NCBI RefSeq assembly: GCF_024494725.1
Contig: NZ_JANHDK010000001.1
Location: forward strand, 868,001-932,000
Origin: Haloplanus ruber
Lineage (GTDB): Archaea > Halobacteriota > Halobacteria > Halobacteriales > Haloferacaceae
Length of the DNA: 64,000 bases
Direction: 5' to 3'
Positions 1 to 64,000 of the stretch are shown one piece after another. A program made the translations under genes and the position numbers. Position 1 is the first letter of the stretch; each line of letters opens with the position of its first letter. The notes under the pieces were generated by a model that searched no databases, was not told the DNA's origin, and was given only the letters and a program-made list of their open reading frames with translations.

Positions 1-74
1 GGTAAGTTCCCGTCGCCGCGTCGTCGAGGGATCGACACACCCATAGCCGCCGACAAACGAAGGGGAACGTACAC

Positions 75-1025
75 GTGTCAGTCGGTCGCTACCGAAACGC
101 CGGGCTGTTCGTCCTCCTCGGAGGGCTGTTCGGCTGTTCGTTCGTCGCGATTAAGGCCGGACTGGCGGCGGTTCCACCCCTCTTTTTCGCCGCCCTCCGG
201 TTCGACGTCGCCGCACCGATCCTGATCGCTTACGCCGCGTGGCGCTTCGCGGCGTGGTATCCGCAGAGCCGCGCCGACATCGTGGCCATCGCCGTCGGCG
301 CGGCGACCATCGTCGCCGCGAACAACGGCCTGCTCTTTCTCGGCCAGCGGACCATCACACCCGCCGCCGCGTCGGTGATGTACGGCCTCAACCCCATTCT
401 CTCGCCGGCGGTCGCGTTCCTGGTGCTCGGCCAGCGCCTCGACCTCCGGGGGGTCGTCGGCATCCTCCTCGGACTGCTCGGCGTCGTCGTCATCGTCCAG
501 CCGTCACCCGAGACGCTCAGCTCAGGGTCGACACTCGGGCAACTGTACGTCCTCGCCGCCGCCGCGGTCATCGCACTCGGAAGCGTCCTCATGCGCCGCA
601 TCGACGCCACGATGGCCAGTATCCCGCTGACCGCCTGGGCGATGGGTCTCGGCGCCGCCCTCCTCCACCTGTGGAGCGTCGCCGCCGGCGAAACGGCAGC
701 CGCGGTCCGGACGACGCCGACGACGACCCTCGCGCTCGCGGTGCTGGTCGTTGCTATTCCGTCGACGGCGGCAGCCTACCCCATCTACTTCACGCTCATC
801 AGACGCATCGGTCCCGTCCGCACGAATCTGGTGGCGTACGTCGTCCCCATCGTCGCCGCGCTCACCGGGTGGCTCCTCCTCGACGAACCGGTGACGCTCG
901 CGACGGCCGTCGGCTTCTGTGTCGTCGTCGCCGGCGTCTGCCTCCTCGAACGCCAGGTCGTCGCCGCCGAACTCGCGCGGGTCGCTCGACTGGTCGAGCG
1001 GATCGGGCCGCAGAACGAGGGCTGA
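75..1025 (+). CDS. EamA/DMT-family transporter, 316 aa
   Basis: Integral membrane protein of the drug/metabolite transporter superfamily. Two repeated EamA halves are visible: residues about 5-140 and 150-290, each with roughly five hydrophobic helices. The first half carries the usual family signature (GGLFGCSFVAIKAG near residue 16, and NPILSPAVAFLVLGQRL near 105), and the second repeats it (VAYVVPIVAALTGWLLLDEP near 255). The start is GTG at 75; no earlier in-frame start gives a better helix 1. The family exports small metabolites or amino-acid derivatives; the substrate cannot be told from sequence. Monocistronic, followed by an unrelated small gene. Confidence 0.9.
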   Translation: MSVGRYRNAGLFVLLGGLFGCSFVAIKAGLAAVPPLFFAALRFDVAAPILIAYAAWRFAAWYPQSRADIVAIAVGAATIVAANNGLLFLGQRTITPAAASVMYGLNPILSPAVAFLVLGQRLDLRGVVGILLGLLGVVVIVQPSPETLSSGSTLGQLYVLAAAAVIALGSVLMRRIDATMASIPLTAWAMGLGAALLHLWSVAAGETAAAVRTTPTTTLALAVLVVAIPSTAAAYPIYFTLIRRIGPVRTNLVAYVVPIVAALTGWLLLDEPVTLATAVGFCVVVAGVCLLERQVVAAELARVARLVERIGPQNEG

Positions 1026-1154
1026 GTGCGCGCAGACGCGCTGGCTCTGAGATTACGAATCCCGACGAGTGGATCGAAAAGCCCGAACGAAGCGGGCCGA
1101 TTCAGATACCGGCCGTATAGGGTAGATTATCCGAGTGCAACTCCGCGATAGAGT

Positions 1155-1298
1155 ATGAAGTCTCCATGCATTCGAGAGTGTACGCTAGCCGGCGGGAGGT
1201 GTCCTGCGTGTGGTCGCACCCGTAGCGAGATCATCAACTGGGCAAGCATGACCGAGGAAGAGCGACGAGAGGTTATGGAGCGACTGGACGACGAGTAA
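1155..1298 (+). CDS. DUF1289-like small four-cysteine protein, 47 aa
   Basis: Very short ORF from ATG 1155 to TAA 1296-1298. The translation begins MKSPCIRECTL, then has CPACGRTRSEIINW and ends MTEEERREVMERLDDE. The order SPCI-x2-C, C-x2-CGRT-x-(D/S)EI-x-W, then a short charged helix matches the DUF1289 family of small predicted Fe-S/zinc proteins. All four cysteines (residues 5, 9, 16, 19) are present and the reading frame is intact. Function in the family is unknown. An AT-rich stretch about 25-30 nt upstream (gattatcc) could be its promoter. It sits between a transporter and decayed genes, so recent acquisition is possible. Confidence 0.75.
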   Translation: MKSPCIRECTLAGGRCPACGRTRSEIINWASMTEEERREVMERLDDE

Positions 1299-1391
1299 AC
1301 GGGCCGGAGTGAGGGCGCGGTATTACGTCGAACTGGTTCGAGCGCCTTCCCGCCGATAGGAATTCAGTTTCGCTGATCGCGCGCCGACTGG

Positions 1392-1636
1392 ATGCGCCCC
1401 GTCGACAAGCGCATCGTGGAGACTATGCGGGATGAGGGGAACCTCACTCCCCAGGCTCTCGATGAAACGTTCGGCGTCACGGCCGCCAACCATGCGAGTA
1501 ACCGCCTCTCGAAACTCGCAAACACGGCCTCGTCGAGCGGATAGGAACCGGTCTCTACCGCCTCACGGACGACGGGCACGCCTTCCTCAACGAGGCCCTC
1601 GACGCGGCCGAACTCTCCCCCAGCGATACCGACTGA
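1392..1636 (+). pseudogene. Frameshifted PhiH1-like winged-helix repressor
   Basis: Reading from ATG 1392 gives MRPVDKRIVETMRDEGNLT, then TAANHASNRLSKL. This is the start of the small winged-helix repressor family found in haloarchaeal viruses and proviruses (PhiH1 repressor-like). After SKL the frame is lost and ends at a TAG. Shifting by one base near 1519-1523 restores RKHGLVERIGTGLYRLTDDG, the expected wing and C-terminal helix, ending at TGA 1634-1636. A single-base deletion therefore explains the break. Either it is a real pseudogene or an assembly error; neighbouring gene fragments favour decay. Confidence 0.75.
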
Positions 1637-1767
1637 CATCTGCTACGCCCTCGCGGTGCATCAACTGCTGGGGAAGGTGATCGTCGTCGAAGACGCGGGG
1701 GTCGGTAATCATGCCGCTCGAATCTGATGGGGAGTAAATATATAAAAACCGAGCCGATTTCCGGGGG

Positions 1768-2481
1768 CTACTCCATCTCGAAGCGCACCGTCGCCCCGTC
1801 GTTGTCGCCGAATGGCTCGACCACGAACGTCACGTCGGTATCATATTCGACGGCAAAGTAGATGCGGTAGTGTTCACCTTCGTTTGGCTCAATTGTCGTC
1901 CGCTCGGGCATAACACGCCGGTCGCGTTCATCAACCTCTTTCTCGCGCATGGCTTCACTATCTGGGGCGTGCTGGACGCCGCTGAAGTCCTCGAATGACC
2001 ACTGTGTATAGCCAATCGTCGCCGTCTCCCCGCCGGTATTGGTGATCCAAACATCGACGAGGAACCACGTATGGCTCTCGGGCGCGTCGACGCGGGAGAG
2101 TTCGTCTTGGGTCTGGTAGAGTTCAACCTGCGTGCGGATGTCGGTCCCCTGTGTCTCCACCTCGGCCCACTGGTTCATCCCCTCGACGACAACCGTCTCC
2201 GGATCGGGTTCGGGCGTCGCGGTCGGTGTCGCCGTTGGCGTTGGAGTCGCGGTCGGAGTCGGCGTCGGCGTGGGGCTTGGCGTCGGCGTCGTGTTGACCG
2301 ACCCGTTGCCATAGGGGAGGTTCCCATCGTTAGTGGATACCGGTGTCGGTGTCGCAGTTGGAGGACTGGTCGCCGTCGCGGTCGGCGTATCCGTCGGGGT
2401 TGCGGTCGGATCGGCGGTCGTGCCGCCACACCCCGCGAGGATGAGGCAGGCGGCGAGGGCAATCGCTGTGAGGGCACGCAT
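1768..2481 (-). CDS. Secreted lipoprotein, DUF4352-like domain, 237 aa
   Basis: Starts at ATG 2481. Residues 1-18 form a signal peptide ending in a lipobox (LILAGC, Cys about 18), so the mature protein is lipid-anchored outside the membrane. A Thr/Pro-rich linker with TPT repeats (about residues 22-95) is typical of haloarchaeal surface lipoproteins. The C-terminal 130 residues contain the DUF4352 pattern: WFLVDVWITNTGGETATIG in the middle and FVVEPFGDNDGATVRF at the end, an immunoglobulin-like fold. Ligand and role are unknown. A damaged relative lies directly upstream at about 2642-2930. Confidence 0.85.
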   Translation of the reverse strand: MRALTAIALAACLILAGCGGTTADPTATPTDTPTATATSPPTATPTPVSTNDGNLPYGNGSVNTTPTPSPTPTPTPTATPTPTATPTATPEPDPETVVVEGMNQWAEVETQGTDIRTQVELYQTQDELSRVDAPESHTWFLVDVWITNTGGETATIGYTQWSFEDFSGVQHAPDSEAMREKEVDERDRRVMPERTTIEPNEGEHYRIYFAVEYDTDVTFVVEPFGDNDGATVRFEME

Positions 2482-2520
2482 ATCAACACGGTGTCACGGC
2501 AAAATAAAAAACGATACCCT

Positions 2521-2645
2521 ATGAGGGCGTCAGTCAGATTTAGAAATCGGTACAGCAGGTAGATAACCACTCCAATGATAGCCACAGGTGTAAAGAAGAT
2601 GAAAAGTAGAACTAACTCCGGTCCGAAGGGGATGCCAGGAATTAT
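2521..2645 (-). other. Remnant encoding a short hydrophobic helix
   Basis: On the minus strand the frame reads IIPGIPFGPELVLLFIFF then a second hydrophobic run ending YLLYRFLN, directly after the broken lipoprotein domain. The PG-x-PFGPEL lead-in followed by a helix resembles small haloarchaeal membrane proteins. There is no ATG before the helix (a GTG lies inside it), and a stop precedes it. I read it as a gene remnant rather than an expressed protein. Confidence 0.3.
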
Positions 2646-2930
2646 GTCTCGACGATAATTGTCGGACCGTCGTTACTCCCGTATGGTTCGATGATAAAAT
2701 TCGGATTCGAGGGGTAGTCGGTCGCGAAGACGATTTGCACCGACAGCGTCTCGCCCTCGGAGACGGTCCGGCGCTCTGGCATCGCATCGGAGACGTTGTT
2801 CATCGCCCGCCGGTTCGGCGAATGGGTGATCCCGTTGAAGCCTCCATCTCCCACTGGGTCCACCCGATCTGTGCGGCGAGGTCACCGGTGTTGCGGACCA
2901 GGACACTCGCGATGACCCCGCCTGTCACTA
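2642..2930 (-). pseudogene. Broken paralogue of the adjacent DUF4352-type lipoprotein
   Basis: The minus strand contains SVLVRNTGDLAAQIGWTQWEM in one frame. After a shift near 2840 it continues GFNGITHSPNRRAM, MPERRTVSEGE and FIIEPYGSNDGPTIIVET in another. These segments line up in order with the intact lipoprotein just downstream (ITNTGGETATIGYTQWSFE, FSGVQHAPDSEAM, MPERTTIEPNEGE, FVVEPFGDNDGATVRF). The signal peptide and linker are gone and the frame is broken. It is a truncated, frameshifted tandem duplicate. Confidence 0.75.
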
Positions 2931-2962
2931 CTGACGTGGCTAATAAAAAAAGCGACCTCAGG

Positions 2963-3079
2963 CTACCGGCCGTCACCGACCGCGAGTTCCCGCACGCCTT
3001 CGAGGTCCTCGCCGTCGCCCTACCAGTGGGGTGCCTCGCCGAGGGTCTGGACGGTGCCGCCGAGGGGGTCGCCGTCGTA
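2963..3079 (-). pseudogene. Unrecognised coding fragment with internal stop
   Basis: The minus-strand frame reads YDGDPLGGTVQTLGEAPHW, a TAG, then GDGEDLEGVRELAVGDGR and a stop. Composition and the single internal stop look like the 3' end of a decayed gene. I do not recognise the family. The bases between this fragment and tRNA-Thr hold nothing else that I can support except a short tRNA-like repeat. Confidence 0.3.
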
Positions 3080-3155
3080 TGAACGGCCCCCCATCACGCC
3101 GACGCACCTCCCAGCGCCGCTGCTTGTGGGGGTTGAGAAGGACATTTAAAAACGA

Positions 3156-3166
3156 GGATTTGAACC
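3156..3166 (-). repeat. 11-bp copy of tRNA-Thr T-arm sequence
   Basis: GGATTTGAACC occurs here and again 32 bp away inside the T-arm of tRNA-Thr (3188-3198). The copy lies just beyond the 3' end of the tRNA. It could be a scar of integration into the tRNA 3' end, the usual target of haloarchaeal integrases, but it is short and may be coincidence. Confidence 0.35.
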
Positions 3167-3176
3167 TGAGGCCCGA

Positions 3177-3250
3177 AGCCGGAGGAGGGATTTGAACCCT
3201 CGGCCTATTCCTTACGAAGGAATCGCTCTGCCAAGCTGAGCTACTCCGGC
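3177..3250 (-). tRNA. tRNA-Thr (anticodon CGU)
   Basis: The minus strand folds into a standard cloverleaf. The acceptor stem GCCGGAG pairs with CTCCGGC, the D-arm contains AGCTCAG-CTTGG-CAGAGC, and the anticodon stem ATTCC/GGAAT closes the loop TTCGTAA. The T-arm is GAGGG-TTCAAAT-CCCTC. The anticodon at loop positions 3-5 is CGT, reading the Thr codon ACG. The discriminator is U. No intron, and CCA is not encoded. Confidence 0.95.
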
Positions 3251-3304
3251 ACGCACTCTACCGTACTGCCATGACTCAAATAAGGGTTCCGAAACGGCCC
3301 GCCC

Positions 3305-4312
3305 TCACCGAGACAGGCGCACGTCGAGACAGACGTTGAGTTCGTGTGGCGCGTACGACCGGACCACGTGCCGGGTCAGCACCTCGACGTCGTAGCCGGC
3401 GGGGGCGGCCGCCTCGCGGATAGCCGCCTCGCCGGGGCCGAAGGGGTCGTCCTCGTGTTGGATGTCGTAGTAGTGGAGGGCACACGTCTCGCCGGCGAGC
3501 GTGACGGCGGCATCGAGAAAGTCGTCGGCACTGTGCGGGAGGTTCATCACGATCCGGTCGGCCCAGTCAGCGTAGTCGGCGGCGACATCGCGCACGTCAC
3601 CCTCAATGGCGGTCACGCGGTCCGCGACATCGTTTCGACGGGCGTTCTCACGGAGGTACTCGACGGCCGCGGGGTTGAGGTCGACGCCGACGACGGTCGC
3701 GCCGCGGGCGGCCATGGGGACGGCGAAGGGGCCGACGCCGGCGAACATATCGACGGCGTGTTCGCCGTCGGCGACGGCCTCGGTGACCCGGTGGCGCTCG
3801 GTAGCTAGGCGGGGCGAGAAGTAGACGTCCGCGAGGTCGAGGCGGTACTCGAAGCCGTACTCGCGGTGGACCGTCTCGGTCGCGGGGTGGTCGACCGCGG
3901 CCTCGGGATCGGTCGCGAGGACGGTCCAGTCACGCACCCGGAGGTCGCCTTTGACCTTCGAGGCACGGTCGATCACGGCCCGAACCGGGAGGTCCGATTC
4001 GAGGATGGCGTCGGCCACCCGGTCGGCGCGTTCGGGGTCGTCCGAGTCGAGGATGGCCACGTCGCCGAGGCGCTCGTAAGAGGGATCGAACCCGAGCAGA
4101 TCGGCGGGCGTTCGCTGGCTGTCGTGGGTCGGCACGTCGCGAGAGACCACCTCGTAGTCGTCCGCGACAGCCGCGGGGTCTGTCACCGGGAGGTAGAGCG
4201 CTCCGTCCTCGACGACGATTTCGTGGTCCTCGTCGACGAGATTCGCGTCGGCGAGCGCCTGACGGGTTCGCTCTCCGGCCTCCCGCGGGACGCGAACGCA
4301 CGGCCGTTCCAT
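3305..4312 (-). CDS. trm5: tRNA (guanine37-N1)-methyltransferase Trm5
   Basis: 335 aa from ATG 4312 (a TTG two codons earlier is less likely). Class I SAM-dependent methyltransferase. The SAM-binding loop VDMFAGVGPFAVPMAARG is followed by the acidic strand VVGVDLNPAAVEYL, and the NLPHSA motif typical of Trm5 comes near residue 260. The N-terminal region carries the divergent D1 domain. Archaeal Trm5 makes m1G37 in tRNAs and prevents frameshifting; some paralogues act in wybutosine synthesis. It acts in the cytoplasm on tRNA. It follows the tRNA-Thr gene, with no sign of co-transcription. Confidence 0.9.
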   Translation of the reverse strand: MERPCVRVPREAGERTRQALADANLVDEDHEIVVEDGALYLPVTDPAAVADDYEVVSRDVPTHDSQRTPADLLGFDPSYERLGDVAILDSDDPERADRVADAILESDLPVRAVIDRASKVKGDLRVRDWTVLATDPEAAVDHPATETVHREYGFEYRLDLADVYFSPRLATERHRVTEAVADGEHAVDMFAGVGPFAVPMAARGATVVGVDLNPAAVEYLRENARRNDVADRVTAIEGDVRDVAADYADWADRIVMNLPHSADDFLDAAVTLAGETCALHYYDIQHEDDPFGPGEAAIREAAAPAGYDVEVLTRHVVRSYAPHELNVCLDVRLSR

Positions 4313-4360
4313 GCCCAAGCGGTCGCTCCCCGCGGGAGTAAGGGTGACGTTTCGATCCGG

Positions 4361-5674
4361 TCACCGACGGGGGTCGGCCTCGGAGAGCGTATCGCGGGTA
4401 AGGGCGTCGGCCGCGGCGTCGGTGTCCGCGACGACGGCTCGAACGGTGTCGACGACGCTGTCGGCGTCGACCACGTCGCCACGGTCCCGAAGCGCCGCGT
4501 CGACCCGCCGACCCGCCGCGCCGGCGTGGTTGCGCGCCTCGACGGGACCGCCGTCGACGACGACGAGCGACGGGGACGCGGCGGCGATTCGGAGGGCCGA
4601 GAGGTTGCCGTCGGCGAGGGCGACGGGGGCGACGAGGGTGGCGTCGGCACGGCGAACCCGTTCGGTAGTGGCGGTCTGGGCCGCGTCGTCGACGGGTGCG
4701 TACGGCGGGACGGTCACGAGGTCGGCGCCGAGCGCCCGTGCCGTCTCCGCGTCGCGGTCGACCGCCCCGACGGGACCGACCGAGAGGTCGAAGCCAGCGG
4801 TGTCGAGTCGGTGAAGCAAGGGGGTGGCCACGCCGCCGCCGGCGACGACGTGGACGTGCCCGGTGGCGTCGCCCGCGTCGGCGGCGACGGCCGTCACCGA
4901 CGCGGTCCCCGTGACGGGGTGGTCGACGACGGTCGCTCGGGTGTCGAACGCGGCCGCGACAGTGTCGTCGGTGAGCACCGACGCCGGCGGCCCGGAAGCC
5001 CGAATGCGGCCGTCCGCGAGCAGGCGGAGTTCGTCGCAGTATCGCGCCGCCAGGTCGAGGTCGTGGATGGCGGCGACGACGGTTCGGCCCTCGTCGACGA
5101 GCGACGAGAGGATCTCTAACGTCTGTACCTGGTGGTTCACGTCGAGATCCGAGGTGGGCTCGTCGAGGAGGAGGACGGGCGCGTCTTGCGCGAGCGCGCG
5201 GGCGAGAAAGACTCGCTGGCGCTCCCCGCCACTGACCTCGGTCACGGGCCGGTCAGCGAGGTCCGCAACGGCGGCGCGGTCCATCGCCGCCTCGACCGTG
5301 CGGTGATCGGCCGGGGTAGGCGATCCCAGCCGATCCACGTGGGGGGTCCGGCCCATCGCCACGATCCGACGCACGTCGAACGCGAACGTCGAGGCGGTCG
5401 ATTGGGGGACGGTCGCCACGCGCCGACTCGCCGCCCGGGAGGGAAGGTCGGCGAGGCACTCACCGGCCACCTCGACGGCCCCCGCGTCGGGCGTGAGCGC
5501 GCCGGTGATCGACCGGATCAGGGTCGTCTTCCCGGCACCGTTTGGGCCGACGAGGCCGACGAAGGTTCCCGACTGGACGGTCGTCGACACCCCGTCGAGG
5601 ACGGACACACCACCGAACGCGACGGTGACGTCGTCGACGGCGATGGCAGGGGTTGTGTTGTCGGGGTCGGTCAC
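4361..5674 (-). CDS. btuD: BtuD-like ABC ATPase fused to a C-terminal domain
   Basis: 437 aa. Residues 8-240 are an ABC ATPase of the Fe3+-siderophore/vitamin B12 importer class: Walker [15 protein letters not shown], signature [16 protein letters not shown], Walker [14 protein letters not shown], then the switch His in AAIHDLDLA. Residues about 265-437 form an extra alpha/beta domain ([19 protein letters not shown] at its start) that standard BtuD lacks. I do not know the function of this extension; it could regulate transport or bind a nucleotide or corrinoid. The start overlaps the stop of the permease gene by 4 bp, so they form one operon. No substrate-binding protein lies beside it. Confidence 0.85.
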
Positions 5675-6681
5675 GGCGCGTTCACCTCTCGGGTCCGCAA
5701 CAGATAGAGAAAGAATGGAGCGCCGACGGCGGCGGTGACGATGCCGACCGGAATCTCGGCGGTGCCGGAGCGGGCGAGCGTGTCGGTGGCGACGAGGAAG
5801 GCGGCACCGGCGAGCGCGCTCGTCGGGAGGAGGATCCGGTGATCGGGGCCGACCAGTAGGCGCATGACGTGCGGGACGACGAGACCGACGAAGCCGATGA
5901 CGCCCGCGACGGCGACGGCGGCGGCTGTCAAGAGACTCGAAACGGCCAAGAGGAGCCGTTTTGTGCGCTCGACCTCGATGCCCAGCGAGTGAGCGTCCTC
6001 CTCACCGAGGAGGAGAACGTTCAGGTCGCGCGCGTACACGAGGAGGCAGCAAAAGCTCGGGAGAACGACGGCGGCGGCGACGGTGGCCTCGGCCCAGGTG
6101 CTGTCGTGGAGGTGGCCCATCAGCCAGTAGATGGCCTCCCGAAGGTCACGGCCGGCGTTGATGAGGAGAAAGGAGACGACGGCGCCGAGGAACGTCTGGA
6201 CCGCGATGCCGGCGAGCAGGAGCGTCCCGACAGGCGTCCGGCCGCCCTCGCTCGCGAGTAGGTAGACGCCGAAGGCGGCGATGAGGGCGCCAGCGAAGGC
6301 GGCGGCAGGGAGGCCGAAGGGGACCGAGACGGGCGCGACGATGGCGGCGACAGCGCCGGTTGCCGCGCCCGCCGAGACGCCGACGATAGAGGGGTCGGCC
6401 ATGGGATTTCGGAAGAACCCCTGCATGACCGTCCCCGCGGCCGCGAGCGCGAAGCCGACGACGGCACCCAGGGCGATCCGGGGCAACCGAATCGAGAGGA
6501 CGATGATCCGGTGGCTCGCTGGGGCGTCACTCGTCCCCCCAAGCAGAGCCGCAAGCGCGATGTCGGCGACGCTCCCGACGCCGATCGTGACCGGGCCGAC
6601 GGCGGTGCTGACGAGTGCCACGGCCGCAAGTGCGGCACAGAGTCCGCCGACCCACGCGCTCGTCCGGACGCTCACGCGCAT
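5671..6681 (-). CDS. btuC: BtuC/FecCD-type importer permease
   Basis: 336 aa from ATG 6681, where [14 protein letters not shown] leads into helix 1; the longer upstream frame is not helix-like. About ten transmembrane helices are visible. Family signatures are present: [21 protein letters not shown] near residue 60, [20 protein letters not shown] near 80, and [23 protein letters not shown] near 265. It is the membrane half of an importer for cobalamin, haem or iron-siderophore; the exact substrate is inferred only from the class. It overlaps btuD by 4 bp. Confidence 0.88.
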
Positions 6682-6811
6682 ACACGAAACCCCACTTACA
6701 GTAGCTAAAGGCTTGTTGTGCGCCGGGGCGTCGGCGCTCGCGGCTCGCGTCGCGGGCGGACGGCCCCGTCCCATCCAAAACCGTATTAGGGTCGGCCCGT
6801 GGCGTGTCCGT

Positions 6812-7090
6812 ATGGTGGAGAACGTCATCTGGCCGGCCTACCTGGACGCGACGAAGACTCGCGCCGAAGGGCGGCGCGTCCCCGTGGACGAGGCGGTCGA
6901 CGACCCGACAGTCGACGAAATCGCCGAGTCCGTCCAGCAGGTCGGCTACGACGCGGTCATCGAACGCGACAAGACCTACCCCCGGGAGTACGAACCCCGC
7001 GGGCGGGTGCTCGTCAAAGGGGCGGACGACGCCTCGAAGACCGACCTCGTCCAGGCCGCCGCGGCCTACGTGGCGATCCTCCGGGACTGA
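6812..7090 (+). CDS. srp19: Signal recognition particle protein SRP19
   Basis: 92 aa beginning [20 protein letters not shown], the conserved N-terminus of archaeal SRP19. It continues [15 protein letters not shown] and later [18 protein letters not shown]19 binds 7S RNA and helps SRP54 assemble for co-translational protein targeting. TATTAGG at 6784-6790 lies about 27 nt upstream of the ATG, which fits a leaderless message. gar1 follows 2 nt after the stop, an arrangement that suggests co-transcription. Confidence 0.95.
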
Positions 7091-7092
7091 TC

Positions 7093-7323
7093 GTGCGCCG
7101 TCTCGGCACCGTCACCCGGACTGCACAGGGGCTGGCCATCGTCCGTCCCGACGACGGCGACGACGCGCCCGACATCGGCACGATGGCCGTCGACGAGTCG
7201 CTCTCGGGCGTTGGCCGCGTGGTCGACGTGTTCGGCCCCGTCGGCCGTCCGTACCTCGCCGTCTCGCCGGACGATCACGTCCAGTTGCCCGAACTTCTCG
7301 GCACGAAGCTGTACACGCGCTGA
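7093..7323 (+). CDS. gar1: H/ACA RNP component Gar1
   Basis: 76 aa from GTG 7093. The small beta-barrel pattern of Gar1 is visible: LGTVTRTAQGLAIVRP, then GVGRVVDVFGPVGRPYLAV near residue 43, and LPELLGTKLYTR at the end. Gar1 is the H/ACA guide-RNP protein that controls substrate loading onto the pseudouridine synthase Cbf5. It is directly coupled to srp19 (2-nt gap), so two RNA-protein machines are co-expressed. Confidence 0.9.
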   Translation: MRRLGTVTRTAQGLAIVRPDDGDDAPDIGTMAVDESLSGVGRVVDVFGPVGRPYLAVSPDDHVQLPELLGTKLYTR

Positions 7324-7355
7324 CGGCGGTAGGATGCCCCCAGCACGCGACCGGG

Positions 7356-8930
7356 TTAGCCAGTCGCCGTCGCGTTCGTCGCCGTCGCGTTCCCTTGCAC
7401 CACTCGGACGGACTCGTTTCCGTAGACCTCTAGCGTCCCGACGACGGTGCCGTTCGGCGCGACACGCTGAACGATCAGCGAGGGATCGCGGCTGTCGGCC
7501 GCTCCGCCGCTATCGACGGTGCCGGTGTCGCCCTCAAGGAACGCGACCACCTCGCGGGTGGTCGAGACTTCCCGGACGTCGCTCGATCTGGCGTTGACGA
7601 ACGCGATGTACGCGATCCCGCTACTGTCGCTGGGGACGACCCGAACCTGCCAGTAGAGTTGCCCGTCGACGACCACGGGGATCGGTTCCGAGGGGGAAAA
7701 CCGGTTCCAGTCGGTCGTCCGTGCGGCCTGCCGAACGTAGTCGGTCGCCTTCCTAGCCCCGAACAGCGACCGGTCGGGGGTGTACATCTCGTAGTCGCCG
7801 GTCCGACTGTCGACCGTCCAGACCTCCTTGAGTCCCTGAGCCTCGCCGTACGGCTCGACCGCGACGATGTACTCCGGGCCGTCCTCGGTGAACACTAGGA
7901 AGGGTTGGTCGTTGTTGGCACCGGGAACGGGAGCGACCTCGATTTCGTCCTCGTGGCTGGTGAACGTGTTGACGATCCCGCGCCGATATTTCGTCGTCGC
8001 GACCTTCTTTCTGGCGAGAGCGGACGGATAGAGCCGCTGCTCTTCGAGGGCCGAATGGCTCCGTGCCTCCGCAGGCGAGAGGTCCTCGACGTTTCCGTCG
8101 CTGTCGATCAGCGCGACACCGCCCCACTCCGGAGTCGTGTACGGGAGCGGCACCCAGTGGAACGTCGGCGTCGTGTACGGCACCGCGATATACTGCTCGC
8201 CCTCGTTGACGACCATGAAGGGGTCGCCGTAGTCGACGAGATACTGGCCGCGCTTGAGCAGTTCGAACCGATAGTTGTTGTAGAAGGCTGGTCCGATACC
8301 ACGTTCTAGGTCGTCGGTGACCGTCCGGACCTCGGCGTTTTGCTGTGTCATGTCGATGAGGACGGTCCCGTGTTGTCGCTTGGTGAAGTGGTTGTACGCG
8401 CCGTCCGGTGCGAGCGCGTACGACCAGTAGGGTGTCCCGTTGTTGACGGTCACGTCGCTACCGGAGATGCGGTACTGCGGGAAGTTGAGCGTGTTCGAGG
8501 CGTAGCGCGCGGCGACGCTCTTAGGCACGACCCGCGGCATCTGCGAGTTAGTTTCGTCGAGCGAGTCGGCCGTGGTGGCCGCATCGAGGGTCGACTTGCC
8601 GAGCCGTTCGCCGGCCAACAGCCCGGTGATCCCGCTTCCGACGACGAGGACGAGCAGAAACACCGCGAGCACGGCTTGTGGGCCGACGAGCGTCGTGCGA
8701 CGACGGAGTGCGTACACCACGCCTCCGGCGACGAGCAACGCGAGCGGAAGGATCGGCGTCGTGTACACCGCGTAGACGATTCCGTGCAACCACGGACGAA
8801 AGTACCAGCCGGCCGCGGCCAGAACAGCCAGGACGATGAGGGCACCCCCACCGATTGAGCCTGGGGACCGGCCACGCAACCGTGCGATCCGGCGGGCGAC
8901 AAATCGGAGGGCTTCTTCGATAGAGGACAT
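7356..8930 (-). CDS. Membrane protein with large extracellular domain, unknown
   Basis: 524 aa from ATG 8930 (MSSIEEALRF). Three hydrophobic segments lie within the first 130 residues (about 30-47, 55-80 and 88-112). A soluble region of about 400 residues follows, with many beta-strand-like stretches. A run of PYTTP-containing sequence (YIAVPYTTPTFHWVPLPYTT) sits near residue 265. The Thr/Asn-rich end suggests that the bulk of the protein faces outside. I do not recognise a family. It faces the srp19-gar1 pair tail to tail and has no operon partners. Confidence 0.8.
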   Translation of the reverse strand: MSSIEEALRFVARRIARLRGRSPGSIGGGALIVLAVLAAAGWYFRPWLHGIVYAVYTTPILPLALLVAGGVVYALRRRTTLVGPQAVLAVFLLVLVVGSGITGLLAGERLGKSTLDAATTADSLDETNSQMPRVVPKSVAARYASNTLNFPQYRISGSDVTVNNGTPYWSYALAPDGAYNHFTKRQHGTVLIDMTQQNAEVRTVTDDLERGIGPAFYNNYRFELLKRGQYLVDYGDPFMVVNEGEQYIAVPYTTPTFHWVPLPYTTPEWGGVALIDSDGNVEDLSPAEARSHSALEEQRLYPSALARKKVATTKYRRGIVNTFTSHEDEIEVAPVPGANNDQPFLVFTEDGPEYIVAVEPYGEAQGLKEVWTVDSRTGDYEMYTPDRSLFGARKATDYVRQAARTTDWNRFSPSEPIPVVVDGQLYWQVRVVPSDSSGIAYIAFVNARSSDVREVSTTREVVAFLEGDTGTVDSGGAADSRDPSLIVQRVAPNGTVVGTLEVYGNESVRVVQGNATATNATATG

Positions 8931-9040
8931 CAGCAACACTAGCGGATGCAGACGGTTCACAGTATCGGATCGCCGGGCCGCGCGTCGACGCCGGGGGGAG
9001 AGTCGCAACCCCCAAACCACCCCCCGACCAAAGGGCGGCC

Positions 9041-10054
9041 ATGAACGCACGCGAGGCCCGCGGCGTCGCCGTCGCCGCGGCGCTGTTCTTGCTCGTCCAG
9101 GTTGGCGCGCTCGCGATGGTCGGGCCGTTCGAGACTGCCGGCTACCAGGCCGTCGAGGACCCCTCCGATCCGACCAACAGCCTCGTCTACTTTGCCGCCA
9201 TCCTCGTCGCGACGGGGGTGATGCTCGCGGCCTTCAAATACGCCTTCGAGCAGGCGATCCGGGCCGTCGTCGTCCTCTCCAGCGCCCTCGTCTCGTGGTA
9301 CGTCTTCGCCGTCGTCGCGCCACCCCTGCTCGTCGTCGGATCGATCAACGTCCTCGCAGTCGCGCTGTCGGTCGGCGTCGCCGTCGCGTTGCTGGTCTAC
9401 CCCGAGTGGTACGTCATCGACGGCGCCGGCGTGGTCATGGGTATTGGCGCCGGCGCGCTGTTCGGCATCAGTTTCGGCCTTCTGCCCGCCATCGTCCTCC
9501 TGACCGTGCTCGCGGTGTACGACGCGGTTAGCGTCTACGGGACTCGGCACATGCTCAGCCTCGCCGAGGGGGTGATGGACCTTCGCGTCCCCGTCATCCT
9601 CGTCGTCCCGCTCACGCTCTCGTACTCGCTGCGCGACGACGACTTCGGCGGCGCGAACGAGGTTCACGAGGAGGACGAAGCGGTGGCGAACGGGGACGAT
9701 CCATCGACGGCGAGCGACGAGGAGGATGACGGCGACGATTCCCCCGACCGCGACGCCTTCTTCATCGGCCTCGGCGACGCCGTGATGCCAACGGTGATGG
9801 TCGCGAGCGGTGCCTTCTTCTCGCCGGCGCCGTCGCTCGGTGTGGCGGGGCTTCCGGCGCTCAACCTCCCCGCGCTTCTGGCGATGGTCGGAACCTTCCT
9901 CGGCCTCGGAATCCTGTTGTGGGCGGTGATGAAGGGCCGCGCCCACGCCGGCCTGCCGCTCCTGAACGGCGGCGCCATCGGCGGGTATCTCCTCGGGTCG
10001 GTGCTCGCGGGCGTGTCGGTGATCCAGGCGCTCGGGCTGGCGCCGTACCTCTAG
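9041..10054 (+). CDS. Presenilin-like intramembrane aspartyl protease
   Basis: 337 aa with about nine transmembrane helices. The three presenilin/signal-peptide-peptidase signatures are in order: YD in LAVYDAVSVYG (about residue 166), GLGD in FIGLGDAVMP (about 246), and PAL in AGLPALNLPALL (about 272). An acidic Asp/Glu-rich cytoplasmic loop of about 45 residues lies between the two catalytic Asp motifs. These features place it in the A22 family, archaeal PSH type, which cleaves peptide bonds within the membrane. Its substrate is unknown. It ends convergently, overlapping the PUA gene by 3 bp. Confidence 0.88.
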   Translation: MNAREARGVAVAAALFLLVQVGALAMVGPFETAGYQAVEDPSDPTNSLVYFAAILVATGVMLAAFKYAFEQAIRAVVVLSSALVSWYVFAVVAPPLLVVGSINVLAVALSVGVAVALLVYPEWYVIDGAGVVMGIGAGALFGISFGLLPAIVLLTVLAVYDAVSVYGTRHMLSLAEGVMDLRVPVILVVPLTLSYSLRDDDFGGANEVHEEDEAVANGDDPSTASDEEDDGDDSPDRDAFFIGLGDAVMPTVMVASGAFFSPAPSLGVAGLPALNLPALLAMVGTFLGLGILLWAVMKGRAHAGLPLLNGGAIGGYLLGSVLAGVSVIQALGLAPYL

Positions 10055-10515
10055 TCCGCGCCGGCGCGCACCTTCACCGCCATCCCCGTCTCGAAGTCAC
10101 GCATGGCGTCGGCGGCGAGTTCCGCCCGCCCCACGGCCAACAGGTCGCCGTCGGCGTGGACCACCGCCACCTCGTCGCGGGGGCGCACGTCGTCGTCGAC
10201 GGCTTGGACGAACTTCGCGAAGACGTTCTTGCCGTCGCGGACGAACGGTTCGCTCTCGGAGCCGACGACGACGCGGGCCGCAGGATCGGGGAGGGCGTCG
10301 ACCAGCCGTCGACCGCCTTCGAGGCCGAGCGTGAATCGGCCGTCGGTGCCGTAAGAGACGAGACGGCCGGTGTCTGCGCGGACCTGGCGGGGGCGGCCGC
10401 TCGTCGAGCGTGTCACGGTCGGGTCCTCGTCGGGCGGGAAGAGCGCCCGGCCGGCGCCGGCGCCGAACTGGTAGTCGGCGACCGTCCGGAGCCGCGGGAG
10501 TTCGTCGCGAGTCAT
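10051..10515 (-). CDS. PUA-domain RNA-binding protein, 154 aa
   Basis: Begins MTRDELPRLRTVADYQFGAG. The C-terminal 80 residues show the PUA fold pattern (VRADTGRLVSYGTDGRFTLG, then VRPRDEVAVVHADGDLLAVG, then MRDFETGMAVKVR). PUA domains bind structured RNA, usually tRNA or rRNA, in modification enzymes. No catalytic domain is attached, so it may act as an accessory subunit. Divergent from the MBL gene, with 81 bp between the starts. Confidence 0.8.
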   Translation of the reverse strand: MTRDELPRLRTVADYQFGAGAGRALFPPDEDPTVTRSTSGRPRQVRADTGRLVSYGTDGRFTLGLEGGRRLVDALPDPAARVVVGSESEPFVRDGKNVFAKFVQAVDDDVRPRDEVAVVHADGDLLAVGRAELAADAMRDFETGMAVKVRAGAD

Positions 10516-10596
10516 GCCGGGGGTCACGCGGCCACGGACAAAAGCCTTCTCGGCGACCATCGCAACGCTTAGCCCCCGACCGGTCCGAGGCCCGGT

Positions 10597-11439
10597 ATGG
10601 CACACGAACTCGGCGAGAGCGACTGGGGAGACTGGTTGCCGACCGCCGTGGCCGAGGCGGACCCGGACACGGTCGCAGTCTGGTATCTGGGCTGTAACGG
10701 GTTCGTCCTGAAAGGCTCCGAGGGGACGACGCTTCTGATCGACCCCTATCTCGGCCTGGGCGATCCGCCGCGGACGGTGCGGATGCTCCCTGTCCCCTTT
10801 GACCCGGCGGACGTCGCCGAGGCCGACGCGGTCCTCGCCACACATGAACACTCCGATCACGTCCACGGCCCGACGCAGGCACCCATCCTCGCGGCGACCG
10901 GCGCCGACTACTACGCGCCCGACGCGAGCATGGCCGTCGTCGAGCGCGAGGCCTGGACCGAGGAGTGGGGTGTCGCCGCCGACCAGTTCGTCACCGTCGC
11001 CGAGGGCGACCAGTTCGCGGTGGGAGAGTTCACGGTCCACGTCGTCCGGGTGAACGACCCCGACGCCGACCACCCCGTCGGTTACGTCATCGAGAGCGAC
11101 GCGGGGACCGTCTTCCACGGCGGCGACACTCGCCCGGCCGACTCCTTTCCCAACCTCGCCGACCGCTTCGACATCGACCTCGGGGTCCTCGCGTTCGGAT
11201 CGGTGGGGATGCTCCCCGACAAACAGACTCGAGAGCCGAAACGGACACGCTGGTACGCCGACGAGAACGACGTGATCCGCGCGGCGAACGCCCTCGAACT
11301 CGACCGCCTGGTACCGAGCCACTGGGACATGTGGAAAGGCCTCACCGCCGACCCGACGGTCCTCCATCACCACGCGCGGGGGTTCACCTACCCGGACCGA
11401 CTGGACGTCGTCGAGATTGGCGACCGGATCGACCTGTAA
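10597..11439 (+). CDS. MBL-fold metal-dependent hydrolase, UlaG-like
   Basis: 280 aa. The metallo-beta-lactamase metal motif THEHSDHVHG (HxHxDH) is present near residue 86. Further ligands are in VFHGGDTRPADSF near 172 and PSHWDMWKG near 244. The short N-terminal beta lead-in (WYLGCNGFVLKG) and the overall layout match the UlaG-like lactonase group (L-ascorbate 6-phosphate lactonase and relatives). Cytoplasmic. The substrate cannot be predicted, since the group also contains phosphodiesterase-like members. Confidence 0.82.
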   Translation: MAHELGESDWGDWLPTAVAEADPDTVAVWYLGCNGFVLKGSEGTTLLIDPYLGLGDPPRTVRMLPVPFDPADVAEADAVLATHEHSDHVHGPTQAPILAATGADYYAPDASMAVVEREAWTEEWGVAADQFVTVAEGDQFAVGEFTVHVVRVNDPDADHPVGYVIESDAGTVFHGGDTRPADSFPNLADRFDIDLGVLAFGSVGMLPDKQTREPKRTRWYADENDVIRAANALELDRLVPSHWDMWKGLTADPTVLHHHARGFTYPDRLDVVEIGDRIDL

Positions 11440-11449
11440 GGGGTCGACG

Positions 11450-12319
11450 TTACCGAACGGTGAGTACCGGTGCCGCGCTCGTCCGGATCACGCGGTCGGT
11501 CACGCTCCCGAGGAGGTACCGGTCGAGTCCCGTCCGGCCGTGGGTGCCCATCGTCACGAGGTCGATATCGGCCTCGTCGACGTACGCGTCGATGGTCCGG
11601 TGCGGGGTCCCCTGTTCGACCCGGGTCACCGCGTCGATGCCGCGGCGTTCACACCGGTCCACGACCGGGTCGACGACCGCCTCGCGCTCCGTCTCGAGGT
11701 CCTCGACGACGTCGGGGACGCTCATCCCGATGCTCGACGCGCCGGCCAGCGCCTCGGCGTCGATCACCGAGAGGACGTGGACGGTGGCGTCGTACCGCTC
11801 GGCAACGGCGAGAGCGTGTTCGACCGCCGCCTCCGAGGCCTCGCTCCCGTCGACCGGGAGCAGTACCGACCCGTACGCCGGGTCGTCAGCGCCGCTCGTA
11901 CCGTCGCTGTCGCCCCGCGCCGTCAGCACCGGAACCGGGCTTGTTCGGACGACGCGCTCGGCGACGCTCCCGATCAGGAGTCGGTCGAGTCCAGTCCGGC
12001 CGTGGGTACCCATCGCCACGAGGTCGACACCCTCCCGTTCGGCGTACTCACAGATCGTCTCGTGGGGGCGCCCCCGTTCGACCGTGGTTCGAACCGATAG
12101 CGCCGGATCGGCGGCGCGTTCGACCGCTTCGACGGCTTCGCGTGCCGCCCGCTCCAGCGTCTCCCGTCGCTCGGCTATCGCGGTCCCGACTGGTCCCTCG
12201 TCGACGACGCTCAGTACGATCACCTCGGCCTCGAACGCGGCCGCGAGGTCGAACGCGTGTCCGGCCGCCGTCTCGGCGCCCGCACTCCCGTCGGTCGGAA
12301 CGAGAACGGTATCGTACAT
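11450..12319 (-). CDS. Tandem universal stress protein (two UspA domains)
   Basis: 289 aa with two UspA domains in series. The first starts MYDTVLVPTDGSAGAETAA and carries the ATP-binding GTHGRTGLDRLLIGSVAERV loop; the second starts YGSVLLPVDGSEAS and carries GTHGRTGLDRYLLGSVTDRV. Both keep the G-2x-G-9x-G(S/T) pattern of ATP-binding Usp proteins. Internal fusion of two Usp domains is common in haloarchaea. It probably takes part in stress or energy sensing in the cytoplasm. Confidence 0.9.
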   Translation of the reverse strand: MYDTVLVPTDGSAGAETAAGHAFDLAAAFEAEVIVLSVVDEGPVGTAIAERRETLERAAREAVEAVERAADPALSVRTTVERGRPHETICEYAEREGVDLVAMGTHGRTGLDRLLIGSVAERVVRTSPVPVLTARGDSDGTSGADDPAYGSVLLPVDGSEASEAAVEHALAVAERYDATVHVLSVIDAEALAGASSIGMSVPDVVEDLETEREAVVDPVVDRCERRGIDAVTRVEQGTPHRTIDAYVDEADIDLVTMGTHGRTGLDRYLLGSVTDRVIRTSAAPVLTVR

Positions 12320-12534
12320 GGGTTAGTCACCGCCCCTGTCTCGTCGGATCGTCGTGTTGTCACTGATTCGTCCGTTCATGTGTTCGTCTGGATTCGCCAC
12401 GCGCATAAACGACGGTGGATACCCCCGTGGACTGGGAACGCCCGGGGAGCGGCCGGCAATCTATCTGAGGGTGTGTCGCGTCGGTGACGTTCGCCGCCGG
12501 TTGTTTTATGCTACTACTGCGAAAGATATGGCGC

Positions 12535-14139
12535 ATGGCGAACGACTCAGACCCCGAGACCCCGGTGTCCGTGTCCACAGGGGATGTCCGCGTGGGGAAG
12601 GGCTTCGAGGCAGAGCGGTTTCCCGTCCCGGCCATCGCCTTCGAGATCGAATCGCTCGCCGACGAACCGATCCGCATCCGACTCGTCGACCGCATCCCCG
12701 AGTCGTTCGCGATGGAGGGCGTCGGCTTCCACCCGGACTACGACAGCGACAACTGGACGGCCTATCGCGACCACCGCGTCGCCTACGAGCGGACGCTCGA
12801 CCCGGGTGAGTCCGTGCTCACAGTGTACGGCATCCGCATCGACGACCCCGAGGAGGCGACTGCCTTTCTCGACGAGCCAACGGTCGAACTGCTCGATATC
12901 GACACCGGTGACGACGACATCGACGCGGACACCACGGGGAGCGAGGACGTCCTCGGCCGCGAGACGACACAGGTCGTCCGCGACGCCCTCTCCGGGAACG
13001 GCGCGGCCGACCTCTCCGCGGCGGGGTCCGAAGCGGCGAGCGATGCCGACGCCGAATCGGCACCGCTCCTCGGCGACGAGGGCGTCACGCCCCAGCCGAC
13101 CGACGACGACCTCGCGTCGGCCATGGGGGACCGGGACGAGTCGGTACACGCCGTCGACACGGCGGACGAGGACGGTGAGGCGATAAACGAGAGCGACGAA
13201 ATGATCGGCGAAGGCGACGAGATGATCGGCGAAGGCGGTGAGACGATTGACGATGACGATCAAATGATTGGCGAAGACGACGAGATGGTCGACGAGGACG
13301 ACGAGGCGATGGATGAGGACGATCAAGTAACGGAGGAACCCGAGGCGGTCGGGCACGCGGACGCCGCGGCGGCACTCGATCCGCAGGCAGGCGACGGGAC
13401 AGCAGACGACGATGCGGCGAGCGACGAGATGACAGAAGACGGCACGGGCGACACGACCGAGGCCGACGCGTCGGCACCGACGGCGGACGACGACACGGCG
13501 ACACCGACGGCGGACGACGACACGGCGGCCGTGACAACGGACGACGACACCGACGGCGGTCCCACGGCCACGCCCGGGTCGGTCGCCTCGGCCCTCGCCG
13601 CAGAGATCCGTGCGGGATCGGTCGACGACGACGACCTGGCGGTCCTCCGCGAGGCCTTCGAGGACGAGGTGCCGACGAGCGTCGACGTCCGGGTGAGTCG
13701 GCTCCAGTCCCAGGTGGAGGACGTACTCGCCTACCGCGACGCCCTCGCCGACTTCCTCGACGAGAACGGCACCGCCGAGGCGGTGCTCGGGGACGTGAGC
13801 GAGGACTTGGCCGACCTGCACGACCGGGTCGACGACCTCGACAGGTCGCTGTCGGCGGCCGCCGACGACCGCGCGGCCCTCCGCGAGGAGGTGACGGAGA
13901 CGGCCGACGCCGTCGCGGACGCGAGCGAACGACTCGACGCTGTCGAGGGGGCGAGCGAGCGACTCGACGCCGTCGACGACGACCTAGATCGGATCGAGTC
14001 GCGCCTGGCGCGTCTCGACGAGCAACTCGCGGCAGTCGAGGACGTGGAGGCGGACATCGAGGAGATCCAGTCGGAACTCGACGACCTGCAGTCGTTCCGA
14101 GACCGACTCAACAGCGCGTTCGGCCCCGGCGACGGGTGA
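12535..14139 (+). CDS. Highly acidic coiled-coil protein with DE repeats, 534 aa
   Basis: Start ATG 12535, chosen because a TATA-like TTTTAT lies at 12504-12509, about 28 nt upstream (leaderless). Residues 5-120 form a compact beta-rich domain (GFEAERFPVPAIAFEIES, then GVGFHPDYDSDNW). The middle contains six or more imperfect EMIGEGDE/DEDDE units (about 220-265) and TADDDTA repeats (about 315-340), all extremely acidic. The last 130 residues predict long coiled coil (DLHDRVDDLDRSLSAAADDR onward). I do not recognise the family. The layout (head, flexible acidic spacer, coiled coil) suggests a scaffold or chromosome/cell-organisation protein, but that is only inference. Confidence 0.8.
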   Translation: MANDSDPETPVSVSTGDVRVGKGFEAERFPVPAIAFEIESLADEPIRIRLVDRIPESFAMEGVGFHPDYDSDNWTAYRDHRVAYERTLDPGESVLTVYGIRIDDPEEATAFLDEPTVELLDIDTGDDDIDADTTGSEDVLGRETTQVVRDALSGNGAADLSAAGSEAASDADAESAPLLGDEGVTPQPTDDDLASAMGDRDESVHAVDTADEDGEAINESDEMIGEGDEMIGEGGETIDDDDQMIGEDDEMVDEDDEAMDEDDQVTEEPEAVGHADAAAALDPQAGDGTADDDAASDEMTEDGTGDTTEADASAPTADDDTATPTADDDTAAVTTDDDTDGGPTATPGSVASALAAEIRAGSVDDDDLAVLREAFEDEVPTSVDVRVSRLQSQVEDVLAYRDALADFLDENGTAEAVLGDVSEDLADLHDRVDDLDRSLSAAADDRAALREEVTETADAVADASERLDAVEGASERLDAVDDDLDRIESRLARLDEQLAAVEDVEADIEEIQSELDDLQSFRDRLNSAFGPGDG

Positions 14140-14185
14140 CAGCAAAAGCGCAATGGGTAAATCCCGCGGTCGCGTCCTCTCGGTA

Positions 14186-15082
14186 ATGACCGAGACGGTT
14201 CAGGTTGCCGTTCCGCGCAAGGGGCGCCCGCTGGAGGCGGTTCTCGAACGGTTCGCCGCCGTCGCCGATGCCGACGCTCTGGCCGACGACGTGTCGTCGA
14301 CGCTTCGCTACGAGAAGGCGATCACCAAGGGTGAGGCGACGGCCGACCGCGGCGCGTACGAGCGGTTGGCGGCCTACTCGGATCTCTCGGACCCGACTCG
14401 TCCGGAGTACACCCTGCTTCGGGACGACCGCGAAGGGAAACCGCGGCGGATCGTCTTCGACAGCGCAATGGTGCCGGTCGGGGACGTGCGTGTGGAGTTG
14501 ATCGGCCGCGAGGAACCGTTTCGCGCGCTCCGTACCCACGAGTTCGGCCTGGGCTTCGACAGCGCCGACCTCGTGTTGGAGGAGGTCGTGACGCTCGACG
14601 AAACGGGCGTGGCGTCCATCGCCGACGTGAACGCACGGATCGATCCCCGCGATACAGACGTACGGATCGTGAGTGGCCTAGGTGATACGGTGTATCACAC
14701 CCTGCTCGCGACGCCGGAGACCCTGCCACCCGGGGTCGATCTCGACCGCGACTTCGTCGCCGACTACGCCGGCCCACTCTGTATCTCGCCGCGGTACGAG
14801 CGCCTCGTCAGGGCCGTCCTCGGGACGCGAGCGCTGACGGACGTGACGTTCCGGTACCCCGACGCCACCGCCGAGGAGGAGGCGGCTGTCGCGGACGTGG
14901 GACTCGGTGTCTATCTCACGATGACGGGATCGACCGCCCGGGACCACGGCCTCGTCGTCGGCGAGAATCTGTTCCCGAGCGAGACGGTGCTGATGGAAAA
15001 CGTCGCGGAAACCGACGGGGCCGCCGAGCGCCTGAAGTCGTCGCTGGCGGTCGCGGGCGAGAAGACGGCGATCCGTCCTTAG
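14186..15082 (+). CDS. Conserved haloarchaeal protein, HisG-like N-terminus
   Basis: 298 aa from ATG 14186; the upstream in-frame ATG (14153) adds only 11 unlikely residues. It opens TVQVAVPRKGRPLEAVLERF, which resembles the start of ATP phosphoribosyltransferase (HisG), but I do not see the HisG PRPP motif. Two alpha/beta halves seem present, as in type II periplasmic-binding folds. Function is unknown. It converges on tfb with a 4-bp overlap. It may be an orphan relative of HisG that lost catalysis. Confidence 0.72.
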   Translation: MTETVQVAVPRKGRPLEAVLERFAAVADADALADDVSSTLRYEKAITKGEATADRGAYERLAAYSDLSDPTRPEYTLLRDDREGKPRRIVFDSAMVPVGDVRVELIGREEPFRALRTHEFGLGFDSADLVLEEVVTLDETGVASIADVNARIDPRDTDVRIVSGLGDTVYHTLLATPETLPPGVDLDRDFVADYAGPLCISPRYERLVRAVLGTRALTDVTFRYPDATAEEEAAVADVGLGVYLTMTGSTARDHGLVVGENLFPSETVLMENVAETDGAAERLKSSLAVAGEKTAIRP

Positions 15083-16071
15083 GCGGCGCGGGCCGCGTCG
15101 GGATCGGTGCCAGCCTCCAACAGTTCCGTGTACCGGTTGCGGACCGTCACCTCCGAGACGTCGCTCACCGAACACACCTCCTTCTGGGTCACCTTCTCAC
15201 CTTCGAGGATCGAGGCGGCGTAGAGCGCGGCCGCCGCGAGGCCGACCGGGCTCTTGCCGCTGTGGACGCCGCTCTCCATCCCTTCTTCGAGGAGCGAGCG
15301 CGCACGCGTCTTCGTCGCGCCGTCGAGGTCGAGGTCGGAGGCAAAGCGCGGGAGGTATTCGAGGGGGTTGGCGGGTTCGATAGCGAGGCCGAGTTCGCGG
15401 ACGATGTAGCGGTAGGCCCGCGAGAACTCCTTGCGCTCGACCCGGCTGACGGGGGCGAACTCGTCGAGACTCCGCGGGACCGAGGCCTGACGGGCGGCGG
15501 CGTAGAGTGACGCCGTCGCCATCGCCTCGATGGAGCGGCCACGAAGCAGGTCGTCCTCGAGCGCCCGCCGGTAGACGACACTCGCGGTTTCGCGGACGTT
15601 CTCGGGAAGGCCGAGTGCTGACGACATCCGGTCAATCTCGCCGAGGGCCTGCTTCAGGTTGCGCTCTTGGGCGCTCTTCGAGCGGAAGCGCTCGTCCCAG
15701 GTTCGGAGGCGTTGCAGTTTGCGCCGCTTGCTCCCGTCGATGGTTCGTCCCTTCGCGTCCCGGTCCTGCCAGTCGATGACCGAGGAGAGGCCGTCGTCGT
15801 GGAGGAGCTTCGTCGTCGGCGCGCCGACGCGGCTTTTCTCCGCCCGCTCGTTGGAGTCGAAGGCGCGCCACTCCGGCCCGTGGTCGATCTCGTCCGCTTC
15901 GACGACGAGGCCACAGGACTCACACACCGTCTCGCCGTGTGCTTCGTCGGCGACGAGCGCCGCATCACACTCCGGACAGACGGATTCCTCGGTGCGTTCC
16001 TCGTTCTCGACATCGGTCGTCTCGTGCTGTTCCCCGTCGGCCTCTCGCAGGGAGTGGGGCTGGTGGCTCAT
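15079..16071 (-). CDS. tfb: Transcription initiation factor TFB (TFIIB)
   Basis: 330 aa from ATG 16071. An N-terminal zinc ribbon (CPECDAAL and CESCGLVV, about residues 32-53) binds RNA polymerase. The B-finger/linker region has RAFDSNERAEKSRVGAPTT. Two cyclin-like repeats follow (about 130-225 and 226-320), with LLRGRSIEAMATASLYAAAR in the first and GKSPVGLAAAALYAASI in the second. It binds TBP-TATA and the BRE. Haloarchaea have several TFB paralogues with different promoter sets; this could be one of them. AT-rich CTATTAAG at 16143-16136 on the minus strand is the probable TATA, with a long leader. Confidence 0.95.
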   Translation of the reverse strand: MSHQPHSLREADGEQHETTDVENEERTEESVCPECDAALVADEAHGETVCESCGLVVEADEIDHGPEWRAFDSNERAEKSRVGAPTTKLLHDDGLSSVIDWQDRDAKGRTIDGSKRRKLQRLRTWDERFRSKSAQERNLKQALGEIDRMSSALGLPENVRETASVVYRRALEDDLLRGRSIEAMATASLYAAARQASVPRSLDEFAPVSRVERKEFSRAYRYIVRELGLAIEPANPLEYLPRFASDLDLDGATKTRARSLLEEGMESGVHSGKSPVGLAAAALYAASILEGEKVTQKEVCSVSDVSEVTVRNRYTELLEAGTDPDAARAA

Positions 16072-16266
16072 GATTGTCGGTGGCGGCGTGTCGCCGCAGT
16101 CGTCTCGTCTCATTCACCCGTACGCTTGGTAGGATCTTAATAGTTTCTCCTATGTTTTGATTCCAATCGAAACAAGGTGTGGTAGAGACAGTCAACCGCA
16201 GCGTGCGGACCCGACTCTTTTTGGTGGTGTCATCCTAACGCCGGAGCGACACAGGAGACGCTCGTC

Positions 16267-17079
16267 GTGACCCCAACAACATCATCGGACGCCGGTATCG
16301 ACTCGCTCGTCGAGGAGGCGGTAGAGACGCTCCGGACGTTCGAACTCACCGAGTACGAGGCGAAATGTTTCGTGGCGCTCATGCGCCTGCGCGAGGGCAC
16401 GGCGAAGGAGGTGAGTGAGGTTGCGGACGTGCCACGCGCCCGAATCTACGACAGCATGGACGCACTCCAGGACCGGGGCCTCGTCAGCGTCCAGGAGTCG
16501 AAGCCGCGGCGCTTCCGAGCGGTTTCACCGCGCGAGTCGGTCGAACTCCTGGAACAGGAGTGTCGGACTCGCCTCGACCACCTCGGCGCCGTGTTGCCCC
16601 GTCTCGGGTCGCCGGACCGCTCGTCGAGCGCCGGCGAGGTCTGGACGATGGAAGGCGAGACAGCCGTCTCGGAACGCCTCGCGACGCTCGTCGGCAACGC
16701 GGACGACGAGGTGTTGCTGGCGGTTGCGGTCGACGCACTCCTCGGTGAGGATTTGCTCGCCGCCCTCGGCGACGCCGTCGACCGCGGCGTCGAGGTGGTG
16801 ATCGGCTCACCCGACGAAGGGATTCGGCAGCACTTCGTCGATACCATCGACGGCGCAGAGATCGTCGAAACCCAGACCTGGTGGGAGGGCGTTCCCATCG
16901 AGGCAGGCGCCGTCACGAGCGTCTGTATGGTCGACGGCAACGCCCTCCTCGTCAGCGCCGACGCCGCGACCGACCTACCGGGTGTCCGCAAACACCGGGC
17001 GGTCTGGACCGACAGCGCCGAGGCGCCCGTGGTCGGGATGATGCGCCCGCTCCTAGCCTCGGCCATCCGGGGCGACTAG
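16267..17079 (+). CDS. TrmB-family transcriptional regulator
   Basis: 270 aa from GTG 16267. Residues 15-90 are a winged helix-turn-helix (ELTEYEAKCFVALMRLREGT, then VPRARIYDSMDALQDRGLV) of TrmB type. A short coiled linker follows, then a phospholipase-D-like effector domain without catalytic motifs (VIGSPDEGIRQHFVDTIDGA). Family members control sugar or central-metabolism genes by binding a ligand in that domain. Target genes are not evident from context: it converges on panB by 4 bp and is divergent from tfb. Confidence 0.85.
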   Translation: MTPTTSSDAGIDSLVEEAVETLRTFELTEYEAKCFVALMRLREGTAKEVSEVADVPRARIYDSMDALQDRGLVSVQESKPRRFRAVSPRESVELLEQECRTRLDHLGAVLPRLGSPDRSSSAGEVWTMEGETAVSERLATLVGNADDEVLLAVAVDALLGEDLLAALGDAVDRGVEVVIGSPDEGIRQHFVDTIDGAEIVETQTWWEGVPIEAGAVTSVCMVDGNALLVSADAATDLPGVRKHRAVWTDSAEAPVVGMMRPLLASAIRGD

Positions 17080-17846
17080 GGAAACTCACCGTCCTCGACG
17101 GCCTCGCGGTACGCCGCCACCGCGTCCTCCATTTCGCCACGCACGTCGCCGAACGACTCGGCGAATGGCGGGGGTGACGCCGACAGGCCGACCACGTCCG
17201 TCAACACGAGCACCTGCCCGTCGGTCTCCGCCCCGGCACCGATACCGATCACCGGGATGTCGAGGTCCGCGGTCACCTCGGCGGCCAGTTCCGAGGGGAC
17301 GTGTTCGAGCACCAGCGAGAACGCGCCCGCCTCCTCGTGGCGCCGCGCGAGGTCCTTTATCTCCTGGGCGTCGGCCTCGGTCGTCCCCTGTCGGGTGTAG
17401 CCGCCAACTTGGTTGACCCGCTGGGGCGTCAACCCCAGGTGGGCCATGACCGGAATCCCCAACTGGACGAGGCGCTCGGTCAGCGCGACGGTGTGTGGAC
17501 CCGACTCGATCTTGACCGCGCTCGCGCCCGCTTCCTTGACGAGTTGTCCGGCGTTCTCGATCCCCGTGTCGTCGTCGGCGCCGTAGCTCAGAAACGGCAT
17601 GTCCGCGACGACGAGAGCGTCCTCCGTCGCCCGGACCACGGCGCCCGTGTGGCTCGCCACGTCCGCCATCGTCACGGGAAGTGTCGAGTCGTAGCCGAGC
17701 ACGGCGTTGCCCATACTGTCGCCGACGAGGATCATGTCGACCCCGGCGGCGTCGACGATTGCGGCCGTCGGTGCGTCGTACGCCGTGAGCATCGTTAGCG
17801 GGGTCGTATCCGCCGACGCCTGCCTGATATCCTGTACCGTTGGCAT
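17076..17846 (-). CDS. panB: 3-methyl-2-oxobutanoate hydroxymethyltransferase PanB
   Basis: 256 aa. Makes ketopantoate from 2-oxoisovalerate and methylene-tetrahydrofolate (or the archaeal pterin), the first step to pantothenate and CoA. Family motifs: DMILVGDSMGNAVLGYDSTLPVT (metal-binding Asp) near residue 34, KIESGPHTVALTERLV near 112, MAHLGLTPQRVNQVGGY near 134, and PVIGIGAGAETDGQVLVL near 197. panE lies 39 bp upstream on the same strand, so the two ketopantoate enzymes form an operon. Confidence 0.95.
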   Translation of the reverse strand: MPTVQDIRQASADTTPLTMLTAYDAPTAAIVDAAGVDMILVGDSMGNAVLGYDSTLPVTMADVASHTGAVVRATEDALVVADMPFLSYGADDDTGIENAGQLVKEAGASAVKIESGPHTVALTERLVQLGIPVMAHLGLTPQRVNQVGGYTRQGTTEADAQEIKDLARRHEEAGAFSLVLEHVPSELAAEVTADLDIPVIGIGAGAETDGQVLVLTDVVGLSASPPPFAESFGDVRGEMEDAVAAYREAVEDGEFP

Positions 17847-17885
17847 CGTCGTCCGACTCGGCCGCCGGGGAATTAACGATACCCC

Positions 17886-18791
17886 TCAGCGGTGTCCCGC
17901 GCCAGCCTCCCACCCGCGGATCAGCGCCGCGAGCGTCCGGTTGACCGGAACCGACTCGCCGACCGTCGCGGCGCGCTCGACCACGTAGCCGTTGACCGCC
18001 TCGATTTCCGTCCGGCGACCGGCGGCCACGTCTTGATGCATCGACGAGCGGTTCCGCGCCGTCTCGCGGACGACGTCGGCGATGGCCTCGCGTACCGTCG
18101 CTGCCGACAGATCGACCCCGTCAGCGCGCGCGACCCGCGCCGTCTCCGTGCCGGCGGCTGTTGCCACGTCGGCGAGGCCCCCTGGTGGCGTCAGCGCCCC
18201 GTTCTCGACGCGGGCCAGCGCTGTGACGGGATTGATCGCCGCGTTGATCGCCAATTTCTGCCAGAGTCGATGGCGCACGTCGGTCGTCGCCGTCGCGTCG
18301 AGGCCGGCCGCGCGGAACGCCGCGGCCACGCGCTCGCTCCGGTCGACGGCGTCGGCCGGTCGCCAAGGACCGATCGTCACCCGCCCGCGGCCGAGCCACT
18401 CCACGTGGCCGGGGCCGGCGAGCCGTGCCCCGTGGGTCGTCGTGCCCGCGAGCACGGGAGTGTCGAGGCCGGCCGCGAGTGTCTCCTCGTTGCCCATCCC
18501 GTTCTGAAGCGAGCAGACTGCCCCCACGTCACAGGTCGCGAGGTCGTCGACCACGCCGGCCGTATCGTACGCCTTGACGGTCACAAGCGCGAGGTCCGCG
18601 CTCGCCGCCCCGATGTCGGTCGTCGCGCCCGGCCTCGTCCTGAAGGTCTCGACGCCCGTGACCCGGAGGCCGTCGGCCTGCACCGCCGACATGTGTGGAT
18701 TCCGACCGACGAGTGTCACGTTGTGGGTGCGGGCCAGCAGACCGCCGAGAAGGCTCCCGAGACTGCCGGCTCCGACGATCAGAATCCTCAC
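17886..18791 (-). CDS. panE: 2-dehydropantoate 2-reductase PanE
   Basis: 301 aa from GTG 18791. It reduces ketopantoate to pantoate with NADPH. The N-terminal Rossmann motif is RILIVGAGSLGSLLGGLLA. The substrate lysine region (TVKAYDTAG, about residue 73), QNGMGNEE (about 95) and the C-terminal helical domain with KLAINAAINPVTAL (about 180) are all present. It is upstream of panB in a two-gene operon. Confidence 0.93.
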   Translation of the reverse strand: MRILIVGAGSLGSLLGGLLARTHNVTLVGRNPHMSAVQADGLRVTGVETFRTRPGATTDIGAASADLALVTVKAYDTAGVVDDLATCDVGAVCSLQNGMGNEETLAAGLDTPVLAGTTTHGARLAGPGHVEWLGRGRVTIGPWRPADAVDRSERVAAAFRAAGLDATATTDVRHRLWQKLAINAAINPVTALARVENGALTPPGGLADVATAAGTETARVARADGVDLSAATVREAIADVVRETARNRSSMHQDVAAGRRTEIEAVNGYVVERAATVGESVPVNRTLAALIRGWEAGAGHR

Positions 18792-18912
18792 GGGACGTGT
18801 GGGGTGCGTTCCGGGGTGGTCGGGGTGGTACAGTTCTCCGGTTGCATCGTGGATCGATCCGACGTTCGCCGTCCCGCCCGATGAGTGTTGGTGACGCCTG
18901 CGCCGCTTCGAA

Positions 18913-18947
18913 ATTCATTGTTGATAATTCCGCCAGTAGAATTATAT
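18913..18947 (+). promoter_or_regulatory. Motility-type dyad plus TATA box of the HalOD1 gene
   Basis: ATTCATTGTTGATAA (18913-18927) contains the core TCA-N4-TGA. Thirteen bases later comes ATTATAT (18941-18947), itself about 26 nt before ATG 18970. The spacer holds CCAGTA, as at cheW2 and the HalX regulator. The same geometry occurs throughout the motility locus. Confidence 0.65.
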
Positions 18948-18969
18948 GTCGTCACTCGGAGGTACAGGT

Positions 18970-19257
18970 ATGGCAGCAACGAGCGAGAGGAACGTGCGGA
19001 TGGACGGGTCCCTGCACCGATCGGACATCGACTGGGACCGACGCGAGCCGGTGAGCCACGCCGTGCAAGCCGCTCTCAGCGACGTCGAAGACTGTTCGGC
19101 GATGGAACTCGACCCCCTCGCCGACTACGTCGATCCGGACGCCCTGGAGGCGTTTTTCACGGGTGATCCGGCAGAACTGGCTGGACGAGGCCTCACCTTC
19201 GAGTACGGCGAGTACACAGTCCACGTCGACGGCGCCGGGCGCGTACTCGTCGACTGA
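18970..19257 (+). CDS. HalOD1 output-domain protein, 95 aa
   Basis: Small stand-alone halobacterial output domain 1: VSHAVQAALSDVEDCSAMEL at the start, DYVDPDALEAFF in the middle and LTFEYGEYTVHVDGAGRVLV at the end. HalOD1 is usually attached to receiver or sensor modules, or occurs alone as here. Its biochemical role is not established. Start ATG 18970 is preferred over 18946 because the TATA box at 18941-18947 would sit on the earlier ATG and predicts a transcript starting at about 18970. The promoter carries the motility-locus dyad, which links this orphan to taxis. Confidence 0.85.
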   Translation: MAATSERNVRMDGSLHRSDIDWDRREPVSHAVQAALSDVEDCSAMELDPLADYVDPDALEAFFTGDPAELAGRGLTFEYGEYTVHVDGAGRVLVD

Positions 19258-19262
19258 GTTTT

Positions 19263-19871
19263 TCACTCCGCCCGCAGCAACCGGGCTTCTAAGTACGCGT
19301 CCAGTTCCCGACGGACGGCCGCGATGTCGGTGACACCTTCTGTCGTCGCCTGGCGAATGGTCGCGCCGCTCATCGTCGTCAGGACGAACTCGGCGACTGG
19401 TTCCGGATCGACCGACCGGTAGGCGCCCTGCTCGATTCCGCGCTCTACGATGTCAACGAGGCCGCGCTGGAATATGCGGTCGTTGGTCGAGAAATACTCC
19501 CGGAACACCCGGTTGTGTGGCGACTGCCCGCGCAGTTCCACCATCACGTTCGTGAGTTCGGCGCGCTCGGCGTCGGCGTCGGGGGCGAGCACAAAGTCGA
19601 GCAGGTTGCGGAGGCAGTCGTGTGCGTCCGTCGTCGTTGGCTGGGGCATCTGTGATTTGAGGTGATCGAGCAGGAACTCCAGCAACGCGACCAAGACGTC
19701 GTCCTTGCCGTCGTAGTGGCGATAGATGAGCGACTTACTCTTCGGGAACTCGTCGCCGATCCGCTGGATAGTCAGGTTCTCGTATCCGTGCTCGATCAGC
19801 GCATCGTAGGTGGCGCGCATGATCGACGTTCGCGTGTCCGCGGGGGAGTCGAAGGGAGGATCGAACGCCAC
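19263..19871 (-). CDS. TetR-family repressor of the adjacent exporter
   Basis: 202 aa if the GTG at 19871 is used; a GTG at 19892 would add 7 residues. The later start is preferred because the TATA at 19895-19904 predicts a leaderless transcript there. N-terminal HTH: TRTSIMRATYDALIEHGYEN, then IGDEFPKSKSLIYRHYDGKDD. The C-terminal ligand-binding helical domain is of the haloarchaeal type. Divergent from an exported NEW3 protein and an RND exporter, a standard arrangement for a drug/lipid-responsive local repressor. A 20-bp near-palindrome lies between its TATA and start. Confidence 0.9.
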   Translation of the reverse strand: MAFDPPFDSPADTRTSIMRATYDALIEHGYENLTIQRIGDEFPKSKSLIYRHYDGKDDVLVALLEFLLDHLKSQMPQPTTTDAHDCLRNLLDFVLAPDADAERAELTNVMVELRGQSPHNRVFREYFSTNDRIFQRGLVDIVERGIEQGAYRSVDPEPVAEFVLTTMSGATIRQATTEGVTDIAAVRRELDAYLEARLLRAE

Positions 19872-19872
19872 G

Positions 19873-19892
19873 GTGACTGAACGTTCATTCAC
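19873..19892. promoter_or_regulatory. Probable TetR operator
   Basis: GTGACTGAACGTTCATTCAC is an inverted repeat matching its own complement at 18 of 20 positions, with a perfect TGAACGTTCA core. It lies between the shared TATA and the predicted TetR transcription start, where binding would block tetR transcription. It is only a few bases from the TATA used in the other direction. Confidence 0.7.
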
Positions 19893-19894
19893 AA

Positions 19895-19904
19895 GTTATA
19901 TAAC
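19895..19904. promoter_or_regulatory. Palindromic TATA box shared by divergent genes
   Basis: GTTATATAAC is a perfect 10-bp palindrome. It lies about 26-28 nt from the GTG at 19871 on the minus strand and from ATG 19925 on the plus strand. It can therefore direct tetR leftward and the exporter genes rightward. Confidence 0.6.
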
Positions 19905-20017
19905 TCGTTCCCTCTACGCCTCCAATGCGCTATCAGCCGTCGACGGTCACCCCGTGCCGTCGATACCCCCCAAAACACCCTCCGGGAGAGAGCCCTCCCG
20001 ACGACCACACCTCACAC

Positions 20018-21655
20018 ATGCGCGCCTCACACCGCAACGTCCTTCTCACAGTCCTCGTCGTCGTCGCTGCCGTCGCCGCGACGGGCGTCGCGGCCGGTCA
20101 GTCCTCCGGGACCGTGATCGGTCGGCCGAACATCGACGTCTACACGTCGACGACGGAAGTCGAACCGGGCACACAGACCGATATCGATCTGGTCCTCTCG
20201 AACGACGGCCGCCTGAGTCGCGGCGGCCCGGCGCAACACGAAGAGCGAGTCACCACCGCCCGCGGCGTCGCCGTCGACGTCGAGAGCGGCAGGACACCGT
20301 TCGAGATCAACACCGGGCGGGTCGCCGTCGGGGAAGTCCCCCGCGGCACCACCACGACCGACTCCATCTCGATTACCGTCCCCGAGAACGTCGACCCCGG
20401 CCGCTACCGGATTCCTGTCACCGTCTCCTACGCCTACACGGTGAGCGTCGAGTACAGTTCCGTCGGCTCCCCCGAGTACAACGACCTCTCGCGGGAGGAG
20501 ACCCAGTACATCACGCTCCGCGTCCGCGACCGGGCGCAGTTCGAAGTAGTCGACATGGAGACGACGACACAGGTCGGCGACACGGGGACCCTCGCCGTCG
20601 AACTCCGTAACCACGGGACCCAGACGGCCAGCGACGCGAGCGTCGTCCTTTCGGCGTCGACGGACGAACTCACCTTCGGGAGCGGGTCGACGTCGTCCAC
20701 AGGCTATGTCGGCGCCTGGGAACCCGGCACGACCGAGACGGTCGAGTACACCGTCGCCGTCGACGACGACGCGGCGCTCAGGAACTACAGTCTGGGCGCA
20801 ACCGTCGAGTACGAGGACACGGACGGCATCGCCCGGACCTCGAATCCGCTTTCGGTGGGGATGCGCCCCTCCCGCGAGCAGTCCTTCGCGCTCCGGGATA
20901 CGAACGCCGTCCTGCGGGTCGGCGAGGACGGACGCTTCGCCGGCACCGTTGTCAACCGCGGGCCGGACACCGCTCGCCAACCCGTCGCCGTCCTCACGTC
21001 GTCGAACCCGAACGTCAACATCGAGTCCAACGAGTACGCGCTCGAAACCCTCGCCCCGGACGAAACCGGGGCGTTCGACTTCGACGTATCGGTCAGCGAC
21101 GGGGCGAGCGCGAGCACCCAGCAGTTCAACGTGACTGTCCGGTACCGCAACCAGCGCGGTGACGTCCGCCGGAGCGACGCACTCGAAAATCGGGTGCAGA
21201 TCGAACCGCAGCGCGACCGGTTCCGCATCGAGGCGATCAACCGAACCGTCGTCGCGGGTGGCACCACGACCCTGGACATCCGTGTGACCAACCAGGGTGA
21301 CGAGCCGTTACGCGACGTCGAGGCGAAGGCGTTCGTCCAGTCCCCGCTGTCGAGCGACGACGACGAGGCCATCGTCTCCGCGCTCGATCCCGGCGAGACG
21401 GCGACGATCACCGTCGGCCTGAGCACGAGCGGGAACGCCCTCGAGAAGCAGTACCCCGTCTCCGTCGACTTCCAGTACGAACTCCCAGATGGCGACACGG
21501 AGGTGTCGCGGACCTACCAGGTGCCGGTGACAGTCGAGCGACAACAGAGCGGTGGTCTGCCGTTCCTGCCGATCACCGTCGGCGCCCTCGCGGTGGTCGG
21601 CCTGGCGCTGTTCGTCTACCGACGCGGTGGGGAAAGCGAGGACGGGAGCCCCTGA
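20018..21655 (+). CDS. Exported NEW3/CARDB-type protein with C-terminal anchor
   Basis: 545 aa from ATG 20018, where a clean signal peptide begins (MRASHRNVLLTVLVVVAAVA, cleavage near AAGQS). The in-frame ATG 19925 would add a 31-residue Pro-rich lead that spoils it. Four to five immunoglobulin-like repeats follow, with the NEW3/CARDB pattern (LAVELRNHGTQTASDASVVL, GTVVNRGPDTARQPVAVL, DIRVTNQGDEPLRDVEAK). A C-terminal hydrophobic helix (LPFLPITVGALAVVGLALFV) and RRGG end anchor it. Such proteins sit beside RND exporters in haloarchaea and may act as an external partner. The RND gene follows after 7 bp. Confidence 0.88.
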   Translation: MRASHRNVLLTVLVVVAAVAATGVAAGQSSGTVIGRPNIDVYTSTTEVEPGTQTDIDLVLSNDGRLSRGGPAQHEERVTTARGVAVDVESGRTPFEINTGRVAVGEVPRGTTTTDSISITVPENVDPGRYRIPVTVSYAYTVSVEYSSVGSPEYNDLSREETQYITLRVRDRAQFEVVDMETTTQVGDTGTLAVELRNHGTQTASDASVVLSASTDELTFGSGSTSSTGYVGAWEPGTTETVEYTVAVDDDAALRNYSLGATVEYEDTDGIARTSNPLSVGMRPSREQSFALRDTNAVLRVGEDGRFAGTVVNRGPDTARQPVAVLTSSNPNVNIESNEYALETLAPDETGAFDFDVSVSDGASASTQQFNVTVRYRNQRGDVRRSDALENRVQIEPQRDRFRIEAINRTVVAGGTTTLDIRVTNQGDEPLRDVEAKAFVQSPLSSDDDEAIVSALDPGETATITVGLSTSGNALEKQYPVSVDFQYELPDGDTEVSRTYQVPVTVERQQSGGLPFLPITVGALAVVGLALFVYRRGGESEDGSP

Positions 21656-21662
21656 CTGACAC

Positions 21663-24188
21663 GTGCCACCGAGCATCGACGATATTCGGGTCGACTCCCA
21701 GCGATTCATCGACACCCTCGACTCGTGGATCGTCGACCGTCCCGGGCGGGTCATCCTTCTGTTCTTGCTCGTCTCCGGGCTGTTCGTCCTCGGCTTGGGT
21801 GGTGGCGGGACCGACTCCGGCACCGATCAGTTCACCGAGGACGTCCCCGCCGAGCAAGCGCTCCAAGAGGTTAACGACAACTTCGAGCGTGTCACCTTCG
21901 GCGACGACTCGGGGACGACACAGCTGATACAGTCGGGGACGAACGTCCTCTCGAAGCCGGAGTTGTTGCGGATGTTGGAGGCTCAGCGCCGCCTCGCTGA
22001 CAACGACGACTTGGACGTAACGGGGACGACGAGCGTCGCCCGCGCCGTCGCACGAACGCTCGACCCCTCGGCGGACAGCCTCGACGAGGAGATCAGGGCC
22101 GTCGAACGGTCGACGCCCGGCGAAATTGACCGAGCCGTGCGGACGACCGTCGCAGCGGACCCCGGCTTACGGGCCCTCCTCAGCGAGGATTACAACGCCC
22201 GGTCGGCGTCGGCGTCGGCGGCCATCGGCACCGTCTCCCACCGCCTCCCCGGCGGCGCGAGCGATGGGTCGGGGACGAGCGGCTCGAGTCCCCTCACGTC
22301 GATACAGCTCCGAGCCGAGTACATCGTCTCGTCGGTCGGCGGCGATATCACCGTCTTCGGGAGCGGCATCACAAGCGACGAACTGGGCAATGTGATCAAC
22401 GACTCGCTCGCGCTGGTGGTTCCAGCGGCGCTCGTGCTCATCCTCCTCTTTCTGATCGTCGCTTATCGGGACCCGGTCGACCTCCTGCTTGGCCTCGTTT
22501 CGCTCGGAATGGCGATGCTCTGGACGTTTGGCTTCATGGGCCTCGCGGGCATCGCCTTCTCGCAGTTGCTCGTCGCCATCCCGCCCCTGCTGCTGGCGGT
22601 GGGCATCGACTTCGGCATTCACGCCATCAATCGCTACCGCGAGGAACACGTCGGTGACGTGAGTGTCCGCGCGGCGATGCGGACCGCCACCGATCAACTC
22701 GTCGTCGCCTTCTTCATCGTCACCGGGACGACTGTCCTCGGGTTCGCGGCCAACCTGAGCAGTAGCCTGAGTTCGATCCGAGAACTCGGCATCGTCGCCG
22801 CCGTCGGTATCGTCTTCACGTTTTGCGTCTTTGGCGTCTTTCTCCCCGCGGCGAAGGTGTACGCCGATAGCTGGCGCGAGCGCCTCGGTATCCCCGAGTT
22901 CGGGTCGTCGGCGCTTGGCTCCGAGCGGTCGCTGCTCGGCCGGATCCTGCCGGTCGGGGTCTACATCGCCCGGGGAGCGCCGCGGCTGTTCCTCGTCGTC
23001 GTCCTCGTGTCGACGGCGGTGATGGGCCAGTACGGCGCCGGCGTCGACAGTCGCTTCACGCAAGACGACTTCCTCCCGCCGGAGAACGCGCCGGCGTATC
23101 TCGACCACGTCCCCGAACCCTTCCGCCCCGGCGACTACACCGTCACCGAGACGACACACTTCTTGGAGCGGAACTTCCAGACCGGCGAGGAGGACACCAC
23201 GACAGTCTACGTCGAGGGACCCTTACATCAGGATTACGCCCTCGAAGCACTCTGGAAGGCGGGCGACGATCCGCCGTCGAGTTTCGTCGCGGACGGGGGT
23301 CACGCACGCGAGACGAGCATCGTGACCGTCATCCGGCGTCGGGCCGAGCGCGACCCCGAGTTCGCGGCGCTAGTGGCGCGAAACGACCGGAACGACAACG
23401 GGATTCCCGACGACAACCTCCGAACGGTCTACGCCGCCCTCCTCGACTCACCGGCGCGGGAGCGGGCGCTGAACTACATCACCGACGACTACACCAGCGC
23501 CCGGATCGAATACGCCGTCGAGGCCGACGCGTCACAGGAGGAGGTTACCGACGACACGCGCCAAGTGGCCGACCGCGTTCGCTTCGAGGCGACGGCTACC
23601 GGTGGCGTCATCGTCCTGAAGGCCGTGTCGGACGTGATCGGCGAGTCGGCGTTCCGTAGCCTCGTCATCGCCCTCGTCGCGGCGGCGGCCTTCCTAATCT
23701 TGGTCTACGCAGTTCTGGAGGGACGCCCCTCACTGGGGCTGGTGAACGTCCTCCCCATCGCCGTCACCGTCGCGGCCCTCGCCTCGACGATGCGCTATCT
23801 CGACATCCCGTTCAACGTCCTCACCGGGACGAGTCTCTCTATCGCCATCGGCCTCGGCATCGACTACTCGGCACACCTCCTCCACCGGTTCGTCGAGGAG
23901 TACGACGGGTCGACGGACGTCGACGATGCCCTCGTCGAAACCGTGCGCGGGACCGGGGGTGCCCTCACCGGGAGTATGCTGACGACCGTCTCCGGACTCG
24001 GCGTACTGTGGCTCGCCATCTCGCCGATTCTCGGACAGTTCGGCCTGCTGATCGCGTTGAGCGTCCTCTACTCGTATCTATCGTCGATCCTCGTGCTCCC
24101 GACGACGCTCGTCCTCTGGGACCGGTACGTCGCGACGGGACCAGGGCGCGACCTGACGCTCGGTGACGCCGATCCGGCCGCGGACTGA
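21663..24188 (+). CDS. RND/MMPL-family exporter
   Basis: 841 aa from GTG 21663. The layout is that of the MMPL/HAE3-type RND superfamily: one N-terminal helix (about 22-42), a large outer loop, then helices 2-6 (about 245-400). A second outer loop and helices 8-12 (about 660-830) follow. The conserved GIDFG-HAINRYREE motif (about residue 315) and its duplicate GLGIDYSAHLLHRFVEEY (about 735) are present. These proteins move hydrophobic molecules such as lipids or pigments; the substrate here is unknown. Operon with the exported NEW3 protein and TetR control. Confidence 0.9.
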   Translation: MPPSIDDIRVDSQRFIDTLDSWIVDRPGRVILLFLLVSGLFVLGLGGGGTDSGTDQFTEDVPAEQALQEVNDNFERVTFGDDSGTTQLIQSGTNVLSKPELLRMLEAQRRLADNDDLDVTGTTSVARAVARTLDPSADSLDEEIRAVERSTPGEIDRAVRTTVAADPGLRALLSEDYNARSASASAAIGTVSHRLPGGASDGSGTSGSSPLTSIQLRAEYIVSSVGGDITVFGSGITSDELGNVINDSLALVVPAALVLILLFLIVAYRDPVDLLLGLVSLGMAMLWTFGFMGLAGIAFSQLLVAIPPLLLAVGIDFGIHAINRYREEHVGDVSVRAAMRTATDQLVVAFFIVTGTTVLGFAANLSSSLSSIRELGIVAAVGIVFTFCVFGVFLPAAKVYADSWRERLGIPEFGSSALGSERSLLGRILPVGVYIARGAPRLFLVVVLVSTAVMGQYGAGVDSRFTQDDFLPPENAPAYLDHVPEPFRPGDYTVTETTHFLERNFQTGEEDTTTVYVEGPLHQDYALEALWKAGDDPPSSFVADGGHARETSIVTVIRRRAERDPEFAALVARNDRNDNGIPDDNLRTVYAALLDSPARERALNYITDDYTSARIEYAVEADASQEEVTDDTRQVADRVRFEATATGGVIVLKAVSDVIGESAFRSLVIALVAAAAFLILVYAVLEGRPSLGLVNVLPIAVTVAALASTMRYLDIPFNVLTGTSLSIAIGLGIDYSAHLLHRFVEEYDGSTDVDDALVETVRGTGGALTGSMLTTVSGLGVLWLAISPILGQFGLLIALSVLYSYLSSILVLPTTLVLWDRYVATGPGRDLTLGDADPAAD

Positions 24189-24211
24189 CCCAACCGGCCG
24201 CGGACGAGAAG

Positions 24212-24247
24212 TATCAGACCTGAGAACCCGACGGGCGAACTTATTAC
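24212..24247 (+). promoter_or_regulatory. Motility dyad plus TATA of cheW1
   Basis: TATCAGACCTGAGAA (24212-24226) has the core TCA-N4-TGA and is identical to the site before the DUF7521-like gene. The TATA-like CTTATTAC starts 13-14 bases later. The predicted transcription start is about 24270. Confidence 0.65.
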
Positions 24248-24278
24248 GGGGTGGCGTGAACGTCGGGGCAACGATCAC

Positions 24279-24338
24279 ATGACTCGGGACCCGATCACAA
24301 CGATGCATCCGGCGAACGCACACGGAGGACGAGCATGA
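24279..24338 (+). other. Leader mini-ORF coupled to cheW1 (19 aa)
   Basis: ATG 24279 opens MTRDPITTMHPANAHGGRA and stops at TGA 24336-24338, which overlaps the cheW1 start as ATGA. The ATG is within about 10 nt of the predicted transcription start, so it would be read as a nearly leaderless ORF. GGAGG inside it (24323-24327) is a good Shine-Dalgarno for cheW1. The cheW2 leader has the same 60-nt length and layout. Confidence 0.45.
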
Positions 24339-24982
24339 GCGAGAACAACGGTCCCTCGGCGGCCGAACTCGCCGAGATGGTGGACGCCGACGAAGCGGAA
24401 CTCGACGACCGGATCGAAAGCACCCTGAGCGAACTCGACGTCTCCGGGGCGACAGGAGACGACGCCGCCGACGCGGCGTCTGTCCCCTCGTTCGGCGACG
24501 GACCGGACGAGACGGAGACACAAGACGACGACAACGACGGGACGAGCGACGAGGAGACCGTCTCAGTGTTGGAGTTCGTCCTCGGCGACGAGCGGTACTG
24601 CCTCGATATCTCCTTCATCGAACAGATCGTCGAACGGGGGACGGTCACTCGGATTCCGAACGCGCCGCCTTTCGTCGAGGGCGTGATCGACCTGCGTGGA
24701 GACATCACGACGGTCATCGACCCCAAGGAGACGCTGGCTGCCGAGGAAGAAGGCAACGGCGACCTGATCGTCGTCTTCGACCCAGGGCAGATGGACGACG
24801 AGTGGAACGTCGGGTGGGCGGTCGATGGCGTCCGCCGCGTCTCGACCGTCTCCCTGGCGGAAGTCAAGGAGTCTCCGGTCGACGAACCGTGGATCAACGG
24901 CGTGGTGAAACGCGACGAGGACGGCGAATTCGTTATCTGGACGGAGCCGGGCGAACTCATGCGCTCCGACGCCCGAGACTGA
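24335..24982 (+). CDS. cheW: Chemotaxis adaptor CheW with acidic N-terminal extension
   Basis: 215 aa. Residues 75-213 are the CheW SH3-like fold: VLEFVLGDERYCLDISFIEQ, then VTRIPNAPPFVEGVIDLRG, then a C-terminal strand with GVVKRDEDGEFVIW. It couples chemoreceptors to CheA. Residues 1-74 are an acidic extension rich in Asp/Glu (AELAEMVDADEAELDDRI...), absent from the second CheW of this window. The two CheW proteins could link different receptors to one CheA. The coupled mini-ORF and the dyad promoter point to motility-locus control. Confidence 0.93.
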   Translation: MSENNGPSAAELAEMVDADEAELDDRIESTLSELDVSGATGDDAADAASVPSFGDGPDETETQDDDNDGTSDEETVSVLEFVLGDERYCLDISFIEQIVERGTVTRIPNAPPFVEGVIDLRGDITTVIDPKETLAAEEEGNGDLIVVFDPGQMDDEWNVGWAVDGVRRVSTVSLAEVKESPVDEPWINGVVKRDEDGEFVIWTEPGELMRSDARD

Positions 24983-24989
24983 CGGCAGA

Positions 24990-25397
24990 TCAGCGCCGGC
25001 GGATGAACTCCGGGAGCCGAACCCGGTCGAGTCCGTCCTCCGGAACGGTGGTCCGATCCGGCCGCGAGAACATCTCCGGTGGCCCGTCGGGTGACTCGCG
25101 GACGTCCTCGCCGCCAGAGGCGGCGTCGACGTCGACATCGTCGGTGTCGACGACGAGTTCCTCCCAGACGCTCGTCGACTCCGCCGCGGTCCGACCGGAC
25201 GCCTTGCGGCGCCCCTCCTCGTAGGCCAGTTCGATCAGGCTTCGTTCGTAGGTCGTATCGGTGGCCTCACACACCCGCTCGTACTCCTCGCGGTTCGGCT
25301 CGCCGAGACTCCGAGCGACGCCCAGAGCGAACGCCCGTTCGAGCGCGTCCGCCTTGTCGAGGTCGTCCCACTCGGTGCCGAATTCGGACTCGTACAT
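24990..25397 (-). CDS. Unknown protein of the motility locus, 135 aa
   Basis: Begins MYESEFGTEWDDLDKADALE. The first half is helical with conserved-looking acidic patches (RAFALGVARSLGEPNREEYE, then YERSLIELAYEEGRRKA); the second half is acidic and probably disordered, ending LPEFIRRR. I do not recognise a domain. Its ATG follows the stop of the ATPase gene after one base (TGACATG), so it is translated with that gene and is a candidate partner of it. Confidence 0.75.
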   Translation of the reverse strand: MYESEFGTEWDDLDKADALERAFALGVARSLGEPNREEYERVCEATDTTYERSLIELAYEEGRRKASGRTAAESTSVWEELVVDTDDVDVDAASGGEDVRESPDGPPEMFSRPDRTTVPEDGLDRVRLPEFIRRR

Positions 25398-25398
25398 G

Positions 25399-26103
25399 TC
25401 AGGCCTGGATCTGCTGTTCCGGGCGGACGTGAAGTCCGTCGTCCTCGAACTCGATGGCGTGAATGTTGCTGTCGATGCTGGTCCCTCGCATCTTGACGAT
25501 CTGGACCCCGCGGTGCATCCCCCCACTCTCTAGGTAGTTGTGCATGAAGATCACGCCGTGAGCGAGGTAATGCTCGTCCGCGTAGGAGGTGGGATCGGTC
25601 ATCTCCGAGATGAGCACGGTCGTCGCGCCGACGCGTTTCAGCGACGTGAGAAACTGGACGAACGCCTCGTGGTTGTCGGGGTAAAAGTACTGCAGGATCA
25701 TCGTCGAGTCGATGACCAGTCGGTCGATCTCCCGGGAGCTGATGAAGCTGACGAGGCGGTTCGTCATGTTCTTCACGCCCGAGGAGAAGCCGTTGCCGCC
25801 CGGTCCCTTCAGCAGTCGCTTGGCGTTGGAGTCGAAGACGTTCCGGAACTGGAGTTTGCCCGAGTGAGCCGCCTTCTCGAAGCCGAATTCGTAGGCGCTC
25901 ATGTCGTGAACCAACTCCTCTTCGGTCTCGTGCATGCTCAGGTAGAGACATTTCTCGCCGGCACGTGCCCCTTCGGTGACGAACTGTGAGGAGAACGTCG
26001 TCTTCCCGCTTCCCGGCGGGCCGCTGAGAATGTACAGCCGATTCCGGAGGAGTCCCCCGTCGACGAGTTCGTCGAAACCGTCCACCCCGGTGGAAACCCT
26101 CAT
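25399..26103 (-). CDS. RAD55/KaiC-like RecA-superfamily ATPase
   Basis: 234 aa from ATG 26103 (MRVSTGVDGFDELVDGG); the dyad-controlled TATA at about 26130 predicts a leaderless transcript starting at this ATG. Walker A GPPGSGKTTFSSQF (about residue 26), Walker B RLVIDSTMIL (about 120) and the KaiC-like SGxPGxGKT fold of the ArlH/GvpD/RAD55 group are visible. The closest functional analogue in the locus is ArlH. It forms an operon with the unknown 135-aa protein. It may sense nucleotide state to tune archaellum or taxis activity; this is inference. Confidence 0.85.
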   Translation of the reverse strand: MRVSTGVDGFDELVDGGLLRNRLYILSGPPGSGKTTFSSQFVTEGARAGEKCLYLSMHETEEELVHDMSAYEFGFEKAAHSGKLQFRNVFDSNAKRLLKGPGGNGFSSGVKNMTNRLVSFISSREIDRLVIDSTMILQYFYPDNHEAFVQFLTSLKRVGATTVLISEMTDPTSYADEHYLAHGVIFMHNYLESGGMHRGVQIVKMRGTSIDSNIHAIEFEDDGLHVRPEQQIQA

Positions 26104-26127
26104 CGCCAGATAACATTTCGGCCGCGT

Positions 26128-26162
26128 CAAATAGGTTGTGTCCGGGTTCTCAGGTGTGAAAA
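26128..26162 (-). promoter_or_regulatory. Motility dyad plus TATA of the RAD55-like gene
   Basis: Read on the minus strand, TTTCACACCTGAGAA (26161-26147) carries TCA-N4-TGA. TATTTG follows 13 bases later, about 26 nt before ATG 26103. No TATA lies at the matching distance on the plus side, so this site serves only the leftward operon. Confidence 0.65.
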
Positions 26163-26253
26163 TTGGGCACGACGGGCGGGGAGATTGGGCGGGCGAATCG
26201 GCCGGCAGGCGCGTTGCGAATTTATTTCAGTCAGTCCGCGTAACTGTCCTGTA

Positions 26254-26988
26254 ATGACGGACCTGACGCGAACAGGAATCGAGGGGCTGGATTCGATACT
26301 GAGCGGCGGCATCGTCGACAACGCGACGGTACTGATCAGTGGGAACCCGGGCACCGGAAAGAGTATTCTCGGGTTGCAGTACATCTACAACGGCGTGACC
26401 GAGTTCGACGAGAAAGGGATCTATCTCTCGTTCGAGGAAAACGCTGAGGATATCGCCCAAGCGGCCGAATCAATCGGCTTCGAGGACTGGCGAGAACTCG
26501 TCGAGGACGATCAGATCCTCATCTACGACAAACAGGAGCTGTTGCGACACAACGACTTCAACTCGACGCTAGACAGGTTGCTGGCGGCATTCGAGGAAAC
26601 CGAGTACGAACGGCTCGTTCTCGACTCGCTGACGATGTTCGAACTGTTCTTCGAGGACGAACAGGAAAAGCGGACGTATCTGCTGAAGTTCTCGGATATC
26701 CTGAAGGCCAACGGGTTGACGTCGCTGCTCATCGCCGAACAGTCCGCCGTATTCCCGGAACAGGACATCGGCCTCGAGAATTTCCTGACCGACGGGAACA
26801 TCTACCTGATCCAGACCCCGACGGAGTCCGGCGTCAACCGGTATATCTGGGTCGCCAAGATGCGAAAGCAGGACATCGAGACGGACATCTTCCCGATGGA
26901 CATCAACGAGGGTGGCATCACCGTCCACGAGCGTGCGGCGGGCTTCTCGATGATGGGTGGGAGCAACGACTCGTTCCCGGGCGAGTGA
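26254..26988 (+). CDS. KaiC-domain ATPase, RAD55 family
   Basis: 244 aa. It starts MTDLTRTGIEGLDSILSGG, with Walker A ISGNPGTGKSILGLQYIYNG (about residue 31) and Walker B ERLVLDSLTMFELFF (about 122). The end IDINEGGITVHERAAGFSM is the usual terminal strand of single-domain KaiC-like proteins. The start at 26254 agrees with TATTTATT-like sequence at 26218-26226. It is divergent from the other RAD55-like ATPase and converges on the winged-helix regulator. It may act with that regulator as a signalling ATPase; the mechanism is unknown. It has its own promoter without the dyad. Confidence 0.85.
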   Translation: MTDLTRTGIEGLDSILSGGIVDNATVLISGNPGTGKSILGLQYIYNGVTEFDEKGIYLSFEENAEDIAQAAESIGFEDWRELVEDDQILIYDKQELLRHNDFNSTLDRLLAAFEETEYERLVLDSLTMFELFFEDEQEKRTYLLKFSDILKANGLTSLLIAEQSAVFPEQDIGLENFLTDGNIYLIQTPTESGVNRYIWVAKMRKQDIETDIFPMDINEGGITVHERAAGFSMMGGSNDSFPGE

Positions 26989-27324
26989 TCACTCCGAGAG
27001 GGTTCGCCAAGCCTCGTCGAGTCGGTTCGTGACCTGCCGTCGTTCCTCGACATCGACGGAGATGTCCCCCTCGGAGAAGCTCACGACAACCTCCTCGATG
27101 TTCCGACGATAGACGTTGACGCGCCGCCGTTCGTCGGACAGCACTCGGTCGTGGTGTTCGAGGAGGTCCGCGTCGGTGAGCTCTTCGATCCGACGGTAGC
27201 AGGTGGCGATCGGTACGTCGAGTTCGTCGCTGAGCTCCTGGGCCGAGCGTGGCTCGTGTGCGAAACTCAGTATTTGGGGGTTGTACTCGTTGCCCAGAAC
27301 CCGCAACATCTCGGTTCCATCCAT
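26989..27324 (-). CDS. Winged-helix regulator inside the archaellum locus
   Basis: 111 aa. It begins MDGTEMLRVLGNEYNPQIL and has an ArsR-like winged helix: SAQELSDELDVPIATCYRRI as helices 2-3 and LTDADLLEHHDRVLSDERRR as the wing. The C-terminal 40 residues form a short beta/helical dimer region. Its own start is covered by a dyad that differs in one core base from the site before arlCE. It is thus the best local candidate for the factor binding the motility dyads. Winged-helix activators of archaellum genes are known in other Euryarchaeota (EarA in Methanococcus); orthology is not shown here. Confidence 0.88.
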   Translation of the reverse strand: MDGTEMLRVLGNEYNPQILSFAHEPRSAQELSDELDVPIATCYRRIEELTDADLLEHHDRVLSDERRRVNVYRRNIEEVVVSFSEGDISVDVEERRQVTNRLDEAWRTLSE

Positions 27325-27328
27325 TCGT

Positions 27329-27362
27329 TATCAATATAGATACGACCCTGAACAATAAATCG
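27329..27362 (-). promoter_or_regulatory. Dyad over the start of the winged-helix gene
   Basis: Minus strand TATCTATATTGATAA (27342-27328) ends 3 nt before the ATG. It matches the arlCE site TATCAATATTGATAA at 14 of 15 positions. TTTATT-like sequence at about 27360-27354 is the TATA, so here the dyad lies downstream of the TATA at the transcription start. That placement suits repression, unlike all the others. Confidence 0.55.
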
Positions 27363-27403
27363 TACTGTCATACGCGCGGCTGACACTCACCCCGGCGACA
27401 ATC

Positions 27404-27439
27404 TATCAGACCTGAGAATATCACGATCAGATTTATATC
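27404..27439 (+). promoter_or_regulatory. Motility dyad plus TATA of the small membrane protein
   Basis: TATCAGACCTGAGAA (27404-27418) is followed after 13 bases by TTTATATC (27432-27439). The predicted start is about 27461, some 6 nt before ATG 27467. Confidence 0.65.
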
Positions 27440-27466
27440 TGGATACGATAACTCACGGTTAAGACA

Positions 27467-27748
27467 ATGCTAGTCGTCGAATCCCTCTACTTCGCCGCCA
27501 CGGCGGTGCTGGTGGTCTCCGGGCTGACGATGGTCGGGATGGCAATCAAAGCCTATCTCCAGACGACCCGTCAGGCCATGATCCACGTTTCGCTCGGGTT
27601 TAGTCTGATCGCCGCCGCCGCCATCGCGACCGCGATCAGTGCCTTCATCAACGATTTCAGCGGGGTCCGATCCTTGCTTCTCGTCAACAACGGAATCGCC
27701 TCTCTTGGGTTTATTTTCGTTGTGTACAGTCTCATTATCTACGACTGA
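27467..27748 (+). CDS. Small three-helix membrane protein (DUF7521-like)
   Basis: 93 aa, almost entirely hydrophobic, with three predicted transmembrane helices (about 5-28, 38-60 and 68-90). It resembles the haloarchaeal DUF7521 group of small membrane proteins, often found near winged-helix regulators. No catalytic residues are visible. It lies directly before the archaellin genes and has the same dyad promoter, so it is probably expressed with motility. It could be a membrane partner of the regulator or of the archaellum base; not demonstrated. Confidence 0.8.
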
Positions 27749-27800
27749 GTAGCCCCCGGCGATCCACGTTTCTCGGGCTTCAACCGCATCAGACGTTATT

Positions 27801-27834
27801 TTTCACACGTGATATCCGGGGCCGTACCTTTATC
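27801..27834 (+). promoter_or_regulatory. Motility dyad plus TATA of archaellin gene 1
   Basis: TTTCACACGTGATAT (27801-27815) has TCA-N4-TGA, and TTTATC begins 13 bases later at 27829. The element and its spacer share 18 of 24 bases with the archaellin 2 promoter, including GTGATAT and GTACCTTTA. Confidence 0.65.
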
Positions 27835-27894
27835 ATCAGCTCCGAGCACGTACCAACAGAGCTCGGGGCGATACGATCCCGAGTACACTTCACA

Positions 27895-28617
27895 ATGTTC
27901 GAAGAACGGACGGACAGGGGGCAGGTCGGTATCGGGACGCTCATCGTGTTCATCGCGATGGTCCTGGTCGCGGCGATTGCGGCCGGCGTCCTCATCAACA
28001 CGGCTGGCTTCCTGCAGACTCAATCAGAACAGACCGGGCAACAGAGCAGCGCACAGGTCACCGACCGCCTCGAACCGGTGTCGAAGACTGGGAACGTCTC
28101 CGTCTACAACAGCACGGAGATTGTGAACGGTTCCGAGGTTAACACCACAATCGTCCCCGACTCGGAGGCAAACCTCTCGAAGGAGAACCAGTCGTTGGTG
28201 ATCAACGAAATCTCCCTGGTGGTCCAGAAGGCTCCGGGGGCTAGCGACATCAACATGAGCGCGACGACGTTCGAATTCGTCGGGCCTGCAGGCACCGACC
28301 GCTTCGCGTTCACGAACGAGACGGCCGTCAACCGGAGCGGCGCGACTGGTCCCGACGACCGCACTCGCGCGCTCCAAGACGACGACAACTCGCTCAACGA
28401 GAGCCGCGGCAACGGGCTCATCCTGAACAGTCGGACGGACCGGCTGGTCGTCACGCTCGACCTCAACGCGACGGCCAACACCGAACCCTTCGTCAATGGC
28501 CCCCTCTCCGCGGGCGAGACTGCCACCATCCGCGTCAACACCGAAAGTGGCGCCACTAGCATCATCCGCGTCCAAGTGCCACAGTCACTCTCCGGCGAGC
28601 AGTCCGTCGACCTGTAG
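27895..28617 (+). CDS. arlA1: Archaellin (first copy)
   Basis: 240 aa. The class III signal peptide MFEERTDRG is cut before [20 protein letters not shown], the hydrophobic assembly helix that packs the filament core. The outer domain is Asn/Thr-rich, with several N-x-S/T sequons (NST, NGS, NTT, NLS, NMS, NET, NRS, NAT), fitting N-glycosylated haloarchaeal archaellins. It forms the archaellum filament after processing by the prepilin peptidase (not in this window). The second copy 880 bp downstream differs at only four residues. The older symbol is flaB/flgA. Confidence 0.97.
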
Positions 28618-28678
28618 CGGATCGCCACCGTATTTTCTTTTTCGCCGATTAGCGGGTGACAGGGCCGTAGCCCCCGAA

Positions 28679-28714
28679 TTTCAATAGTGATATTTTGGAG
28701 TGTACCTTTAATAG
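28679..28714 (+). promoter_or_regulatory. Motility dyad plus TATA of archaellin gene 2
   Basis: TTTCAATAGTGATAT (28679-28693) has TCA-N4-TGA, with TTTAATAG beginning 13 bases later at 28707. The predicted start is near 28734, next to an in-frame GTG at 28733. Confidence 0.65.
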
Positions 28715-28774
28715 TCGCCTTGTGCAACTATCGTGCAGAGCCCCGGACCCACAGCGCCGGGGGGACAGAAACAC

Positions 28775-29497
28775 ATGTTCGAAGAACGAATGGATAGGGG
28801 GCAGGTCGGTATCGGGACGCTCATCGTGTTCATCGCGATGGTCCTAGTCGCAGCGATTGCGGCTGGCGTCCTCATCAACACGGCTGGCTTCCTGCAGACT
28901 CAATCAGAACAGACCGGGCAACAGAGCAGCGCACAGGTCACCGACCGCCTCGAACCGGTGTCGAAAACCGGGAACGTCTCCGTCTACAACAGCACGGAGA
29001 TTGTGAACGGTTCCGAGGTTAACACCACAATCGTCCCCGACTCAGAGGCGAACCTGTCGAAGGAGAACCAATCGTTGGTGATCAACGAAATCTCCCTAGT
29101 GGTCCAGAAGGCTCCGGGGGCTAGCGACATCAACATGAGCGCGACGACGTTCGAAGTCGTCGGCCCCGAGGGTACCGACCGCTTCGCGTTCACGAACGAG
29201 ACGGCCGTCAACCGGAGCGGCGCGACTGGTCCCGACGACCGCACTCGCGCACTCCAAGACGACGATAACTCGCTCAACGAGAGCCGCGGCAACGGGCTCA
29301 TCCTGAACAGTCGGACGGATCGACTGGTCGTTACGCTCGATCTCAACGCGACGGCCAACACCGAACCCTTCGTCAATGGCCCCCTCTCCGCGGGCGAGAC
29401 TGCCACCATCCGCGTCAACACCGAAAGTGGCGCCACTAGCATCATCCGCGTCCAGGTGCCACAGTCACTCTCCGGCGAGCAGTCCGTCGAACTGTAA
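28775..29497 (+). CDS. arlA2: Archaellin (second copy)
   Basis: 240 aa, start ATG 28775 so that the signal peptide MFEERMDRG begins correctly; a GTG at 28733 in frame would add 14 residues and is unlikely. It is identical to the first archaellin except T6M, a Phe-to-Val and an Ala-to-Glu change near residues 124-128 (FEFVGPAG versus FEVVGPEG), and the penultimate residue (SVDL versus SVEL). The outer domain and sequons are the same. Two copies with separate dyad promoters suggest dosage or alternative regulation rather than antigenic difference. Confidence 0.97.
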
Positions 29498-29569
29498 CGG
29501 ATCGCCGCGAGCCAACCGCACCGAATCTTTATATTTTCACGCCTCACAAGTGGAAACACTATCGAGGGC

Positions 29570-30157
29570 ATGCCATCGGATTCAGACGAGTCCACCTCGG
29601 AACGCGGAAAGGTGATCACCGAGGAGGAACTCGACCTCACGCGACACGACAACGTCTCCGAGCTCGACGACGGACGGTTCCTCGTCTCGACGGGCGAGTC
29701 GATGAGTGACGAAGCCGCACAGCGCCGCGCCGACGCCATCGACGCCCAACAGGCGAGAGACGAGAGTGAGGACGACGAGGGAAGCAACGACCCAGAACTC
29801 ACCGAGCTAGACGTCAACCGGTGGCTCGAGGATCACTTCCGAGGTATCGACGCCCAGTACGGTTTCCACGCGACGGCGAAGTTCGACGACGGTGTCAGCC
29901 GCCATCAGGTCGTCTCGAACGACGTCGTCACCAGCTTCGAGTCGCTGCTGATCTGGTACGCTCAGCACGTCGGTGGCGGCACGCCGGTCGAGGAGGTGCT
30001 CGGCATCCTGCTGGCCGAGTCGAACGTCTCGGTCCGCTATCCGGTCGGCACCCTCACCGGACTGCTCAAGCGCTACGATCTTGGTCGCGAGGACTCTATC
30101 GGCGACCTGATCGAGGCCGTCTCCAACGAGGAAGCAGTCGAGCTATCCGAGGATTGA
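29570..30157 (+). CDS. Unknown acidic archaellum-locus protein, 195 aa
   Basis: The first 80 residues are acidic and probably flexible (GKVITEEELDLTRHDNVSEL, then ARDESEDDEGSND). The last 115 residues form a helical domain: VNRWLEDHFRGIDAQYGFHA, then ESLLIWYAQHVGGGTPVEEV and TLTGLLKRYDLGREDSIGDL. I do not recognise it outside haloarchaea. A TATA (CTTTATATTTTC, 29526-29537) lies about 35-40 nt upstream, with no dyad. It sits between archaellin and cheY, so a role in archaellum or taxis is likely but unproven. Confidence 0.82.
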   Translation: MPSDSDESTSERGKVITEEELDLTRHDNVSELDDGRFLVSTGESMSDEAAQRRADAIDAQQARDESEDDEGSNDPELTELDVNRWLEDHFRGIDAQYGFHATAKFDDGVSRHQVVSNDVVTSFESLLIWYAQHVGGGTPVEEVLGILLAESNVSVRYPVGTLTGLLKRYDLGREDSIGDLIEAVSNEEAVELSED

Positions 30158-30167
30158 GCCCGACCCG

Positions 30168-30202
30168 TATCAGCACTGAGAATCGCGTCCGAGTCTTTAT
30201 TT
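30168..30202 (+). promoter_or_regulatory. Motility dyad plus TATA of cheY-cheC-cheD
   Basis: TATCAGCACTGAGAA (30168-30182) with TCA-N4-TGA is followed after 13 bases by TTTATTT (30196-30202). The predicted start is about 30225, almost leaderless for ATG 30228. Confidence 0.65.
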
Positions 30203-30227
30203 AGCGACTCCCGAATTCACGGGACAG

Positions 30228-30587
30228 ATGCCACCTAAAGTACTCATCGTCGACGACTCGGATTTCATGCGCAACCTTCTGCGCGAAATCCTCGAGGAGA
30301 ACTTCGAGATCGTCGACGAGGCCGAAAACGGGGTCGAGGCGGTCGAACTCTACCGAGAACACGATCCGGATCTGGTGATGATGGACATCGTGATGCCGAT
30401 CCGTGACGGGATCGAAGCGACGAGCGAGATTACCGGCAGCGACCCGGACGCGAACGTGATCATGTGTACGAGCGTTGGCCAGGAAGAGAAGATGAAAAAC
30501 GCCGTCAAGGCTGGCGCGGACGGCTACATCACGAAACCGTTCCAGAAACCGAACGTGCTCGAAGCCATCGACGACGTCGTGGCCTGA
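30228..30587 (+). CDS. cheY: Chemotaxis response regulator CheY
   Basis: 119 aa, a single receiver domain. The acidic pocket is D9-D10, the phospho-acceptor Asp53 is in VMMDIVMP, Thr is in IMCTSVG and Lys in YITKPF. Archaeal CheY-P binds CheF, which passes the signal to the archaellum motor (ArlCDE), changing rotation. It is first in the cheY-cheC-cheD operon, with cheC 2 nt after the stop. Confidence 0.97.
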   Translation: MPPKVLIVDDSDFMRNLLREILEENFEIVDEAENGVEAVELYREHDPDLVMMDIVMPIRDGIEATSEITGSDPDANVIMCTSVGQEEKMKNAVKAGADGYITKPFQKPNVLEAIDDVVA

Positions 30588-30589
30588 TA

Positions 30590-31816
30590 ATGCGTGTCGA
30601 TATCCAGTCGCTCGGCACGTACAACCGCCTCGCACAGGAAGGGGCGGAACACGCCGCAGCGTCGCTGACCCAGATGACGGGAATCGAGACGTACGTCGAC
30701 GTGACCAACGTCACGCTGATGTCGAAACAGGACGTAGAGGACGTCTTCGGCGGGACAGAGTTCGTCGGCGTGCAGATCGGCCTCGGCGGCGGTCTGTCGG
30801 GAGAGACGGCGCTCGCCTTCGACCAAGAGAGCGCCGCGAGTATCGTCGACGTCCTGGTCCCGGGCGCGTCCGCCGACGATGACGGCGAGTTCGACGAGAT
30901 GGCCCAAAGCGGAATCAACGAGATCGGCAACATCATGATGGGCGGGTTCGTCGACGGGTGGGCCGACTACCTCGGGGCCAGTGTGGATATGACCCCGCCG
31001 AACTACGTTGAGCGCGCCGGGACCGACGTACTCCCGGATGGCGCTTTGGATCGGGCCGAGGAGGAACACGTCTTCGTCTTCGAGAGTCAGATGACGGCCG
31101 TCGATCAGGAGATTGACGCCTACATCTACATGCTCCCGGAGTACGGCGCCTTCGCGGACATGCTCGCCGCGAGTGACGATCACGACGACGCCATCCCGAT
31201 GGACAAGCTGACCGTCTTCGACGAGATGACCCGACAGGGTGCCCAGCAGGCGGCGGGGAACGTCTCCTCGATGACGGGCATCGAGACGGACGTGGACGTG
31301 AGTCGACTCAGCTTCGTCCCAATCGAGGACGTCCCCAACACGGCCAGAGACGAGGTGTACATCGGGACGGTCATGGAGTTCAAGGGGACGCCCGGAGGCT
31401 ATCTCGCAATCCTCTTCGACGAGCCATCGGCCCGTACCATCGTCGACGCGACGGTACCGATGGAACTCGACGAACCGCTCGGTGAGATGGGCGAAAGCGC
31501 CATCGAAGAGCTCGGCAACATCATGACCAGTGGGTTCATCGACGGGTGGGCGAACGTCTTGCAGACGAGCATCGACCACACGCCCCCCGAACTGGTCCAC
31601 GACATGGGCACGGCCATTCTCAGCCCCATCGCCGGCCGTCTCGGGCAGTCCCAGGAGTACGCCTTCCTGATGGACTCGACGGTGGTCACCCCCGAAGGCG
31701 AGTTCAACTGCGAACTCTACGCCATCCCCGACGAGCGGAAGCTCAAGGAGGCACTCGACTCGCTGCTGGTCGAGCGAAGCGACCAACTCGAAGCCGACCA
31801 AGAATCGTTGTTCTGA
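30590..31816 (+). CDS. cheC: CheC phosphatase with two CheC domains
   Basis: 408 aa. Two complete CheC domains are fused. The first carries the active-site helix SGINEIGNIMMGGFVDGWAD (about residue 104) and the second carries SAIEELGNIMTSGFIDGWAN (about 300), both with the E-x2-N signature of CheY-P phosphatases. Each half begins with a similar helix (AAASLTQMTGIETYVDV and AAGNVSSMTGIETDVDV). It dephosphorylates CheY-P and can bind CheD. The fusion gives two active sites per chain, resembling the long CheC variants of other haloarchaea. Confidence 0.93.
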   Translation: MRVDIQSLGTYNRLAQEGAEHAAASLTQMTGIETYVDVTNVTLMSKQDVEDVFGGTEFVGVQIGLGGGLSGETALAFDQESAASIVDVLVPGASADDDGEFDEMAQSGINEIGNIMMGGFVDGWADYLGASVDMTPPNYVERAGTDVLPDGALDRAEEEHVFVFESQMTAVDQEIDAYIYMLPEYGAFADMLAASDDHDDAIPMDKLTVFDEMTRQGAQQAAGNVSSMTGIETDVDVSRLSFVPIEDVPNTARDEVYIGTVMEFKGTPGGYLAILFDEPSARTIVDATVPMELDEPLGEMGESAIEELGNIMTSGFIDGWANVLQTSIDHTPPELVHDMGTAILSPIAGRLGQSQEYAFLMDSTVVTPEGEFNCELYAIPDERKLKEALDSLLVERSDQLEADQESLF

Positions 31817-31845
31817 CATGAGAGGACAGCGACGAGGGCCCTGAG

Positions 31846-32346
31846 ATGGAGACGTACGGTCGGGGAACGAACTCGACGAGGACCCGTCGACGCGTTGGCA
31901 TCGCCGACTTCGCGGTCACCGACGACGGTGCCGTGTTGACGACGAGCGGGCTCGGCTCCTGCCTCGGGGTTGGCCTCTTCGACGAGTCGGCGGGCGTCGC
32001 CGGCCTGGCGCATACGATGTTACCGACCGCTCCCGACGACGCGGACAACGTCGCGAAGTTCTCCGATACAGGCATCGACGCGGTGGTGTCCGCGATGCGC
32101 CAGGAGGGAGCGGCCGTCGACAATATCAGGGCGAAGCTGGCCGGGGGAAGTGCCATGTTCGAGTTCGACAGTCAGGAGGAGTCCATCGGCAAGCGCAACG
32201 TCGCGGTGGGGCGGACGACACTCGAACGACTCGGAATCCCCATCGTCGCCGCAGACGTCGGCGGCGATTCAGGGCGCTCGCTGCGTTTCCAGGGCGATAC
32301 CGGCATTCTCGTGGTCAAAAGCGCCGGTGACGAGCGTCGACTCTGA
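31846..32346 (+). CDS. cheD: Chemoreceptor glutamine deamidase CheD
   Basis: 166 aa. The catalytic triad can be placed: Cys39 in GLGSCLGV, His56 in LAHTMLP (17 residues later, as in characterised CheD), and Thr33 before the Cys. GGSAMF and RSLRFQGDTG are family motifs. CheD deamidates Gln residues on receptors and forms a complex with CheC. It follows cheC after 29 nt, in the same operon. Confidence 0.95.
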   Translation: METYGRGTNSTRTRRRVGIADFAVTDDGAVLTTSGLGSCLGVGLFDESAGVAGLAHTMLPTAPDDADNVAKFSDTGIDAVVSAMRQEGAAVDNIRAKLAGGSAMFEFDSQEESIGKRNVAVGRTTLERLGIPIVAADVGGDSGRSLRFQGDTGILVVKSAGDERRL

Positions 32347-32365
32347 CAGACGCGCGTCACACACG

Positions 32366-32400
32366 TATCAATATTGATAACTGAAGGGGAACGGTTAAAC
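32366..32400 (+). promoter_or_regulatory. Motility dyad plus TATA of the arlCE operon
   Basis: TATCAATATTGATAA (32366-32380) contains the perfect 14-bp palindrome TATCAATATTGATA. GTTAAAC (32394-32400) follows after 13 bases. It is the closest match to the site over the winged-helix gene. Confidence 0.7.
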
Positions 32401-32430
32401 TATCCGAGACCAAATTCACACGCGATAGAG

Positions 32431-32478
32431 ATGGGTTCGACGGCCCGAGTCGCGGGAGGTGTCGGATGGAGCTCCTAG
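32431..32478 (+). other. Leader mini-ORF overlapping the arlCE start (15 aa)
   Basis: ATG 32431, about 7 nt after the predicted transcription start, gives MGSTARVAGGVGWSS and a TAG at 32476-32478. It overlaps the arlCE start (32466) by 13 nt in another frame. GGGAGGTG before ATG 32466 lies inside it and can serve as the Shine-Dalgarno of arlCE. Confidence 0.35.
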
Positions 32479-33920
32479 AGCGCTTCTTGGGCGGCGACGA
32501 CGAGGCGTCGGAGAGCGATGGCGACGACGACGACATGCTCTTCGAGGAGGACGACGACGATCTCGGAGGGTTCGGCGACGACGAGTTCGGAGACGACAGC
32601 TTCGACGACGAACTCGGATTCGACGAGGGCGACGAAGGAGGTGCCGCCACCGCCGAACTCGAAGGGCGGATCGACGAGATGGAAAACGAAGTCGCCAGCC
32701 TCTCCTCGACGGTGAGCACCATCCGCAGCGAGAACGAGGAGATCAGCAACACCGTCGGGGATGTCGAGGAGAACGTCCGCAAACTGCTCGACATCTACGA
32801 GATGGTCACCCGCGGCGTCAACCCCTTCGTCGACGACGCCCAAGCGGGTGGCGGATTCGACGGGGGCGGCGACTCCCTCGGCCTGTTCGACGACGACGAG
32901 GATCAAGACGAAGAGGACCTAGACGACGATATCGCCGGCGCCGACGCCGAGGACTTCTTCGACGACGACTTCCTCGACGAAGAGGACGACGGCTTCGACG
33001 ACGACTTCGAACAAGCGACCGACGACGCACCGACTACCGAGACTACCATGGCCGACGACTCCGATGACTCCGACGACTCCGGCAAATCGTTCGATGAACT
33101 GAAAGACGAGTACGAGAACGGCGACGCGGACTGGGCCGACGGGGCGTCGGACGAAACGGCCGACGACGACGCCTTCGACGAGGACTTCGCCGAAGAGCCC
33201 ACAAACGGCGACGCCGATTGGGACGACGACGGCGACGACGCCTTCGGTGACCTCGCCGAAGAACCCACGAACGGCGACAGTGACGGCCTCGACGACTTCG
33301 GCGAGGCGGGGGGCATCGACGACATAGACGACGGATTCGGAAACGAGGCGGACTCGGACCCGGAGCCAGAGCCGGAACCAGAACCAGAGCCGGAACTGGA
33401 GCCGGAACCCGACCCCGAACCAGAGCCGCCGGCGGCTGACAACGGACCAGCGGTCGGCGAAGCCGACATCCAAGCTGCCGCCCGGACGACAGAGGCGGAG
33501 GCGGCAAATGCTGGGGGTGACGGCGACCTTCAGTTCGCCGCTAACACGCTGATGAACGACGCCGAAACCGCGGTCACGAAACCCTACCTCGACGGGTTGC
33601 CGTCGGGCTACGTGAGCGATCTACTCGTGATGGAGTGGCTCGAGTATCTCGTCGAGGAGGGCAGCGTGGCGGACGCCGCACGGGCCGTGGAGTACTACCG
33701 CCGGATTCAGTGGGTCGGTGAGGACGCCGCCGACGACCTGCACGACTTTCTCGACGGCTTCGGACAGGTCGACGACGACGTGACCGGAGCGCCGTCGGAA
33801 CTGACCATCGACCACCACGTGGCCAGTCTCCGATATATCAGCCGACTCACTGGTTCGACGGCTGATTCCATCGTCTTTGAGTGCTGGAGCGGCGGCGGGG
33901 GTGTTCCGTTTGGGCTTTAG
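32466..33920 (+). CDS. arlCE: Archaellum cytosolic ring protein ArlCE (FlaC-FlaD/E fusion)
   Basis: 484 aa. An acidic N-terminus leads into a coiled-coil FlaC-like part (ELEGRIDEMENEVASLSSTV, about 62-110, then NPFVDD). A very acidic, low-complexity spacer with a Pro-Glu repeat follows (about 298-322). The C-terminal FlaD/E domain runs from about 350 to 475: TKPYLDGLPSGYVSDLLVM, then AARAVEYYRRIQWVGEDAAD. ArlC/D/E surround the ArlHI motor and receive the CheF-CheY signal. No separate arlD is seen here. Its 3' end overlaps arlF. Confidence 0.9.
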   Translation: MELLERFLGGDDEASESDGDDDDMLFEEDDDDLGGFGDDEFGDDSFDDELGFDEGDEGGAATAELEGRIDEMENEVASLSSTVSTIRSENEEISNTVGDVEENVRKLLDIYEMVTRGVNPFVDDAQAGGGFDGGGDSLGLFDDDEDQDEEDLDDDIAGADAEDFFDDDFLDEEDDGFDDDFEQATDDAPTTETTMADDSDDSDDSGKSFDELKDEYENGDADWADGASDETADDDAFDEDFAEEPTNGDADWDDDGDDAFGDLAEEPTNGDSDGLDDFGEAGGIDDIDDGFGNEADSDPEPEPEPEPEPELEPEPDPEPEPPAADNGPAVGEADIQAAARTTEAEAANAGGDGDLQFAANTLMNDAETAVTKPYLDGLPSGYVSDLLVMEWLEYLVEEGSVADAARAVEYYRRIQWVGEDAADDLHDFLDGFGQVDDDVTGAPSELTIDHHVASLRYISRLTGSTADSIVFECWSGGGGVPFGL

Positions 33921-34341
33921 TGTCAGCGGGTCGGCGGCTATCGTGTTCGTCGGCATCTTCCTCGCCTTCTCGACAGCGTACACGGCGTCGACCAACGGGT
34001 TCGAACGCGTCAACGACGCCCAGTCCGCCGTCGACGACGAGGCGCTCGAACGGCAGAACACGGCGCTCAACATCACGAACGCCACGTACGATAGCGGCAA
34101 CGGAACGCTGCTGCTCGATGTCGACAACGAGGGCGCGGCCGAACTCTCCGTCGGGGCGGTCGACCTCTTGGTGGACAACACCTACCGGGACAACTTCACG
34201 GCTCGGCGCGTCGACGGCGACGCGGCGACCGACCTGTGGCTGCCGGGCGAACGGCTCCACCTCGAGGTGTCGCTTCCCACCCGACCGACCCGGGTGAAGG
34301 TCGTCTCTGGCCCGGGAGTGGCCGACGTGGAGGTGCTCTGA
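33901..34341 (+). CDS. arlF: Archaellum stator protein ArlF
   Basis: 146 aa if started at GTG 33901. An alternative TTG at 33910 gives the family-typical beginning -GFSVSGSAAIVFVG, and a TTG at 33877 extends it. All lie inside the end of arlCE in another frame. One N-terminal transmembrane helix is followed by a beta-sandwich with NITNATYDSGNGTLLLDVDN. ArlF binds the S-layer outside the membrane and, with ArlG, acts as the stator. The non-ATG start and overlap imply translational coupling to arlCE. Confidence 0.9.
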   Translation: MFRLGFSVSGSAAIVFVGIFLAFSTAYTASTNGFERVNDAQSAVDDEALERQNTALNITNATYDSGNGTLLLDVDNEGAAELSVGAVDLLVDNTYRDNFTARRVDGDAATDLWLPGERLHLEVSLPTRPTRVKVVSGPGVADVEVL

Positions 34342-34787
34342 TGGCGAGCGTTTCGGCCTCGCATCTGATCCTGTTCATCGCGAGTATGGTCATCGCGGCC
34401 GGTGTGGCCGGAACGTTCACGCAGGGTATCTCTCGATTGAGCCAGGGAATCGACGATCAGAGCCTCGAAGTCTCCGAGGAGGTGCGGACGAACATCGAAG
34501 TCATCAGCGACGCCGGGAGTCCGGTCTACAACAACTCCACGAACACGGTGAGTCTGCTGGTGAAAAACACCGGGACGACGGACATCCCGCCGGACAGCCA
34601 GTTCATCGAGATACTGGTCGACGGCCGATACCGGACGAACATCACGGTGACGGTCATCGACGGGACCGAGTGGCGACCGAACAACGTCGTCCGCCTCGAC
34701 ATCGGCGGGGCGGACCTGTCGAGCGGTGACCACCGCGCGAAGATCATCGTCAACGGCGACGAGGAGGTGTTTGCCTTCCGCGTATGA
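34341..34787 (+). CDS. arlG: Archaellum stator protein ArlG
   Basis: 148 aa from ATG 34341, which shares one base with the arlF stop (TGATG). Helix 1 is [20 protein letters not shown]; the rest is a beta-sandwich similar to ArlF ([20 protein letters not shown], then [20 protein letters not shown]). ArlG forms a filament on which ArlF sits, anchoring the motor to the cell surface. It overlaps arlH by 4 bp. Confidence 0.93.
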
Positions 34788-35542
34788 GTCAGACAGGATC
34801 GAACCTACTATCGCTCGGACTGAAGGATCACGACCGCCTCAACAAGGAACTCGGCGGGGGCGTCCCACGAGGGAGTATCGTCCTCGCCGAGGGCGACTAC
34901 GGGGCAGGCAAGAGCGCTCTCTCCCAGCGGTTCACGTACGGCTTCTGTGAGGAAGGACACTCGGTGACCTTCCTCTCGACGGAGCTGACGGTGCGGGGCT
35001 TCATCGACCAGATGCACTCGCTGTCCTACGACATGGTCGATCACCTGCTGGACGAGAACGTCCTCTTTCTCCACGCCGACTTCGACACCGGCGGCCGCCT
35101 CTCGGACGAGGGGGAAGGCGAGCGCAAGGAACTGCTCAAGCGGCTGATGAACGCGGAGACGATGTGGGACTCGGACGTGATCGTGATCGACACGTTCGAC
35201 GCCATCCTCCGCAACGACCCGAAGTTCGAGGCGCTGGTCAGACAGAACGAGGAGCGGCAGGCGGCCCTGGAGATCATCGGCTTCTTCAGAGACATAATCT
35301 CACAGGGGAAAGTTATCGTCCTAACCGTCGACCCGTCGACGGTCGACGGGGAGGCCATCGGGCCGTTTCGCTCCATCGCCGACGTGTTCCTCGAGCTGGA
35401 GATGGTGGAAGTGGGCAACGACGTCCGCCGACAGATCTCCGTCAAACGATTCGCCGGCATGGGACAGCAGGTCGGAGACACTATCGGATACTCCGTCCGC
35501 TCCGGGACAGGAATCGTCATCGAAAGTCGGAGTGTCGCCTGA
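34784..35542 (+). CDS. arlH: Archaellum motor regulator ATPase ArlH
   Basis: 252 aa RecA/KaiC-like. Walker A is [16 protein letters not shown] (about residue 33), a Walker B-like strand is [12 protein letters not shown] (about 131), and a conserved Ser/Thr-rich region lies around [11 protein letters not shown]. ArlH forms a ring that binds ArlI and ATP and is needed for assembly. The start overlaps arlG and the stop is 3 nt before arlI. Confidence 0.96.
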
Positions 35543-35545
35543 ACC

Positions 35546-37219
35546 ATGACCGAACTCGGAACCGCCACCCCGTCGGATGAACTGAAGCAGATTGCGGCCC
35601 AGCGACCTCACCTGCAGGACCATCTGAAGAAGTTCAAGCAGATCACGGGCGAATTTCCGCTGCTCATCGACGAGCCGACGGACGAGTACGAGACCGGCCG
35701 ACCGAACGTCCTCTATCCGATTGGGGGGCCGATCTACTGCCACATCTACGGTGACCTGGGGCAGGACATGAAGTATTACGCCATTGAGCCCTCCCTCTCG
35801 GGCGAGGAACAGACGCTGTTCTCGAAGATTCGCGACGAGTTGCTCAATCGCAGCGTCAGCAAGGACGTTCCCGAAGAGGAGTCGGAGTACGACGACCGGA
35901 TCGAGGAACTGCTCCGAGAGACGACGACCATCGAGCGCGACCGGAGCGGGCTTCGCTACTGGATCGACCGGCTGCTCGACTTTCTGGGGCTCAGCGACTA
36001 CCGCGTCAGCGAGCAGACCTACGAGAACATCCGCTACCGGCTCAACCGCGACATCGTCGGCCTCGGACCGCTGGAGCCGGTCATGCGCGACCCACAGAAC
36101 GAGGACGTTCACGTCATCGGTCCGCACCAGTGTTTCGTCGATCACGGGACCTACGGGATGATCGAGACGACTGTCGACTTCGGGACGCCCGAGCAGTTCG
36201 ACTCCTGGATTCGAAGCATGGGCGAGCGGATCGGTGACCCCGTTTCGGACTCCAACCCCATCGTCGACTCGACGTTGCCCGACGGCTCCCGTCTGAACGT
36301 CATCTACTCCGACGACGTGAGCGTCCAGGGGCCGAGCCTCACGATCCGTCAGGGCGACGATACGCCGCTCTCGATCAACCAGATTACCAAGTGGGGGACG
36401 CTCTCGCCGGAGCTGACGGCCTACCTGTGGCTCTGTCTGGAAAACGAGCAGACGGTGTTCGTCGTCGGCGAGACGGCCTCGGGGAAGACCACGACGCTCA
36501 ACAGCATCATGTCGTTCATTCCGCGGGACTCGAAGATTTACACCGCCGAGGACACCGCCGAGGTGCTCCCACCACACGACACGTGGCAGCAGTTGCTCAC
36601 CCGCGAGGGCGGCGGCGAAGAGGACTCCGACGTGGACATGTTCGACCTCGTCTCCGCCGCACTCCGGTCCCGGCCGGACTACATCATCGTCGGCGAGGTG
36701 CGTGGCGAGGAGGGCCGAATGGCGTTCCAGGCGGCCCAGACCGGCCACCCGGTCATGCTGACGTTCCACGCGAGCGACATCGTCTCCATGATCCAGCGAT
36801 TCACCGGCGAACCGATCAACGTCCCAGAGACGTTCATGGACGTGGCCGACGTGGCGCTGTTCCAGAACCGAGTCAAACAGGGTGACGACGTGCTGCGCCG
36901 GGTGACGAGCGTCCAGGAGGTCGAAGGCTACTCCAAGGAGATGGACGGCGTCGTCACCCGACAGGTGTTCAGCTGGGACCCCGTCGAGGACGAGATCAAC
37001 TTCCAGGGGATGAACAACTCCTACGTACTCGAAGAGCAGATCGCGACCCTCCTCGGCTACGCCGACACCCGAGAGATCTACGACGACCTAGATTTCCGGG
37101 CGCGACTCGTCGAACGCATGATCGAAGAGAACATCCTCGGCTACCACGAGGTCAACGACGCCATCGAGTCGTTCCAGCGTGACGGCGTCGAGGGACTCCC
37201 CTTCGATATCCACAAATAA
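35546..37219 (+). CDS. arlI: Archaellum motor ATPase ArlI
   Basis: 557 aa, type II/IV secretion ATPase. The N-terminal domain (about 1-240) includes YPIGGPIYCHIYGDLGQDM. The C-terminal RecA core has Walker A GETASGKTTTLNSI (about 308), the Asp box IYTAEDTAEVLPPH, Walker B IIVGEVRGEEGRM (about 381) and the His box TGHPVMLTFHASD. ArlI powers both assembly and rotation. It is followed at once by arlJ (1-nt overlap). Confidence 0.97.
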   Translation: MTELGTATPSDELKQIAAQRPHLQDHLKKFKQITGEFPLLIDEPTDEYETGRPNVLYPIGGPIYCHIYGDLGQDMKYYAIEPSLSGEEQTLFSKIRDELLNRSVSKDVPEEESEYDDRIEELLRETTTIERDRSGLRYWIDRLLDFLGLSDYRVSEQTYENIRYRLNRDIVGLGPLEPVMRDPQNEDVHVIGPHQCFVDHGTYGMIETTVDFGTPEQFDSWIRSMGERIGDPVSDSNPIVDSTLPDGSRLNVIYSDDVSVQGPSLTIRQGDDTPLSINQITKWGTLSPELTAYLWLCLENEQTVFVVGETASGKTTTLNSIMSFIPRDSKIYTAEDTAEVLPPHDTWQQLLTREGGGEEDSDVDMFDLVSAALRSRPDYIIVGEVRGEEGRMAFQAAQTGHPVMLTFHASDIVSMIQRFTGEPINVPETFMDVADVALFQNRVKQGDDVLRRVTSVQEVEGYSKEMDGVVTRQVFSWDPVEDEINFQGMNNSYVLEEQIATLLGYADTREIYDDLDFRARLVERMIEENILGYHEVNDAIESFQRDGVEGLPFDIHK

Positions 37220-38964
37220 TGTCCTCTGAACCAGCCGCAACGAACGACACGAATATCACCGCCTCGGAGACGCTCGCGTCCATCGTCGACGCGTACGGGC
37301 GGATGGACATGGAGCTGCCGCGGTACCTCCTCCTGATCGTCCTTCCGTCGGCGGTCTTTTTCCTCGGGACCGTCGCCGTCGCCATCCTCGTCGACTTGCC
37401 GCTGTCGGTGCGGCTCCCCGTGCCCCTCCTCGGCGGCCTCGTCCTCCTGTCGGCCGTCGCCTACCCGAAACTGCTCGTGAGCCAAGAACGGGTCGAGATG
37501 GAGAACCAGTACCACCTCATGATGACCCACATGACGGTGCTGTCGACGACGAACATCGACCGCATGGAGGTGTTCCGCAAGCTGGCCGAGGAAGAGGAGT
37601 ACGGCGCGCTGGCGACGGAGATCAACCGGGTGGTCGAACTCGTCGACACGTGGAATCAGAGCCTCGACGACGCCTGCCGGCGGCGGGCCCGACAGATCCC
37701 CAGCGATCCGCTCGCGGACTTCTTCGAGCGACTCGCCTACACCGTCAACGCCGGCCAAGGACTCAGTGAGTTCCTCCTCAGCGAACAGCAGGTGATGATC
37801 CAGAACTACGTGACGATGTACGAGAGCACCCTCGACAATCTGGAGGTCATGAAAGACCTCTACCTGTCGATGGTGCTCTCGATGACCTTCGCCCTGGTGT
37901 TCGCCATCGTGCTGCCCATCCTCACGGGGACGGACCCGACGATGACCGTCGGTGCCGTCATCGTCCTCTATGCCTTCATCCAGATCGGCTTTTTCCTCAT
38001 CATCCGAACGATGGCGCCGTACGACCCGACCTGGTACTACCCCGACGAGCTTCGTCCGGACGGCGAATGGTCGATGATCGCCAGCCTCGCCGTCGGCGGG
38101 GTGCTCTCTATGGTGCTAGTCGGTCTCGTCGCTGGCGACCTGTTCCGGATCGGCCCGGGCCTGACGGACGTGCTCCCTGTGTCGTCGCTCCCGCGGCCCA
38201 TCTACATGGCCGTCCCGGTCACCCCGCTGGCGATTCCGGGGCTGGTGTTCCGCGCACAGGAAGAGCGAATCAAGGCCCGTGACGACGAGTTCCCGAGCTT
38301 CATTCGGGCGCTGGGGGCGTCCGAGACGGCAAAGCAGTCCACGACCACGGCCGTGCTCAAGACCCTCCGGAAGAAGGACTTCGGGCCGCTCACCGGCGAC
38401 GTCGACGACCTGTTCAAGCGGCTGAATATGCGGCTAGAACCCGACCGTGCCTGGGAGTATTTCACCGCCAACACGCGCTCGTATCTCATCCAGAAGTTCA
38501 GCGAGATGTATCTCGTCGGCAGACAGATGGGGGGCGAGCCCAAGCAACTGGGAGAACTCATCAGCGACAATATGAACCAAGTCAATCAGCTCCGACAGCA
38601 GCGCCAGCAGGCGACGGTTACGATGATCGGCCTGCTGTACGGGATCACCGCCGCCTCCTCCTTTGCCTTCTTCATCGGGTTCAAGATCGTCGACATCCTC
38701 GCCGGCATGTCACTCGATCTCACCACCACGTCGTCGTTCAGCGCCGCACAGCTCATCCACACCGAGGTGTACGACCTCCCGCTCATCCAGTTCATGCTGC
38801 TCGGCGTCGTGATGATCAACGCCCTCCTCTCCGCGCTTATCATCCGCACCGTGGACGGAGGGCACAAGGCAAACGCGCTCTTACACTTCGTGATGCTCGT
38901 CTGGATCGGCTGTCTCGTCGCCGTCCTAACTATGTCCGTGGTGGGAGGGTTGCTCGATGTGTAA
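37219..38964 (+). CDS. arlJ: Archaellum platform protein ArlJ
   Basis: 581 aa polytopic membrane protein with two T2SF-type cytoplasmic domains (about 90-220 and 345-450) and about nine helices in groups (for example LLLIVLPSAVFFLGTVAVAI, then VLSMTFALVFAIVLPILTG, and at the end FVMLVWIGCLVAVLTMSVVG). It forms the membrane core on which archaellins are assembled. Last gene of the arl operon before cheF1, which follows after 15 nt with a GGAGGTG Shine-Dalgarno. Confidence 0.95.
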   Translation: MSSEPAATNDTNITASETLASIVDAYGRMDMELPRYLLLIVLPSAVFFLGTVAVAILVDLPLSVRLPVPLLGGLVLLSAVAYPKLLVSQERVEMENQYHLMMTHMTVLSTTNIDRMEVFRKLAEEEEYGALATEINRVVELVDTWNQSLDDACRRRARQIPSDPLADFFERLAYTVNAGQGLSEFLLSEQQVMIQNYVTMYESTLDNLEVMKDLYLSMVLSMTFALVFAIVLPILTGTDPTMTVGAVIVLYAFIQIGFFLIIRTMAPYDPTWYYPDELRPDGEWSMIASLAVGGVLSMVLVGLVAGDLFRIGPGLTDVLPVSSLPRPIYMAVPVTPLAIPGLVFRAQEERIKARDDEFPSFIRALGASETAKQSTTTAVLKTLRKKDFGPLTGDVDDLFKRLNMRLEPDRAWEYFTANTRSYLIQKFSEMYLVGRQMGGEPKQLGELISDNMNQVNQLRQQRQQATVTMIGLLYGITAASSFAFFIGFKIVDILAGMSLDLTTTSSFSAAQLIHTEVYDLPLIQFMLLGVVMINALLSALIIRTVDGGHKANALLHFVMLVWIGCLVAVLTMSVVGGLLDV

Positions 38965-38979
38965 TCGGGAGGTGGAGAC

Positions 38980-39849
38980 GTGAACGAACGCGTCATCGCC
39001 GACTTCGTCGGCCGGTTCTATCTGACCGACATGGAGCGGAACGAACCCGTCCGCGGCCGGGTCGTGTTGAGTCCCAAACGACTCGTGCTGGCCGGCGAAG
39101 ACGACAAGGTGACGGTGCCGATGGGGTCGATGTTCGACGTCTCCGTCGGGCACGTGCCGCCCGAGATGCGGGAGTTCTTCAGCGACACCGTCACAATCGC
39201 CTACAACACGGACGAGGGGCGCCGGATGGTCGTCGTCGAGGGCGACGGCGACACCATCGAAAAGTTCGCCACCGTCCTGTTCAAGGCCCATCTGAACGGG
39301 CGTGAGGTGACGGTCGAACACCCTGCCCAGCGTGGTGGACGGGTCGTCGACTCCGCCGCCAAGCGGGCACGGCTCACCGTCTCCGACGGCGTCCTCACGT
39401 TCGACAGCGGCGACGGCTCCTTTACCATCGACCTGGCGACGGTGACGGACTTCGAGAAGGAGCGCCGGACTCTCGACGGCGCGTCACAGCCGGCGCTGTC
39501 GGTCAGTCACGTCCCCAGCACCACCTCTCTCGTCTCCGTCATCGCGCTCTCCTCGGATCGGGTCATGAACCTCCTGGGGCGGTATCTCCGCCTAGAGTAC
39601 AGCGACATCGTCGAGTCGCTCTCGGACCTGTCGCTCTCCGACGAGGAGGTGCAGGTGTTGCTCGCCATCTACTCCGCGGGCGAGGGCGTCGACCCACTGG
39701 AGGTGGTCGCCGCGGACGCGAGTCAGACGGCGATGGTCCTCAACGGCCTCCGAGAGAAGCAACTCGTCGTCGACGGCGACGATGGAACCGAACTGACGCC
39801 GAAAGGGCGGGTCGTCGTGAACAGCCGACTCGAAGAAGTCAACAACTAG
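38980..39849 (+). CDS. cheF1: CheF1, taxis link to the archaellum
   Basis: 289 aa from GTG 38980 with a strong Shine-Dalgarno (GGAGGTGGAG). CheF (DUF439) is the archaea-specific adaptor connecting CheY-P to ArlCDE. Visible: FVGRFYLTDMERNEPVRGRV, then VLSPKRLVLAGEDDKVTVPM, and a C-terminal winged-helix-like part (SDLSLSDEEVQVLLAIYSAG, then PKGRVVVNSRLEEV). It is the terminal gene of the arl operon, facing its paralogue cheF2 with no gap. Confidence 0.93.
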   Translation: MNERVIADFVGRFYLTDMERNEPVRGRVVLSPKRLVLAGEDDKVTVPMGSMFDVSVGHVPPEMREFFSDTVTIAYNTDEGRRMVVVEGDGDTIEKFATVLFKAHLNGREVTVEHPAQRGGRVVDSAAKRARLTVSDGVLTFDSGDGSFTIDLATVTDFEKERRTLDGASQPALSVSHVPSTTSLVSVIALSSDRVMNLLGRYLRLEYSDIVESLSDLSLSDEEVQVLLAIYSAGEGVDPLEVVAADASQTAMVLNGLREKQLVVDGDDGTELTPKGRVVVNSRLEEVNN

Positions 39850-40716
39850 TTACTGGTCGTTCATCGCCTCGCTGGCGATGTTGCGACCGCGGGCGTTGAG
39901 GGCGACTTCCCGCCGGGTGCGAATCTCCTCGATCACGTCGAGTTCGATCAGGCGGTCGAACACTTCCTCGACTTCGTCGACGTCCATCCCGAGGAAGTCC
40001 GGGATCTCGAACGGCGACACACCCGAGTATAGCGCCATTAACACCTCGTCCTGTCGCTCGGTGAGGTCGACACCGATCTCGCTCCGGCTCTCTCCTTTCC
40101 GCAAGAGGCTCTTGAGGATCGAACACCGGCGGGTCGTCCCCGAGACGTACGTCTGGACACTCGTCCCGTCTTGGCTGTGTTCAACCTCTAGCACCCGGCG
40201 TTTCTCGTCTTTGACCGACCGCTCGTTGGCCTCCATCGAGCCGATGTCGTCGAGGTCGATTTCGACGAACGAGCCGTCGGCGATGGCAACGTCGACCGAC
40301 CCCTCGCCGATCTTCAGACGCGCTTTCTCCCACTCGGCGTCTGTGACGACGCCCCCCTCGACGGCCGGGTGGCGCACGAGGACGACCTTGCGGTCGAGCA
40401 GGGCCCGGTAGAGCATCCGCTCGAAGGACTCGGGGTCCTCGGCGGAGACGAGCAACACGTCGTCGGTCGAAAGTTGGAGGCTGACGTAGCCGGAGACCTT
40501 GGCGACGAGTTGGTTCACGTCGTTGCGGCCTTCGAGGCTCTGGATCTGTTTCAGCGGGACCGTCCGCTTGCCGTCGGATCGTGCCAGAATCAGTCGCTTG
40601 TTCGAGAGGAGGATACGACCGCCGGTCCACTCCGCGTCGTTCAGTTCCCGACCGTCCTTGACGACCATCGCGAACTTCCCGCGCGTGTCGACGATCTTGC
40701 GCTCCCCCTCGCTCAT
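39850..40716 (-). CDS. cheF2: CheF2, paralogous archaellum taxis adaptor
   Basis: 288 aa. Same architecture as CheF1: GKFAMVVKDGRELNDAEW, then RILLSNKRLILARSDGKRTV, and a C-terminal segment with LTERQDEVLMALYSGVSPFE and ARGRNIAS. It is the last gene of the cheB-cheA-cheR-HEAT-cheF2 operon: its ATG directly abuts the stop of the HEAT-repeat gene. A convergent CheF pair, as in other haloarchaea, suggests distinct binding partners or a heterodimer. Confidence 0.92.
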   Translation of the reverse strand: MSEGERKIVDTRGKFAMVVKDGRELNDAEWTGGRILLSNKRLILARSDGKRTVPLKQIQSLEGRNDVNQLVAKVSGYVSLQLSTDDVLLVSAEDPESFERMLYRALLDRKVVLVRHPAVEGGVVTDAEWEKARLKIGEGSVDVAIADGSFVEIDLDDIGSMEANERSVKDEKRRVLEVEHSQDGTSVQTYVSGTTRRCSILKSLLRKGESRSEIGVDLTERQDEVLMALYSGVSPFEIPDFLGMDVDEVEEVFDRLIELDVIEEIRTRREVALNARGRNIASEAMNDQ

Positions 40717-41934
40717 TCAGCGTCGCCCTCCGAGTTTGGACAGCGCCGAGAAGACCTGTTTGCGGACCTCCTCGTCGTCGCTCCGGTCGAGCAACGCCTC
40801 CAGTTCCGTGCGGGCGCGCTCGCCGCCGACCTTCCCGAGGACGAACACCGCCTTCGACTGGGCCGCATCGGAGACGTCGCCGTCCTCGAGCAGGTCGAGG
40901 AGCGCGTCCTCGACCGACCGGCCACCGAGTTCGACGAGGCTCGTGGCGGCGAACTGGGCGGTCGTTCCGTCGTCGGCGCCGAGGGCGTCGACCAGTGCGT
41001 CGACGGCCTCGGCACGCCCCGTCTCGTCGGCCACGCGGCCGAGGAGCCACGCCGCGTTCCGCCGCTCGCGTGGCTGACTGCTCTCCGTGAGAAGCTCGAC
41101 GAGCGGGTCGACGACGCTCCGACCGGCCGATTCGAGGCGGTCGACGACCGTCTCGCGGATACGGTGGCTCTGTTCGGTCGGCGCCGTCGCGAGCAACTCG
41201 ATGATGGAGAACACCGCCGCGCGACGCACCACGTCGATGTCGTCGTCGAGCGCCGTGACCAACGGGTCGATGGCCTCCGGCCCTTGGTAGCCACCGAGAG
41301 CCATGACGGCCGCGTATCGCACCTCGTCGTTCCCGTCGTCGACGGCATCGAGCAAGGGTGTGAGCGCCTGGTCGGTGCCGATGGCGGCCAAGGCGTCGGC
41401 CGCCTCGCGGCGCACACGGCTCGCAGGGTCTTCGAGCCGCGCAGCCAAGGCGTCGGCCGCCCGTTCGTCGCCGACGCTGCCGCAGGCGCGGGCCGCGCGG
41501 GCCCGCACTCGCGGCTCGGAGTCGTCGAGCGTGTCGATCAGTGCCGGGAGCGTTCCCGGGTCGGCGAGTCGGCGGAGCGCGTTCGCCGCCGCCATCCGTA
41601 GCTCCGGGCGGTCGGCGGTCAGCGTCTCGACGAACGCCTCGGCGCGCACCCAGTCGGCGCCGTCGTCCGTGTCGACGCCTGCCATCTCCGCGATCAGTCG
41701 CTCGATGGCGTCGGGTCCGATGGAGCCGAGTGCGTCGATGGCCGCGCCCCGGACGTCCTCGTCGTCGTCCGTCTTGGCGGCCGCCACCAGCGCGTCGACA
41801 GCCTGTGGTTCGTCGTCGACGACGTCGCCCAGTATCTCTGCGGCCCGTGTTCGGATTGAGGGGGAGTCGCTGAGCTTGAGGTGATCGAGGAGGGAATCGA
41901 CGTCCTGCTCCTTTTCGAGCTGATAGAGAGACAT
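40717..41934 (-). CDS. HEAT-repeat taxis-associated protein
   Basis: 405 aa built from about 12 HEAT/PBS-lyase-type repeats (LGSIGPDAIERLIAEMAGVD, then LIDTLDDSEPRVRARAARACG, ALGGYQGPEAIDPLVTALDD). These form an alpha-solenoid for protein binding. In other haloarchaea a HEAT-repeat protein next to CheF interacts with the chemotaxis machinery. It lies between cheR (2-nt gap) and cheF2 (0-nt gap). No catalytic motif is seen. Confidence 0.9.
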   Translation of the reverse strand: MSLYQLEKEQDVDSLLDHLKLSDSPSIRTRAAEILGDVVDDEPQAVDALVAAAKTDDDEDVRGAAIDALGSIGPDAIERLIAEMAGVDTDDGADWVRAEAFVETLTADRPELRMAAANALRRLADPGTLPALIDTLDDSEPRVRARAARACGSVGDERAADALAARLEDPASRVRREAADALAAIGTDQALTPLLDAVDDGNDEVRYAAVMALGGYQGPEAIDPLVTALDDDIDVVRRAAVFSIIELLATAPTEQSHRIRETVVDRLESAGRSVVDPLVELLTESSQPRERRNAAWLLGRVADETGRAEAVDALVDALGADDGTTAQFAATSLVELGGRSVEDALLDLLEDGDVSDAAQSKAVFVLGKVGGERARTELEALLDRSDDEEVRKQVFSALSKLGGRR

Positions 41935-41936
41935 GG

Positions 41937-42755
41937 TCAGGCCCGCTGGTACACCCGTCGTCGTTTGTCCACCGTTTCGACCTGCGGTCGGCTCTCGCGC
42001 GGCAACGTCTCGGTCATCCCGATGACGAGATAGCCGCCGTCGCGAAGTGACGAGAGCACGGTGTCCACGACCGCACGTTTGGATTCCGCGTTGATATAAA
42101 TGAGGAGGTTCCGACAGAGCACGAGGTCGACGTTTCGCTTCGGTTCGTCGGCGATCAGGTCGTGTTGTTCGAAGGTGACGAGGTCTTTCACCTCGTCACG
42201 GACGGCGAACTGGTCGCCGTCACGCTCGACGTAGGCCGCCGCGTCGTCGAGCGGTTCGAGTTCCTCGGCCACGTCGCGGGTCTTGGTGGTGTGGTAGACC
42301 CCTTCCCGGGCCCGTTCCAGTACGTCGGCGTTGATATCGGTCCCCAGGATGTTCAGGCTGCGGGTCGACACCTCGTCGTCGTCGAGAGCGAGCATCGCGA
42401 CCGAGTAGGGTTCGCGGCCGTCCGAACAGGGTGCGCTCCAGACGGTCGTCCGACCCCGACCGCTCGTCACCTCGCGGAGTACCTCCCGAATCGGCTCCCA
42501 GGCCTCCGGATTGCGGTAGAAGCTGGTCACGTTGATGCTCAGCGAGTCGAGGAGCGCCGTCGGCTCCTCGGGGTCGGACCGCACGAGGTCGAGGTAAGCG
42601 TCGTAGGAGTCGGCGTCCCGGCGGCGCATGCGCGCCGAGATCCGTCGGTCCAGATACGACTCGTTGTAGTAGGAGGACTCGAAATCCAGCTGTCGCTCTA
42701 GGTGAGCGAGGAGGCGCTCGAAGGCATCGTCGCCGTCGGCTGAGTTCGAACTCAT
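41937..42755 (-). CDS. cheR: Chemoreceptor methyltransferase CheR
   Basis: 272 aa. The N-terminal helical domain contains YYNESYLDRRISARMRRRDA. The SAM-binding core has VWSAPCSDGREPYSVAMLAL (GREPYS where most CheR have GEEPYS), then LNILGTDINADVLERAREGVY and VDLVLCRNLLIYINAESK. It methylates receptor glutamates with SAM. It lies between cheA and the HEAT-repeat gene, in one operon. Confidence 0.95.
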   Translation of the reverse strand: MSSNSADGDDAFERLLAHLERQLDFESSYYNESYLDRRISARMRRRDADSYDAYLDLVRSDPEEPTALLDSLSINVTSFYRNPEAWEPIREVLREVTSGRGRTTVWSAPCSDGREPYSVAMLALDDDEVSTRSLNILGTDINADVLERAREGVYHTTKTRDVAEELEPLDDAAAYVERDGDQFAVRDEVKDLVTFEQHDLIADEPKRNVDLVLCRNLLIYINAESKRAVVDTVLSSLRDGGYLVIGMTETLPRESRPQVETVDKRRRVYQRA

Positions 42756-42759
42756 CGGC

Positions 42760-44742
42760 TTACAGCGTCACCACGTCGAGGATTGGGACGATGTTGCCGT
42801 CGCCGAGGACCGCCGTCCCACTGAGTCCCGGAATCCCGCTGAGGACCCCTTCGAGCGGTTTGACGACCACCTCCTCCTGTTTGTTCACGGCGTCACAGCG
42901 GAGCGCAGCCCGCCGCTCCGACTTCCGGATGCGGAGCAACATCCCGTCGCCGTTTTTCGTCTGGCCGGGCACGTCGAGTTCGTTTGCAAGGTCGACGACC
43001 GGGTAGATATCGCTGTCGTGTTCGATCATCGGTTCCTCGTTGATCGTCTTGACCGTCGGCACCCGGCTCACCTCGTCGATGTTCTTGATCGGGATGCCGT
43101 ACTCCTCGTCACCCACCTCCACGAACAGCACCTTGACGATTGCGACGGTCACCGGAAGCCGGAGGGTGACGGTCGTCCCCTCGCCGTGCTCGCTTTCGAC
43201 GTTGACCGAGCCGTCGAGTTGTTTGACCGTACTGTGGACGACGTCCATGCCGACACCCCGGCCGCTCACGTCGGTCACCTCGTCGGCGGTAGAGAACCCG
43301 GGGTGGAAAACCAGGTCGTACACCTCCGAGTCCTCCATCGAGTCGAGTTCCGCCTCCGAACGGACGTCCTTCTCGAGGGCCTTGCGCCGGAGTTCGTCCA
43401 CGTCCAGTCCACGGCCGTCGTCCTCGACGGTGATGGTGACGTGGTCGCGCTCGCGGCTCGCCCGGAGTTCGATGGAGCCTTCACGCTCCTTGCCCGCCTG
43501 CTCGCGCTCCGTGGGCGGTTCGATGCCGTGGTCGACGGCGTTCCGGAGGATATGCATCAGCGGATCGCTGATCTCCGTGAGAATCGTCCGGTCGAGTTCG
43601 ATATCCTGACCCTCCATCTGGAAGTCGATCTCCTTCTCCTGTTCGCGGGCCAGGTCCCGGACCAGGCGCGGGAACTTGCTGATCACCTTCCGCATCGGGA
43701 TCAGCCGCATGTCCATCACCGTGTTCTGGAGGTTGCCGGTGATCTTGTCGAGTTCGCCGAGCGTGTCCGTCGCACTCCCCACGTCGCCGTCATCGACGGC
43801 ACGGCGAAGCTTGATCCGGCTGGTGACGAGCTGTTCGACCAGTCCGTGGAGGTCGTCGAGTTGGTCCACGTCGACACGGACGGAGCTGATCTCACGGGAC
43901 GAGCCGTTGGAACTCGCCGTTGTCCCCCCACCGGTGTCGTCCCCGCCTGTTGCGGTGGGTCCGTCGTCGTCACCCGACGGCTCGTCGTCCGTCCCCGCGT
44001 CCATATCCGCGTCATCGTCCGCGTCGTCCTCGTCCGTGCCGGCCTGCGTGATCTCCGCGTCCTCGATGGGCGAGACGCTATCGAGCGCCTCGCGCAGTTC
44101 GTCGGCCGTCGTTGAGGCGACGACGACGTCGAATCCGTCCTCGTACTCGCCGTCCTCGATGGCGTCGGCGTCGGGTGTCGTCGAGACCAGATCGAACTCC
44201 TCGCGGATGTCCTCGAGGACGAGCATACCGTCGACGCCTCGCATCTCCGACTCCCCGATGTCGACGTGCACGTCGAAGGTGTCGACCTGTCCGGTGTCGT
44301 CCGCGTCGTCCGCGTCCGCCGCGTCGTCGGCGGCGTCGGCGTCGCCGTCGTCGCTCCCGGCCGCGCCTTCCTCGATGACAGTCCGAATGTCGCCCTCCAG
44401 ATCGGCCGTCTCGACGTCGACGGTGCCGTCCTCGTCGATAGACTCGACGGCGAGTTCGAGGCGGTCGACACCGGCGAACACGAGGTCCATCACCTCGGGA
44501 GTCACCGGCATCTCGCCCCCGCGGAGTTCGTCGAGGAGGTCCTCGATGGCGTGCGCTAGGTCGCTGGCGTCGTCGTAGCCCATCGCCCCGAAGTTCCCTT
44601 TCAGAGTGTGAGCCGTCCGGAAGATGTCGTCCATCGCGTCGCGGTCGTCCGGATCGGACTCCAGTGCCAGCAGCGAGTTGTTCAGGTCGGTCAACTGCTC
44701 TTCGCTCTCGTGGACGAACGCTTGGACGTACTCTTCTGTCAT
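42760..44742 (-). CDS. cheA: Chemotaxis histidine kinase CheA
   Basis: 660 aa. P1: phospho-acceptor His45 in FRTAHTLKGNFGAMGY. P2-like region (about 155-235), then an acidic linker. P3 dimerisation domain with SRIKLRRAVDDGDVGSATDT. P4 kinase: HILRNAVDHGIEPP (N box), ITVEDDGRGLDVDELRRKAL (G1) and DVSGRGVGMDVVHSTVKQLD (G2). P5 CheW-like end with VLFVEVGDEEYGIPIKNIDE. It phosphorylates CheY and CheB. It overlaps cheB by 4 bp. Confidence 0.97.
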   Translation of the reverse strand: MTEEYVQAFVHESEEQLTDLNNSLLALESDPDDRDAMDDIFRTAHTLKGNFGAMGYDDASDLAHAIEDLLDELRGGEMPVTPEVMDLVFAGVDRLELAVESIDEDGTVDVETADLEGDIRTVIEEGAAGSDDGDADAADDAADADDADDTGQVDTFDVHVDIGESEMRGVDGMLVLEDIREEFDLVSTTPDADAIEDGEYEDGFDVVVASTTADELREALDSVSPIEDAEITQAGTDEDDADDDADMDAGTDDEPSGDDDGPTATGGDDTGGGTTASSNGSSREISSVRVDVDQLDDLHGLVEQLVTSRIKLRRAVDDGDVGSATDTLGELDKITGNLQNTVMDMRLIPMRKVISKFPRLVRDLAREQEKEIDFQMEGQDIELDRTILTEISDPLMHILRNAVDHGIEPPTEREQAGKEREGSIELRASRERDHVTITVEDDGRGLDVDELRRKALEKDVRSEAELDSMEDSEVYDLVFHPGFSTADEVTDVSGRGVGMDVVHSTVKQLDGSVNVESEHGEGTTVTLRLPVTVAIVKVLFVEVGDEEYGIPIKNIDEVSRVPTVKTINEEPMIEHDSDIYPVVDLANELDVPGQTKNGDGMLLRIRKSERRAALRCDAVNKQEEVVVKPLEGVLSGIPGLSGTAVLGDGNIVPILDVVTL

Positions 44743-45824
44743 GGATTAACCTCCAGTTTGACGGCGTCTAGAATGCCGCCAGGAATCTCCTCGGCGGCCA
44801 GCACGTTGTCGACACAGCCCTGCTCGATGGCTCGCTTTGGCATCCCGAACACCGCCGAGGACGCCTCGTCCTGGGCGATGATGCGGCCGCCGGCGTCGTG
44901 CATGGCCTGCACGCCGTCGGCGCCGTCGGCGCCCATGCCCGTGAGGACGACGCCGACCAGCGATCCGTCGACGGCCTCGGCCGCGGATCGCATCGTCACG
45001 TCGGCGGCCGGCCGGACACCGTGTTCCGGCGGCTCCTCGGTCAGCCGGGTCCGGAGTCGGCCGCCGCCGGCCCCCGCGACGACGAGGTGTTTGCCACCGG
45101 GCGCGACGAGTACCTCGCCGCCCCCGATGCGGTCCCCACCGCTCGCCTCGGAGACGTCGTACTCGCTCGCGGCGTCGAGTCGGTCGGCAAACCGCGAGGT
45201 GAACGCGTCGGGCATGTGTTGGACGACCAATACCCGCAGGTTGGCCTCCCGGGGCAGCGATCCGATCACGCCCTCGACGACGGTCGGTCCGCCGGTCGAG
45301 GACGCGATGACCACGGTTCCACCCTCCCCGAAGTCACGCTCGCCGGTCGCGAGGCCGCCACGGTTGCTCGATCCGCCAGTCGCTCCCGTTGCGGTCGCCG
45401 ACCCGGAGTGTCCGCCGACGTCGGCCTCGGCGACGGCTTTCACCTTGCGGACCAACTGCTCTTCTTTGCCCGACATCTGGGTGCTCACCTCGCCACCCGG
45501 CTTGGTGAAGAAGTCGACCGCACCCTTCTCCAACGCCTCGAACGTCACGTCGGCGCCGTCGGCCGTGTGCGCGCTCAGCATGAGGATCGGCGTCGGTCGC
45601 TCGGCCATGATGCGCTCGACGGCCTCCAGTCCGTCGACCTCGGGCATCTGGAGATCCATCGTCACCACGTCGGGTTCGTGGTCACGCACCGCTGTCACGG
45701 CCTCGGCACCGTTGGCGGCGGTACCGACGACGGTCACCCCGCCGTCCTCGAGCATGTCGGACAGCAGGGTGCGCATGAAGTGGGAGTCGTCGACGACGAC
45801 CGCCCGCGGGGAGGCCCCGCTCAT
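44739..45824 (-). CDS. cheB: Receptor methylesterase CheB
   Basis: 361 aa from ATG 45824, the first gene of cheB-cheA-cheR-HEAT-cheF2. N-terminal receiver: AVVVDDSHFMRTLLSDMLED, with phospho-Asp in VVTMDLQMPEVDG (about residue 58). C-terminal esterase: the catalytic Ser in VVIASSTGGPTVVEG (about 187), His in VLVVQHMPDAFTSR (about 212), and Asp in VLTGMGADGADGVQ (about 307). It removes methyl groups from receptors and is activated by CheA. The start overlaps a leader mini-ORF as ATGA. Confidence 0.96.
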   Translation of the reverse strand: MSGASPRAVVVDDSHFMRTLLSDMLEDGGVTVVGTAANGAEAVTAVRDHEPDVVTMDLQMPEVDGLEAVERIMAERPTPILMLSAHTADGADVTFEALEKGAVDFFTKPGGEVSTQMSGKEEQLVRKVKAVAEADVGGHSGSATATGATGGSSNRGGLATGERDFGEGGTVVIASSTGGPTVVEGVIGSLPREANLRVLVVQHMPDAFTSRFADRLDAASEYDVSEASGGDRIGGGEVLVAPGGKHLVVAGAGGGRLRTRLTEEPPEHGVRPAADVTMRSAAEAVDGSLVGVVLTGMGADGADGVQAMHDAGGRIIAQDEASSAVFGMPKRAIEQGCVDNVLAAEEIPGGILDAVKLEVNP

Positions 45825-45910
45825 CGTCGTCCGGCCCCTCCGTCGAACCGTCCGTTCGCCGAGACCGGCGACCACGATTCGGCGTGTCTCGGGGGGAGTT
45901 GTCCGGTCAT
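45821..45910 (-). other. Leader mini-ORF coupled to cheB (29 aa)
   Basis: Minus-strand ATG 45910, about 5 nt after the predicted transcription start, opens MTGQLPPRHAESWSPV and ends FDGGAGRR. Its TGA (45823-45821) overlaps the cheB ATG as ATGA. GGAGG for cheB lies inside its last codons. The layout parallels both cheW leaders. Confidence 0.45.
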
Positions 45911-45938
45911 TCGTTGCCCAACGTTTCTACAGCGGCGG

Positions 45939-45992
45939 AATAAATACACCGGCACGGTTATCACGTAGGATAATCCGACCAGTACGTTTAAC
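45939..45992. promoter_or_regulatory. Shared divergent dyad between cheB and cheW2
   Basis: One site, TTATCACGTAGGATAA (45958-45973), serves both strands. Rightward, 13 bases separate TATCACGTAGGATAA from TTTAAC (45987). Leftward, 13 bases separate TATCCTACGTGATAA from TTTATT (45944-45939). The core has one mismatch (TCA-N4-GGA). CCAGTA lies in the rightward spacer. Confidence 0.65.
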
Positions 45993-46016
45993 CCGAGAAT
46001 TGCCAATCTAGCGTAC

Positions 46017-46076
46017 ATGGAGAGACGTGACGGAACCGGGACCGTCGGCCGTGAACGGCCGGAGGCGAACCCATGA
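46017..46076 (+). other. Leader mini-ORF coupled to cheW2 (19 aa)
   Basis: ATG 46017 falls at the predicted transcription start (about 46016) and encodes MERRDGTGTVGRERPEANP. It ends at TGA 46074-46076, overlapping the cheW2 ATG as ATGA. GGAGG at 46060-46064 is the internal Shine-Dalgarno. It has the same 60-nt length as the cheW1 leader but an unrelated peptide. Confidence 0.45.
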
Positions 46077-46507
46077 GTGAAACGGCTGCGCGTTCGCGAA
46101 CGGTACAGCTCCTGGAGTTCGAACTAGGAACCGAGACCTACTGCGTCGATATCGCCCACGTCGCCGAAATCGTGGACGTAAACGACCTGACAGTCCTCCC
46201 GAACTCGGCGAGCCACGTCGAGGGAGTGATGGACCTCCGGGGGAACACGACGACCATCGTCGATCCGAAAGTCGTGTTCGGCATCGACGACGACGGAGCA
46301 CGCAAGCGGATCATCGTCTTCGATCCCGAGCGGACGGCCGACGGGAAGTCGGTCGGCTGGATTGTCGACGAGGTGGACCAAGTCGTCGAGGTCGACCGGG
46401 ACGACATCGAGTCCTCGCCTGCCGACGAAGACGAGGCGGTCAAGGGTGTCATCAAGCGCGACGGTGACTTCGTCATCTGGGTTCGCCCGACCGTCGTCGA
46501 TGCGTGA
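46073..46507 (+). CDS. cheW: Chemotaxis adaptor CheW (short form)
   Basis: 144 aa canonical CheW: VQLLEFELGTETYCVDIAHV, then LTVLPNSASHVEGVMDLRGN and a terminal GVIKRDGDFVIWVRPT. No N-terminal extension, unlike the first CheW at 24335. It shares its regulatory site with the divergent cheBA operon, so adaptor and kinase can be co-regulated. Start ATG 46073 has GGAGG 8 nt upstream. Confidence 0.95.
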   Translation: MSETAARSRTVQLLEFELGTETYCVDIAHVAEIVDVNDLTVLPNSASHVEGVMDLRGNTTTIVDPKVVFGIDDDGARKRIIVFDPERTADGKSVGWIVDEVDQVVEVDRDDIESSPADEDEAVKGVIKRDGDFVIWVRPTVVDA

Positions 46508-46542
46508 CATCGCCTCGAGGCGTTCGAGAGCCACGGGTCTGG

Positions 46543-46578
46543 TATCAACCGAGATAATTCGGCCAGTAGCTACTTGTA
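46543..46578 (+). promoter_or_regulatory. Variant motility dyad before the HalX regulator
   Basis: TATCAACCGAGATAA (46543-46557), core TCA-N4-AGA (one mismatch), then 13 bases and TACTTGTA (46571-46578). CCAGTA lies in the spacer as at cheW2 and HalOD1. The TATA is weak, so this is the least certain of the promoters. Confidence 0.5.
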
Positions 46579-46595
46579 TGCCGAGTCGGACCGAT

Positions 46596-46769
46596 ATGAC
46601 GAGGAACCACAGGCGCGGGCCGGCGTGGGATGTCCTACGTTCGGTCGTTGACGTCGTGTACACGACCTGTGGCAGTGATGGACGGCCGACGTCGCAGAGA
46701 TGGAGTGGGCCTCGTGGCGCCACCTCCGGTCGGCCGTGTGCCCCCCGACATCAAGGTGTACGAACATGA
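46596..46769 (+). other. Leader ORF coupled to the HalX regulator (57 aa)
   Basis: ATG 46596 (an in-frame ATG 46578 is possible) lies near the predicted transcription start. It encodes MTRNHRRGPAWDVLRS and continues to TGA 46767-46769, which overlaps the regulator ATG as ATGA. Composition is Arg/Gly-rich and unlike a haloarchaeal protein, so it is likely a leader rather than a product. Confidence 0.3.
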
Positions 46770-47365
46770 CAGCCGAACTTTCGGACGCGACGGTACTCAT
46801 CGTAGACGACGAGCAGTCTCTGGCAGACCTGTACGCCTACTGGATCGACGAGTTCGCCGAGGCACAGACGGCGTACGACGGCGACGAGGCCCTAGAGAAA
46901 CTCGATGACGGCGTCGACGTGATGTTGCTCGACCGGCGGATGCCCGGCCGCTCGGGCGATGCGGTCGTCGATGCGGTAACCGAACGGGAATACGACGTTC
47001 GGATCGTCATGGTGACCGCGGTCGACCCGGGATTCGAAATCGTCGACATGGCGATTGACGACTACCTCGTGAAACCGGTCGACCAGCCGGAACTCATGGA
47101 GACAGTCGAGCGGATGGTCGTCCGAAACTCCTACGACGACCAACTCCAGCGCAAGTTCCAGCTCGTCGAGAAGAAGGTGACACTCGAAGCGGCGAAGACG
47201 CCGCACGAACTCGACGAGAGTGAGGAGTACCAAAAGCTGGTCCAGCAACTCGACGCCATCGAACGCGAACTCGACTCCGCCGTCGAGGAGTTCGACGACA
47301 CCGACTTCACCGTCGCGTTCAGGGAACTTCCGAACGGCGGCCCGATGGATTCGAGCGAAGGTTAG
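46766..47365 (+). CDS. Response regulator with HalX domain
   Basis: 199 aa from ATG 46766. The receiver domain has the acidic pair in VLIVDDEQSLADLYAYW, phospho-Asp56 in MLLDRRMPGRSGD and Lys in DYLVKPVDQPEL. The C-terminal HalX region (about 120-185) is helical: FQLVEKKVTLEAAKTPHELD, then YQKLVQQLDAIERELDSAVE. HalX regulators are haloarchaeal signalling proteins of unclear output. Its position after cheW2 and the dyad-like promoter suggest a taxis role. The stop overlaps a convergent UspA gene. Confidence 0.88.
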   Translation: MTAELSDATVLIVDDEQSLADLYAYWIDEFAEAQTAYDGDEALEKLDDGVDVMLLDRRMPGRSGDAVVDAVTEREYDVRIVMVTAVDPGFEIVDMAIDDYLVKPVDQPELMETVERMVVRNSYDDQLQRKFQLVEKKVTLEAAKTPHELDESEEYQKLVQQLDAIERELDSAVEEFDDTDFTVAFRELPNGGPMDSSEG

Positions 47366-47790
47366 CGAACGACCGTCACCGGCACTGGTGACCGACGGAC
47401 CACCGACTCCGCGACGCTTCCGAGCAGCACCCGCGTGACGCCCTCACGACCGTGACTGCCGATGACGATGCCGTCGGGGTCGTTGTTCTCCGCCCACTCG
47501 ACGATGGCCCGCGAGGGCACGCCGATGACCGTTTCTGTCGTCAGTTCGATGCCCTGCTCGGCCGCCGTCTCGCGTGCCGTCTCGAGAACCGCCTCCGTTC
47601 GCTCCTCGGCATTCTGTTGCAGGTGATCGAACGTGCTCGGGGCTGCCTCCATCGATCCGTACCCCACGTCCGTGGGGTCGACGACCGAGAGAGCGGTGAT
47701 ATCGGCGTCGGGATACTCTTTCAGTGTGAACTCTAGGGCGGCGTCCGCAGGGTCGGACCCGTCGACGGGGACGAGCAGTCGCTTCGTCAT
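47362..47790 (-). CDS. Universal stress protein UspA
   Basis: 142 aa from ATG 47790 (MTKRLLVPVDGSDPADAALE). Single Usp domain with the ATP-binding loop IVIGSHGREGVTRVLLGSVAESVV at the end. Probably a dimeric cytoplasmic stress protein. It converges on the HalX regulator with a 4-bp overlap. Confidence 0.92.
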   Translation of the reverse strand: MTKRLLVPVDGSDPADAALEFTLKEYPDADITALSVVDPTDVGYGSMEAAPSTFDHLQQNAEERTEAVLETARETAAEQGIELTTETVIGVPSRAIVEWAENNDPDGIVIGSHGREGVTRVLLGSVAESVVRRSPVPVTVVR

Positions 47791-47913
47791 GGACGGGAGT
47801 CGGTGCGACGACACCGTAAGCGTGGGGGTCCGCTCCCGGCGGTCGGGAACGTCCGGGACGACCCGCCGAACGGGATAGTCAGGTTTTCGTAGGATGGCTC
47901 GCTAGCCTCAGGT

Positions 47914-48546
47914 ATGGGTAGCCAACGTTCCGCCTCGCGACGCGGATTTCTGACCGTCGTCGCAGGCGCCGCGGCGACGGCGGCCGCCGCCGGCACCGCG
48001 ACGGCACAGGCGTCGTTCGACGGGTGGATGAGCGACGTGGGCAACTACAGCGAGGTCACGGATGCGACCGGCCAAGACGAGGTGACGATCACGGTCGGCG
48101 CCGAGGGCAACGGAGGCGCTTTCGCCTTCGGGCCGCCCGCCGTTCAAATCGACCCCGGGACGACCGTCGTCTGGGAGTGGAACGGCGAGGGCGGCCAGCA
48201 CAACGTCGTCGCCGAGGAGGGCGGCGACTTCGAGAGCGACCTCACCGCCGAGGCCGGGACCACCTTCGAGCAGACCCTCGACTCCGAGGGCGTCGTCAAG
48301 TACTTCTGTCAGCCCCACCGGGCGCTCGGTATGAAAGGCGTCGTCGTCGTCGGCTCGATGCCCGACTCCGGCGGCGGCGGTGGCGGCGAAGGCGGTGGCG
48401 GTGGCGGTGCCACCGGCCCCGCCGTCCCCGACAGCGCGAAGGCACTGGTCGTGGCGCTGACGAGTGGGCTGGTCTCCGTGCTCGCTCTCGCGTACTTCTT
48501 CATCCGGTACGGCGGTGACTACGGCGAGGAGTTCGAGGCGGCCTGA
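47914..48546 (+). CDS. Halocyanin-type blue copper protein, membrane-anchored
   Basis: 210 aa. Twin-arginine signal SASRRGFLTVVAGAAATA at the N-terminus, so it is exported folded. Plastocyanin-like domain (about 60-140) with type 1 copper ligands: His in GEGGQHNVVAEEGG, and Cys, His and Met in YFCQPHRALGMKG. A Gly-rich spacer leads to a C-terminal helix (ALVVALTSGLVSVLALAYFF) and short cytoplasmic tail. It carries electrons at the outer face of the membrane. Confidence 0.92.
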   Translation: MGSQRSASRRGFLTVVAGAAATAAAAGTATAQASFDGWMSDVGNYSEVTDATGQDEVTITVGAEGNGGAFAFGPPAVQIDPGTTVVWEWNGEGGQHNVVAEEGGDFESDLTAEAGTTFEQTLDSEGVVKYFCQPHRALGMKGVVVVGSMPDSGGGGGGEGGGGGGATGPAVPDSAKALVVALTSGLVSVLALAYFFIRYGGDYGEEFEAA

Positions 48547-48564
48547 CGACCACGGCACTCTCCT

Positions 48565-50913
48565 CTATGCGAGGCGTTCGACGCCGGTAATCTCGAAGCG
48601 TGCCCCACCTTCCGGGCCAGACGTGACGCTGATCTCCCAGCCGTGGGCTTCGATCACGTCTCTGACGATTGCGAGTCCGAGTCCTGTCCCGTCCTGTGCC
48701 GTACTGTAGCCGGACTCGAAGACCTGTTCGCGCTCGTCCGCGGGGATGCCACGCCCGTCGTCGGCGACGTAGAACCCGTCGGGGAGCCTGCCGACCGTAA
48801 TCGTCAGGTCCGAAGAGTCGCTCGCGTCGCCGGAGGCCGACCGGCCGCTCGTCAGGCCGTGTTCCGCGCTACCGCCGGCTTCGCCGTCGTCCCGCGGAAT
48901 CGAGGATTCCGGGGTCCCACCGGACTCTGCTCGGCTGCCCGTGGGGCCGTGCTCGACGCTATTTCGAAACAGATTCTCGAACACCTGTTCCAGACGGCTC
49001 CCGTCGGCGCGGATCGTTCCGCCGACCTCGTGGTGCAGGGTGGCGTCATCGGTCGCCACGTTCCCCCAAGACCGGTCGATGACCGTCCGGAGCGACACGG
49101 GCGATAGCTCGACCTCACGCCGGTCGGTGAGCGTCAACAGGTCGTCGATCAGTTGGTTCATGCGGTCGAGTGCGTTCGACGCGCCCTCGAGGTCGTCGTG
49201 AGCGCAGTCACACGCCATGCGTGCGGTCTCGATCCGGCCGGCGGCGACGTTGAGTGGATTCCGGAGGTCGTGGGAGACGACGCTCGCAATTTCCTCCATA
49301 CGGTCGTGTTGCCGGCGCAGTTCCGCCTCGCGATCCACCCGGTCGCTGATGTCCCGGGCGGTCGACAGGATCGCCTCCTCGCCCCGGTAGGGAATCAGTG
49401 TGGAGTTCACCTCGACGGGGATTTGCTCGCCCGACCGCGCCTCGTGGACGGTGTCAAAGCGGATCGTCCCGTCCGTCGAGAGGGCGTCGAGGCGGTCGGT
49501 CTCGTCCGCCGGGTCCACGTTCGGGTCGATGTCCGGTGGCTTCATCGACAGGAGTTCCTCGCGGTCGTAGCCCAGTCGGTCGACGGCGGTGTCGCTCACA
49601 TTCTGGAAGAACTCTCCGGGCGTGCGGACGAAGACGGCGTCGGGGAACTCCTCGAACAGGGCGCGATACTCGGCCCGCGACTGTTCGAGTTCGCGTTGCT
49701 GGCGGCGCCGTTCGGTCACGTCGAGGAGCGTTCCCATGACCGCCGGCTCTCCTCGGTAGTCGATGCGTCCGCCGTGAACCTCGAACTCGATCTCGGTGCC
49801 GTCCTTTCGTGTCCCCCGAAGCGTGTACCGCAGGTCGTCGACGTCGCCGGTCTCCCGGTGTTCGAGATTTCGCCGGAGTGTGTCGTGATCTGCCTCGATC
49901 ACCACGTCGTACGGTGTCAACTCCGTCAGGAGCGTCTCCTGAGAGTAGCCGAACGTCTCGGCGAGGCGTGGGTTGACGTACTCGAACTCGCCGTCCTGGA
50001 TGAGATAGACGCCGACGAGATTCTGTTCGATCAGCCGCCGGTATTTGGCCTCCGACTCCGACAGCTCCGCGCGGATACGCAGGCGTTTGAGCGCGCTCGC
50101 CACGTCTTCACCGAGTTCCGCGAGGAAGTCGAGTTCGACCCCGTCGATAGCGTCCGGTTCCGCCGCGCCGGCCACGAGGAGACCGTACCGATCCTCGTCG
50201 GCGTCGAGGGGGACGGCGGCGACCGTCTCCGGACCGGCGTGGCCGGGATCGGTTCCCACCGCCGGCTCCCGGGTCGCTATCGCCCGGCGAACCGGCTCAC
50301 GGCCGTGATCGACGGCGTCGACCGGCTCACCGACCGCCGTCCGGATTGCCGTCGATCCGTCGTCGTCGGCAGCACCGATCCACGCGACGGTGTAGGGATC
50401 GGTGGCGACGAGATGCTCACAGGCCGCCCGCTCGGCGGCCGCCTCGTCGTCGGCTCGGATCAACTTCCCGTTGACGTCGCGTGCGACATCGCGAAGCGCT
50501 TCGAGCCGGGCGGCGCGTCGACTGCTGCGGCGTTTCATCACCGCCTGTTCGATCCGGTTGGCGAGCAGGGCGTAGCTGTCCGTGGCCGTCCCCTTCTGCA
50601 CGTAGTCGGTCGCCCCGGCGGAGATAGCGGCGCTCGCAATCTCCTCGCTTCCTTTCCCGGTGAAGAGGATGAACGGGAGATCCGGCCACCGCTCTCGGAC
50701 CGCCCGAAGAACGTCGAGTCCGTCCATCCCCGGCATCCCGTAATCACAGACGAGACAGTCGACAGACTTCGACGTGACCCGGTCGACGACCGCCGACGGC
50801 TCCGTCTCGGTCGACACGTCGAACCGGTCGCTTTCGCGCGCCAGCAATCGCGCGGCGACCGACGCGAGGTCCGCCGAGTCGTCGACCAGCAGAACCCGTA
50901 TCGTCTCCTCCAT
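48565..50913 (-). CDS. Hybrid sensor histidine kinase (REC-GAF-PAS-PAS-HisKA-HATPase)
   Basis: 782 aa from ATG 50913. Receiver (about 5-115, VLLVDDSADLASVAARLLA and phospho-Asp in CLVCDYGMPGMDG), GAF-like (about 140-270), PAS1 (about 280-400, YRRLIEQNLVGVYLIQDGEF), PAS2 (about 405-530, YRALFEEFPDAVFVRTPGEF). The HisKA box has EIASVVSHDLRNPLNVAAGR. The HATPase has NLFRNSVEHG, VADDGRGIPADEREQVFESG and GTGLGLAIVRDVIEAHGW. Soluble multi-domain kinase of the haloarchaeal type; signal unknown. The N-terminal receiver suggests it is itself a phosphorelay target. Confidence 0.93.
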   Translation of the reverse strand: MEETIRVLLVDDSADLASVAARLLARESDRFDVSTETEPSAVVDRVTSKSVDCLVCDYGMPGMDGLDVLRAVRERWPDLPFILFTGKGSEEIASAAISAGATDYVQKGTATDSYALLANRIEQAVMKRRSSRRAARLEALRDVARDVNGKLIRADDEAAAERAACEHLVATDPYTVAWIGAADDDGSTAIRTAVGEPVDAVDHGREPVRRAIATREPAVGTDPGHAGPETVAAVPLDADEDRYGLLVAGAAEPDAIDGVELDFLAELGEDVASALKRLRIRAELSESEAKYRRLIEQNLVGVYLIQDGEFEYVNPRLAETFGYSQETLLTELTPYDVVIEADHDTLRRNLEHRETGDVDDLRYTLRGTRKDGTEIEFEVHGGRIDYRGEPAVMGTLLDVTERRRQQRELEQSRAEYRALFEEFPDAVFVRTPGEFFQNVSDTAVDRLGYDREELLSMKPPDIDPNVDPADETDRLDALSTDGTIRFDTVHEARSGEQIPVEVNSTLIPYRGEEAILSTARDISDRVDREAELRRQHDRMEEIASVVSHDLRNPLNVAAGRIETARMACDCAHDDLEGASNALDRMNQLIDDLLTLTDRREVELSPVSLRTVIDRSWGNVATDDATLHHEVGGTIRADGSRLEQVFENLFRNSVEHGPTGSRAESGGTPESSIPRDDGEAGGSAEHGLTSGRSASGDASDSSDLTITVGRLPDGFYVADDGRGIPADEREQVFESGYSTAQDGTGLGLAIVRDVIEAHGWEISVTSGPEGGARFEITGVERLA

Positions 50914-50988
50914 TGACCCGTGCAAACGTCGGTGGCCGATACTATTGACACTTTGGGCCGGAATCCCACGGATCCCGGTCTTACGCCG

Positions 50989-52599
50989 TCAACGCGTGTA
51001 TCCGCGGTACCGGTTCAGTGCGTATCGGTATAAAATGGCCGACGGGAGCGCCGTCAGGAGCGCGAACGTGCCGGCCCCAGCCAAGAGAAGCGGCGAGAGT
51101 GATCCCTCGAGGCCGACCAGGACCAGCACCAGCCAGATCGACATTCCACCGAGGACGACGAAGGAGTAGCCGAGTAACACGAGCGTCGACGGAGCAACTG
51201 TCTCGGCGCCCCACAGTTCCCGGGGTTCGTAGATCGGATACGCACAGCCGAGGCCGAGCGCGAGGCCCGCGGCGGCGGGCGCGAGACCCAGGCCGAGGGC
51301 CGCGTATCCGAGGGCGACGGGCAGCGGCGTCCCGGCGGCGACGGTGGCGACGGGAACGAGGACGGCGACGGGCAAGCCGAGCGCGAGCCCGGCCGCGACC
51401 CGCCCTCGGAGGAGGGTCCGGGTCGGCGTCTCGACGAGTAACAGTAGCGGGAGATGCGGGCGGTCGTCGCCGAGGGGGTTCAGCCCGAACGTCGCGCCCG
51501 CGAGGTAGACGCCGACGGCCGTGCCCGTCCCCGCGAGAATCGACGCGAGAGCGCCGCCGTCGTTGCCGCTGGCCAGCGATCCCAGCACCGGCCCGGCGAG
51601 GAAGACGAGCATAAGCAGATGCGAGAGTTCCTGTGGGTGCCGAATCGCCCGCAGGAGGTGGCCCCAGGCGATCCGTCCACTTTGTCGCCACGCGAACGGG
51701 CGGGGCGGGGCGAACCCTGCGCCGCTTCCGGCGGCCGTCGTCGATCCCGAGGGCTGGGAACGGCCATCGTCCCCGAACCAGAGCGCATCGGCGCTTCGCT
51801 CGGCCGCCGCCAGACCAATCGGCGTCACCGCGAGCAATCCTGCGAGGACGGCGACAGCCGCCGGCGACACCCCGCCGTATAGGGGTGTGCCGACGAACGC
51901 GAGCGAGAGGTAGTCCGTCAGAGCGGGGACAGAGACGACTTCGAGGAGGCCAGCGACCGAGACGTCGCGCTCGACGAACGCGTGGGCGGCGACCTGCGAG
52001 AGGACGAACAGCCCGAGGAACCCGACGACGGCGCCGCCTTTCAGCAGGCGGCGGAGGGTCGGCAGACGGCGAAGGACACACAGCCCCGTGATCCCCAGCG
52101 CGTACCCGCAGACGGCGGTACAGGCGAGCAAGGGGAGCACGAGGACACCGGCGGTCAGCGGGAGCGTCGGCGCCCCTAGGCCGGCGGCGAACGCCACGAC
52201 CAGCGCCGCGATGGGGAGGCCAAACCAGAGGGCCAGGCGACCGAGTTCGGCGAGGACAAGGCCGATCACCACTGCCCGTGGGTGGACGGTCGTCAACAGG
52301 AGTTCCTCGGCATCGACGCCACCGAGGCGCTCCATCGTGCGAAGCGTCGCCAGCGCTAGCAGTCCGACGGGGAGAGTCACCGCCACGGGGTCGAGATACG
52401 GCACTGCAGTGGCGGTCCGCACGCTCTGCCCCGCCGCGTAGGCGGCCGGAAGGGTGACGACGAGTTGGCCACCGAAAAACAGCACCGCGACGGCGAGACC
52501 GAGGAGTCGGCGGGCGTCACGGGTGTAGCCACGCACGCTACGGACGAACTCCGCCCGCCCGATGCGACACCCGTGGCGGAGGTCACGGCGGTGGCTCAT
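50989..52599 (-). CDS. ABC-2-type exporter membrane protein
   Basis: 536 aa with about twelve hydrophobic segments and no recognised soluble domain. It starts MSHRRDLRHGCRIGRAEF, and the first membrane helix is LLGLAVAVLFFGGQLVVTL. Its start overlaps the stop of an ABC ATPase gene by 4 bp, which identifies it as the permease partner. Sequence is divergent from well-known exporters, so the substrate is unknown. Confidence 0.82.
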   Translation of the reverse strand: MSHRRDLRHGCRIGRAEFVRSVRGYTRDARRLLGLAVAVLFFGGQLVVTLPAAYAAGQSVRTATAVPYLDPVAVTLPVGLLALATLRTMERLGGVDAEELLLTTVHPRAVVIGLVLAELGRLALWFGLPIAALVVAFAAGLGAPTLPLTAGVLVLPLLACTAVCGYALGITGLCVLRRLPTLRRLLKGGAVVGFLGLFVLSQVAAHAFVERDVSVAGLLEVVSVPALTDYLSLAFVGTPLYGGVSPAAVAVLAGLLAVTPIGLAAAERSADALWFGDDGRSQPSGSTTAAGSGAGFAPPRPFAWRQSGRIAWGHLLRAIRHPQELSHLLMLVFLAGPVLGSLASGNDGGALASILAGTGTAVGVYLAGATFGLNPLGDDRPHLPLLLLVETPTRTLLRGRVAAGLALGLPVAVLVPVATVAAGTPLPVALGYAALGLGLAPAAAGLALGLGCAYPIYEPRELWGAETVAPSTLVLLGYSFVVLGGMSIWLVLVLVGLEGSLSPLLLAGAGTFALLTALPSAILYRYALNRYRGYTR

Positions 52600-53378
52600 T
52601 CGCCGCCCTCGACCGGGTCGTCACCGCCGGTGACGGCGAGGAAGGCATCTTCGAGCGTCTCCGACTCGGCGCCGGCGGCCGCGCGGTCCGTCAGGTCCGC
52701 CGGCGGCCCTTCGGCGACGAGGCGGCCCTCGAAGAGGACCCCAACCGTGTCGGCCACCGCCTCAACCACCGGAAGGATGTGCGTCGAGAGGAAGACGGTC
52801 GTGCCGTCGTCGGCAAAGTCGGTGATCGACTCGCGGATGCGCCGCGCGGCCCGGGGGTCGAGGCCGCTCGTCGGCTCGTCGAGAAAGAGGACGTCGGGGT
52901 CGTGGAGGACACTTTGGACGAACGCCGTCTTGCGTTTCATCCCCTTGGAGTACGAGCCGATGCGTTTCGCGGCGTCCTCGCGTAACTCGAAGCGGTCGAG
53001 GTAGGCGTCGATCCGCTCGTCGGCCGTCTCCGGCGGGATGTCCCGGAGGTCGGCGACGTAGTCGAGTTGCTCGCGTGCGCTGAACTCCTCGTAGAGCGGT
53101 GGCGTCTCGGGAAGATAGCCAACCTGTGAGACCAGTTCGCGGCGGTCAGCGACGGGCGTTCCACAGACGCGGGCCTCGCCGTCGGTAGGTTTCGTGAGCC
53201 CAGTCAACAGCCGCATGGTCGTCGTCTTCCCGGCTCCGTTGGGGCCGAGAAAGCCGTAGACGGTGCCCGAGGGGAGAGACAGTGACACGCCGTCGAGGGC
53301 GAGTTCGTCGCCGTATCGCTTCCGCAGGTCGGTCGCCTCGACGGCCGGCTGAGCGCCGGGGGAGTGAGTGGAGGGCAT
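52596..53378 (-). CDS. ABC exporter ATP-binding protein
   Basis: 260 aa. Walker [21 protein letters not shown] (about residue 43), the Q-loop VGYLPETPPLYEE, signature GSYSKGMKRKTAFVQSVLHD (about 137), Walker B DVLFLDEPTSGLDP and the switch His in TVFLSTHILPVVE. This is the ABC-2 (CcmA/NatA-like) exporter class. Operon with the downstream permease (4-bp overlap). Confidence 0.92.
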   Translation of the reverse strand: MPSTHSPGAQPAVEATDLRKRYGDELALDGVSLSLPSGTVYGFLGPNGAGKTTTMRLLTGLTKPTDGEARVCGTPVADRRELVSQVGYLPETPPLYEEFSAREQLDYVADLRDIPPETADERIDAYLDRFELREDAAKRIGSYSKGMKRKTAFVQSVLHDPDVLFLDEPTSGLDPRAARRIRESITDFADDGTTVFLSTHILPVVEAVADTVGVLFEGRLVAEGPPADLTDRAAAGAESETLEDAFLAVTGGDDPVEGGE

Positions 53379-53480
53379 CGCCTCGACTACCGGTCGACGC
53401 CCTCCTATACGTTACGACGGCAGGACGGTCCGCCGGAGACGAGGGATACACTCAAGCCCACCGCGGCCGGAAGGCAGGCC

Positions 53481-53933
53481 GTGTACGAACGGGTACTCGT
53501 CCCCACGGATGGAAGCGACACCGCGGCGGCGGCGGCCGACCACGCGGTCGGGATCGCACAGGCCGAGGGCGCGACGATACACGCGCTCTACGTCGCCGAC
53601 GTGCGGATGAGCCCGATCAGCACCGGGATGGGCCGCGAAGCGGTGTGTGATCTGCTGGAGCGATCTGACGAACGACCGCTCGAAGCGATCTGTACCCGGG
53701 CGGCGGCCGCGAACGTGCCGGTCGTCGAAGCAGTGCGGGTCGGCGTCCCACACGAGGCCATCGGCGCCTACGTCGACGATCACGACATCGACCTCGTCGT
53801 GATGGGGACCCACGGTCGGACGGGGCTGCGACGCGGCCTCCTCGGAAGCGTTACCGAGCGTGTCCTCCGGCGCGTCGACGCCCCGGTCGTGACCGTCAGG
53901 GAGCGTGCCGACGACGCCGCAGGCCAGTCGTAA
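53481..53933 (+). CDS. Universal stress protein UspA
   Basis: 150 aa from GTG 53481 (VYERVLVPTDGSDTAAAAAD); the long upstream extension does not look coding. Single Usp domain with the ATP loop VVMGTHGRTGLRRGLLGSVTERVL. Cytoplasmic stress protein. It stands alone, divergent from the ABC exporter genes. Confidence 0.9.
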   Translation: MYERVLVPTDGSDTAAAAADHAVGIAQAEGATIHALYVADVRMSPISTGMGREAVCDLLERSDERPLEAICTRAAAANVPVVEAVRVGVPHEAIGAYVDDHDIDLVVMGTHGRTGLRRGLLGSVTERVLRRVDAPVVTVRERADDAAGQS

Positions 53934-54035
53934 GCTGTCGCTGCGACGGCGCGGCCGGGCAAGTCGACGACTGGTCGCGACGGCACCGCCGTGAAGACGG
54001 CAACCCTTTTCGGCATGGCTCGTGAATCCGCTCGC

Positions 54036-54446
54036 ATGGCAGACGACACCGACGAGTCCGAGACAGCGGATGGCGAGGCCGACGCGGACGGCGAGGAGAA
54101 ATCCTTCCGCGAGCGCGTCGAGGAGATTCGCGAGCGCCGCGCCGAGGAACGCGAGGAAGGCGAGCGGCCCGACCCCGAGGAGATGATGGGCGGCGGGGGC
54201 GAGGGCGGCAACCCCTTCGCACAGATGATGAGCGGCATGATGGGCGGCGGCGGCCCGCCGGGGATGGGCGGTGGCCCGCCGGGGATGGGCGGCGGCGGCC
54301 CGCCCGGCATGGGCGGTGGCGGCGGCCGCGAGGAGGAATCGGTCGGGAACGAGGAACTCGTGCGCGAGGTCCGACAGCTTAGAGACGAGGTGCGCGACGC
54401 CACCCGACAGCTTCAGCGGATCGCACAGGCGCTCGAAGACGACTGA
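54036..54446 (+). CDS. Gly/Met/Pro-repeat coiled-coil protein, 136 aa
   Basis: Start ATG 54036, with a TATA-like CCCTTTT at about 54004-54010. The N-terminal 45 residues are an acidic charged helix (KSFRERVEEIRERRAEEREE). The centre (about 55-92) has three GGPPGMGG units and a preceding MMSGMMGGG. The C-terminus is a coiled coil (LVREVRQLRDEVRDATRQLQ). The low-complexity centre with helices at both ends suggests a self-assembling or chaperone-related protein, but I do not recognise the family. Confidence 0.8.
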   Translation: MADDTDESETADGEADADGEEKSFRERVEEIRERRAEEREEGERPDPEEMMGGGGEGGNPFAQMMSGMMGGGGPPGMGGGPPGMGGGGPPGMGGGGGREEESVGNEELVREVRQLRDEVRDATRQLQRIAQALEDD

Positions 54447-54459
54447 CGGCGGCCCGTTC

Positions 54460-55563
54460 TCAGCTGACGCGGTCGTAGACGTCTTCGAGGCGGTCGACCG
54501 CTCGGTCGACCCCGTGTCGCTCCCGCACCGCGAGACACGTCTCTCCCAACCGGTCGCGCTCGGCGAGAGTCCGTCGAACCGCACCGCGGAGCGCCGCCAC
54601 GTCACCCGTCGCGAAGTGATACCCGGTTTCGCCGTCTACGACGGTGTCCGCGAGGGCGCCGTCGTCGGCGCCGACGACCGGCGTCCCACAGGCGTTAGCC
54701 TCCAAGGCGACGAGCCCCTGTGTCTCGACCGGACTCGGGAAGACAAAGGCATCGAGGGCGCTGTAGAACGCGGGGAGTTCTTCCCGGTCCAGAAAGCCAA
54801 GGAATCGGGCGTCGACCCCTCGCTCGGTTGTTCGGGCTTCGAGATCGGCGCGGGCCGGGCCGTCGCCGCCGAAGACGACCGTCGCGTCTAGCTCCGTCGC
54901 GGCGTCGACAACGTCGGCGAGGCGCTTCTCGTAGCCGTGGCGACCGGTGTAGCCGATCAGCGTGTCGGCGTCGTCGAGACCGTGGCGGGCGAGGAAGGGG
55001 GTGGGATCGACCCGCCGAAACCGCTCCGTGTCGATGCCGTTCGGGACGATTGTCACCGGCGTGGAGACCCCCACCTCGTCGACGAGGTGGGCGGCCGTCG
55101 CGTCGCTCGGCGCGACGACGGCGTCGGCCCGGTTGAGGAACCACCGCTCGTACCGCTCGCTCACCCGTTCGACGAGGGTCTCGACCGTCTCACCCGGCGC
55201 CACGTAGTCGGCGTACTCCGCGCTCGGCGTGTGATACGAGGCGACGAGGGGCCGGTCACGTCTGTTCGCGAGACGGAGTCCCGCGAGGCCCACCGCGAAG
55301 GGAGTGTGAGCGTGGACGACGTCGACGTCGCGAACCCGGCGTGGAATCCAGGGGACGCCGAGGCGAAAGCCCGGGTAGAACGGAAAGGGAAGGCTCCGCA
55401 CGGGATACTCGCCGGCACGAGCGGCGTATCCGTCGGTTCGCGGATACACCACGTCCATGCGGCCGCCGCGGTCGGCCCAGCGGTCGCGCCAGGTCTGGAC
55501 CGTGTAGGTGACGCCGTTGACCGTGGGCAGGTAGGTGTCGGTGAAGGCGGCGACCGAACGCAT
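54460..55563 (-). CDS. Glycosyltransferase family 4 enzyme
   Basis: 367 aa. GT-B fold: N-terminal AAFTDTYLPTVNGVTYTVQ, a middle YTGRHGYEKRLADVVDA, and donor-binding FPSPVETQGLVALEANACG, the EX7E motif of GT4 enzymes. It transfers a sugar from a nucleotide sugar, probably for lipid or S-layer glycans. A second GT4 gene lies 24 bp upstream on the same strand, likely in one operon. Confidence 0.92.
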   Translation of the reverse strand: MRSVAAFTDTYLPTVNGVTYTVQTWRDRWADRGGRMDVVYPRTDGYAARAGEYPVRSLPFPFYPGFRLGVPWIPRRVRDVDVVHAHTPFAVGLAGLRLANRRDRPLVASYHTPSAEYADYVAPGETVETLVERVSERYERWFLNRADAVVAPSDATAAHLVDEVGVSTPVTIVPNGIDTERFRRVDPTPFLARHGLDDADTLIGYTGRHGYEKRLADVVDAATELDATVVFGGDGPARADLEARTTERGVDARFLGFLDREELPAFYSALDAFVFPSPVETQGLVALEANACGTPVVGADDGALADTVVDGETGYHFATGDVAALRGAVRRTLAERDRLGETCLAVRERHGVDRAVDRLEDVYDRVS

Positions 55564-55587
55564 TGCCAGCGGTTCAACGAGGAGCGG

Positions 55588-56682
55588 TTAATCGCTTGTG
55601 ACTTCGGTCTGGACGTCCCGATAGGCGTCGCGGAGTCGCTCACCCACCCGCGACAGCGAGTGCTCGGCCGCCGTCTCCGCTGCGTTCTCGCCGAGGCGGT
55701 CCCGCAGGTCGGGGTCGTCGGCCAGGCGGTCCAGTGCCGCGCGAAACTCCGCGCGAGTCGAACATTTCAGGCAGTCGTGTTCGTGCGTGTAGAACTCCTC
55801 GAAGACGGGGATATCGCGCAGAACGACGGGCTTCCCGCAGGCCATCGCCTCCAAGACGGCGATGCCCTGGTTCTCGGCTTTCGTCGGGAAACAGTAGACG
55901 TCGCCGGCGGCGAAGGCGCCGCGCTTGTCGTCGACCCAGCCCGTGAACGTGACGTTTTCTGGTGGGTTTCGGACCCAGCGACGCACCGTCTCGGACGCCT
56001 GTGGCCCGGTGTCGTAGGGGCCGAACCACGCGAACTCGTAGTCGGTCGTCTCGGCGAGGCGACAGAAGGTGGTGAGTCCCTTACGCTCGAAGACGTTGCC
56101 GACGGCGAAAACGACCAAGCCCTCTAGGTCGAAGCGGTCGCGATACTCGCCGCGAAGGGACTCGAAGCCGGACAGGGAGTCGATGTCGACGCCGTTGGTG
56201 ATCGAGCGGATCGGCGCCCGCACCGGGTAGGACTCGAGGATGCGCTTCGTGTACGCGCTGGGACAGAGCACGAGGTCGGCCTGTGAGTAGAACCACCGGA
56301 GATAGCGTCCGAGCGGACGGGCGAGGTAGGTCGACCCGCGGAAGCTCTCAGCAAAGTCCTCGCGTGTGACGTGGGCGTGAAGCACCAGCGGCGTTCCCGT
56401 CCGTTTCGCGTGGCGGGCCACCGTGATCGATCCCGGTCCGATCATGTTGCAGTGTGCGACATCGTACGACCGGAAGGCGTCACCGCCGCGGAGCGCGGCG
56501 CCGAGGGCTTGGGGCGGGGAGCCGCCGGTCCACGGCGACGTGAGCACCGAGACGTCCGTCGTCGCCAAGGCGGCGCGCTGCTGGTCGGCGGCGGTCCCGA
56601 TCCCGCTCCGGTCGAGGCGATCCGCCAGTTCGAGGTAGTTCAACACCCGCACGAGAGCCGATTGCGCGGTGACCGGTTTCAC
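55588..56682 (-). CDS. Glycosyltransferase family 4 enzyme
   Basis: 364 aa from GTG 56682; the 69-residue Arg-rich upstream extension would run into the divergent rnp4 gene. GT-B pattern: HCNMIGPGSITVARHAKRTG, then AVGNVFERKGLTTFCRLAE, and CFPTKAENQGIAVLEAMACG (EX7E). Co-directional with the next GT4 gene. Together they could extend one glycan. Acceptors are unknown. Confidence 0.9.
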   Translation of the reverse strand: MKPVTAQSALVRVLNYLELADRLDRSGIGTAADQQRAALATTDVSVLTSPWTGGSPPQALGAALRGGDAFRSYDVAHCNMIGPGSITVARHAKRTGTPLVLHAHVTREDFAESFRGSTYLARPLGRYLRWFYSQADLVLCPSAYTKRILESYPVRAPIRSITNGVDIDSLSGFESLRGEYRDRFDLEGLVVFAVGNVFERKGLTTFCRLAETTDYEFAWFGPYDTGPQASETVRRWVRNPPENVTFTGWVDDKRGAFAAGDVYCFPTKAENQGIAVLEAMACGKPVVLRDIPVFEEFYTHEHDCLKCSTRAEFRAALDRLADDPDLRDRLGENAAETAAEHSLSRVGERLRDAYRDVQTEVTSD

Positions 56683-56731
56683 GCTACCGGTCTGTCGGAA
56701 GTCCTTTGCCACCGCCCGACCGGGTTCGCGT

Positions 56732-57007
56732 ATGGGCATCGCCGCGGAGCGGATCGACCGACTGGCCACGCTCGCCCGAGAGGCCGTCACAGCGGGTGAG
56801 ACCGACCGCGCCCGGCGGTACGTCCGCCTGGCCCGCCGAATCGCCGAGCGTAACCGCCTCACGCTCCCGCGGTCGTTCCGGCGGTTCACCTGCGACGCCT
56901 GTGACGCCTACCTCCGGCCGGGGCGAAACGCGCGCGTCCGGCTAGCGGACGGGCACGTCGTCGTCCGGTGTGACTGCGGGGCGACGGCTCGCTACCCCTA
57001 CGAATGA
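56732..57007 (+). CDS. rnp4: RNase P protein component 4 (Rpp21/Rpr2 family)
   Basis: 91 aa from ATG 56732. An N-terminal helical pair (RYVRLARRIAERNRLTLPRS) is followed by a zinc ribbon with C-x2-C (FTCDACDAYL) and C-x-C (VRCDCGATARYPY). It supports tRNA 5' maturation by RNase P RNA. Downstream, separated by 72 nt, is a YhbY-type RNA-binding gene, a common archaeal neighbour. Confidence 0.93.
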   Translation: MGIAAERIDRLATLAREAVTAGETDRARRYVRLARRIAERNRLTLPRSFRRFTCDACDAYLRPGRNARVRLADGHVVVRCDCGATARYPYE

Positions 57008-57079
57008 TGGCAGGTCAGCGTGTCTCTCGGCCGCCCCGTTAATATAAACTTTCAAACCGATCCGGAGTCAGTGGAGGGT

Positions 57080-57328
57080 ATGGATACGCAAGCGTTGCGC
57101 AAGCGGGCCCACGACCTAGACGTGACCCTGTGGGTCGGCAAGGGGGGCGTCGACCCCGTCGTCGACGAGTGTGACGATCAACTGAAAGGCGAGGATCTGG
57201 TGAAGGTGAAGTTCCTGCGCTCGGCGCAGGGCGGGACCGACGTCGAATCGCTGGCGGCCGACCTCGCGGAGCGGACGAACGCGGCCGTCGTCGAGACGCG
57301 GGGCAACACGGCCGTGCTGTACCGATGA
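57080..57328 (+). CDS. YhbY/CRM-domain RNA-binding protein
   Basis: 82 aa from ATG 57080. The CRM fold has the conserved WVGKGGVDPVVDECDDQL (GxxG loop), then LVKVKFLRSAQGG and VVETRGNTAVLYR. CRM proteins bind rRNA precursors or group II introns. The TATA TTAATATAAA (57038-57047) predicts a start about 10 nt before the ATG. It overlaps mscS by 4 bp. Confidence 0.9.
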   Translation: MDTQALRKRAHDLDVTLWVGKGGVDPVVDECDDQLKGEDLVKVKFLRSAQGGTDVESLAADLAERTNAAVVETRGNTAVLYR

Positions 57329-58218
57329 CCGTGGCCGCGGTTCCGCTGCAGAACGGGGCGCTCGCGGAGCTTCTCTCCCGGGGTGGCGTGCCATACGCCG
57401 ACGCCATCGGCTCGGCCATCGTCTTCGTCGTCGTCCTCGCCGCCGTCTACGTGATCGGACGGACGGTACTTCTGCCGCTGGTGGACCGGATCATGGATCG
57501 GCGGGGGTTGGATCGGCACACCCGCCGGCCGCTCAAGAAACTCACACTCCTGCTGGTGGTGTTTGCGGGGGTCGCCGTCGCGTTCGGCATGGCCGGCTAC
57601 GGCGACTTCCTGCAGTCGTTGGCGACCGTTGCCGCCGCGGCGACGCTCGCCATCGGCTTTGCCATGCAGGATGTCATCGCCAACTTCGTCGCCGGCGTCT
57701 TCATCTTCACGGACAAGCCGTTCAGGATCGGTGACTGGATCGAGTGGGACGGCAACTCGGGCATCGTCGAGGACATTAGCTTCCGTGTCTCACGGGTGCG
57801 GACCTTCGACAACGAACTCCTGACGGTTCCCAACTCCCACCTCACCGACGGCGTGATCAAAAATCCCGTCGCCAAGGGCCAGTTGCGCCTGCAGGTCCCG
57901 TTCGGCATCGGCTACGACGACGACATCGAGCGCGCAAACGAGATCATCCTCGAGGAGGCCAACGCCCACCCCGACATCCTCGAAGAGCCGGCGCCGTCGG
58001 TACGCCTGACCGAACTCGGCGACTCCTCGGTCGTGCTCAAATCGCGGGTCTGGATCGACGACCCCAGCCGCTCCGATTTCGTCAAGACCCGCGGGGAGTA
58101 CGTCACCAGCGTCAAGAAGCGCTTCGACGAGGCGGACATCAACATCCCCTATCCGAACCGCACCCTCGGCGGATCGCTCGACCTCGGCGGCGTCGACGAA
58201 ACCGTCGTCTCGGACTAG
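57325..58218 (+). CDS. mscS: MscS-family mechanosensitive channel
   Basis: 297 aa. Three N-terminal helices. The pore-lining TM3 has LATVAAAATLAIGFAMQDVIANFVAG, read as the Gly/Ala-rich pore then QDVIANF. The MscS beta domain follows (FIFTDKPFRIGDWIEWDG, then VRTFDNELLTVPNS). It releases osmolytes at hypo-osmotic shock, which fits a halophile. Translationally coupled to the YhbY gene. Confidence 0.93.
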   Translation: MTVAAVPLQNGALAELLSRGGVPYADAIGSAIVFVVVLAAVYVIGRTVLLPLVDRIMDRRGLDRHTRRPLKKLTLLLVVFAGVAVAFGMAGYGDFLQSLATVAAAATLAIGFAMQDVIANFVAGVFIFTDKPFRIGDWIEWDGNSGIVEDISFRVSRVRTFDNELLTVPNSHLTDGVIKNPVAKGQLRLQVPFGIGYDDDIERANEIILEEANAHPDILEEPAPSVRLTELGDSSVVLKSRVWIDDPSRSDFVKTRGEYVTSVKKRFDEADINIPYPNRTLGGSLDLGGVDETVVSD

Positions 58219-59045
58219 AGTTCGATTCGTTCGACAAGCCCGCTCTCCTCTTTTGTGTTGATGGCGACGATCCGAACGTGGTCTTCGAGGGTGGAGTCAC
58301 GAAGTTTCGCCTTCAGCAGGTTGTCGACCTGGTAGACGCCAGCGGCGTTCACCATCTCGATTTCGACCAAGACCGCCGTGTCGTCGCCCTCCTGTAACGT
58401 GACATCGCGGATCGCCTGACTCGAGAGGGTGTTGATCCCGCGGCCACCCTTCTCGTAGGGGATGCGCGAGCGACCCCGCTCCATGTCGAGGGCGTCCGCG
58501 ACGCGGATGACCCCCGCCTCGCGGGTGAGCGGGTCTTCCGCAGTGTGGTGACAGAGGATCGCATGCAGCGTCTCGCCTTTCATCCGGACCGCGGCCTCGG
58601 TGTCGTAGAACTCGGGCAGAAATCGGTCGAGAATGTCCGCGGCGAGCGGGATGGAGTAGTAGGCGTGCCTGTCGCGGTGGACGACATGTCCCACGTCGTG
58701 GAGCGTGGCCGCGAGCGCGACGATCACCGGTTCGTCGGCCTCGGACAGCCCCTGGTCGGTCGCGCCGTTGAACGCCACACCGGCACGTTTCAGAAGTTCG
58801 TACAGGCGGAGCGCGTGGTCGCGGACGATTCCGATGTGTTTCGAGCCGTGGTCGTTGTACCCCTTGCGCGTGACGGCGTTGACGTTCTGGGCGTCGAGAT
58901 ACGTCCGCACCTCGGGGTCTTCGACGAGGGCAAGAAGGACACGGTTCAGTTTTTCGTCCGGGAAGGCGTGGTCGGCGTCCGGATCGTACGTGTGACCGTC
59001 GCCGCTCCCGGAAGTCGACTCGGGGCCGGCATCGTCGGTGACCAT
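58215..59045 (-). CDS. HD-domain phosphohydrolase-like protein
   Basis: 276 aa from ATG 59045; GTG 59069 is possible. HD metal motifs are visible: H in HGSKHIGIVRDHALRLYEL, HD in LAATLHDVGHVVHRDRHAYY, and a later Asp in VIRVADALDMERGRSRI. Such proteins hydrolyse nucleotides or cyclic nucleotides; the substrate is unknown. It converges on mscS with a 4-bp overlap. Confidence 0.85.
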   Translation of the reverse strand: MVTDDAGPESTSGSGDGHTYDPDADHAFPDEKLNRVLLALVEDPEVRTYLDAQNVNAVTRKGYNDHGSKHIGIVRDHALRLYELLKRAGVAFNGATDQGLSEADEPVIVALAATLHDVGHVVHRDRHAYYSIPLAADILDRFLPEFYDTEAAVRMKGETLHAILCHHTAEDPLTREAGVIRVADALDMERGRSRIPYEKGGRGINTLSSQAIRDVTLQEGDDTAVLVEIEMVNAAGVYQVDNLLKAKLRDSTLEDHVRIVAINTKEESGLVERIEL

Positions 59046-59090
59046 ACCGTCACTGCTCGGCCGAGTCACAAAAGCACCCCGGGGCGGCGG

Positions 59091-59564
59091 TCAGGCGGCC
59101 TCGGCCACGGCCTCACGAACCGTTTCGTAGTCCGGCTCCTGTTTGGGGTTGTCCCCGACCCAACGATAGGTGACGATCCCGTCGCCGTCCACGACGAACA
59201 CCGCCCGCTGGGCGGCACGCAGGTCGAGGGGCGAGAACGACGACACCACGTCGTAGGCGTCGATCAGTTCCCGCCGCTCGTCGCTGATGAGTCCGAAGCC
59301 CAGATCGTTCTGTGCTCGGAACTCGTTGAGCGTGTAAGGGAGGTCGACGCTAACCCCGTACACCGTCGCGTCGATAGCCTCGAACTCGGCCATGTGGTCG
59401 CGGAACGAACACATCTCGCTGGTACAGGTCGGGGTGAACGCCGCGGGGAAAAAAGCGAGGACGATGGGTGCCTCGCTGAGGTGCTCGGAGAGGGTGAAAC
59501 TCTCGATGTCACCGTTCGCGAGCGGCGCAGTGAAATCGGGTGCCTCGTCGCCGATGTCGAGCAT
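59091..59564 (-). CDS. Peroxiredoxin (AhpC/TSA, Prx family)
   Basis: 157 aa from ATG 59564. Start MLDIGDEAPDFTAPLANGD. The peroxidatic Cys sits in AFFPAAFTPTCTSEMCSF (PxxxTxxC), with a second Cys four residues later. It ends in WVGDNPKQEPDYETV. It reduces peroxides in the cytoplasm. Divergent from tatA. Confidence 0.93.
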   Translation of the reverse strand: MLDIGDEAPDFTAPLANGDIESFTLSEHLSEAPIVLAFFPAAFTPTCTSEMCSFRDHMAEFEAIDATVYGVSVDLPYTLNEFRAQNDLGFGLISDERRELIDAYDVVSSFSPLDLRAAQRAVFVVDGDGIVTYRWVGDNPKQEPDYETVREAVAEAA

Positions 59565-59705
59565 AAATCCCGTTTGTTGGTGGGCGGTATTATACTGTCG
59601 GCTGTGACAGCGCGGCCGCTCGCCGGGCGGGTCCACCGGGGGGCCGGTGTCAGGCTGAACGGTCCAAAAAGCCTATAATCGCCAATCGGCTACCCCGAGG
59701 TAGTG

Positions 59706-59975
59706 ATGCACGACCCAATCGTCCCACTGTTCCCCGGGTTGCCCGGCGGGCCGGAGTTGCTCATCGTCCTCTTCGTCCTCGTCTTGCTGTTCGGGGCGAA
59801 CAAGATCCCCAAACTAGCCCGCTCGACCGGCCAGGCGATGGGCGAGTTCAAGCGCGGGCGCGAGGAGATCGAGGAGGAACTCCAGGAGGGGGCCGACCCC
59901 TCGGGCGAGGAGGCACCGACGAGTGCGACCGAGGAGACGGCAGAAGCCAGCACCGAACCCGAACAGAGTAGCTAA
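59706..59975 (+). CDS. tatA: Twin-arginine translocase subunit TatA
   Basis: 89 aa. The start may be GTG 59703 or ATG 59706. Short N-terminal helix after PGLPGGPELLIVLFVLVLLF, then FGANKIPKLARSTGQAMGEF, the hinge and amphipathic helix of TatA. A charged, acidic tail follows. TatA forms the pore of the Tat pathway, the main export route in haloarchaea, used by proteins such as the copper proteins here. Confidence 0.93.
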   Translation: MHDPIVPLFPGLPGGPELLIVLFVLVLLFGANKIPKLARSTGQAMGEFKRGREEIEEELQEGADPSGEEAPTSATEETAEASTEPEQSS

Positions 59976-60156
59976 CTCGACCCGAGGCCCGGACCCAATG
60001 CCGGGCACCGCGGACGCTCACCCCGTCGGCTCGCAGCCCAGCCGAGCGCGTGCACCCCTCCACCCGATCATCACCTTCGTATTCTCGCCTCGACGGTCGA
60101 CCGAGCGTCGACACGAGGATTGAAACGGAACGCCGCCGACGCTTGCGGTACGTGCT

Positions 60157-60549
60157 ATGGCTCGAACGACGGCGTCGCGTCTCCTGAGGCTCGAAACGGT
60201 CTTTCTCGTCGCGGTCGGCGGCTTCGCGGGCGCGAACCTCCGATACGCGCTCTCGGTCGCGATCCCCGGTCTCGGTGGCACCTTCGCGGCGAACGTTCTC
60301 GGCTGTCTCGCCCTCGGATTCCTAGTCTACGAGGCCGAACTGGTCGGTCTCCTCGCGGAGGAGACAGGACTCGTCGCCGCAACCGGCTTTCTCTCGTCGC
60401 TTACCACCTACAGTACGTTCGCAATCGAGGCGGTGCAGTCGCCGACGCTCGTCGGCGCCGGCTACGTCGTCGCGAGTTACGCCTGTGGGTTCGCCGCCGT
60501 TCTGGCCGGGCGACGCGTCGCCCGAGCGCTGGAGGGGACCGTCCGATGA
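60157..60549 (+). CDS. crcB: Fluoride channel CrcB (first subunit)
   Basis: 130 aa, four helices. Signatures: VGGFAGANLRYALS, FAANVLGCLALGFLVYEAE (Asn lining the pore) and LTTYSTFAIE with the Phe-box. It exports fluoride as a dual-topology dimer. The second crcB overlaps it by 4 bp, so the two may form a heterodimer. Confidence 0.93.
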   Translation: MARTTASRLLRLETVFLVAVGGFAGANLRYALSVAIPGLGGTFAANVLGCLALGFLVYEAELVGLLAEETGLVAATGFLSSLTTYSTFAIEAVQSPTLVGAGYVVASYACGFAAVLAGRRVARALEGTVR

Positions 60550-60914
60550 CTACGGTCGATCCCGCTCACCTCGTCGGTGCCGGGGCGGCCGTCGGAGCGA
60601 TCCTGCGGTACGCCACCAACGGCTATCTGGACGGGATCACGGGTGACCGACGATTCCCGTACGGCACCTTCACCGTGAACGTCGTCGGCTCGTTCGTGCT
60701 CGCGGTCGTTACCGTCTCCGGGGCGGGAACGGACGTCGTCCACCTGGTCGGGACCGGCGCCTGTGGATCGTATACGACGTTCTCGTCGTTTTCGGTCGAC
60801 ACCGTTCGGATCTGGGAGAACGGAGACCGACTCCTGGCGGCGTGGTACGCCGCAGTGAACTTCCTGGGCGCGTTGCTCGGGATCGGACTGGCGTTCGGGA
60901 TCACGACACTCTGA
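60546..60914 (+). CDS. crcB: Fluoride channel CrcB (second subunit)
   Basis: 122 aa from ATG 60546. GAGAAVGAILRYATN, GTFTVNVVGSFVLAVV and GSYTTFSSFSVDTV give the same CrcB signatures in the opposite partner. Tandem crcB genes usually encode antiparallel halves of one channel. Translationally coupled (ATGA-type overlap). Confidence 0.93.
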   Translation: MTTVDPAHLVGAGAAVGAILRYATNGYLDGITGDRRFPYGTFTVNVVGSFVLAVVTVSGAGTDVVHLVGTGACGSYTTFSSFSVDTVRIWENGDRLLAAWYAAVNFLGALLGIGLAFGITTL

Positions 60915-60941
60915 CCGCGGCGGCCGGAACGCTAACCGTGT

Positions 60942-61475
60942 CTACTGCGGTTCGCAGGGCAGCATCTCTTGGTCGTAGTCCTGGTCGCCGACGACGACGG
61001 CCGCACAGCCCCCGATGTGGCCGAAGTCGTAATTGCACTTGTACTCGTAGACGCCCGGTTCGGGGAAGTAGTGGCTGACTTGCTCGGCACCGAGGTCCTC
61101 GTCTAGCTCCCACTCGGAGGCCACCTCGGGGTTCCAAGCCCGTCGCCCACTCGTCGAACTCGACGGCGACATGGAGGTGACGCTGTGAGAACTAAGACTC
61201 TCGGTGGTCCACGTGACGACGGTTCCCGGCTCTACCTCCGCAACCATCGGGATGAACGTCTTGTTCTCGTTGGTGATGGTAAACTCCGGGGCGTCCTCGG
61301 GCGGCCCCGAGGGCGTCGGCGTCGCCGTGGCCGTCGGCGTCTCGGTGGCCGTCGCCGTCGCCGTCTCCGTCTCCGTCGACCCGTCGCCGCCGTCGCCAGA
61401 GCCGCCCGAACAGCCGGCGAGCGACCCGACGAGTCCGGCGGCGGCCGCGACGATCTTCCTGCGACTGAATGTCAT
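60942..61475 (-). CDS. Lipid-anchored halocyanin-like copper protein
   Basis: 177 aa from ATG 61475. Twin-arginine-type start FSRRKIVAAAAGLVGSLAGC, with the lipobox LAGC giving a lipidated Cys. A Thr-rich linker follows, then a cupredoxin domain. Ligand candidates: His in TTESLSSHSVTSM and Cys/His in YEYKCNYDFGHIGGCAAV. The axial Met is not obvious. It is an electron carrier at the outer membrane face. Confidence 0.88.
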   Translation of the reverse strand: MTFSRRKIVAAAAGLVGSLAGCSGGSGDGGDGSTETETATATATETPTATATPTPSGPPEDAPEFTITNENKTFIPMVAEVEPGTVVTWTTESLSSHSVTSMSPSSSTSGRRAWNPEVASEWELDEDLGAEQVSHYFPEPGVYEYKCNYDFGHIGGCAAVVVGDQDYDQEMLPCEPQ

Positions 61476-61556
61476 GATGTCGTAGCGTCCGCTTAGTGAG
61501 GCCCCTTCAAAAAACATTCGAGGTTATTCGACACCGACACCACGGTGGGTTCCAAT

Positions 61557-61590
61557 TATCAGCCGACTAGATCGGCCACCAGAGTTTATA
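61557..61590 (+). promoter_or_regulatory. TATA of pilB with a half-matching dyad
   Basis: TTTATA (61585-61590) lies about 27 nt before ATG 61615, implying a leaderless transcript. TATCAGCCGACTAGA (61557-61571) ends exactly 13 bases before it and matches only the left half (TATCA) of the motility dyad. It could be a degenerate site or chance. Confidence 0.35.
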
Positions 61591-61614
61591 TTCGCGAACA
61601 CCCTGAGACGGCTA

Positions 61615-64000
61615 ATGGCAATCGACGACGCCGAGAGCTCCGAGTCGGGGGAGCTCGACGGCGCGACGACCGTCGGCCCGGGCCACGAGACGGTCGACGT
61701 CGAACGGCTGTCGGGACTGCTCGCCGCGGGTCAGGAAGCGGCGACGCAGCTCGATGCCGCCGTCTCACAGGTTCAAGCGGACGGCACGCCGGTCGTCAAG
61801 GATCTCTGGTCGTGGGAGGACTACAAGCAGGAGTTCTACTACGACGCCGACGGTACCCCGCCGACCGACGGGGAAGGAACGCCGATTCCGTTCGATCCGA
61901 CGGAGACGCTCGGGTTCGATCCCGCGGAGACCGAGAGGGTGCTGTCGGGGGCTGGGGACGTCGCCGAGGATCTGATGGCCCTCGTCGACGAGCGGACGGT
62001 GTCGGTCGACGAGGATATCGACGAAGACGCCTTCTTCAGCGACGAGTTCGGGGCGACGACAGTCACCAACCGGTACGACATGGAGAAGACGGTCCCCATC
62101 GAGAAGAAGACGCACTTCGTGGAGGTAGACCGATACTGGGTCAACAAGCCGTACGCCTACGTCGTCATCTTCCGCTCGCTGAAGGAAAACGAGCAGAAAT
62201 ACTACGTGGTCCAACCACACACCACGCCCATCGAGGAGGAACTGGTCGAGTTCCTGACCGCCAAACTCCAGAACGCGATCAAGTACACGGACGTGGGTGT
62301 CGCCGGTGGCCTCGAAGAGCGCGAACGGGTCATCCGCGACGAGACGTTCTCCCTGCTCGAACGGTACGACCTCTACGCCCGTACGTCGGGAGCGGGGCTA
62401 CTCGACACCATCGCCAGCCAACTGGGCGTCGACGACGGCGACGGGACCGCCGGACGCCTCCTCTCCCGCCTGGGTTGGCAGCCCGAGAGTGAGGTTGACG
62501 AGGAGATTCAGGGCATCGCGGCCCGTCCCGAACCCGCGGTCATGGCGGAGGACGCGAGCGACCTCACGGAGTACCAGGTCGAGAAACTCCTGTATTACCT
62601 CAAGCGGGACTTCATCGGCTACGAGCGGATCGACGCTATCAAACACGATATCAACGTCGAGGACATCTCGTGTGACGGCTACAACTCGCCAGTGTTCGTC
62701 TACCACAGCGACTACGAGCAGATCATCTCCAACGTCTATCACGGCGAGACCGAACTCGACGACTTCGTCGTCAAACTCGCTCAGCGGTCCGGCAAGGGGA
62801 TCAGCAAGCGTCGCCCGCAGGTGGACGCGACCTTGCCCGACGGCTCCCGTGCCCAGTTGACTCTCGGCAAGGAGGTGTCGGACCACGGCACCAACTACAC
62901 CATCCGCCAGTTCAAGGACGTCCCGTTTACGCCCGTGGATCTCATCAACTGGAAGACGTTCTCCTTAGAGGAGATGGCGTACCTGTGGCTCGCCATCGAG
63001 AACAACAAGTCGCTGATCTTCGCCGGCGGGACAGCGTCGGGGAAGACGACCAGCCTGAACGCCGTCTCCCTGTTTATCCCCTCGAACTCGAAGATCGTCT
63101 CCATCGAGGACACCCGCGAGGTGGAACTCCCACAGCGCAACTGGGTGGCCTCCGTCACCCGGCCCTCCTTTTCCGACGACGAGCAAGGCGAAGTCGACGA
63201 GTTCGACCTGCTGGAGGCTGCGCTCCGCCAGCGTCCCGAGTACATCGTCATGGGCGAGATCCGGGGCGAGGAGGGGCGAACCCTCTTTCAGGTCATGTCG
63301 ACCGGGCACACGACGCTGACGACGTTCCACGCCGACAGTGTGGGCGAGGTGCTCAAGCGGTTCACGACCGAACCGATCAACGTCTCGAAGACCATGTTCA
63401 CGGCGCTGGATCTGGTGTCGATCCAGACCCAGACCAGAGTCGAGGGGCGGAAGGTCCGCCGGAACAAGAACCTCACCGAGATCAACTTCTACGACGCCGA
63501 GAACGACGAAATCAACGTCCAAGACGTCTACCAGTGGCAGGCCGAAACCGACGAGTTCCTCCGCATGAGCGACTCCAACACCTTAGAGGAGATTCGTTTC
63601 GACCGTGGGTGGACCCGCGAAACCCTCGACGAGGAACTCTTCAAACGACAGGTCGTCCTCGCGTACCTCATCGAGAACGGCCTGAACACGTACACGCAGG
63701 TAGCCGCCACGGTCCAGGCGTTCATCAACGACGAGGAGACGATCCTCGCGCTCATGGCCGAGGATCGGCTCGAACGCAGTCTAGAGGATCTCCGCGAGAT
63801 GGAGTCCGTGCTGATCGACATCGATCCGGAGAAGGAGGCGATGGTCCCTCGCCCGGACCCGACCGAGGCGAGGCTGGAACTGTGTGCCGACATCCTCGAC
63901 CGTGCCGAGACGGAACTGCTCGACGAGTACCGAAACGAGGACGTAGCAGGGATCGACACGGCGCTCGCGGGGATGGATCGAGCCGCGGACGTCACCGCCG
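61615..64000 (+). CDS. PilB-type pilus/secretion ATPase (3' truncated by window)
   Basis: At least 795 aa; no stop before the window end. The N-terminal region (about 1-330) is acidic with DLWSWEDYKQEFYYDADG. The secretion-ATPase core follows: Walker A FAGGTASGKTTSLNAV (about 472), Asp box IVSIEDTREVELPQ, Walker B EYIVMGEIRGEEGRTLF and His box TGHTTLTTFHADSV. Similar to haloarchaeal PilB3-like ATPases that assemble adhesive type IV pili with a PilC partner, expected downstream. Longer than ArlI and distinct from it. Confidence 0.92.
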   Translation, partial: MAIDDAESSESGELDGATTVGPGHETVDVERLSGLLAAGQEAATQLDAAVSQVQADGTPVVKDLWSWEDYKQEFYYDADGTPPTDGEGTPIPFDPTETLGFDPAETERVLSGAGDVAEDLMALVDERTVSVDEDIDEDAFFSDEFGATTVTNRYDMEKTVPIEKKTHFVEVDRYWVNKPYAYVVIFRSLKENEQKYYVVQPHTTPIEEELVEFLTAKLQNAIKYTDVGVAGGLEERERVIRDETFSLLERYDLYARTSGAGLLDTIASQLGVDDGDGTAGRLLSRLGWQPESEVDEEIQGIAARPEPAVMAEDASDLTEYQVEKLLYYLKRDFIGYERIDAIKHDINVEDISCDGYNSPVFVYHSDYEQIISNVYHGETELDDFVVKLAQRSGKGISKRRPQVDATLPDGSRAQLTLGKEVSDHGTNYTIRQFKDVPFTPVDLINWKTFSLEEMAYLWLAIENNKSLIFAGGTASGKTTSLNAVSLFIPSNSKIVSIEDTREVELPQRNWVASVTRPSFSDDEQGEVDEFDLLEAALRQRPEYIVMGEIRGEEGRTLFQVMSTGHTTLTTFHADSVGEVLKRFTTEPINVSKTMFTALDLVSIQTQTRVEGRKVRRNKNLTEINFYDAENDEINVQDVYQWQAETDEFLRMSDSNTLEEIRFDRGWTRETLDEELFKRQVVLAYLIENGLNTYTQVAATVQAFINDEETILALMAEDRLERSLEDLREMESVLIDIDPEKEAMVPRPDPTEARLELCADILDRAETELLDEYRNEDVAGIDTALAGMDRAADVTA

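Follow-up and report, generated by a model that had tools for sequence, protein, structure and literature searches.

The window, a 64,000-nt stretch of Haloplanus ruber DNA, contains a small winged-helix gene, csmR. A KaiC-like gene lies on one side of it and a gene for a DUF7521 protein on the other. The central features are as follows.

26254-26988, plus strand: KaiC-like gene, orthologue of cirA (HVO_1212), convergent with csmR and abutting it (Pfam, synteny)
26989-27324, minus strand: csmR orthologue, encoding a 111-aa winged-helix DNA-binding protein of the Pfam HTH_20 type (ORF, Pfam, similarity, synteny)
27328-27342, minus strand: CsmR-type box in csmR's own promoter, TATCTATATTGATAA, with the core TATCTATATTGATA at 27329-27342, over the predicted transcription start
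27354-27359, minus strand: TATA-like element of csmR, TTTATT, kept across the genus (sequence inspection)
27467-27748, plus strand: DUF7521, a 93-aa hydrophobic protein with about three predicted membrane segments, divergent from csmR

The cirA stop codon reaches to 26988 and that of csmR starts at the next base, 26989, so that the two convergent genes meet tail to tail. With the stops abutting (26986-26991) in Haloplanus, read-through would give antisense RNA. An RNA overlapping cirA in Haloferax (hvo_1211s) has been reported to stabilise the cirA mRNA.

The 111-aa protein matches HTH_20 in Pfam (E 2e-10). A search of NCBIfam returned no informative family, and no solved relative was found by sequence search. 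A paper of June 2026 described HVO_1209 of Haloferax volcanii as CsmR, a 13-kDa winged-helix motility regulator adjoining arlA1/arlA2 (PMC13286277). Haloplanus csmR shows 86-96% identity within the genus and about 57-67% to the other clear orthologues, and the csmR of the window is 61% identical to that of ten other Haloferax genomes. Genes for archaellin, CirA and CheY adjoin the clear csmR orthologues, and csmR, archaellins and a cirA-like kaiC recur together in most of the 110 loci. In Haloferax the gene order is csmR-arlA1-arlA2-cirA, which agrees with PMC13286277, and a relative of the KaiC-like gene occupies the cirA position. In Haloarculaceae, one strand carries cirA-csmR-DUF7521-archaellin in this order. 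Because of this orthology to CsmR (HVO_1209) and the published Haloferax volcanii data, the role of the 111-aa gene as the likely regulator is essentially settled. The first-pass annotation had named the winged-helix gene as the likely regulator, and this proposal is well supported by synteny, by similarity and by the match of its box to the CsmR ChIP-seq motif. For the relative in Haloferax volcanii, the identity of the regulator has already been published (2026).

In the csmR promoter of the window, the plus-strand 15-mer TTATCAATATAGATA at 27328-27342 differs from the arlCE site at 32366-32380 (minus reading TTATCAATATTGATA) at one of 15 positions, and three bases (27325-27327) separate it from the csmR ATG. 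These findings reproduce what the first-pass annotation had claimed, namely a 14 of 15 match to the arlCE palindrome, 3 nt before the ATG. With up to three mismatches allowed, the 15-mer pattern occurs only at the csmR and arlCE places (four matches over both strands), against 0.05 expected from shuffles. The pattern TATCW-N4-TGATA has only five places in the 3.28-Mb genome. We notice that csmR's own box is asymmetric, with TATCT as its left half. The TATA-like element ends 11 nt before the own site, and a start about 25 bp downstream of it would fall inside the site. The position of TTTATT is thus in line with the earlier statement that the site lies on the start instead of upstream of TATA.

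Searching the window with up to two mismatches gave 13 boxes, compared with 2.8 expected. The boxes at both archaellin genes, DUF7521, cheY, arlCE, cheW and cheB are each followed, 14-15 bp downstream, by a TATA-like element.

24212-24225, plus strand: CsmR-type box TATCAGACCTGAGA before cheW
27404-27417, plus strand: CsmR-type box TATCAGACCTGAGA, 14 bp upstream of the DUF7521 TATA (27432-27437)
27801-27814, plus strand: CsmR-type box TTTCACACGTGATA, 14 bp upstream of the TATA of archaellin gene 1
28679-28692, plus strand: CsmR-type box TTTCAATAGTGATA, 14 bp upstream of the TATA of archaellin gene 2
30168-30181, plus strand: CsmR-type box TATCAGCACTGAGA, 14 bp upstream of the cheY TATA
32366-32379, plus strand: perfect palindromic CsmR box TATCAATATTGATA before arlCE
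45959-45972, minus strand: CsmR-type box TATCCTACGTGATA, with TATA-like elements on both sides; the one in the cheB direction lies 14 bp downstream of the box

Three boxes with one or two mismatches (45959-45972, 46543-46556 and 18913-18926) have similar spacers with CCAGTA, followed by a TATA-like element.

The same arrangement extends to related genomes, where a box at the activator spacing, 14-15 bp before TATA, is present in 93 of 100 cheY upstream regions and 38 of 48 DUF7521 upstream regions. In the 80 named loci, 259 target-like sites have a common layout, which was itself part of their selection. The conserved element among the 244 distinct sites is the TATCA-N4-TGATA dyad and not the TACATA type of EarA. 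In Haloferax volcanii, the ChIP-seq motif of CsmR is TATCA(N4)TGATA, found in 50 of 65 peaks and near TATA (PMC13286277). The target box agrees with this published motif and extends it to many genera.

The own site is placed differently from the target boxes, and its placement is strictly kept. In all 11 csmR-bearing Haloplanus genomes it reads TATCTNNNNTGATAACGA-ATG and stands at exactly -18. Column conservation in the region upstream of csmR forms two islands, TATA and the own site. When the csmR/DUF7521 intergenic regions are aligned, the own box varies only at its centre, and it survives in two genomes without the DUF7521 box. Outside the genus, own boxes at -18 occur in Halegenticoccus (AATCAGTTCTGATA) and in a further genome, G020 (TATCGAACCTGATA), with weaker ones in Halolamina at -18 and Halobium at -17.

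In Haloarculaceae, the right half TGATAA is kept just before the csmR ATG and is the only well-kept half of the start-proximal site, while Haloarcula and its relatives have an extra box abutting the csmR TATA, e.g. TATCACAGGCGATAGCTTTAT. At L085, L089, L091 and related loci, this second CsmR-like box (TATCACAGGCGATA) stands about -49 from the csmR ATG, 2 bp from TATA as against 14. A box over the start occurs in 17 of the 80 named csmR promoters, one abutting TATA in 19 and both in three, so that 33 of 80 have either; these loci include many close relatives and the counts are not independent, and boxes were accepted from a score of 8 for csmR but from 13 for other genes, which treats csmR more leniently. 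A box at the activator spacing is found in one of the 80, a weak case, and self-control of csmR from an activator position was rejected as a reading. In Haloferax and Halobellus, the csmR promoters lack a box at both places, over the start and against TATA. This absence in Haloferax is new information from the present analysis.

A site so close to the ATG could also be a start-codon or initiator element, in which the TGATAA just before the ATG serves initiation, or, in mirrored orientation, an activator box of a rightward transcript, an arrangement made conceivable by the TATA 11 nt away on the other side of the box. Such readings are highly improbable. TGATAA within 13 nt upstream of the start is found in 51 of 80 csmR genes but in only four of 2497 control ORFs, and a translation or initiator element was set aside as the main reading on this count. 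Moreover, the distance from box to ATG is fixed, whereas the gap from box to TATA varies between lineages from about 8 to 12 nt, as judged by inspection. A site serving the divergent DUF7521 promoter only was likewise rejected; that promoter carries a separate box 14 bp in front of its TATA, and genomes in which this box is missing still retain the csmR site.

Two Haloplanus genomes provide natural experiments. Genome G004, 99% complete, is without csmR and arlCE, its archaellin gene is broken, and TATCA-N4-TGATA is absent from it. Its count of boxes followed by TATA, 10, equals that of the reversed-pattern control (10), and one cheW-type box persists. The archaellin remnant (G004:C1:2099980-2100333) carries two internal stops. 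Four Haloplanus genomes with csmR and arlCE have box-plus-TATA counts of 23-31 versus 5-8 in the control. Genome G009, 95% complete, retains an intact csmR with its own box and has no archaellin gene or arlCE. Here the own box is the only TATCW-N4-TGATA, and the box-plus-TATA count is 8 versus 6 in the control. An own box kept where the targets are gone is what autoregulation would predict, and G009 is the one genome of this kind.

A paralogue of CsmR, i.e. another HTH_20 protein, could in principle occupy the own site. The genome (G000) has 12 CsmR-like matches, csmR included, several of the winged-helix genes are paired with DUF7521, and they could share the box. We consider this very unlikely, for G004 keeps CsmR paralogues and has lost essentially all boxes together with csmR, and the box is the very motif that ChIP gave for CsmR. 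In the near-complete genomes G009 (L012, L038) and G022 (L015), csmR stands beside a cirA-like neighbour without archaellin genes, which qualifies the statement in PMC13286277 that csmR always co-occurs with archaellin genes. CsmR may have a role beyond motility.

From these comparisons, we propose that CsmR probably binds TATCA(N4)TGATA dyads as a dimer at its targets in Haloplanus, and that the box at its own start provides negative autoregulation. At the targets, the dyad would be bound 14-15 bp upstream of TATA, by the TFB recognition element. This position is where archaeal activators usually recruit TFB or TBP. At csmR, the dyad lies downstream of TATA and over the predicted start, where CsmR, once bound, would be expected to obstruct RNA polymerase and so limit its own synthesis. 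Haloarculaceae may achieve the same through the TATA-abutting box and the half-site before the ATG. In archaea, binding upstream of BRE/TATA usually goes with activation, and binding inside or downstream of the promoter with repression; P. furiosus Lrp keeps polymerase from being recruited to its own gene and thereby represses it, and the mechanism of Phr is similar. CsmR very probably turns itself down, although the asymmetry of the own box and, in Haloarculaceae, the good conservation of its right half only count against this. The self-repression put forward in the first-pass annotation thus gains from the position of the site and its strong phylogenetic conservation, and the effect itself stands as a prediction.

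The position of the target boxes suggests that CsmR may activate its targets. The sign of its action could also be the opposite, because target transcripts rise in the Haloferax volcanii csmR deletion strain, in a genus without the own site. This strain is non-motile and has no archaella, yet its arl and che transcripts are raised, and overexpression of CsmR leads to hypermotility (PMC13286277). CsmR might therefore bind its own start but repress generally, or act with either sign depending on CirA, with target boxes that are possibly repressive too, so that the contrast between activated targets and a silenced own gene would be wrong. The directly bound genes are those rising most in the deletion strain, as this reading would have it. 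The loss of archaella in the deletion strain, the hypermotility on overexpression and boxes upstream of BRE/TATA, the usual activator position, argue against it, and we regard it as unlikely. Even so, it would leave self-repression standing.

Self-repression of csmR is absent from the main text of PMC13286277, which reports that csmR transcripts in Haloferax are stable across growth. This stability is compatible with a lack of self-control there but is no proof of it. Since the own site is missing from Haloferax, work on this model organism could not have revealed the self-control circuit that is likely in Haloplanus. With the box upstream of TATA at the targets and downstream at csmR itself, the Haloplanus and Haloarcula promoters form an internal test of activation against repression, a question left open by the Haloferax paper (PMC13286277). 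Our comparison also extends CsmR well beyond Haloferax, with a precise common promoter grammar in which the box stands 14-15 bp before TATA.

Meanwhile, the DUF7521 gene next to csmR has counterparts elsewhere. We took 20 DUF7521 loci outside the csmR loci from the window genome and related genomes (L137-L156, the best-scoring family matches), and in 20 of 20 a CsmR-like winged-helix gene lies directly upstream of DUF7521. We found no literature on DUF7521. It is a reasonable idea that DUF7521 may be a membrane partner controlling the winged-helix protein. More tentatively, we speculate that CsmR and DUF7521 could form a widespread haloarchaeal two-gene module, in which DUF7521 in the membrane holds or releases the winged-helix protein and CsmR switches DUF7521 on through an activator box and itself off through the box at its start; Haloferax would then be derived, without the adjacent partner or the self-control.

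An AlphaFold2 model of CsmR (pLDDT 88) consists of helices, wing strands and a C-terminal helix, and its best fold matches are Phr (PDB 2P4W) and ArsR-type proteins. The Lrp/AsnC family has been proposed as the placement of CsmR (PMC13286277). In the 111-aa protein, Pfam gave no match at E <= 0.01 to an AsnC/RAM ligand-binding domain after the HTH, and the best fold matches listed for the model include no Lrp/AsnC chain; CsmR may nonetheless belong to that family.

CsmR of Haloferax volcanii (HVO_1209) shares with the Haloplanus protein its nature as a small winged-helix protein encoded beside archaellin genes with cirA close by, and arl and che promoters with TATCA(N4)TGATA ahead of BRE/TATA. 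The ten Haloferax genomes differ in that csmR has no box over its start or against TATA and no adjacent DUF7521, whereas Haloplanus has both. Phr of P. furiosus is the closest solved fold (2P4W; VIA Z 12.3 over 102 residues, rmsd 4.9, 22% identity) and a repressor reported to act like Lrp by blocking polymerase recruitment. However, Phr is a 198-residue chain that acts on heat-shock genes, whereas for CsmR there are boxes in activator positions as well. In Methanococcus maripaludis and Pyrococcus furiosus, EarA is also a winged-helix archaellum regulator with a site at a fixed distance upstream of BRE, but its motif is TACATA, and according to the CsmR authors the two proteins are similar in neither sequence nor structure (PMC13286277). 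TrmBL1/Tgr of the Thermococcales belongs to the sugar-sensing TrmB family and has another motif and regulon. Like the circuit proposed here, it is a single factor with activation from sites upstream of BRE/TATA and repression from sites downstream, and autoregulation has been proposed for Tgr.
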